Source: Patescibacteria group bacterium (GTDB taxonomy: Bacteria; Patescibacteriota; Minisyncoccia; Phycocordibacterales; UBA918). Taken from it: a stretch of DNA of 35,287 nt. Below the pieces are notes generated by a model that did not search any database, was not told where the DNA came from, and saw only the letters and a list, made by a program, of their open reading frames with translations. How positions within the stretch are numbered: the stretch's first letter is position 1; each line of letters starts with the position of its first letter. Location: contig JABAZV010000018.1 of assembly GCA_018608435.1 (NCBI GenBank), positions 1-35,287 of the forward strand. Direction: 5' to 3'. The position numbers and the translations under genes were made by a program. This document shows, piece by piece, positions 1 through 35,287 of this stretch.

Positions 1-787
1 CGGGCAAGTGGTGATGTTTGTTGATCGGGATTATCGGTGGTTTGGGGAGGAGCAGCAAGCGTCTCTCGGTGCTTTGACCAGCAGCAGTAGTGTAGAAAAT
101 GTTGGCGAGAATAAAGATGAAACACTGCTTGACCGTATGACAGCGCTTGCAAACAATTTCATTGACGGAGTGTTGAGTGTCTTTGAACTTCGAGCTAATC
201 GAGTTGAGGTGGCTGAAGAACTTTGTATTGACGGAGTCTGTGTTACAGCCGATGACTTGCGATTGATGATGCAGTCAGAAACAACAGCCGATCAACCAGC
301 TGCGGAAGAACCAGCGCAAGAACAGTCTGGCGAAACTGACGAAGAAACAGTAGATGATGCTGGAACAGATTCAGCTCCTGACACAACAACAGATAGCACA
401 CAGCTAGACACAGCAGAAGCTACCAGTAGCCAAGATGTGATTGAGTCAGTAGAGATAGAAACAAGTACAACTTCAGCAGAATTAGTTGAACTGTCAGTTG
501 AATTAAACGAGCTTAATAATATAGCTACAGAGCCAGCTGTGTTGACTGAAAATAGCACTTCTACAGTCGATGCGCCTGAAGCTGTTCCGGTTGCTGTAGA
601 GGAAGAGCTAGTTGATGTTGTTACAGAAAGTGAAGAATTAGAATTGGCACAAGAGGTGAGCGAAGCTGCTGAAGAAGTGGTTGAGGTTGTTGAAGAGGAA
701 ACAGCAACAGTAGCAGAAACAGAGGTGCAAGCAGAACAGTTGGAAGAAGCTGAGCAAGCACCAGCTGAAACAAGTTTAGTTGAATAG
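1..787 (+). CDS. C-terminal part of a surface/fibre-like protein with a Glu/Val/Thr-rich acidic tail (5' end outside window)
   Basis: Frame open to window edge; motif RANRVEVAEELCIDGVCVTADDLRLMMQ followed by a long acidic low-complexity tail; stop at 785-787. Confidence 0.6.
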   Translation, partial: GQVVMFVDRDYRWFGEEQQASLGALTSSSSVENVGENKDETLLDRMTALANNFIDGVLSVFELRANRVEVAEELCIDGVCVTADDLRLMMQSETTADQPAAEEPAQEQSGETDEETVDDAGTDSAPDTTTDSTQLDTAEATSSQDVIESVEIETSTTSAELVELSVELNELNNIATEPAVLTENSTSTVDAPEAVPVAVEEELVDVVTESEELELAQEVSEAAEEVVEVVEEETATVAETEVQAEQLEEAEQAPAETSLVE

Positions 788-901
788 GCAGAGACATTTG
801 TTACTGCCTTGTCATTTGAGGCAGAGCTATAAATTTATTCTAAATAAAGGTTGTTAAACCTTGTTGGTTTTTGTTTAAGTTGTGGATGCTATTTAGCATA
901 T

Positions 902-933
902 AAAAAGAAGTGGCTGTAAGCTGCGTCTTTTTT
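902..933 (+). terminator. Possible Rho-independent terminator
   Basis: AAAAAGA...TCTTTTTTT imperfect hairpin ending in a T run, between two + genes. Confidence 0.4.
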
Positions 934-1064
934 TGATTAGATTAGAGTATAAATTATAATTATAATAGTTAAACACAGGCTAATCCTCGGGCTCTCAAAG
1001 GATGCGTGCTATGATTGTAAATAACCACTAGAGCAGCTATTTACAGAGCAAGTGGAGATATATT

Positions 1065-2303
1065 ATGAGAGTCCTTACTTTCGGCTGGGAATTTCCGCCA
1101 GCAAAAAACGGCGGACTTGGTGTTGCCTGTTATGGTCTCACCAGAGAGCTTCTACAAAAAGATGTAGAGGTGATTTTCGTTCTCCCAAAATCTCAACAAA
1201 CCTGCGGCGACGCAAGGTTTTTGTTTGCCGATCAAGAGCGATTAGCAAAAATAATCCACACCAACATTTCAATCATGCCGTACTGTCAGGCTGATAGTCG
1301 GGTCGAGGCAATTTTAGGCTATGACAAAAACGGTCAAGCGATTATAGTTTCGCGCACAGTTATAGAAGAAGTGCATCGCTTTGCCAGGCAAGCGGCAATT
1401 ATCGCCAAGGATGAAGAGTTTGACATTATTCATGCTCATGACTGGACTTCTTATTTGGCTGGGATGGCGGCAAAGATTGTTACTGGCAAGCCACTAATTT
1501 TGCATGTTCATGCCACTTCTTTCGACCAAGCAGCCAGCAACAATGTCGACCCGACTATTTTTGAAATTGAAAAAGAAGCTTTTGAATACGCTGATAAAGT
1601 AATTACAGTAAGTGAATTTACTAAAAATATTGTTGTACAAAAGCATGGTATTTCGCCAGACAAAGTCGAAGTCGTTCATAACGGCTGCGACGCTGAGTCG
1701 GTAAAGCCGCTCATGCCGGCGCTTAGTGAATTAAAAGCACAAGGCAAAAAGATCGTTTTGTATCACGGTCGCATCAGTATTCAAAAAGGAGTTGATCATT
1801 TTATAAATGCGGCGAGATTAGTGGTAGATAATGAACCGAATGTGGTGTTTGTTATTTCTGGTTCTGGTGATATGCAAACTCAGATTATTGAGCAGGTCGG
1901 TCGGCTTGGTCTTTCGCAGCATGTTTTGTTTGCTGGTGCATTGTGGGAAGAAGATCGTGACCGGATGTATCAGAGTGCCGACTTGCTGGTTATGCCGTCT
2001 GTGTCTGAACCTTTTGGGTTGGTTCCGCTTGAGGCGCTGCAACACGGAACACCTTCTCTTATCACCAAGCAATCTGGCGTCGCTGAAGTTCTCAGTCACG
2101 CTCTCAAAGTTGATTTTTGGGACGTTGATGAAATGGCGAATCAGATTCTCTCCAGCTTGCGCTACCCAGCTCTGCAACAGCAATTGGTGAATGAGGGCAA
2201 AGGGCAGCTGGGTGGCATGACTTGGCGCGTGGCTGCTGATAAGGTGCGTAATGTCTATCAAAGTTTGATACAATTAAACCGCAGACGTAAAACTATTTCT
2301 TAA
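1065..2303 (+). CDS. Glycosyltransferase (GT4/GT5-like, glycogen synthase-like)
   Basis: N-terminal MRVLTFGWEFPPAKNGGLG; SVSEPFGLVPLEALQHGTPSL C-terminal GT-B motif; GGAG upstream of ATG. Confidence 0.85.
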   Translation: MRVLTFGWEFPPAKNGGLGVACYGLTRELLQKDVEVIFVLPKSQQTCGDARFLFADQERLAKIIHTNISIMPYCQADSRVEAILGYDKNGQAIIVSRTVIEEVHRFARQAAIIAKDEEFDIIHAHDWTSYLAGMAAKIVTGKPLILHVHATSFDQAASNNVDPTIFEIEKEAFEYADKVITVSEFTKNIVVQKHGISPDKVEVVHNGCDAESVKPLMPALSELKAQGKKIVLYHGRISIQKGVDHFINAARLVVDNEPNVVFVISGSGDMQTQIIEQVGRLGLSQHVLFAGALWEEDRDRMYQSADLLVMPSVSEPFGLVPLEALQHGTPSLITKQSGVAEVLSHALKVDFWDVDEMANQILSSLRYPALQQQLVNEGKGQLGGMTWRVAADKVRNVYQSLIQLNRRRKTIS

Positions 2304-2307
2304 ATCT

Positions 2308-3798
2308 ATGCTCACTGTTTGTCCTTATTTTCATGTTCATCAACCTTATCGCGTTAAGCGATTTCGGGTGTTTGATATTGGTCAGGAGCAAGGATATTTT
2401 AATGACGAAAGTGGTACTGATCTAGACAATCGTTTCATAATTGAAAAGGTTGCCAATAAATCCTATCGACCGACAAACAAAATTCTCAAAGAACTACTTG
2501 ATCGTCACCCTGAGTTTCGTTTCAATTTATCTTTCTCAGGAACAGTGCTCGACCAATTTGAAGAATACGCTCCTGATGTACTTGAGTCTTTTCAAGAGCT
2601 GGTCGCTACCGGTCGGGTAGAGATTTTGGCGGACACTTACCATCACTCACTGGCTTTCTTTTATTCATTGCCAGAATTTAAACGACAAGTGCAGCAGCAC
2701 GACCGCAAGATTCAGAAGCTATTCGGCGTCAAACCGCGCGTTTTTCGCAACACAGAGCTTTCGTACCGCAACGACTTGGCGAAATGGTGTGAAGACAATG
2801 GCTATCTTGGCATCATGGCAGAAGGTTGGGAAAAATATCTTGGCTGGCGCAGCCCTAATTACCTCTATCGTCCAGCTGGTTGTAGCAAGATTAAGGTTTT
2901 GCTGAAGAACTATAAATTGTCTGATGACGTTGCTTTTCGCTTTGGTAATAAAGAGTGGAATAACTATCCTTTAAACGCAGACACTTACGCCGACTGGATT
3001 CATGCTCACCATGGTGATGGTCAGACGGTAAACCTTTTCATGGATTACGAAAGCTTCGGCGAACATCAGTGGGAAGATACAGGAATATTTGAATTCTTGC
3101 GTTCGATGCCCGAAACGGTACTGCGTCACCCTGATACAAGTTTCAAAACTGCGACTGAGACGGTAGAGAGCTACGACATAACTGGCGAATATGACGTACC
3201 AGATGTTCTCACTTGGGCTGACACCGACCGTGACCTTACGGCATGGACAGGGAACGACATACAACGTGATGCTATCGCAGCCGCCTACGGATTAGAGGAT
3301 AATGTAATGAAAACGCGCAAGCGCGCTCTGATCGACGACTGGCGCAAATTGCAAACCTCTGACCACTTTTATTATATGTGCACAAAATGGTCAAACGACG
3401 GTGATGTTCATGCTTATTTCAGTCCATACGAATCACCTTATGATGCTTACATTGCCTACATGAACGCGCTGAGTGATTTGCGTTTGCGGGTTGATCAGGC
3501 TCTATCTGCGCAAGAAAAAGAGGAGGTTGCGGCGGTGGCCAAAGCCGCCGCCGCAAGCGCCGCAGAAGAAGCCAAGGCCAGTCAGTCAGAAGCAGAAGAG
3601 ACTACTCCAGAGCCGCATAAATCAGCCCGCTCTCCAGATAAAATTATTCCCGACGAAAGTCCACCGATAGACAAACAGTCCAGCGACAAGCCGAAGAAAG
3701 CAAACGAAGTATCCGCCGATCAATCAGTCTCGATTAAGTCCCTGTGGCAGAAGCTCTGGCGTAAGGTAAGTTCACTACTACCGTTTGGTGACCGATAA
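2308..3798 (+). CDS. Glycoside hydrolase family 57 (alpha-amylase-like) with C-terminal low-complexity extension
   Basis: TVCPYFHVHQPYR start, FRNTELSYRND (nucleophile region) and FMDYESFGEHQW (acid/base region) typical of GH57. Confidence 0.9.
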   Translation: MLTVCPYFHVHQPYRVKRFRVFDIGQEQGYFNDESGTDLDNRFIIEKVANKSYRPTNKILKELLDRHPEFRFNLSFSGTVLDQFEEYAPDVLESFQELVATGRVEILADTYHHSLAFFYSLPEFKRQVQQHDRKIQKLFGVKPRVFRNTELSYRNDLAKWCEDNGYLGIMAEGWEKYLGWRSPNYLYRPAGCSKIKVLLKNYKLSDDVAFRFGNKEWNNYPLNADTYADWIHAHHGDGQTVNLFMDYESFGEHQWEDTGIFEFLRSMPETVLRHPDTSFKTATETVESYDITGEYDVPDVLTWADTDRDLTAWTGNDIQRDAIAAAYGLEDNVMKTRKRALIDDWRKLQTSDHFYYMCTKWSNDGDVHAYFSPYESPYDAYIAYMNALSDLRLRVDQALSAQEKEEVAAVAKAAAASAAEEAKASQSEAEETTPEPHKSARSPDKIIPDESPPIDKQSSDKPKKANEVSADQSVSIKSLWQKLWRKVSSLLPFGDR

Positions 3799-3860
3799 GA
3801 CAAGTAGTATAAAGTATTTAAGCATTATCCGTTCTTTACACATTCATAATTACCATTATC

Positions 3861-4319
3861 ATGGCTCGCACAAAAAAAAGCACAAAAGCTACTAAGAAGA
3901 CAGTTAAAAAAGCCCCTGCTCGTAAAGTGACCAAAAAAGTTGTCAAAAAAGTTGTTAAGAAAGTTACGAAGAAGCCAGTTAAAAAAACTGTTAAAAAAGC
4001 TGTTAAGAAAACAACAACAAAAAAACCAAAAGCAGCCAAGAAGACAAACAAAAAAGACCTCGTTCAAGCTGACGGACAAACTTCTTTCTGGATGACCGAT
4101 GGACAGGTTTTGGCGACACTCATAGACTTACGTGATGCGCTTGATGCGATGGATAGGGAAGTGTATGAGTACCATGCAACTGGTGAACAAAATGACTTTG
4201 CTCGTTGGGTGTGTGATGTACTATATGATGATAAATGCGCCAGTGACCTCACAAAAGCTAAAACACAAAGCAGTGCAAAAACAGCCGTCGTGCGCCATCT
4301 TAAGTCATATACTTATTAG
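3861..4319 (+). CDS. Lys-rich (histone H1-like) N-terminal tail fused to a DUF5752-like domain
   Basis: KK-x-VKK/PVKK repeats over about 55 aa, then SFWMTDGQVLATLIDLRDALDAMDREVYEYHATGEQNDFARWVCDVLYD. Confidence 0.7.
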   Translation: MARTKKSTKATKKTVKKAPARKVTKKVVKKVVKKVTKKPVKKTVKKAVKKTTTKKPKAAKKTNKKDLVQADGQTSFWMTDGQVLATLIDLRDALDAMDREVYEYHATGEQNDFARWVCDVLYDDKCASDLTKAKTQSSAKTAVVRHLKSYTY

Positions 4320-4322
4320 TAT

Positions 4323-6290
4323 ATGGCACGATCTGTCACAATTGGAAATGGAAGTTTGTTAGTTGGCCTTGATATGCGTGGCCAGGTAAGGGATTTTTAT
4401 TTTCCTTATGTTGGCGAAGCAAACCACGTCAGTGGTGCGAGTGGAAATTTTGTGCACCGAATCGGTGTTTATGTAGACAAAAAGATTTCATGGCTTGATG
4501 ATCCAGACTGGAAGGTTACCAACGGTTTGCAAGAAGACTCTGCTGTTGGGAGTTTGTTTGCTGAAAACAAAAAGATTGGCATCACTATAGCTAGTCGTGA
4601 CGCAGTGCATAATGAGCACAATGTCCTCCTGCGTAACTTTACTGTAACTAATAATAACGATGCCGGTCGCGAAGTAAAGTTGTTTTTGTCGCAACAGTTT
4701 CGTATTTTTGAATCTAGACGAGGTGACACTGGGTTTTTTGATCCGAGAGTAAATGCTGTTGTTCACTACAAAGGTGACATGGCAATATTAGTAAACGCGC
4801 AAACCGATAAGGGTCAATTTGATCAATACAACATTGGTCTGTTTGGTATTGAGAACAGGGAAGGGACTTTTATGGATGCAGAAGACGGAGTGCTTGAGAA
4901 GAATCCGGTCGAACACGGTTCGGTAGATTCTATAATTGGACTGACATTATTTTTGGCGCCAGATGAATCGAGCGATGTTCATTACTGGATCGCTTGTGGT
5001 AAATCAATTGCTGAAGTGCATGAGCTCGATGAACTGGTCTTGAAGGAAGATCCTGGTCACCTTATCGACACAACCTCTTCATACTGGAAGGCATGGCTGC
5101 AAAAAGAAGAAACTGATTTGTCTGCGCTGCCGCTTGGAATACAGCTTCTTTACCAGCGTTCGCTTTTGATTATGCGAGCGCACACAGATAATCATGGTGG
5201 CATTATCGCTTCAAGCGACACTGACATGCTTAACCAAGGACGAGATACTTACAGCTATGTCTGGCCACGCGATGCTGCTTTGGTTGCACATACTTTTGAT
5301 AAAGCTGGTTACAGAGATGTTTCTTCTCGTTTCTTTTCTTTTATGGCTGATCAGATTGAGTCGGGTGGTTACTTGATGCATAAATACCGCAGCGATGGTG
5401 TGCTCGGCAGTTCTTGGCACCCATGGATTATTGACGGTAAACCGCATTTGCCAATTCAAGAAGACGAGACTGCTACGACTGTATTTTTACTGTGGGAACA
5501 CTACGAACAGTGGCATGATATTGAGTTTATCGAATCCCTTTACAATACTTTTATTGAACCAGCCGGAGAGTTTATGTGTTCGTACGTTGAGTCTATGACT
5601 GGTTTGCCGCAAGCATCGTTTGATTTGTGGGAAGAGAAGTATGGGACTTCTACTTATACAGCTGCCAGTGTGTATGGCGGATTAATGGCAGCAGCCAAAT
5701 TTGCGCATATGCTTGGCAAGGACGATGTCTCGCGTACACATCAGGCAATCGCTGAGAGAATGCGCGGTGCCATCGATAAATATCTATTCGACGAAAAGAC
5801 AGGAGAGTTTGTAAAGCACGTTAAGCACGATGAAGACGGTGAACTAGAATACGACCGCACACTCGACTCAAGTAGCTTGCACGGACTTTTGTTATTCCGT
5901 GTGTTTGATGAACGGGATGAAAAGATAGAAAGAATGGTTGAGGCGGTTGAAGAGAAGTTGTCTGTGAAAGGCGAGAGTGGCGGGTTTGTGCGCTATGAAG
6001 AAGATAATTATTATCGTCAAGACGGAGCTTCGTCGCCAAACCCTTGGATCATAACCACTCTTTGGTTGGCACGTTATTACATGAGCATTGCTGAGAAAAA
6101 AGACGATCTTCAACGTGGTCTCGATATGCTTGGCTGGGCAGCCGGACATGCAACCCCTGGTGGAGTAATGGCAGAGCAAATGCACCCAGACACACGCGAA
6201 CGTCTTTCAACTTCGCCTTTGGTGTGGAGTCATGCGGAGTTCGTTCTGACCGTGTTGGCGTATTTGGAGAGAGCAAAAGAGCTAGAGTAG
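4323..6290 (+). CDS. Glycoside hydrolase family 15 / glucoamylase-like protein
   Basis: DTYSYVWPRDAALVAHTFDKAGY, SSWHPWIIDGKPHLPIQEDETA, PNPWIITTLWLARYY motifs of GH15. Confidence 0.88.
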   Translation: MARSVTIGNGSLLVGLDMRGQVRDFYFPYVGEANHVSGASGNFVHRIGVYVDKKISWLDDPDWKVTNGLQEDSAVGSLFAENKKIGITIASRDAVHNEHNVLLRNFTVTNNNDAGREVKLFLSQQFRIFESRRGDTGFFDPRVNAVVHYKGDMAILVNAQTDKGQFDQYNIGLFGIENREGTFMDAEDGVLEKNPVEHGSVDSIIGLTLFLAPDESSDVHYWIACGKSIAEVHELDELVLKEDPGHLIDTTSSYWKAWLQKEETDLSALPLGIQLLYQRSLLIMRAHTDNHGGIIASSDTDMLNQGRDTYSYVWPRDAALVAHTFDKAGYRDVSSRFFSFMADQIESGGYLMHKYRSDGVLGSSWHPWIIDGKPHLPIQEDETATTVFLLWEHYEQWHDIEFIESLYNTFIEPAGEFMCSYVESMTGLPQASFDLWEEKYGTSTYTAASVYGGLMAAAKFAHMLGKDDVSRTHQAIAERMRGAIDKYLFDEKTGEFVKHVKHDEDGELEYDRTLDSSSLHGLLLFRVFDERDEKIERMVEAVEEKLSVKGESGGFVRYEEDNYYRQDGASSPNPWIITTLWLARYYMSIAEKKDDLQRGLDMLGWAAGHATPGGVMAEQMHPDTRERLSTSPLVWSHAEFVLTVLAYLERAKELE

Positions 6291-6300
6291 GATGGAGAGA

Positions 6301-6335
6301 CAAACAGCTGGCGTGCGAAGCACGCCAGCTGTTTG
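6301..6335 (+). terminator. Perfect 16-bp hairpin with GAA loop
   Basis: CAAACAGCTGGCGTGC-GAA-GCACGCCAGCTGTTTG directly after the GH15 stop. Confidence 0.75.
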
Positions 6336-6392
6336 TTAGTTGCGGAAGAAAAGTACTTATTTTCACTTCTGTATTGTCGCTCACTTCACTAC

Positions 6393-6406
6393 TCCATTCG
6401 AATGGA
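6393..6406. promoter_or_regulatory. Palindromic putative operator upstream of TrpR-like gene
   Basis: TCCATTCGAATGGA, perfect palindrome 20 bp before the start codon. Confidence 0.55.
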
Positions 6407-6425
6407 ATAGTGATATCATTTAAAT

Positions 6426-6830
6426 ATGGTCAGACTCAACAGTACTCAATTGTCTGAGGCACAGTTAGTGCAGCTGTTTTCACAGTTTAGCAGAGCGGTT
6501 GCATCGTTGTCAGGGTCAGAAGCTGGGTCATTCTTGTGCGAATTACTGGGACACGAAGAACATGTGATGTTAGCTAAACGGTTTGCAACTATCGTTCTTT
6601 TGGTTGAAGGAGTGTCAAAGTATCGCGCTAGTAGGATTTTAAAAATTAGTCCCAGTACAGCAGAGAAGGTTCATGCAAAATTAGAAAAAGGCGAATATAA
6701 ACAATTGCTTAAAACACTCGGAAAAGATAAGAAGGAATATTGGGATATTTTAAATACTCTCGATTCAATACTTCATCTAGGAGGAATCCTCCCACATTAT
6801 AATGGAATAGATCGAAGATGGAGATTATAG
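6426..6830 (+). CDS. TrpR/YerC-family transcriptional regulator
   Basis: LLGHEEHVMLAKRFATIVLLVEGVSKYRASRILKISPSTAEKVHAKLEKG matches TrpR-like HTH family. Confidence 0.85.
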   Translation: MVRLNSTQLSEAQLVQLFSQFSRAVASLSGSEAGSFLCELLGHEEHVMLAKRFATIVLLVEGVSKYRASRILKISPSTAEKVHAKLEKGEYKQLLKTLGKDKKEYWDILNTLDSILHLGGILPHYNGIDRRWRL

Positions 6831-7709
6831 ACCTCCATTCGAATGGAGGTCGAGAAGATCGAATGTTTTTCCGGCTGTAGAGTAGCGTCCAATTTCGGTA
6901 CGATGAATATGCCAAGCGAGACTCGGTGTTTCAATTTGTTCACCAATAAGGTGTGCCAGAGAGCGCATGTATGTGCCTGAAGAACACACGCAGCGGAAGT
7001 GGGCAATTGTGTAATTGTCGGGTAAGATAATTTCGTTAAAGTTTCCGCTCAAAATTTTAGCCCAGTCCTTGCGCACGTCTTCTCTTCTAAAGTCATTTCC
7101 AAGTGCTTTTCTTTCTTCAGTGACTGGTGGAATAGTATCAATTTTTTCTCGTGCTTTGGCAGCAATGTTGCTTCGTGAAATTGTCTCGATGTCTGTAAGT
7201 TCTAACTCAAATATTGTTGATTCTTTAGTTGGAATGGTAATTTCGTGTAGGCGGTTTTCAAGTGTCCAGGTGTGCAGTTGTTTTCCTTGGACTGTTTTGG
7301 CTGAAAAATGTGGATAGGGAAGTGTTATGTTTCCAATAAGATCTTTTGCGATCAAGTTTATTTTTTCTCTGCCAGACGTTGCTGTTAGCCATTCACTCAG
7401 TGCCAGATCACCAGTAAAAGGAGATTTATTTTCAGCTGGGTTTAATCTCCCAAGAACATCATGGGTGTCAGAGCCGATTCCAAACAAAACTGAGAATTCA
7501 TATTCTTTATCAAAGTTGTGATAAGCAGTTTGTTTTTTACACTCTTCGCCAATTAGCACGAGTAATTTGCCCGACGCCATCGGGTCTAGTCTTCCGGCGT
7601 ACGCAAGCGGGACGTCTTTGTAGGCGGAAGGTTGACCTTGTCGCCAATTTTCCGCGCATACAAGTGGTGTTTGCCCAACCTCCTTGTCTAGTAAGACGTA
7701 TTTTTCCAT
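6825..7709 (-). CDS. truB: tRNA pseudouridine(55) synthase TruB
   Basis: LAYAGRLDPMASGKLLVLIGEECK catalytic motif, YPHFSAKTVQGKQLH, CSSGTYMRSLAHLIG. Confidence 0.9.
   Translation of the reverse strand: MEKYVLLDKEVGQTPLVCAENWRQGQPSAYKDVPLAYAGRLDPMASGKLLVLIGEECKKQTAYHNFDKEYEFSVLFGIGSDTHDVLGRLNPAENKSPFTGDLALSEWLTATSGREKINLIAKDLIGNITLPYPHFSAKTVQGKQLHTWTLENRLHEITIPTKESTIFELELTDIETISRSNIAAKAREKIDTIPPVTEERKALGNDFRREDVRKDWAKILSGNFNEIILPDNYTIAHFRCVCSSGTYMRSLAHLIGEQIETPSLAWHIHRTEIGRYSTAGKTFDLLDLHSNGGL
6830..6851. promoter_or_regulatory. Second copy of the palindrome (22 bp, perfect)
   Basis: GACCTCCATTCGAATGGAGGTC; contains the same TCCATTCGAATGGA core as 6393-6406. Confidence 0.5.
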
Positions 7710-7721
7710 GTCGGCAGTCTA

Positions 7722-7805
7722 CTACCCAAATGGATTTCCACCAAGAAAACTATTTACAATTGCAAGTAAAATAAATAGGCCGATGGCCATCAGAACGATT
7801 TTCAT
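7722..7805 (-). CDS. Putative 27-aa membrane micropeptide
   Basis: MKIVLMAIGLFILLAIVNSFLGGNPFG*, single hydrophobic segment; below the ORF-track length cutoff. Confidence 0.4.
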   Translation of the reverse strand: MKIVLMAIGLFILLAIVNSFLGGNPFG

Positions 7806-8024
7806 ATAAATATAATTATAACAGATGTTTGTTGGCTGATATAAAAAACTGCGTCATTACAAAAACACATGTTATCAAGTCTGGCTGCTTGACTACAGAA
7901 ACCAAAGTAGTAGTATGCAGTCGCAAGACCGGTTAGGTAGAGAGCCTATACCAAGTGGCGTTCGTCTTGCATTTTTGAAGTGTTAGACTGAACGACAACT
8001 ATTACTATTTGATGTTTTATATTT

Positions 8025-8327
8025 ATGACTGCGCTTGATGAGGTATTGGCTGCTGAAAAAACTGCTGAAGAAACTATAGTAACTGCGAACAAGCAGGCAA
8101 AAGAGGCTGTATCTGCTGCGCTCTTAAAGCAAACAGAAGTTATTGCAGCTGAAAAAACAAAGCTGGCTGAAGAAGCTGTAAAAGCAACCACCGCTGAAGA
8201 AGCGCGCGTATCCGCTTTGGCAGACGAAGCAAAAACAAAGGTGGCTGGTCAGGTTTCTGGTGTGGAGCAGCGTTTTTCTGATAAAGGTGCTGATTTAGCA
8301 GCTCTTGTTAAACAGCGTTTTCAATAA
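8025..8327 (+). CDS. V/A-type ATPase subunit G/H-like (peripheral stalk)
   Basis: Ala/Glu/Lys-rich coiled coil, first gene of a V-ATPase operon. Confidence 0.7.
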   Translation: MTALDEVLAAEKTAEETIVTANKQAKEAVSAALLKQTEVIAAEKTKLAEEAVKATTAEEARVSALADEAKTKVAGQVSGVEQRFSDKGADLAALVKQRFQ

Positions 8328-8339
8328 TTATTTACCGAT

Positions 8340-10304
8340 ATGGCTGTAGTTCCAATGCAAAAAGTTAGGTTGGTTATACACGAGTCTGATGTTGAATCAG
8401 CGCTCGATATTGTGCAGTGCCACGGCGCATTGGATTTTCGTGTTACAGATACAGAAGTGCTGAAACGTCAGGCTGAAGTTATTTTCCCCAACGAACAATT
8501 ACTGCCACGAATGCAACATGCCGTGCAGTTTCTAGAGCCGTATTATCCAAAAGTTGGCCTCTGGAGAAATCTTCGTGACGGAGTCGATGTCGAGCTGACT
8601 GAAACAGAAATTACTTCTCGAGTGCAGGACACCGACGCGATTGAATCAGTTGTTTCAGACTTGGAGTTGTTGCAGGTAGAATTTGCTGAATCACAAGAAA
8701 AGGTGAGGCAGCTAGAGCTGCAACACAAAGCACTAAGGGAATGGCACGGTTTGTCTCTGCCATTACATAACCTAAAAACAAAACACACCAAGACACTTCT
8801 TGTTACGAGGGATGCTCTTAAGGAACAGGAGTTTTTGCCGGATAGTATTACAAAGGTATTTTCTGATGCTGCACTGCCACATATTCTTACAGCAGTGTCT
8901 GAAACAAAAGCTGCTATCACTGTATCTGTTGAAGCAGAAATGATTAATCAATCTGAGAAACTGATCGGGTCGATCGGAGCAGCGATCGCACCGGAACTTA
9001 CTGGCTCTGAAACGCCGGAAGTCGAGATTCTTGCAACCTCCGAACATTTAGCTAAAGCAAAAGGTGAGTTGGCTATGTTGCACGATCAGGCTGAGCATTT
9101 CGCCATTACTCACCTCAAAAACCTGCAAGTGGCCAGTGAAGCGATTGGTTGGCAGCGCGATCGTCACGCTGTTACTGACTCGGCGCTAGCGACTGAGCAT
9201 GCTGTGGTGTTTGATGGTTGGCTTAATGAACAAAAGCGTTCGGCGGTTGAAACTGCTTTTAAGGAGCAGAACCTGGCTGTTGCTATCGACGAGTTAGAGT
9301 TAGCTGTCGATGAAGAACCGCCGGTAGAAATATCAAACTCACCTTTAGTGCAGCCGTTTGAAGCAGTGACGCGCTTGTATGGAATGCCGGGATACAAAGA
9401 CCTTGACCCAACTGTATTCTTGGCTGGATTCTTCTTCCTGTTCTTTGGCATGTCGCTGACCGACGTTGGATACGGACTTTTCTTGATGGTAGTGGCAGCA
9501 ATTGTTTTGACCTTGTTTAAGGTTGCTCCGCCGGTGCGTATGTTTGCTAAGCTACTTTTGTTTGTTGGCTTTTCTACAGTTCTGGTTGGTTTGCTCTTTG
9601 GCGGTTACTTAGGTATCGATACTAAATATATCCCAGACTTCCTAAAGCAATTGCAAATATATGACCCGATCGGAAATCCGCTACCGGTTTTCTACACGGC
9701 GCTTGGTTTAGGAGTGTTTCAAGTTATGTTTGGTATTGTGCTAAAGATATACAGTGAATACCGCAACGGTCGTTTCTTGACGGGCGTGCTTGATCAGGGG
9801 CCGTGGTTGTTTGTCTTTGTGATCGGTATTTTGTATCTCGCTACGAGCACAGGATACATTACAGCCTTCGCCTTGCCTCAACTGGTTAACTTGCTTTATG
9901 TCGGCTTAGTGATGGTTGTGCTTTCAAGTGGTCGCAAAGGTAGCGGAGTGTTGGAAAAACTAAAAAATGCCGCCCTTAGTTTGTACGACAGTATCGGATA
10001 CTTCTCTGACATTCTGTCGTACTCGAGGCTCTTGGCGCTTGGTTTAGCTACGACTGCTTTGGCCTTTGCGGTAAACCTTATCGCGAGCATGGTGGTTGAT
10101 GTGCCTTATGTCGGAGCGATTCTCGCGCTGATGATATTGCTCATAGGACACCTCTTCACATTAGCGGTTAATACTCTGGGAGCCTTTATTCATAGTGCTC
10201 GATTGCAGTTTGTTGAGTTCTTTGGTAAATTCATTTCTGGCACAGGTCGCAGTTTTGCGCCCTTATCTAGAAAGAAAAAGTATATTGCGGTCAAAGATGA
10301 GTGA
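8340..10304 (+). CDS. ntpI: V-type ATP synthase subunit I
   Basis: Soluble N-terminal half and multi-TM C-terminal half; FFGMSLTDVGYGLFL, DILSYSRLLALGLATTALAFAVN. Confidence 0.92.
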   Translation: MAVVPMQKVRLVIHESDVESALDIVQCHGALDFRVTDTEVLKRQAEVIFPNEQLLPRMQHAVQFLEPYYPKVGLWRNLRDGVDVELTETEITSRVQDTDAIESVVSDLELLQVEFAESQEKVRQLELQHKALREWHGLSLPLHNLKTKHTKTLLVTRDALKEQEFLPDSITKVFSDAALPHILTAVSETKAAITVSVEAEMINQSEKLIGSIGAAIAPELTGSETPEVEILATSEHLAKAKGELAMLHDQAEHFAITHLKNLQVASEAIGWQRDRHAVTDSALATEHAVVFDGWLNEQKRSAVETAFKEQNLAVAIDELELAVDEEPPVEISNSPLVQPFEAVTRLYGMPGYKDLDPTVFLAGFFFLFFGMSLTDVGYGLFLMVVAAIVLTLFKVAPPVRMFAKLLLFVGFSTVLVGLLFGGYLGIDTKYIPDFLKQLQIYDPIGNPLPVFYTALGLGVFQVMFGIVLKIYSEYRNGRFLTGVLDQGPWLFVFVIGILYLATSTGYITAFALPQLVNLLYVGLVMVVLSSGRKGSGVLEKLKNAALSLYDSIGYFSDILSYSRLLALGLATTALAFAVNLIASMVVDVPYVGAILALMILLIGHLFTLAVNTLGAFIHSARLQFVEFFGKFISGTGRSFAPLSRKKKYIAVKDE

Positions 10305-10364
10305 TCACAATAAGGAGGCAAAGATGTGATGTTTGAATAAACTTTATAATATAGTAGTAAGTAA

Positions 10365-10850
<486 letters not shown>

Positions 10851-10855
10851 TTACT

Positions 10856-11425
10856 ATGTCTGATAATTTATTAATCGCAAAAATCAAAGCTGACGCGGAA
10901 AAAGTCGCGGCTGATATTTTGTCGGCCAATCAGTCTGAGGTAGCTAAGATCGAAAAAGATACGGCTGCAAAATTGTCTACACTGCAAAAAGAGCACGCGA
11001 CTGCACTTAAAAAGCAGCACGATCAGCTAGAGCTTGTCGCTATGTCGCAGGCCAATCAGGCAGGTAAAATTGCTGTGCAACAAGCGAAACGGAATCGAGT
11101 CGATGCCATCATTGACTCAGCTATGACAGAGCTCGCAACGCAGTCTTCTGCTGATTACGTTGCTTACTTCGGTAAAATGGTTTCTTCTGCTGTGCCGAAG
11201 GCTGCGTCTGTTGTGTCTGTTTCGGCCCCGTCAGAGCGGGTGGCAGAAACGAATGATATTCTCGCACAAGCCGGACTTGCTGGTGAAGTTGCTGCTGACA
11301 AAGACATTGCTGCTGGTCTGATTATTGAAACTGCTGACGGAGTGTATGATCTCACTTTAAACAGACTGCTCAAGGAAAAGCGTCCGGAGATTGAAATGGA
11401 AATGGTCAAGCAGGTAATGGTGTAA
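10856..11425 (+). CDS. ntpE: V-type ATP synthase subunit E
   Basis: Coiled-coil N terminus (MSDNLLIAKIKADAEKVAADIL) and operon position; ATG at 10856 preferred over upstream ORF start. Confidence 0.85.
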   Translation: MSDNLLIAKIKADAEKVAADILSANQSEVAKIEKDTAAKLSTLQKEHATALKKQHDQLELVAMSQANQAGKIAVQQAKRNRVDAIIDSAMTELATQSSADYVAYFGKMVSSAVPKAASVVSVSAPSERVAETNDILAQAGLAGEVAADKDIAAGLIIETADGVYDLTLNRLLKEKRPEIEMEMVKQVMV

Positions 11426-11439
11426 CGAGTAAATATTGT

Positions 11440-12426
11440 ATGCAAACTTCTTATATTTATAGTGCAAGTAAAGCAACTGCGTTATCGCAAATGCTTCTTA
11501 ATTGTACTGATATAGAGCGTTTGTTGGTAGCAGAGTCTGGTGATGACTTGCAGTCGGCACTTAAAGAAACTTACTTAGCTTCGTATTTGGTGCGCGTACC
11601 AAACGAAAATATGTCGCTGGCAATCGAAGAAACACTTAGTCACGCCAAGAAGCTAATTCACCGTATTACTCCGCAAGGAGATATGTTTCGGATTATGTGG
11701 GTGCAGTATGACATTCACAACTTGCGCGTGTTTGCAAAAGCGACAGCTGCTAATTATAGTTATGAAGATTGCTTGCCGTTTTTGTCGGAGCGAGGGATTT
11801 ATTCTTCGCAATATCTGCACGAACACGTCGAAGCTGGAACATTAAACCGCTTACAAATTGGCTGGCAAGAAGCTTACGACGCAGCGGTGCAGGTTGTGCA
11901 AGGAGGAGATTTGAGCGCACTAGACGGAGTTTTGGATCAGCTCTACTTCGACACCAGCAAACGGATTGTGGAATCTGTCGGAGACAGCTTCATGCGCAAG
12001 TATTTTCAAACTCTGATTGATTTGTACAATTTGAAAAGCCGGTTGCGACACCTTAAGAATGAATCTATTAGTCTCGAACCTAAGTTTATCGACGGCGGAA
12101 CATTCGCTGCAGGACAAGTAGAAACACTCGATGGCGTAACGGCTATGTTTAAGCAGTTTGGTGGTGTTTCGTATTGGGCAGAAGCGCTGGAAGAATATCA
12201 AACAGTTGGTAACTTCACCAAAGTCGATGCCAAAGCGGCTGATTACTTGCTCATTACTGCTAGAGAGGGAAGTTACGACATGTTCTCCTCTGCTTCTTTG
12301 GTGCTTTACTACCTAAAGTGCCGTCAGTCTGCTGCCAATATAAGAACTATAGTAGTGGGCAAAAACAGCGGTTTCGACACCGCATCTATTCGCGATAATC
12401 TACGCATTGCTTATGTCAACGAATAA
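11440..12426 (+). CDS. ntpC: V-type ATP synthase subunit C
   Basis: YDIHNLRVFAKA, FQTLIDLYNLKSRLRHLKN; operon position. Confidence 0.88.
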   Translation: MQTSYIYSASKATALSQMLLNCTDIERLLVAESGDDLQSALKETYLASYLVRVPNENMSLAIEETLSHAKKLIHRITPQGDMFRIMWVQYDIHNLRVFAKATAANYSYEDCLPFLSERGIYSSQYLHEHVEAGTLNRLQIGWQEAYDAAVQVVQGGDLSALDGVLDQLYFDTSKRIVESVGDSFMRKYFQTLIDLYNLKSRLRHLKNESISLEPKFIDGGTFAAGQVETLDGVTAMFKQFGGVSYWAEALEEYQTVGNFTKVDAKAADYLLITAREGSYDMFSSASLVLYYLKCRQSAANIRTIVVGKNSGFDTASIRDNLRIAYVNE

Positions 12427-12772
12427 AGATACTAACGAATACAGTCTAGCGATTATCGGTCCGGCCGACACAGTGTCTGGCTTTAAAGCTTTGGGAGTAG
12501 ACATGTTTGCTGCTACTACGGCTGAAGAAGCGCTGGATCATTTGCGTAATATCAAGAAACAGACTTTGAGCACTGAAGCCGGTAAAAAGTACGCCGTGGT
12601 TTGCGTGATTGAAGACTTGGTTTCTTTGGTTGATCAGGCAGAGTATGCGAAAGTGGTGTCGGGAGCGTTGCCGGCAGTGGTGCTTTTGCCAGGACTTGAA
12701 GGAAGCAGCGGGTTTGCGATTGAGCGCCTGCGCGGCTTGGCTGAGAAGGCGGTTGGAGCGGCGATTATTTAA
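12413..12772 (+). CDS. V-type ATP synthase subunit F
   Basis: SLAIIGPADTVSGFKALGVDMF with C-terminal ALPAVVLLPGLEGSSG; overlaps end of subunit C gene. Confidence 0.85.
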   Translation: MSTNKDTNEYSLAIIGPADTVSGFKALGVDMFAATTAEEALDHLRNIKKQTLSTEAGKKYAVVCVIEDLVSLVDQAEYAKVVSGALPAVVLLPGLEGSSGFAIERLRGLAEKAVGAAII

Positions 12773-12917
12773 GTTTATCGCCAACAGAAGAGCAGAAAGT
12801 ATGTATTTGGAATGTTTACAAAAGTGTTTCAACTACATTCTTTCTGGGAAGATCGAATGCAACAAGTCATTGCCAAGGCAAGAGCTTGAAGATTAATTAA
12901 TTACCTTTACAAGAAAT

Positions 12918-14720
12918 ATGACGAATACAGACACAGCCTCACACGGCGACACCAAAGCGGGCGAAATCCTGCGTGTGACCGGCCCGCTCGTGCGCGCCAA
13001 CGGTATGCATGAAGCCAAGCTTTATGAAGTGGTGAAGGTTTCAGAGGAAAAACTTCTCGGTGAAATCATCGAGCTTCATGGCGATGAAGCGGCTATTCAG
13101 GTTTACGAAGAAACAGCTGGTATTGGACCGGGTGATGCGGTTTACCGTACTGGTCGCACTATGTCGGTTGCGCTTGCTCCTGGTTTACTTGAGAGTATTT
13201 ACGACGGCGTACAAAGGCCGCTTAAGACTCTTCAAGAAGTGGCTGGTGATCACTACATCAAGCGCGGAATTGAAGCTTCTCCGGTTGATATGGAAAAGAA
13301 GTGGAAGTTCAACCCAGTGGCAAAAGAAGGCGACAAAGTGCAAGAAGGTGATGTTCTCGGCGAAGTGCAAGAGACAGCACTTATCATGCATAAAATAATG
13401 GTTCCTCCAGGAGAAGGTGGAAGAGTTGCTTCAATTAAAAACGGCGACTTCAATGTTACCGAAGAAATCGCAACCCTTAAGCATGACGACGATTCTGTCG
13501 CGTCTATTTCGATGTTGCAATACTGGCCAATTCGCGCCGCTCGTCCAAAGCACAGTAAGATCTTCCCAACCGAGCCTCTCCGCACAGGTGGTCGTTCAGT
13601 CGACACATTTTTCCCAATTGCTAAAGGTGGAGCCGGATGTATTCCCGGTCCTTTCGGCGCAGGTAAAACTGTGACTCAACAAGGTATCGCAAAGTTCTGT
13701 GATGCTGAGATCATCGTTTACATTGGTTGTGGTGAGCGTGGTAATGAAATGACAGAAGTGCTTGATGAATTCCCTCACTTGATTGATCCAAACTCTGGCG
13801 AGCCACTCATGAAGCGAACGATCCTTATCGCCAACACTTCAAACATGCCAGTAGCTGCTCGCGAAGCGTCTGTTTACACTGGTATTACTATCGCTGAGTA
13901 TTATCGTGACATGGGCTACAACGTAGCGCTTATGGCCGATTCAACTTCTCGTTGGGCAGAAGCTATGCGTGAAATTTCTGGACGTCTGGAAGAGATGCCC
14001 GGTGAAGAAGGTTATCCTGCTTATCTTTCGTCTCGTACGGCAGAGTTTTACGAGCGAGCAGGAATTGTAAAAACACTTGGTAGCGATGGACGAACAGGTT
14101 CGCTTACTGTAATCGGAGCGGTTTCGCCTCCAGGTGGAGACCTTTCTGAACCGGTTAGTCAGGCGACACTTCGTGTAACTAAAACCTTCTGGTCACTCGA
14201 CGCAGACCTTGCTTACAAAAAGCACTTCCCGTCAATTAACTGGCTGAATTCATATTCTCTCTACGCACAAAACTTCGAGGATTTCTGGAGGAAAGAAATC
14301 GCAGAAGACTTTGTCGAGATCCGCGCAACAGCAATGTCATTGCTTGAAAAAGAATCTAAGTTGCTCGAAATCGTGCGCTTGGTTGGAATGGAATCTCTCT
14401 CAAACAGCGACCGACTTATCCTTGAAGTTGCACGAATGATTCGTGAAGACTTCCTTTTCCAAAACGCTTTTGACAAAGACGACGCTTACACACCGCTTGA
14501 TCGTCAATACGGAATTTTGAAGTCAATCGTTACTTACTTTGAAGTAGGGCAGGCGGTAGTGAATCAAGCAGAATTTGAATTTGCTACGTTTACTTCAGTA
14601 CCGAGCTTTGCTGAGGTGGCGGACTTAAAGAATAAGCTAGAATGGACAAAAGATGATTATCAGACTTTCCAAGAAAAAGTGCGCTCTGAACTGACTGCGC
14701 TCGTCGGTAAGGTTGCCTAA
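12918..14720 (+). CDS. ntpA: V-type ATP synthase subunit A (catalytic)
   Basis: Walker A GPFGAGKTVTQQ, MADSTSRWAEAMREISGRLEEMPGEEGYPAYL. Confidence 0.97.
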   Translation: MTNTDTASHGDTKAGEILRVTGPLVRANGMHEAKLYEVVKVSEEKLLGEIIELHGDEAAIQVYEETAGIGPGDAVYRTGRTMSVALAPGLLESIYDGVQRPLKTLQEVAGDHYIKRGIEASPVDMEKKWKFNPVAKEGDKVQEGDVLGEVQETALIMHKIMVPPGEGGRVASIKNGDFNVTEEIATLKHDDDSVASISMLQYWPIRAARPKHSKIFPTEPLRTGGRSVDTFFPIAKGGAGCIPGPFGAGKTVTQQGIAKFCDAEIIVYIGCGERGNEMTEVLDEFPHLIDPNSGEPLMKRTILIANTSNMPVAAREASVYTGITIAEYYRDMGYNVALMADSTSRWAEAMREISGRLEEMPGEEGYPAYLSSRTAEFYERAGIVKTLGSDGRTGSLTVIGAVSPPGGDLSEPVSQATLRVTKTFWSLDADLAYKKHFPSINWLNSYSLYAQNFEDFWRKEIAEDFVEIRATAMSLLEKESKLLEIVRLVGMESLSNSDRLILEVARMIREDFLFQNAFDKDDAYTPLDRQYGILKSIVTYFEVGQAVVNQAEFEFATFTSVPSFAEVADLKNKLEWTKDDYQTFQEKVRSELTALVGKVA

Positions 14721-14732
14721 TAATTACTACGT

Positions 14733-16109
14733 ATGAGTAACAAAGAATATACAGACATTTCTTCAATCGCTGGTCCACTGATGGTGGTCGAAGGGGTTGA
14801 GGGAGTAAAATACGAAGAGTTGGTCGAGGTTAATGTGACTGGCGAAAGTGCGCCGCGCTTTGGTAAAGTGCTTGATATTTCAAAAGACAAAGCCGTAGTA
14901 CAGATGTTTGCGCCAACGACTGGCATGACCGCCGAAGGAACGCGAGCGCGTTTCCGAGGTGAGACTCTCAAGCTCGGTGTGAGCGAAGACATGCTTGGTC
15001 GTGTCTTTAACGGCGTTGGAGAAGTGGCTGACGGAGGTCCAGAGATTGTAGCTGAAGAACGACGCGACATTGCTGGTGAACCGATCAACCCTTACTCACG
15101 AGAGTTTCCAAACGACTTCATTCAAACAGGAATCGGATCAATCGATGTGATGAACACTTTGGTTCGTGGACAGAAGCTGCCGATTTTCTCCGGTGCAGGT
15201 TTACCGCATTCACGGCTAGCAGCGCAAATCGCGCGCCAAGCAAGTGTGAAAGATGGTTCAGACTTTGCGATTGTATTTGCTACGCTTGGTGTTTCGTTTG
15301 AAGAAGCGGAGTACTTCCGTCGAGAATTTGAAGAAGCAGGAGCGCTGGAACGAAGTGTCCTATTTATCAACACAGCTGCCGACCCGGTAGTAGAGCGTGT
15401 TTCTACACCGCGTATGGCGCTTACAACCGCTGAGTACTTGGCTTTTGAAAAGGGTAAGCATGTGCTGGTTATTTTGACTGACATGACAAACTACTGTGAA
15501 GCTTTGCGTGAAGTTTCTTCTGCTCGAAAGGAAGTTCCAGGACGACGTGGTTATCCAGGGTATCTTTACACTGACCTTTCGACTATTTACGAGCGAGCTG
15601 GTCGAATAAAAGGGAAGCAAGGAACTATTACTCAGATCCCAATCCTCACAATGCCCGACGACGACAAAACTCACCCAGTGCCAGACCTTACTGGATACAT
15701 TACCGAAGGTCAGTTTGTGATTTCGCGTGAGCTGTATCGTAAGGGAGTATTTCCACCAGTAGATGTGCAGGGTTCTCTTTCACGACTTTGGTCAGCTGGA
15801 GTAGGGGAAGGCAAAACTCGTGATGATCACTCAGCACTCAAGGACCAGCTCTTTGCTTCTTACGCAACTGGTCGCGAAGTGCGCGAGCTAGCGGTTGTGC
15901 TTGGTGAAGCATCGCTTGATGACACTGATCGCGCGCACCTCAAGTTTGCAGATGAATTCGAACGAGAATTCGTTGGCCAGGGAGAGTTTGAAAATCGCTC
16001 AGTAGAAGAATCTCTCGATATTGGCTGGAAGCTTTTGGCTATGTTGCCGCAAACTTCACTCAAACGAGTGAAGAAAGAACAGATCGAACAGTACATGCCG
16101 AAGAGCTAG
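14733..16109 (+). CDS. ntpB: V-type ATP synthase subunit B
   Basis: [64 protein letters not shown]. Confidence 0.97.
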
Positions 16110-16159
16110 TTTGAGCTTTTGTATCTCAAATATTTACACCACTCTAATTTATTCATTCA

Positions 16160-16792
16160 ATGGCAATCTTAAAGGTAAACCCAACCCGTGTCTCACTTCT
16201 TCGTCTGAAGAAGGAGCTTAAGGTAGCGCAAAAAGGTCACAAGTTGCTCAAGGATAAGCGTGATGGACTGGTTAAAAAATTCATGGTTGTTATCTATGAA
16301 GCCAGAGATTTGCGTGGAGGAGTAGAAGAGCGTTTGGGTTCTGCTTTTGACTCTTACTCTCGTGCCAGCAGCATGGCTTCATCGGCGGCTCTAAACACAG
16401 CTTTTATGGTGCCAAGCGCCAAGGTGGATTTAGAGGTAAAGATCAAGAACATTATGTCGGTAAAGATACCGGAGTTTAAGATTGAAAAAAGCGGTTCGCC
16501 TTTTTCTTACGGCATGCTCGAAACCACCGGCGATCTCGACAACGCAATGGTTAAGTTCGATGCGATCTTTGTCGATATATTAAAACTAGCCGAGCTAGAA
16601 AAGAGCGCCGAAAACCTCGCCGAAGAAATCGAAAAAACCCGCCGCCGAGTATCAGCCCTTGAAAACGTCCGCATCCCAAACCTAAACGACACAATCAAAT
16701 TCATCACCATGCAGCTAGACGAACGCGGCCGTGATGCGGTTGTTTCTACTATGAGAGTTAAGGCAATGATTATGGAAAAAGAGGGAGGATAG
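16160..16792 (+). CDS. ntpD: V-type ATP synthase subunit D
   Basis: VNPTRVSLLRLKKELKVAQKGHKLLKDKRDGLVKKF. Confidence 0.95.
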   Translation: MAILKVNPTRVSLLRLKKELKVAQKGHKLLKDKRDGLVKKFMVVIYEARDLRGGVEERLGSAFDSYSRASSMASSAALNTAFMVPSAKVDLEVKIKNIMSVKIPEFKIEKSGSPFSYGMLETTGDLDNAMVKFDAIFVDILKLAELEKSAENLAEEIEKTRRRVSALENVRIPNLNDTIKFITMQLDERGRDAVVSTMRVKAMIMEKEGG

Positions 16793-16800
16793 AATTTATC

Positions 16801-16855
16801 AAAGTGATTAAAATAACGGTGGGAGCGAAGCTCCCACCGTTATTTTAATCACTTT
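16801..16855. terminator. 26-bp perfect inverted repeat with GAA loop (bidirectional terminator)
   Basis: AAAGTGATTAAAATAACGGTGGGAGC-GAA-GCTCCCACCGTTATTTTAATCACTTT between convergent genes. Confidence 0.85.
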
Positions 16856-18635
16856 CACCACTTGTGTTCGTGTTTCTAGATTTGTTGTCTATAATGATTT
16901 GGTCAATATCAGCTTCAATCCCTTTTAGTTTGTCGTTTACTTCACATACTAAATCACTCAGTTCGCTTCTTGAGCTAGCCAAAACTACAGAAAACAAAAC
17001 TTTACCAATGAAGTTTGATGAAAACTTAACTAGTGCATACATGTCTACAACTTTGTATTGTAGCGCGTTTTCAGCTTGTTCTTTTTGTGTGGCCACACTG
17101 CTGCAGTTTGTGGTGGTTAGTGCGACATTAGCCCGACTCAGGTCAGCCATTAGATTGATTGTTTTATTTGGCAGGTAATGATACCTGGTAGACGTGTCGA
17201 TTGATGTCTCTGAAAACGTTATTAGTTCGGGTTGATTGGTTATGATTTCGTTTTTGTGGCTCAAGTACTCACGACGGTAGACGTTGCTAAGGGTGTCGGC
17301 AGACAGGGTCGATTTCGTCAGTGTCTCTTTAAGAACGGATAGTTGCTCAATGGAGAGTTCATCAGCGTGGGTTTTTAGTAATGATTCGATATTGGCGGTT
17401 CCGATTCTAAGTATGGCCACGTTCACCATATATTCAATACTGTCCAATGATGTAGGCACAGCTCGAGCTGCTGTGGAGAACTGTAGAGGCGCGACAGCAA
17501 ATTTAGTTGCGGCGTCGAAGTCGCCAGAATGAGCGGCGATTCTGCTGTGTAAAACTGAGAGGTTTGCAAAATCTCTGAGGTCATTTAATTCACAGTAGGC
17601 TACATCGAGACCATATGTCTGGCTCGATTCTGGACATTGATAGAAAGGTTTTTGACTAGCTCGCACGTAGTCTGCCACAATATTTTCTGTGCCGGCTAGT
17701 GAAGCCGTTACTTCTGCGAGTGTGCTGCTGCCGCTGTCGATCTGCGATACATACTTGTCTGCTTCGTGTAAGGCGTTACGCTGTGCGTCAGGCAGTGCTT
17801 CGATGTCAGGAATATTATAGTAAGCATTTTCCTCCTGAGGAACTAGTATTGGTGCGGCAAGCTGAAGGTCACTATCGTCGACGCTAAGGTCATCCCAAAA
17901 CAGTTGCATGAGCACACTGTAGGAAACACTGACTATAATAAACAAAAGTATCGGTACTTGCTTCCAAAGACGTCGCGGAGGTCCAGTAAAAGCTGGTCGC
18001 ATTTGATAAACTAGCCATATGGCAGCGGTGGTTATGATGAGCAGTAACAATGCGATGCTTACTCTCAGCCAAATGATCTGTGGTAAAAAGGGCAGATGCA
18101 GTAAATACAATATTGACGCTAGCGAAAATCCGATAGTTTCGTACAAAAAAAGCGGAAGCGTCCACCGACGCAGGCGCAACAGATCAATCGTGTACCAGAC
18201 ATAGAACACAGTTATCATTAAACCAATAATTAAAGGTAGTAAAAACTGACTTAAAATCACAGCAATTGGGACAGTCGCTATGGTAATACTGGAGACAAAT
18301 AACGTAAATAATAATACAGCTACAATTTTAATACTGGCGAATGTCCGAAAGAGTAGCGCTTTGGTTTTGGAATGAACGGGCACGGCTACCTGCTCTGATT
18401 TTCTGAGCAAGAAAGAGAACATCGCTAAAAAAGGCGTTATTACACCGACGCCAATGATGGTTGCGATTGGTAGTGTGTACAACTCTAGATCAAAAGTCCA
18501 GCCGGGTCGGTCATCTAGTGGCATGTTTAAATAAGGAAGAGTTATAAGCCATCCAACAATAACAATGATTGATGGAATGATGCTTAATATCAAAAATATT
18601 CTAGCAGCAAGGTGTTTGCTTGGTTGAGGTGTCAT
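16845..18635 (-). CDS. Multi-TM membrane protein of unknown function
   Basis: About 7 hydrophobic segments in the N-terminal half, soluble helical C-terminal half; 596 aa ORF. Confidence 0.75.
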   Translation of the reverse strand: MTPQPSKHLAARIFLILSIIPSIIVIVGWLITLPYLNMPLDDRPGWTFDLELYTLPIATIIGVGVITPFLAMFSFLLRKSEQVAVPVHSKTKALLFRTFASIKIVAVLLFTLFVSSITIATVPIAVILSQFLLPLIIGLMITVFYVWYTIDLLRLRRWTLPLFLYETIGFSLASILYLLHLPFLPQIIWLRVSIALLLLIITTAAIWLVYQMRPAFTGPPRRLWKQVPILLFIIVSVSYSVLMQLFWDDLSVDDSDLQLAAPILVPQEENAYYNIPDIEALPDAQRNALHEADKYVSQIDSGSSTLAEVTASLAGTENIVADYVRASQKPFYQCPESSQTYGLDVAYCELNDLRDFANLSVLHSRIAAHSGDFDAATKFAVAPLQFSTAARAVPTSLDSIEYMVNVAILRIGTANIESLLKTHADELSIEQLSVLKETLTKSTLSADTLSNVYRREYLSHKNEIITNQPELITFSETSIDTSTRYHYLPNKTINLMADLSRANVALTTTNCSSVATQKEQAENALQYKVVDMYALVKFSSNFIGKVLFSVVLASSRSELSDLVCEVNDKLKGIEADIDQIIIDNKSRNTNTSGESD

Positions 18636-18929
18636 GATGCAATAGAAGGTTTGCTAATAACTATTTGAATTATTATAGCAAGATTGTTTTGGACAAAGTG
18701 AAGTTTTCATTTTTTTTGGTGCGGTAATCGATAAATGATGGTGAGAGAAGCGCGCCATCTTTTATCGTATTAATTTCCTAAAGTCTGTGTTTGGTTTGTT
18801 CCGAATCTTCCCTTTCCTAAGGTAGATTCCTGGAACTTGTCCTTTTAAACAAACAACTTTAATTCTGAGGCAAGACCCAGTTCTGCACTTTTTGAAATTC
18901 TTTTCTTTGCAAACAAAGATTATCAATAC

Positions 18930-19814
18930 TTAAAAATCCTTCATCGACCAGAGTTTGCCGGTTGCGGGTGAGAAGCGGGCGGCTGTGAAACTCTCGGTTT
19001 TAGCAAGGTGAGCGAGTTCGTCTTCGTTTATCATCAGAGCTGCAGTGGCAAAAGCATCAGCGTCGCGCGCGGTGGGGGATTTTATAAACGATGCGATGCG
19101 CGGAACGTTTTTGTCGGTAACAATATGAGTAAATGTTTTGTCATTAGATTGCCACACGCGCTTGAATGGACTGGAGGCAGCGAAGCCTTGACTGAGCAAC
19201 GTTGTGCGATGAATGGCGTGTCTTGGTTTGGTTGGGTGTTCGAGATAAACTTCGATGGGTTCGTCATGGTCGCTGGTGGCAAAAAGATCGCCGCCACCAT
19301 TTATGAGGAAATACTTGAAATCGTATTTTGATTGTAAAATTTCTGCCAGCTCGTCGATCAGATAACCCTTACCAAAACCACCAATGTCGACATTGCCGTG
19401 AGCAACCTCAATCATATCGTCGCTGATTGAAAGGTCTGTTACAGGGTTGCCAGCAGTCAGTGCCTCAGGCCCATTTGGAGTGAAGGAATAGTCGGCGTCG
19501 TATCCTCTTGCGTCCAAAATATGGCCTGTTAAAAGGTTGAAATGAGTGTTTGTGCGCAGGTAAAGCTGCTTCCCGTAGGTGAGTAATGAAACCAAAGAGG
19601 CAGTTGGATTTACCAAACTCCTTGCTTGATTCAAAACAGAGATTTGTGAATCAGGTAAGAAGCGTGAGTAGTCAGATTCAAATTTGTTAGCAAAGGCTTC
19701 TAGTTCAGTAAAGACTCCTTCCAAGTCTTTGTCGGAAGATTCATCAAAAACCGTTATCCACCACTTGGTGCCAAGAGCTTCAAATTCTTTTGTTTGTTTA
19801 AGGTTTGGTGGCAT
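18930..19814 (-). CDS. apbE: FAD:protein FMN transferase (ApbE family)
   Basis: NVDIGGFGKGYLIDELAEIL, FLINGGGDLFATSD, TARDADAFATAAL. Confidence 0.88.
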   Translation of the reverse strand: MPPNLKQTKEFEALGTKWWITVFDESSDKDLEGVFTELEAFANKFESDYSRFLPDSQISVLNQARSLVNPTASLVSLLTYGKQLYLRTNTHFNLLTGHILDARGYDADYSFTPNGPEALTAGNPVTDLSISDDMIEVAHGNVDIGGFGKGYLIDELAEILQSKYDFKYFLINGGGDLFATSDHDEPIEVYLEHPTKPRHAIHRTTLLSQGFAASSPFKRVWQSNDKTFTHIVTDKNVPRIASFIKSPTARDADAFATAALMINEDELAHLAKTESFTAARFSPATGKLWSMKDF

Positions 19815-19869
19815 TATTTTTGTGCTGCTTTAAACAACTGTTAACGGCGCACAATTACTCGCTACGTTT

Positions 19870-20463
19870 TTATACCTCGGCTTGTTCCTGAATTCCTTTA
19901 AGGGCAGTGTTGAAAGCGTTAGTTGTAAGTGAAGCTCCTGCCACGCGAGATAATTCTAGGTCTTCGAGTTCTTTTCCTAGAACAAAACCTTTGTATGTCA
20001 TGTCAAAACGATTAACATTAGCATCAGCTGCTCCTTTTTCATCGTACACAATATCTACAGCAGCGATTGTGCCGTCTTCTACCGTCATCGATACATTTAG
20101 TGTGTAGGTGTTGTTGCCAGGTGTTCGGTAGGATGATGTTTCTTTGTAAGTAACGGCAGACGCTTCTTTGGCTACGGCTACTTCTGGTGTGGTAACTACT
20201 ACAGGTTCTTCAGAAGTAATTTCTTGCGCTGGCGCAGGCTCATTATCAGCTATCTCTATCTCTTCTTCCAGCACCACTTCTTCAACAGTAACTTGATCAG
20301 ATGAATTTGTTTCAACTGCCACTTCTACAACCTCTGGTTGCATTTCTGACGTTTCATTTTCTTGCTTTATTACAACAGATTCATCGTTTATGGGTGTTGA
20401 TTTGTATAGAGTGAAACCAACTCCAACCAGAACAAGTGCCAAAGCAGCGATAATGTACGGCAT
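19870..20463 (-). CDS. Membrane-anchored FMN-binding domain protein (RnfG/NqrC-like)
   Basis: N-terminal TM MPYIIAALALVLVGVGFTLY, acidic linker, FMN-binding domain ending LSRVAGASLTTNAFNTALKGI. Confidence 0.8.
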   Translation of the reverse strand: MPYIIAALALVLVGVGFTLYKSTPINDESVVIKQENETSEMQPEVVEVAVETNSSDQVTVEEVVLEEEIEIADNEPAPAQEITSEEPVVVTTPEVAVAKEASAVTYKETSSYRTPGNNTYTLNVSMTVEDGTIAAVDIVYDEKGAADANVNRFDMTYKGFVLGKELEDLELSRVAGASLTTNAFNTALKGIQEQAEV

Positions 20464-20560
20464 AAATGATCAAGAATGTTGTTTATAATAATGCTTATCT
20501 TGATTTACAATGATATAGTAAGAATGCTTTTTTGCAAGCAACCATTTAATTATAGTTTCT

Positions 20561-22135
20561 ATGCCCAATATGATTTTAAAGCCATTTCATGCAGTGCAGA
20601 ATACAGTTGATAGTATTTCCATGTACCGTTTAGTTTCGGGTACGCTGCTTGGCTTGGCCGCACTCTCTATCGGGGCTGGCTTCTTTAATTTATTGGTGCA
20701 TAGCGGCTTGTCTCAGATTTTTAGCTTATCACTGGCTCTGATTACAGCTCTTTCCACTAATTGGTTTATTGCAACTGTCACAAAAATTTCTGTCAATCAC
20801 GAGTCAGCTGTGATTACAGCGCTGATAATGTTTTTTCTTATTATGCCCCAAGGAAATGTTTTAGATACTTGGCCGCTTGCTTTGGCGACGGCAATTGCTG
20901 TTTTGTCGAAGTTTATTCTTGTTTACAAAAAACAACATCTTTTTAATCCGGCAGCATTTGGTCTGGCAGCGCTTGGTTTTGCTGGAATACATGCGTCGAG
21001 TTGGTGGGTGGCTAATCCAATATTGTTTATCCCGCTTCTTATGGGTGGAATATTGGTGGTTATGAAAGTGCGAAAGTGGCCGATGATTCTGTCTTTTGTC
21101 GCCGCCAGCTTCGTTCTGTATATCGTTGATGTGTTTGCCTATGGTGATCCGCTTGCTCCTGCTGTTCCAATTTTCTTTATTTCATGGCCAATACTATTCT
21201 TGGTGTTTTACATGCTAACAGAACCTTTTACTACTCCAGCTATGAAAAATCAGCAAATCCTCTACGCGACAATAGTGGCTTTCTTGGCCATGTCTCCTTT
21301 AGCTTCAACTTTTTTCTCTTTCACACCGGAGCTTGCACTAGTTATGGCTAGTGCAGTTATGTTGCCAGCACGGTTGAGTCAAAAACTATTTTTGTCTTAC
21401 GAGAGCAAGCGACTGATAGCGAAGGATGTCTACGAATTTGTTTTCAAAAAGCCTGAAGGCTTCACATTTAGAGCTGGTCAGTATTTGGAATGGATGCTGC
21501 CGCAAGAGTCAGCTGATAAGAGGGGAATTCGTCGCTACTTCAGTATTGCGTCGGCGCCGACCGAGAAAAACATTATGATGGCTTGCAAAATACATGCCAA
21601 AGGAAGTTCGTATAAAAAAGCTCTGATGCAGCTAGATGTTGGCGACAAAATTATTGCCAGTCAGTTGGCTGGAGACTTTGTTATAGAAGAAGCTGAAGAT
21701 AAGCTCGGTTTTATTGCAGGTGGAATTGGCATAACTCCTTTCAGAAGCCAGATCAAAGATATGGTAGACACCGGCAAAATGCATGACACAAAATTGCTGT
21801 ACTGTGTTAATGAAATTTCTGAGTTGGCCTACGAAGCAGAGTTTGAGTCAGCAATAGCCAGACAGCTTCCGCTAGAGATGATCGCCGTAATAGCTAAGGC
21901 GAAAGAGAATGATGCTGAAAGTGCTTCTGCAAAGAAACATTCACCACTTGAAGTATCAGCCGAGCAGGGATTTATTACTCTTGAAATGATCAGTCGGCGC
22001 GTGCCAGACTTCCTTGAACGCACTTGGTACATTTCAGGTCCGCCACCAATGGTGAGTGCTTACAGGAGATTGCTAAAAAAAGCCGGCGTACCAGGCAAAC
22101 AAATCAAAACAGATTTCTTCCCAGGAGCGACTTAG
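20561..22135 (+). CDS. NqrB/RnfD-like membrane domain fused to ferredoxin-NADP reductase-type (NqrF-like) domain
   Basis: N-term: KKQHLFNPAAFGLAALGF...SSWWVANP; C-term: FRAGQYLEWMLP, RRYFSIASAP, GFIAGGIGITPFRSQI, WYISGPPPMV. Confidence 0.88.
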   Translation: MPNMILKPFHAVQNTVDSISMYRLVSGTLLGLAALSIGAGFFNLLVHSGLSQIFSLSLALITALSTNWFIATVTKISVNHESAVITALIMFFLIMPQGNVLDTWPLALATAIAVLSKFILVYKKQHLFNPAAFGLAALGFAGIHASSWWVANPILFIPLLMGGILVVMKVRKWPMILSFVAASFVLYIVDVFAYGDPLAPAVPIFFISWPILFLVFYMLTEPFTTPAMKNQQILYATIVAFLAMSPLASTFFSFTPELALVMASAVMLPARLSQKLFLSYESKRLIAKDVYEFVFKKPEGFTFRAGQYLEWMLPQESADKRGIRRYFSIASAPTEKNIMMACKIHAKGSSYKKALMQLDVGDKIIASQLAGDFVIEEAEDKLGFIAGGIGITPFRSQIKDMVDTGKMHDTKLLYCVNEISELAYEAEFESAIARQLPLEMIAVIAKAKENDAESASAKKHSPLEVSAEQGFITLEMISRRVPDFLERTWYISGPPPMVSAYRRLLKKAGVPGKQIKTDFFPGAT

Positions 22136-22170
22136 TTCTCGTGTACACAAAGCGTCGAGTTACAGTCTTG

Positions 22171-22833
22171 TTACCAATCAATTTTCTTCAATCCTTTTGC
22201 TTTCAGGTACATATTGGTTTTACTGAAGTGTTTACAGCCAAAAAATCCGGCATAGGCAGAAAGCGGTGAAGGGTGGGGGGATTCGAGTATCAAGTGCTTG
22301 TCGTTGTCTATAAGCGCCGCTTTACTGCGGGCAAAATTTCCCCAGAGCAAGAAAACGACATTTTCTTTTTGGTCTGAAATGGCTTTTATTGCTGCATCGG
22401 TGAATTGTTCCCAGCCTAGTTTTTGGTGACTACCAGCGTTTCCTTCTTCCACTGTTAAGGTTGAGTTTAGTAGCAATACTCCTTGCTTGGCCCAGTATTT
22501 TAGATTTCCGCTATCTGTAATATTTTTGCCAACATCTGTATTAATTTCCTTGTAAATGTTTCTAAGCGATGGCGGAATTTTTACTCCGTCTTCTACCGAA
22601 AAAGCGAGTCCGTGTGCTTGTCCTTTTCCGTGGTAAGGATCTTGACCAAGAATGACAACTTTGACTTCAGCAAAAGGGCAGAGCGAGAAAGCATTGAATA
22701 TATTCTCTTTGGCAGGGAAGACGGTTTTCTCTTTGTAAGCCAGCTCAACTTTTTTGGTTAAGTCTGTAAAGTAACCTTTCCCCATTTCTTCCTGCAGAAT
22801 GGTTTTCCACGACTTTTCTATCTCGCTGATCAT
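22171..22833 (-). CDS. ung: Uracil-DNA glycosylase (family 1)
   Basis: VVILGQDPYHGKGQAHGLAFSV, PPSLRNIYKEI, ESPHPSPLSAYAGFFGCKHFS. Confidence 0.95.
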   Translation of the reverse strand: MISEIEKSWKTILQEEMGKGYFTDLTKKVELAYKEKTVFPAKENIFNAFSLCPFAEVKVVILGQDPYHGKGQAHGLAFSVEDGVKIPPSLRNIYKEINTDVGKNITDSGNLKYWAKQGVLLLNSTLTVEEGNAGSHQKLGWEQFTDAAIKAISDQKENVVFLLWGNFARSKAALIDNDKHLILESPHPSPLSAYAGFFGCKHFSKTNMYLKAKGLKKIDW

Positions 22834-22864
22834 TCAGGCGATTATATCAGGTAGACTTAATAAT

Positions 22865-23104
22865 ATGAAGGATTCACGATTTCGTAGTGTTGTAAAAGGT
22901 TTGACATGGCGTGTAATTGCTTCTGGTACGACGATGAGCGTGGCTTATTTTCTGACGGGAGACATGCATATTGTGATGGCGACTGGTGCGATTGATGTGG
23001 TCGCAAAGCTACTCTTTTATTACGGACACGAGCGGTTGTGGGGAAGGGTGGCTTGGGGGCGAGCGGCGATGCCTGTTGGCAAGAAGAATCAAAAGAAGCG
23101 GTGA
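22865..23104 (+). CDS. DUF2061 family membrane protein
   Basis: SVVKGLTWRVIASGTTMSVAYFLTGD...ATGAIDVVAKLLFYYGHERLW. Confidence 0.8.
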   Translation: MKDSRFRSVVKGLTWRVIASGTTMSVAYFLTGDMHIVMATGAIDVVAKLLFYYGHERLWGRVAWGRAAMPVGKKNQKKR

Positions 23105-23127
23105 CTGCTTAGTTGGTGCGGGTAGTG

Positions 23128-23168
23128 AAAGAAGAAGGGCGGGAGCTTCGCTCCCGCCCTTCTTCTTT
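23128..23168. terminator. 19-bp inverted repeat, bidirectional terminator
   Basis: AAAGAAGAAGGGCGGGAGC-TTC-GCTCCCGCCCTTCTTCTTT between convergent DUF2061 and mutM genes. Confidence 0.85.
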
Positions 23169-23170
23169 TG

Positions 23171-24034
23171 TCACTTCTGACACCCTGGACAATAATGCGT
23201 CCCGCGTCCAGCACAGCGTATTTTCTTAATTGTCTCACCACAGCGCGAGCAGGCTGTTCCTTGTTGTCCAAATACTTTGAGGTAATCAGTAAAGTTTCCA
23301 TTTTCTCCTCCTGTGTCTTTGAAGTGTTGAAAAGTCGTGCCACCAACAGCGATAGATTCTTTCATGACATCTGAGGCGGCGCCACAAAGTGCTTTTGCTT
23401 CGCTCTTTGTAACACGTTTGGCTTGTCGTGTCGGGCGCACGCCAGCTCGCCATAAAGCCTCGTCAACATAAATGTTGCCTAAGCCAGCAACAAATTTTTG
23501 ATCCAACAAAGCCGCTTTAACCGGAGTCCTGCGCAAACGCAGTTTACGGCCAAATTCTTCACAGTCAAAATCATCTGCAATCGGTTCTGGTCCGAAACGT
23601 TTTTTTGCTTCTAACATTGTAGCTTTGTTTACGGCCTTAACGTAGCCAAATATCCGCATGTCGTTGAAGTACAAAGTGCCTCGGTCGTTAAAGTGAAAGG
23701 CGATTCGCGTATGCTTGGTTGGCAAGTCCATGTCCGCTGCGGTCATGCTGTGTCCGCCGCCAATTACGTCAGAATCGCTGCCAACATAAAAGAATTGTCC
23801 GGTCATTTTTAAGTGAGCGAGTAAAAACAAGTCTTCGTTTGGAGTGAAGCAGAAAATCATGAGTTTCCCAATACGGTCAATATTAGAGATTGTTTGTCCA
23901 CTCAACTTTTCTTCTATTTCACTGTCGTCTCCCGCAGACTTACTATGAAAAACCTCGACCGAATCAATGGTTTGTCCAACTACTTTGCGCAGCAGCTGAA
24001 TGCGCACGGTTTCTACTTCTGGGAGTTCAGGCAT
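23171..24034 (-). CDS. mutM: Formamidopyrimidine-DNA glycosylase
   Basis: MPELPEVETVR N terminus and C-terminal zinc finger CSRCGETIKKIRCAGRGTHYCPGCQK. Confidence 0.96.
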   Translation of the reverse strand: MPELPEVETVRIQLLRKVVGQTIDSVEVFHSKSAGDDSEIEEKLSGQTISNIDRIGKLMIFCFTPNEDLFLLAHLKMTGQFFYVGSDSDVIGGGHSMTAADMDLPTKHTRIAFHFNDRGTLYFNDMRIFGYVKAVNKATMLEAKKRFGPEPIADDFDCEEFGRKLRLRRTPVKAALLDQKFVAGLGNIYVDEALWRAGVRPTRQAKRVTKSEAKALCGAASDVMKESIAVGGTTFQHFKDTGGENGNFTDYLKVFGQQGTACSRCGETIKKIRCAGRGTHYCPGCQK

Positions 24035-24353
24035 TTAATTTGTTTTTATTATTAGTTATGTCAGCGTGAATTTCGGCATGACAATTGGCGCAAACCAAGA
24101 TACATTTATCAATTTCTTTTTGCATCTTTTCCCATGAACGAGTCATGCCGCGTGTTGATAATCCGAAGTCTTTTTGCGAAGGATCTTTGTGGTGAAAGGA
24201 AAGTGCGCCAATGCATTTTTTGTAACCACAGACCCGGCACTTCCCGCCGCCATAATCCACTGCTTTTTGTCGTAACGTTTTGCGTCTTTTGGCAACAGCC
24301 CTTTTTAAATATTCGGCACGATCAGCATAAGTGCGAGTGTCTTTCTTTGGCAT
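24027..24353 (-). CDS. HNH endonuclease family protein
   Basis: CRVCGYKKCIGALSFHHKDPSQKDFG...CILVCANCHAEIHAD; start at MPKKDTR preferred over ORF start 24371. Confidence 0.8.
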   Translation of the reverse strand: MPKKDTRTYADRAEYLKRAVAKRRKTLRQKAVDYGGGKCRVCGYKKCIGALSFHHKDPSQKDFGLSTRGMTRSWEKMQKEIDKCILVCANCHAEIHADITNNKNKLNA

Positions 24354-24496
24354 ACACATGCAGTATACCATGTTAGTGACAGGGTTGTAACTTGCGCAAA
24401 AATCTGTAAAATAGCTACTACTTGTATCACGTTGTAGTGATCAGGTACGGATTGCAAATAAAAATGAGATATACTCTTTTTATTTGAATCCTCCAT

Positions 24497-24912
24497 TCCG
24501 CGGTAGCTCAGCGGTAGAGCATCCGGCTGTAACATTGAACATTGTTCGTTCTAAATAGCAGCCTCCCGTAGTAATGCGGGTTGCAAATGAGGTGAATTGT
24601 CTAGTTTGTTTACAAATTAGAGGCTGTCATGGCTAGTCCATTTCAGTACTGGAAACCCTAACAAGCATTCGTGCGTTGAGGGCAATCAGCAGCCAAGCCC
24701 TGTATTGTTTATTCAAGTTTTGGTTTGAATAAAACGCGCAGGGAAGGTTCAGAGACTATCCCTTTTGGGAGTAGGGCAGGTAACTGTTCGAAGCGCCTCA
24801 CACCCAGATTTCTTATTTATAAGTGATTTGGGTGATGATATAGTCCACCCCTTGGAGAAATCCTTGGATACGTGTAACCGGCAGGTCACAGGTTCGAATC
24901 CTGTCCGCGGAG
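24497..24912 (+). tRNA. tRNA-Asn(GTT) interrupted by a group I intron; exons 24497-24530 and 24875-24912
   Basis: Spliced: TCCGCGGTAGCTCAGCGGTAGAGCATCCGGCTGT^TAACCGGCAGGTCACAGGTTCGAATCCTGTCCGCGGAG; 7-bp acceptor, ACAGG/CCTGT T-stem, 7-nt anticodon loop CTGTTAA. CCA not encoded. Confidence 0.92.
24531..24874 (+). ncRNA. Group I self-splicing intron (344 nt, no obvious ORF)
   Basis: P1: exon GGCUGU pairs with IGS GCAGCC giving U.G at the 5' splice site; R element GTTCAGAGACTAT (24747-24759); S element GATATAGTCC (about 24837-24846) forming P7; Q-like GGCAATCAGCAGCCAAGCC; terminal G. Confidence 0.92.
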
Positions 24913-25036
24913 CATATTACAAAGTGAAGCATTTACAGGGGTCCTTGCAATCAAATTGTAGGGACTTTTGTATTGTAAACTAACGATATTTCGGTTGAGG
25001 AGGGTAGAGTTCGATAGTGATTCTGAGAGCTTTCAT

Positions 25037-25066
25037 AAAAATATCCTTATTTATAAGGGTATTTTT
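25037..25066. terminator. AT-rich hairpin downstream of tRNA-Asn
   Basis: AAAAATATCCTTAT-TT-ATAAGGGTATTTTT. Confidence 0.5.
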
Positions 25067-25318
25067 ATTAAGTGACTTTATTACTCCTCCTTTTTTCTAA
25101 TCCATCTAGCGGAATTAATCACAAATCTCCACAAAAGTGTTTGAGAAACGGAGGTCTATATTTCACAACCTCTTGGTAAAGGTCTAAATATTAAAATTAC
25201 ATGAGTCTATTGACATATTGTGTACAAAAGTGTTTTATAGATATGCCTGCACGTACTCTTCCGAGATGACTGTGTAGAAGTTCTTGTGAAAAACATTCAA
25301 CCTTATGAGGTAACAATT

Positions 25319-25831
25319 ATGAACGTACGTTCAAATCTGAAGATACGCGAAAGCGAATTTGATCTTTCTGGTAAAGTAATCGCGTATGAGAACGCTGAAT
25401 TCATCGAGCGTCTCAAGGTTAAGCTTGACTTGGGTCATGAAACAGCAGAGCAGCTGTTCTCTGACTTGAAGCAGTTTCTCTACTTGTGCGGTACTAGACC
25501 AGGCATCTGTAGTCCGACCGACCGTATCGATGCAGCCTGGCACGAGTTTGTTCTCTACACCGAAGACTATGCAACTTTCTGCGATATTATGTTCGGTCGG
25601 TTCATTCACCATGTGCCGCCAACCTATCTCTCTGACGAGAAGCGTACTAAAGGTAAGACTTGGCGCACTTATCAAGTTGCACTCGATATCTTCGGTGAAC
25701 TTAGTTCAAACTGGAATGTTCCCGAACATATGCGTCCACAACGTGGTGCAAAACCCGACAATGTTGAACTTATCGAGTTCGATAACTGCGGCAATTCCTG
25801 CGGCTGTGGACCAGCATGTAACAGCGACTGA
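25319..25831 (+). CDS. GRDP-like (DxAWHxFVLYTxxY...FIHHVP) protein with Cys-rich C-terminal tail
   Basis: IDAAWHEFVLYTEDYATFCDIMFGRFIHHVPP; C terminus CGNSCGCGPACNSD; SD GAGGT upstream of ATG. Confidence 0.65.
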   Translation: MNVRSNLKIRESEFDLSGKVIAYENAEFIERLKVKLDLGHETAEQLFSDLKQFLYLCGTRPGICSPTDRIDAAWHEFVLYTEDYATFCDIMFGRFIHHVPPTYLSDEKRTKGKTWRTYQVALDIFGELSSNWNVPEHMRPQRGAKPDNVELIEFDNCGNSCGCGPACNSD

Positions 25832-25853
25832 CGTTCTGCTGTGAAGTAGTAAT

Positions 25854-25879
25854 AAAGGTGGATCTTCGGATCCGCCTTT
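25854..25879 (+). terminator. Hairpin with TTCG tetraloop
   Basis: AAAGGTGGATC-TTCG-GATCCGCCTTT followed by CTTT. Confidence 0.75.
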
Positions 25880-25901
25880 CTTTAAAATACTGGAGGTTGA
25901 C

Positions 25902-26498
25902 ATGAACAGAGTTTTTATTGATAAGATTACTGGTCTCTATAATCAGGATCACATTGGAGTGGATACTTTTCTGAATGTGCTTAGTGTTGAAGAATTGTAT
26001 CATTTAGGTGGTGTTTTCAAAACGAATACGGAAAGATTTAAGTCTCTAGATTTCGGTGGTGTAACAAGATGGGACTTGACTGAAGAAGATTTATTCAAGT
26101 ATTCAGAGTTAGAAATTGGTCGTAAAAAATCAAGAACCATCGCTGATACTGTCATTGCTATTGCAGAGGGTAATAAGTTATATCGAGAGAAGTTCAGTGT
26201 TTTGTTTTACCCAAAAGGATCTTCCGGTGTTAAGCCACATCGAGATACTGAACATTCAGTAAATTGCATAGTCATTCTTGTCATTAAAGGAGTTAACTCT
26301 TTTTATGTCGCAAAAGATAAGACACTCGAAGATGTTACTGAATTTTCGACAAAACCTGGAGACGCAATCGTTTTGAGAGGTCCGAGAAGTAGCGAAGATA
26401 CTCTTTCTCGCCCCATACACTACGTCGATCAAGTCGTTGAGCCTCGCTACGTAATGATTTACAGACATATAAATTTAGATGGAATAAATAATAAGTGA
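25902..26498 (+). CDS. Putative 2-oxoglutarate/Fe(II)-dependent oxygenase-like protein
   Basis: HxD (PHRDTEHSVNCIVIL) and distal H...R (RPIHYVDQVVEPRYVMIYR); SD GGAGGT. Confidence 0.55.
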   Translation: MNRVFIDKITGLYNQDHIGVDTFLNVLSVEELYHLGGVFKTNTERFKSLDFGGVTRWDLTEEDLFKYSELEIGRKKSRTIADTVIAIAEGNKLYREKFSVLFYPKGSSGVKPHRDTEHSVNCIVILVIKGVNSFYVAKDKTLEDVTEFSTKPGDAIVLRGPRSSEDTLSRPIHYVDQVVEPRYVMIYRHINLDGINNK

Positions 26499-26515
26499 GA
26501 CTGAATAGTTATTTT

Positions 26516-26538
26516 AAGGCAAGCTCCAAGCTTGCCTT
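26516..26538 (+). terminator. Rho-independent terminator
   Basis: AAGGCAAGCT-CCA-AGCTTGCCTT followed by ATTTCTTTTT. Confidence 0.8.
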
Positions 26539-26568
26539 ATTTCTTTTTATATACATAATATACTTTAT

Positions 26569-27300
26569 ATGATTAAAACCAATCGCTTTACACTCAACCA
26601 CAATGTCTTAGATTATGAAGATGGTACTAATGAGGTGTTGATTCTTGAACCAAGCACTGACAAGGTTGCTGGTGATATTTTATTTCTTCATGGACATCAA
26701 GTTGGTGCGCGTGTGGGGGCATGGGAGGTTCCTCGGTACTTAGGACCGCTTTTGTCTCGAGGGTATAGAATAATTGCCCCTTCGCTTTTAGGGTATGGTA
26801 AAACTTCAGGCGAACCAGATTATTGTGGTCCACTCACCTTGAAACGGTTAGAAGCTACTATAAGAGATTTTGTTGATGGTCCAGTACATGTCATGGGGGC
26901 ATCAAGAGGTGGGACGTTGGCAGTTTTGTTTGCGGAACATTTCTCAGAACTGGCTGCAAGCTGTACTGCAATTGCAGGGGTGTATGACCTAGAGTCAATG
27001 GTGAACCAGACTTCGGACGAGCGAATGAAACAGAATATTATAAACGAGACTGGTGGCACGGTAGATTCTTATAACAAACGTGATCCTAAAAAACTTTGCG
27101 ATAAACTCAAGGCGCCATTGCATATAGTTCATGGATTAAAAGATGAGCAGATACCCGTGTCACAAGCTGAGGACTTTTCCCTCTTTTTACAAGAAAAAAA
27201 TATCAACCAAAAATTGACCATATTAGAGAAGTCCGGACATAAATTATTTTCTGAACGGATTTTTAAGGAAGTGATGATTCCCTTTTTGGAAACAGAATAA
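26569..27300 (+). CDS. Alpha/beta hydrolase
   Basis: ILFLHGHQVGARVGAWE, nucleophile elbow GASRGG, LHIVHGLKDEQIPVSQAE, SGHKLF. Confidence 0.85.
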   Translation: MIKTNRFTLNHNVLDYEDGTNEVLILEPSTDKVAGDILFLHGHQVGARVGAWEVPRYLGPLLSRGYRIIAPSLLGYGKTSGEPDYCGPLTLKRLEATIRDFVDGPVHVMGASRGGTLAVLFAEHFSELAASCTAIAGVYDLESMVNQTSDERMKQNIINETGGTVDSYNKRDPKKLCDKLKAPLHIVHGLKDEQIPVSQAEDFSLFLQEKNINQKLTILEKSGHKLFSERIFKEVMIPFLETE

Positions 27301-27303
27301 AAA

Positions 27304-27325
27304 AAGGGCGACTAGTGTCGCCCTT
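27304..27325. terminator. Bidirectional terminator between convergent genes
   Basis: AAGGGCGAC-TAGT-GTCGCCCTT. Confidence 0.8.
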
Positions 27326-27330
27326 AGGGG

Positions 27331-28518
27331 TTATTGATATGGTGATTTCCGGACTCTTATCAGAAATTTCTCCACATTACTAATTCCCTTAAAGTAAAGC
27401 GCGTCGAGATCCACGCCGGCATCAGTTTTTTTCTGCAGATGATTTTTTTTGGAGATTTGCAAGAGCGTTTTAATTAAAATCTCAGTTCCCAATGGTGTAC
27501 CCGGGATGATCTCAGAATTAGATTCATTGATTACTTGCGGGTACTTACTAGCGATCTCCTCTGTGGTTATCAGTGGCCTACCTGTTCCGAGTACTTCAAA
27601 GGGTATTCCTGGGCCATGAATGCTGATCTTGAAATCATTTTCTAGATACAGCACTGCATGGGATTCTCGGATCGCATCTGCTATCTTCCAGTGTGGAGCA
27701 TACGGTCGTAGTTCAAGTAGCCCTCGTTCAACCAATCCTAGTGAATTGATCTTGTCACGATATTTTTGGAAATGTTTCCCACCCCAGTAGGCAGTTACTT
27801 TGACGGCTGGTTCAGCTGAATCCAGTGTAGCGAGTGCGTCGATAAGCTGGTCAGTGCCTTTTGTTCTACCAGTTTTTCCATATATCAAAAGTTTGCAGGT
27901 TTTGGTATCCATTGGCAGATTAGCCGGAAAAAATACATCTGCTGGCCATGGCTTGAAACCGAGGACAGTAAGTTTTTCTGCTGATACGCCAATGTCGTGA
28001 AAGTAGTGGTGATGTTTTCCTTGTGTAGCAACTAACATAGCTCGACGATACACTTGTTCGTGTAAAGTTTTGAGTTGAGAGAGTTTGCTGAGCTTTCCAA
28101 GATCACTACCTGCGTGTTTTATGGTGTACGGAACTCCTGTGAGTGCGGAGAGATTCATTGCAGCCACACCATAAGGCTCAACATAATGAGCATATATGAA
28201 GTCTGGCTTGAATTCTTTCACAATCTCTAACCCAAGACTGAGCAGTTTTGAGCCAAAAGGTTTGCTGTATGGGATATAGAATTCTTTTTCATCAGGTTCC
28301 GTAGATACAAATCTGATGGAATTAGTTTTCCGAAAGCCAGTCAGCTTACGTTTGTCTTCTTCACTGAGTTTTATCCGATATTCATCCTCTACCTCATCTG
28401 CATTGGTTAGAACAACTACTTCGTGTCCAAGTTCGGCGAAAGTTTGAGCCAGCCAATAGTTTTGGATACTAACTCCTCCCTGTATAGGGGGGTATTTTAC
28501 TATCATTAAGATGCGCAT
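27331..28518 (-). CDS. Glycosyltransferase family 4
   Basis: MRILMIVKYPPIQGGVSIQNYWLAQTFAELGHEVVVLT; SD AGGAG 7 nt before ATG at 28518. Confidence 0.85.
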   Translation of the reverse strand: MRILMIVKYPPIQGGVSIQNYWLAQTFAELGHEVVVLTNADEVEDEYRIKLSEEDKRKLTGFRKTNSIRFVSTEPDEKEFYIPYSKPFGSKLLSLGLEIVKEFKPDFIYAHYVEPYGVAAMNLSALTGVPYTIKHAGSDLGKLSKLSQLKTLHEQVYRRAMLVATQGKHHHYFHDIGVSAEKLTVLGFKPWPADVFFPANLPMDTKTCKLLIYGKTGRTKGTDQLIDALATLDSAEPAVKVTAYWGGKHFQKYRDKINSLGLVERGLLELRPYAPHWKIADAIRESHAVLYLENDFKISIHGPGIPFEVLGTGRPLITTEEIASKYPQVINESNSEIIPGTPLGTEILIKTLLQISKKNHLQKKTDAGVDLDALYFKGISNVEKFLIRVRKSPYQ

Positions 28519-28768
28519 AGCAATCTCCTGTAAGAACAAGTTTCAAAAAAAATATCATTAAAAACACACTATGTCAATAGTTTTAGTTGCGAACAAACAA
28601 ATGACTACTACTTATAATTTTAAGTATGAGATATCACTCAGTAATAACAAATAATCTGAAAGTTGCGTGATTATGCAGGTTTTTCATCAGTGTAATCACA
28701 ATGACAGCAGTGACAGTACTTTAGGGATAAATTCTTTTAACTCCAATTCAATACTTTTCCAGTTAATT

Positions 28769-28890
28769 GTTCGAAAAGCATCCAACTGGGGGAGCAAAAT
28801 AGGATAGGGAACTAAACAAAAGTCCGAACATCCTTCACCCAGTGGATCCGACAAAAATGAGCTCTAACTACAGAGCTCATTTTGGTAGGG
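28769..28890. repeat. Left pair of degenerate tRNA-3'-end-like repeats (28769-28807; 28822-28890)
   Basis: GTTCGAAAAGCATCC...GGGGGAGCAAAATAGGATAG and GTCCGAACATCCTTCACCCAGTGGA...AAAATGAGCTCT/AGAGCTCATTTT; counterparts at 31146-31233. Confidence 0.6.
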
Positions 28891-28948
28891 AAGTAGAAAA
28901 AAATCGTGATTGTCCCCATTTCTTGTTTTGTAATCGGTTTGAAAAATT

Positions 28949-28977
28949 AACGGCCCCCATCAACGATGGTGGCCGTT
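28949..28977 (-). terminator. Terminator for minus-strand small ORF
   Basis: Minus strand AACGGCCACCATC-GTT-GATGGGGGCCGTT followed by AATTTTTC. Confidence 0.75.
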
Positions 28978-28995
28978 TTGTTGCACCGAGTGGTG

Positions 28996-29145
28996 CTAGT
29001 CATCGCGATGGCGGGGGTGTCCGCAACGTGTATGAAAGATCTCCGCGTCTGCCTGGTCCTGGTCGACGACGTCATCGTGCTCGTCTACCTGGTCAGCTCG
29101 GTCGAGAAGGAAAGGTACAGTTGGTCGCTCTTGCTGGTCATTCAT
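28996..29145 (-). CDS. 49-aa putative RiPP (graspetide-type) precursor peptide
   Basis: MNDQQERPTVPFLLDRADQVDEHDDVVDQDQADAEIFHTRCGHPRHRDD*; SD AGAAGGAG 7 nt upstream; terminator immediately downstream; co-directional with ATP-grasp gene. Not in ORF track. Confidence 0.6.
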   Translation of the reverse strand: MNDQQERPTVPFLLDRADQVDEHDDVVDQDQADAEIFHTRCGHPRHRDD

Positions 29146-29181
29146 TTAAGTTCTCCTTCTTTCTGAAGTGGAAAAACCATG

Positions 29182-29913
29182 CTACATACTATTCAAGATA
29201 TCTGTCAAGCTGGTAGGAGTTCCTGCAGCTTCGGTCTGCGGTATGGTCAATGTGGCGTCAAAGTAGCCGTTTGGCCCAATTTGCTGCGATTCGAAACCGG
29301 TCACGTTAACCACTTGACCTTCTACTGCAAGCGAGCCTTTCTGATACTGAATAAATACCGAATAAGTTTCGTGCTGTTGTTTTAGGTACGCTGCCATTGG
29401 TACTACGGTCTCCTGGCCATTATGGTACTCACTTGTTCGTGCGTGCATGTTGCCAGTCTCTACCACGACAAACCTGTTGGGGTGCTTTTGTGCGTATGCG
29501 CTCAGTGCTTGAGAGAGCGCATATTCATGGTCGCTGACTGGGTCCATAGTGTCAAACGTAGTTATGTCAAACTTTTCTTTATGTGTGCGGTTGTAGTGCT
29601 TCATCCACTTCAGCAACGCCGCGTGCTCCATGGTAAACCTGCCATCGGAATCTAAAAAGAATTGCGGCAGGGATGTGGGCGCGGTTCCAGCTTGAATGTA
29701 GTCTCGCAACATCCCTTGTTCGTTCTCATTGAGTGGCCACTCAAACGCAACTGTAATGGGCTTTTGTTTGCCCGCTACCGCCTGCATCACGGAACGCACA
29801 AGCCCTGCATTTTGTTGCGAGCCGTGCATTTCTCCTAGAACCATGAACGAATATTCAGGCACCAGCTCGGCTGCTCGCTCTATGAGGAATTGTGCTGGTT
29901 CTTGCGTGGGCAT
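29182..29913 (-). CDS. TIKI/ChaN/EreA-like superfamily protein
   Basis: FMVLGEMHGSQQNAGLVRSVMQAV...ITVAFEWPLNENEQ, VVVETGNMHAR; start at MPTQEP or alternative 29952. Confidence 0.6.
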   Translation of the reverse strand: MPTQEPAQFLIERAAELVPEYSFMVLGEMHGSQQNAGLVRSVMQAVAGKQKPITVAFEWPLNENEQGMLRDYIQAGTAPTSLPQFFLDSDGRFTMEHAALLKWMKHYNRTHKEKFDITTFDTMDPVSDHEYALSQALSAYAQKHPNRFVVVETGNMHARTSEYHNGQETVVPMAAYLKQQHETYSVFIQYQKGSLAVEGQVVNVTGFESQQIGPNGYFDATLTIPQTEAAGTPTSLTDILNSM

Positions 29914-29976
29914 TGTATTGGTTATTATACAACAAATCGATCCGGCCTCCATGGAGAACCGGATCGTAAAAACGTG

Positions 29977-30918
29977 TTATTCACACAAAAAACGTACAAA
30001 TGGCGTTGCAAGGTCTGTGCCCGTTGCGTACTGAAGCCAGAGCCACTGGCCATTTGGATTGATTTCCAGGAACACGAGATCACCACTATCTACTTCCACA
30101 AGGTCGATTGCAGCAAACTCTAGCTCGTAATGTCGCATCAGTGCTTGAAGCTTGGTTGCGATACATTCATCAAGCGTGCAGTACTCATGTCGTATCTGGT
30201 CCAAGGAAAGCTGCTTGATGTCGTCTGCATCGGACTTACGGGTTTGCCGAAATGCATACATATGCTCCCCGAACACAACCACGCGAAGCTCTGAACGCAC
30301 GGGCAACTTCTCTTGCGCGTAGCAAGGCATGTGGCTGATCGCAGCATTGAAGTCATTCTTATGGAGGGTTCTTGTCCCGAGGACCAAATGTTCAGTGCCG
30401 TCATGCAGTACTTGTGTTTGGATTGGCTTCGCTACAATGTCACCATCACAAGCATCTGCAAACGAAGATAGCTCGTCTAGGCTGTTCGTAACAATGGTTT
30501 TAGGTATACGAAGTCCTTGCTGGCGTGCTTTTACAAGCTGGCTAAGTTTTGGCCGAGCTCGAACCAGACTGCTTCTACGGTTCACCCAGCGACACGACTC
30601 GTAGGTGTTAAGGATGGACTCAACAATACCCTCCCGCTCCTGCCAGACAAACGATTCAACGCTGTCCTTTGCGTCATGGAACGGATTTCTCCGTCTGTAC
30701 CATACGGTGGTCACGTCGCACGGAAGCTGTGTGCCATGTACCGCGGCGACACCGCCCATGATGCTCCACACAAATGGATGTGCATCTTGTTCATCTAAGA
30801 AAGTGTCCACATCAAGACGGAATACAGAGACATTTCGCTGTGCCAGTGCTTCCGAGATTATTCGAACATGATGGTCGTCCGATTCAGTCACAATGAGAAT
30901 AGAGCTGTTTCTTGCCAT
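29977..30918 (-). CDS. MvdC/MvdD-like ATP-grasp peptide ligase
   Basis: N-term SSILIVTESDDHHVRIISEALAQRNVSVFRLDVDTF; WVNRRSSLVRARPKLSQLVKARQQGLRIPKTIVTN; FAAIDLVEVDSGDLVFLEINPNGQWLWLQYATGTDL; SD AGGAG, ATG at 30918. Confidence 0.85.
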   Translation of the reverse strand: MARNSSILIVTESDDHHVRIISEALAQRNVSVFRLDVDTFLDEQDAHPFVWSIMGGVAAVHGTQLPCDVTTVWYRRRNPFHDAKDSVESFVWQEREGIVESILNTYESCRWVNRRSSLVRARPKLSQLVKARQQGLRIPKTIVTNSLDELSSFADACDGDIVAKPIQTQVLHDGTEHLVLGTRTLHKNDFNAAISHMPCYAQEKLPVRSELRVVVFGEHMYAFRQTRKSDADDIKQLSLDQIRHEYCTLDECIATKLQALMRHYELEFAAIDLVEVDSGDLVFLEINPNGQWLWLQYATGTDLATPFVRFLCE

Positions 30919-31145
30919 GACATATCTCCTGCAGTTGTCAATTTCTACTGACGCAACAATACTGCACACAGCGAAAAAGTCAACGTCCTGAACCAGAAAA
31001 TGTACAGTCACAGTTTCCTATAGCGCCATGCACGATTTACACCGTCTCCCAATTTCCATCTTCCGAGCAACACTTTCTCCATTTCCGTTCATATTTCTTC
31101 TAGCGTCGGTATGGCATACGCACTGAGATCTACACTCAGGAAGCA

Positions 31146-31233
31146 GGTTCGAACATCCTCCACCCAGCGGAGCTAGCAAAATGAGTCTTATTTATAGGGC
31201 TCATTTTTAGTAGGATAGTTAACGGTTCGAACC
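31146..31233. repeat. Right pair of degenerate tRNA-3'-end-like repeats
   Basis: GGTTCGAACATCCTCCACCCAGCGGAGCTAGCAAAATGAGTC...GGGCTCATTTTTAGTAGGATAG then GGTTCGAACC; resembles 28769-28890. Confidence 0.6.
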
Positions 31234-31311
31234 TAACGCTCTACGTATCCTCGAGCTAGCACGAGGTACCCTATGATTCCTGCAGCATTGCTTAAATGCT
31301 ATACTCTGAGC

Positions 31312-31608
31312 ATGTTATATTCCGCGTTTTTAGTTTCTCATATCGCTATCGGTAGCATCGCGGTGTTGCTATTGGTAGATTTTTCGGTACGGATTTTTAG
31401 AGATGTACATACCCAAACACAGGCTAAGCGAGTGTCAGTCAGTACTATGTTTACAATCGTGTCTGGTTTGCTGTTGCTGGTTGGCGGTGCAAGTATTTCT
31501 CATGTGTGCATTATGTTGAGCGTGTACACTGCAGCAAGTTTTTTGATTGTGCATATTGCCAAGAAGAAAGGGTTCACATACATTGAGCCGCAGTCAATTT
31601 CTGCATAG
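31312..31608 (+). CDS. Small membrane protein, unknown function
   Basis: Three hydrophobic segments (MLYSAFLVSHIAIGSIAVLLLVDF...); TATACT 5 nt upstream of ATG. Confidence 0.55.
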   Translation: MLYSAFLVSHIAIGSIAVLLLVDFSVRIFRDVHTQTQAKRVSVSTMFTIVSGLLLLVGGASISHVCIMLSVYTAASFLIVHIAKKKGFTYIEPQSISA

Positions 31609-31694
31609 CGGCTAGTATTTCTAACTGACATACCGTCGGAAGGTGTCGTGAAGCAGGATTTTATTAAAAATTAGTTCGATGTTATGCTGCCAGT

Positions 31695-32480
31695 ATGAAA
31701 TCACTTAAGTTGCTGAAGGCTGAAATATGGCACCGGCGTGATAAACCATCTCATAATGAATTCACTCATCGGGTTTTTTATGTATCTCATGACCTGCGGG
31801 AGGAGAGGGAAAATGTTCCACGCTTTTTTTCTTTTGACAGAAGCAACGTGATGAGTATAAAACAAAAAAATCACGGCGTTCGTGATGGTAGCGATTTGCT
31901 AAGTTGGGTAAAAAAATCATTTATAGGAGTAGGTGTTGTTCCGTTAGAAAATGACTCCATTGAATTTATCGCTCATCCCAGTGTATTTGGATACACGTTT
32001 AATCCTATTTCTTTCTATAATCTCTTAGGTACAAAAGGTGAACTTAAGGCCGTGCTCTGTGAAGTTCATAATACATTTAATGACGACCATAGTTATGTTC
32101 TTGCTCATAAAGATTTACGTCCAATTATCAAGAGCGATGTTTTTACAGCTGAAAAGGCTTTGTATGTTTCACCGTTCAATACTATGAATGGTTCCTATAC
32201 GTTTTCGTTTGAAAAAACAGCAGAAGGCTTTTGCGCAGACATAGTGTATTGGAAAGATGGGGAGTGGGTTATCAAAACTGCCGTTGCTGGTAAATACAGT
32301 CCATGTACGTCATTGTCTATTATTGTTACGTACGTAACATACCCCCTGATGACATTGATGGTTGTTTTCCGGATACACTGGCAGGCAGTGAGGTTGTATT
32401 TTAAGAAAGTGCCACACACATTGAAAGAAAAACCACTTGATGAGCGTAAGGGTGTTACAAGAGGATTTATTCAGAGTTAG
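31695..32480 (+). CDS. DUF1365 family protein
   Basis: KLLKAEIWHRRDKPSHNEFTHRVFYVSHDL, HPSVFGYTFNPISFYNL, VHNTFNDDHSYVL. Confidence 0.9.
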   Translation: MKSLKLLKAEIWHRRDKPSHNEFTHRVFYVSHDLREERENVPRFFSFDRSNVMSIKQKNHGVRDGSDLLSWVKKSFIGVGVVPLENDSIEFIAHPSVFGYTFNPISFYNLLGTKGELKAVLCEVHNTFNDDHSYVLAHKDLRPIIKSDVFTAEKALYVSPFNTMNGSYTFSFEKTAEGFCADIVYWKDGEWVIKTAVAGKYSPCTSLSIIVTYVTYPLMTLMVVFRIHWQAVRLYFKKVPHTLKEKPLDERKGVTRGFIQS

Positions 32481-32485
32481 AAAAT

Positions 32486-33604
32486 ATGATTGAGAAAGCA
32501 TTAGAAATAGTCTTGAAGACTACAAATATAGAAGTTAATGGACCAAACCCTTGGGATCCTCAAGTAAAAGACGATAAAGTCCTGCAGGACATTGTTCGTG
32601 GTGGTTCGTTGGCTGCAGGCGAAACATTTATGGATGAACGTTGGGACGTGGCTGAGCTTGATGAGCTTGTTTGCAGATTACAGAAACATCATCTTCTTTT
32701 GGATAATGTTTTGTATGGCAGTAAATTGTTAGAAAAGCTCGGAAATAAATTGTTTAATCGTCAGCGTGGTAAAAGAGCATTCGAAGTAGGAGAAGTACAT
32801 TACGACCTAGGTAATGACTTATACAAAGTTATGCTTGATAGTCGAATGATGTACACTGCTGCTTACTGGAAAGATGCTGAAACTTTAGAAGAAGCTCAAG
32901 AAGCTAAGCTTGATCTCATTTGTCGAAAGTTGGAATTGAAGCCTGGTGAACGTGTACTCGATATTGGTTGTGGGTGGGGTGGTTTTATGAAATACGCTTC
33001 GGAAAAGTATGGAGTGTCGTGTGTGGGTATTTCTGTGTCTAAGGAACAGACGGCTTACGGTAGAAAGGTGTGTGAAAGCTTGCCGATTGAGTTTGTGCTA
33101 ACTGACTACGCAAAATATGAGTCGACAGAGAAATTTGACCATGTGGTTTCGATTGAAATGATTGAAGCTGTTGGCCACAAAAATTATGACTTCTTTATGC
33201 AAAAGATTTATTCTTGGTTAAAGCCTGAAGGACGTTTTTTGCTTCAGTCTATTGGAGCAACGCAGTCACAGACTGTGGCTGACCCTTGGATTGATCGTTA
33301 TATTTTTCCTAACGGTATCCTGCCCAACATGGGCCATATTGAAAGTGCGACTAAGAAGTTTTTCACTGCACATGACTGGCATGATATTGGAGAAGATTAT
33401 GATAAAACTTTGATGGAGTGGTGGAAAAATTTCCAGGCTGGTTATCAAAACCTGAATCATGATAAATACAACCGTCGATTTTATCGTATGTGGCAGTATT
33501 ATTTATTGATTTGTGCCGGTGGTTTTCGGGCCAAGCATCTACTTGTCTGGCAAATAGTTTTCACGAAGTCTGATGTGTCTAGTTTAGTACCCGTGATTCG
33601 GTAA
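32486..33604 (+). CDS. cfa: Cyclopropane-fatty-acyl-phospholipid synthase
   Basis: VHYDLGNDLYKVMLDSRMMYTAAYWKDAETLEEAQEAKLDLICRKLELKPGERVLDIGCGWGG. Confidence 0.93.
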   Translation: MIEKALEIVLKTTNIEVNGPNPWDPQVKDDKVLQDIVRGGSLAAGETFMDERWDVAELDELVCRLQKHHLLLDNVLYGSKLLEKLGNKLFNRQRGKRAFEVGEVHYDLGNDLYKVMLDSRMMYTAAYWKDAETLEEAQEAKLDLICRKLELKPGERVLDIGCGWGGFMKYASEKYGVSCVGISVSKEQTAYGRKVCESLPIEFVLTDYAKYESTEKFDHVVSIEMIEAVGHKNYDFFMQKIYSWLKPEGRFLLQSIGATQSQTVADPWIDRYIFPNGILPNMGHIESATKKFFTAHDWHDIGEDYDKTLMEWWKNFQAGYQNLNHDKYNRRFYRMWQYYLLICAGGFRAKHLLVWQIVFTKSDVSSLVPVIR

Positions 33605-33617
33605 TTGTATTTTATTT

Positions 33618-34898
33618 ATGCATGATAAAAAGCAAATTGCGGTGATAGGTTCTGGTATTGCTGGCCTGGCCTCGGCCTGGCTTTTGTCCAAGCAGTATCA
33701 GGTGACACTATACGAAAAAAATGATTATATCGGCGGTCATACCAATACTCGTCCGGCACAGTTTGGAGAAAAAGAAGTGCATGTGGACACTGGGTTTATG
33801 GTTTTTAATCATCAAACGTACCCTAATTTGGTAAAAATGTTTGAACACTTAGGGGTTGAAACTGTTGAGACAGATATGTCGTTTGGTGTATCGCTGAATC
33901 GGGGAAAGTTTGAGTTTTCGTCTGATAAGGTCTGTGTTCAGAAGCGTAATTGGTTACAGCCTTCGTTTTGGAAAATGTTATTTGATATTGTGCGATTTAA
34001 TCAGCAAGCGGCAACATTCGCAGAGAAGCATCAGGATGAATATTCACTGCGTGAATTGTTGCAAGAACTGAATCTGTCAAAACGTTATTCCGAGCAATAT
34101 CTATTGCCTATGGCTGGAGCAATTTGGAGTACTGGTAAAGAGAATATTTTAGATTATCCAGCAAAACAATTTATCTCTTTTTGCGAGAATCATGGTCTGT
34201 TAACTCCCAAGACACTTAATCCATTTAGGGTTAGTCAGGGAAGGCTGCAGTGGTATACTGTAAAAAATGGTGCGCAGAATTATGTAAAGAAGATACTGGC
34301 TGATATGAAGGCTGAGGTGTTGCTTGGTACAGGAGTAAGTAGTGTTGTTCGTTCAAAAGAAATGGTGATAGTTATTGATAAGAAAGGAGGAGAAAGAGAA
34401 TTTGATATGGTCGTGTGCGCTTCACATCCAGACCAGACTTTGAGAATTTTATCAGATGCCTCTGATGAAGAAAAAGATTTACTTGGTGCTTTTATGTACA
34501 CAAAAAATCATACTGTAATGCATAAAGACACCTCGTGTATGATGAAAAACACGAATAAGTGGCCAAGTTGGACGTATACTGAACAAAAAGGCAAGCGAAC
34601 AGAGTTGTCCTACTATATGAATAAGCTCCAACATGTTGACCCATCTCAACCAGTTATTGTTACGCTTAACCCAACCTCCGAAATTGATAAAAAAGATATC
34701 TTCTTCGAAACAGATTATGAGCACCCTCTTTTTTCAGTTGAAACTAAGAGAGCTCAAGATAGTATTTCTCTCACAAAGGGAAAGCAAAATACATATTTTG
34801 TGGGAGCTTGGCTTGGTCATGGTTTCCATGAAGACGGACTCAGGTCAGCTCTGGAAGTGGCAAAAGAACTAGGGATACAGCGCCCGTGGACAGAGTAA
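33618..34898 (+). CDS. FAD-dependent NAD(P)-binding amine oxidoreductase-like protein
   Basis: IAVIGSGIAGLASAWLLSKQYQVTLYEKNDYIGGHTNT dinucleotide-binding motif; C-terminal FVGAWLGHGFHEDGLRSALEVAKEL. Confidence 0.88.
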   Translation: MHDKKQIAVIGSGIAGLASAWLLSKQYQVTLYEKNDYIGGHTNTRPAQFGEKEVHVDTGFMVFNHQTYPNLVKMFEHLGVETVETDMSFGVSLNRGKFEFSSDKVCVQKRNWLQPSFWKMLFDIVRFNQQAATFAEKHQDEYSLRELLQELNLSKRYSEQYLLPMAGAIWSTGKENILDYPAKQFISFCENHGLLTPKTLNPFRVSQGRLQWYTVKNGAQNYVKKILADMKAEVLLGTGVSSVVRSKEMVIVIDKKGGEREFDMVVCASHPDQTLRILSDASDEEKDLLGAFMYTKNHTVMHKDTSCMMKNTNKWPSWTYTEQKGKRTELSYYMNKLQHVDPSQPVIVTLNPTSEIDKKDIFFETDYEHPLFSVETKRAQDSISLTKGKQNTYFVGAWLGHGFHEDGLRSALEVAKELGIQRPWTE

Positions 34899-34963
34899 GT
34901 TATTATTAGTCACATTCACTTATAAAAAAACACTCATACATCTGGAAGGTACTAATTTTCGAT

Positions 34964-35287
34964 ATGTTTATTATTGAGTTTGGGCCGGTCGGGGTATTCC
35001 TGGTGACGTAACACGTAACGGACTTTTTTACAGCTGCTTTGGCGCTTTGTGTCTCTACGATGGTTACTCTGATTTTGTCAAAAATTGTAAATAAACGTGT
35101 TCCTTGGTTTGCTATTTTCTCTGGTTCAGTCACTATGCTGACAGCACTTATTACTTATATATACAGCACCATGGGTGCTTATTCTTAAGGATTCGATTTA
35201 CTACTTCTTGTTCGCAATTTTCCTTGGTTTTAGTGTATGGAAGGAAAAAGGTCTTTTCAGAACTTTCTTCGGCCATATCTTTGCAAT
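34964..35287 (+). pseudogene. YciB/septation protein A-like gene with in-frame stop and frameshift, truncated by window edge
   Basis: MFIIEFGPVGVFLVT[TAA 35009-35011]HVTDFFTAALALCVSTMVTLILSKIVNKRVPWFAIFSGSVTMLTALITYIYS, then in another frame from 35181 ILKDSIYYFLFAIFLGFSVWKEKGLFRTFFGHIFA. Confidence 0.7.

Follow-up and report, generated by a model that had tools for sequence, protein, structure and literature searches.

Three co-directional genes on the minus strand of a Patescibacteria contig very probably make up a graspetide cassette, a RiPP system in which a 49-aa ORF encodes the precursor. The cassette (28942-30918) lies in a 35,287-nucleotide stretch of DNA, referred to here as the window, and its gene order is ATP-grasp ligase, TIKI/ChaN-like gene, 49-aa ORF and strong terminator (Table 1). 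The host genome measures 0.95 Mb and is 98% complete by a tool estimate; GC content is about 49% in the cassette region versus about 40% in its surroundings. A preliminary description of the window had proposed this arrangement, with the small ORF preceded by a strong Shine-Dalgarno sequence at 7-nt spacing and followed immediately by a terminator, and every coordinate that it gave holds. We found no transporter gene in the window operon, and a defence system was rejected on a PADLOC search that returned no match.

Table 1. Features of the cassette and its flanks, in the order in which they occur along the minus strand (window coordinates).
Feature	Position	Strand	Basis
Repeat copy upstream of the cassette, behind a hairpin, CTGGGTGGAGGATGTTCGAAC	31147..31167	-	repeat search
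ATP-grasp ligase of graspetide type, 313 aa; predicted to macrocyclise peptides in a leader-dependent manner	29977..30918	-	family models, PDB matches, trees
Hairpin CGATCCGG...CCGGATCG between ATP-grasp and TIKI genes	29938..29966	-	sequence
Probable hydrolase of the TIKI/ChaN/erythromycin-esterase superfamily (256 aa; start likelier at ATG 29913)	29182..29952	-	Pfam (below cut-off) and invariant residues
Precursor Shine-Dalgarno AGAAGGAG, 7-nt spacing	29153..29160	-	sequence
Graspetide precursor gene (probable), 49 aa, MNDQQERPTVPFLLDRADQVDEHDDVVDQDQADAEIFHTRCGHPRHRDD	28996..29145	-	conserved small ORF, pairwise BLASTP, codon test
Predicted leader recognition segment PFLLDRA, residues 11-17	29095..29115	-	alignment against precursors of other CPR graspetide loci
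Predicted core FHTRCGHPRHRDD, residues 37-49, motif [ST]xCx6DD	28999..29037	-	conservation, motif search, codon test
Intrinsic terminator closing the operon	28942..28977	-	fold z -5.2
Repeat copy downstream of the cassette, behind a hairpin, CTGGGTGAAGGATGTTCGGAC	28822..28842	-	repeat search

The ATP-grasp ORF runs from an ATG at 30918 to a stop codon at 29977-29979. For the TIKI gene the start at ATG 29913 is likelier than that at ATG 29952, because the latter sits in a hairpin and a TATAAT (29929-29924) precedes the former. The terminator consists of a hairpin (28977-28949) with a T run, and the minimum free energy of the region is -27.4 kcal/mol.

The ligase had been likened to MvdC and MvdD, and comparison with family models upheld this placement. 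The graspetide models scored far above RimK, with TIGR04187 (ATP-grasp ribosomal peptide maturase) at E 1.4e-55, MvdC at 3.6e-41, MvdD at 8e-36 and RimK at 2.4e-13. TIGR04187 is the best curated model, at 188.7 bits against a cut-off of 350, and the individual graspetide subfamily models also score the ligase under their curated cut-offs; it is above the cut-off for PF21068, the Pfam model of the MvdD pre-ATP-grasp domain. A two-row profile of the ligase compared with solved structures gave six matches (5ig8, AMdnB, CdnC, 5ig9, 9bou and 7drm), all of them graspetide-type or MvdD-like ATP-grasps. We compared approximately 57 graspetide-type ATP-grasps, nearly all from Patescibacteria, drawn from 397 genomes of the order, 380 of the phylum and 384 of the class. 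A tree of 47 sequences set the RimK-like paralogues apart (support 97/96) and placed an annotated Streptomyces TgmB among the relatives of the window ligase. A second tree with more rows had a poorly resolved backbone and RimK-like rows on a long branch, and only its local groups were used. Judged by these sequence comparisons, the window ATP-grasp is a graspetide-type peptide maturase and not a RimK enzyme. An AlphaFold model of the ligase built from a two-row alignment had a pLDDT of 38.

Evidence for the precursor comes from a second species of the same genus, Candidatus Kaiserbacteria RIFOXYD1_FULL_42_15 (MFMT01000039.1; hereafter G029), which carries the same three genes in the same order. 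Its ATP-grasp and TIKI proteins are 40% and 28% identical to those of the window, and its ATP-grasp/TIKI gap also holds a hairpin (L013 2251-2276). At the place of the precursor it has a 47-aa ORF, separated from the TIKI gene by 37 nt as in the window, so that the conserved small ORF sought at a homologous locus was found. In a pairwise BLASTP comparison the two peptides matched with E 3e-11; both have PFL[LM][DQ]RA in the N-terminal part and close with FH[ST]RCGHPRxRDD, and their C-termini are nearly identical (FHTRCGHPRHRDD in the window and FHSRCGHPRARDD in G029). The 13 core codons contain 12 base differences yet encode 11 identical residues, with eight synonymous and two non-synonymous codon changes, and when equally many differences were placed at random 11 of 13 residues were kept once in 200,000 trials. 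This excess of synonymous over replacement changes indicates purifying selection on the peptide, and on this codon evidence the 49-aa ORF is genuinely a gene. What the two peptides conserve is the PFL..RA leader together with the last 13 residues. In the very acidic second half singled out in the preliminary description, the acidic stretch is not conserved; it is a variable linker, not the core. Among 49 genomes of the family and 397 of the order, only the window and G029 had close precursors above noise; a scan of genome contigs found only the Kaiserbacteria relative, owing to the specificity of its patterns, and viral contigs scanned for the core gave 0 matches.

In other CPR graspetide precursors the leader follows P-h-h-h-x-x-A-[DE], and the predicted leader here is similar. 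PFLLDRA and its G029 counterpart PFLMQRA fit the Phh of Phhx(1,2)h, with the trailing hydrophobic not strictly matched, and A17 and the next position align with other CPR leaders. Related leaders occur in small ORFs near other ATP-grasps (PLILDFAE, PFMFQFAE and PITFLHSE). Within the predicted core, T39 (S in G029), D48 and D49 are conserved, and the window core has a single hydroxyl donor. The Thr to Ser exchange at the predicted ester donor is one of the two core replacements and a conservative swap of hydroxyl nucleophiles, which strengthens the earlier guess at Thr39. H38, C41 and H43 are also conserved between the two species.

With two more Patescibacteria loci, G089 (TTCDNPPRTDD) and G874 (TDCGPNSSPDD), the core motif widens to [ST]xCx6DD. 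Both retain the Cys of [ST]xC and the DD pair at fixed spacing, and both lack the two His residues. In about 0.96 million non-redundant small-frame residues, the motif was found in four precursors near an ATP-grasp and a TIKI gene and in two other, unrelated places. The G089 ligase is the sister of the window/G029 pair in the second tree (support 98/92), and the G874 ligase falls outside their group. Because the G874 ligase is placed elsewhere, the motif could have arisen there by descent or by convergence, and its resemblance to that of the window may be convergent. The G089 precursor has no clear Shine-Dalgarno sequence and does not share an operon with the G089 TIKI gene. The G874 precursor (L166 1485-1661) has its own Shine-Dalgarno sequence and terminator and lies between the ATP-grasp gene and a divergent TIKI gene, which is followed by an ORF that looks C39-like from its sequence. 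Other arrangements were seen as well. G548 and G1004 (L086 and L159) have the order ATP-grasp, small ORF, TIKI, and their small ORFs (49 and 36 aa), which share PE[VI]FA and acidic ends, probably constitute another precursor family. Two further loci (L089 7159-8985 and L091 8582-10393) encode ATP-grasps roughly double the normal size (608 and 603 aa); in both, a small ORF that ends in the conserved MWQTYST...DADDTND[DG] comes before the ATP-grasp gene.

The third gene had been described as a GExH-containing TIKI/ChaN-like partner that might be a protease, a tailoring enzyme or a metal- or haem-binding component. The motif stood up, as GEMH at residues 40-43 of the 256-aa ORF. E41, H43, E71 and H170 are invariant in 8/8 graspetide-linked TIKI homologues and match the 2His/2Glu set of the TIKI family (numbers from PMC6254334). 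With this set intact, the partner cannot be read solely as a ChaN for haem uptake; it resembles a catalytic TIKI/Ere hydrolase more than a ChaN that binds haem. Pfam matches were under the curated cut-offs (PF04187, E 5e-4; PF05139, 0.034), an AlphaFold model from a two-row alignment reached a pLDDT of 56, and a Foldseek search with that model gave no useful match, so assignment to the fold rests on the sequence motifs. The gene is nearly confined to ATP-grasp loci: it occurs in 8 of 45 ligase-selected genomes, in one copy each and always either adjacent to an ATP-grasp or no more than about 1.5 kb from one, and in three of 49 genomes from the family to which the window belongs, these being the two cassette carriers and G036. 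The G036 gene (L169 4771-5568) is solitary, with no ATP-grasp or precursor nearby. All four [ST]xCx6DD loci have a TIKI/erythromycin-esterase-type gene with an intact 2His/2Glu set (hypergeometric p 1.8e-4 for the association, with only two of the lineages independent and the motif chosen after the loci had been seen).

Graspetide ligases are switched on by the leader; an Asp or Glu side chain is phosphorylated with ATP and attacked by Thr, Ser or Lys (PMC8939145; PMC13097080). For the window locus, we infer that the ribosome would make the 49-aa precursor, whose PFLLDRA leader would dock on the ATP-grasp ligase and activate it; the ligase would then phosphorylate the side chains of Asp48 and/or Asp49, and Thr39 (Ser in G029) would attack one activated Asp to give a macrolactone. 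The conserved Cys41, at the position expected of a second nucleophile, may attack the other Asp to give a thioester. The TIKI/Ere-type hydrolase would cut off the leader or hydrolyse the ester or thioester as self-protection. The core contains a single hydroxyl (T39, or S in G029), a single thiol (C41) and the acids D48 and D49. One macrolactone would be the minimum, and a second ring would need the Cys. The product would probably contain one omega-ester and possibly one thioester.

Two rival explanations fare badly. The first, in which the ATP-grasp would be a RimK-like amino-acid ligase with no connection to the small ORF, draws on the common superfamily and the weak RimK match, but the far higher scores of the graspetide models, the separate clade formed by the RimK-like paralogues of the genus and the conservation of a small ORF under selection make it very improbable; the family scores and the separate clade rule out a RimK-like ligase. 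A chance ORF in intergenic DNA has nothing in its favour beyond small size and is refuted by the codon pattern: a second species shares the place, leader and core, and the codon changes are mostly synonymous, and we give this explanation practically no credence. 

Within a graspetide cassette, the chemistry of Cys41 and the task of the hydrolase each admit more than one reading. We put at even odds a single omega-ester ring, from Thr39 or Ser to Asp48 or Asp49, in which Cys41 stays free to form a disulfide, to bind metal (HxxCxH) or to react with a target. The joint conservation of H38, C41 and H43 in both species favours this, and the presence of one hydroxyl nucleophile only in the window core is compatible with it. 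Thioesters are labile in cells. That lability also speaks for the single ring, as does the view of Carter 2026 that thioesters are non-native for graspetide synthetases (PMC13097080), because of which a natural graspetide thioester would be new within the cited literature. On the other side, the loss of the His pair from G089 and G874, with the Cys and the DD kept at fixed spacing, fits ring formation better than metal binding. Synthetases whose native products are esters give thioesters when supplied with Cys substitutions (PMC12291112). We entertain, tentatively and as the less probable course, Cys41 as a second donor joined to Asp48 or Asp49 in a macrothiolactone that lies within or next to the Thr39 macrolactone, the TIKI/Ere hydrolase acting on the labile bond. 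Whether the hydrolase is instead a leader peptidase, or otherwise releases the core, and not an immunity esterase seems to us an evenly balanced matter. One member of the TIKI superfamily, a site-specific endopeptidase, shares this 2His/2Glu set (PMC6254334), leader cleavage or maturation has been proposed for Tiki/TraB neighbours (Makarova 2022, PMC8939145), and the window operon has no other peptidase; yet the superfamily also contains macrolactone esterases (Ere), and the C39-like ORF beside the G874 TIKI gene would make a second leader peptidase redundant.

Plesiocin-type hairpin graspetides have the core TTxxxxEE. The window core resembles that of this type (PsnB, 7drm) in having two N-terminal nucleophiles and two adjacent C-terminal acids, a layout that suggests nested rings, and differs in its [ST]xCx6DD spacing, in Cys for the second Thr, in Asp rather than Glu and in being single and non-repeated. 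Likeness to the microviridins (MdnA/B/C, MvdC/D) lies in a ligase homologous to MdnB, MdnC and AMdnB and in a leader with a PF-hydrophobic motif and Arg; the locus nevertheless falls outside that group, with PFLLDRA(D) in place of PFFARFLE, one ligase rather than two, and a core (FHTRCGHPRHRDD) that has a Cys and no Thr/Ser/Lys cage. Streptomyces tgmA/tgmB (TIGR04187, GRASP_SAV_5884) provides the best-scoring model and a ligase 31% identical, but the cassette has no O-methyltransferase, an unrelated precursor and a ligase score under the model cut-off. The hydrolase resembles VvRRSP, Ere and ChaN (PMC6254334) in E41-x-H43, E71 and H170, with E71 28 residues after H43, the same step as in VvRRSP; unlike them it is about 240 aa long, lacks appended lobes and is encoded in a RiPP operon.

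A RiPP system in a CPR-like genome had been anticipated as notable. The cassette itself is supported, but graspetide clusters in CPR bacteria, some with Tiki/TraB proteins, were already reported by Makarova et al. 2022 (PMC8939145). In their branch 2, to which the locus can be likened by description (CPR hosts, graspetide-type ATP-grasps, Phh-like leaders and, in some loci, Tiki/TraB), most precursors were not found and small missed ORFs were suggested. The window locus fits that description and supplies such a missed ORF, with a Cys-containing core; it differs in having no third partner, a cluster 23 protein being present in all branch 2 loci. New are the precursor family and its conserved Cys, at the position expected for a second nucleophile in ring formation. 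Where most ligases of one CPR branch lacked an identified substrate, a CPR graspetide ligase thereby gains a precursor backed by cross-species codon evidence, together with a searchable signature of [ST]xCx6DD core, PFLxxRA leader and adjoining TIKI gene. The three small genes make it testable whether a natural Cys serves as a graspetide donor, and likewise what role TIKI-type hydrolases play in peptide pathways of tiny-genome, probably host-dependent bacteria.

The cassette was present in two of 38 genus genomes searched and was probably acquired horizontally. It is flanked by copies of a 26-nt repeat, CTCCGCTGGGTGGAGGATGTTCGAAC, that stands behind a hairpin or terminator and occurs five times on one strand of one contig (further copies at G000:C13 35815, 37004 and 43438), with no close match elsewhere in the host genome. 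Similar repeats occur in other Kaiserbacteria (L111, L112, L113, L115, L118 and L121), often near mutM/def/fmt/priA, and are absent from G029; an Rfam search of the flanking repeats gave nothing informative. Some copies have an imperfect inverted half upstream that recalls attC sites, but no genome had an integron integrase above the model cut-off and we therefore do not call them attC sites. A tyrosine recombinase from a genome of the window's family (L130, G041:C13:238-1038) gave the strongest integron-integrase match, at 137 + 98 bits in two pieces, below cut-off. Elsewhere in the window, a plain tRNA scan missed a tRNA-Asn(GTT) on the plus strand (24497-24913), whose anticodon loop is split by a group I intron of 344 nt (Rfam RF00028, 58.1 bits).
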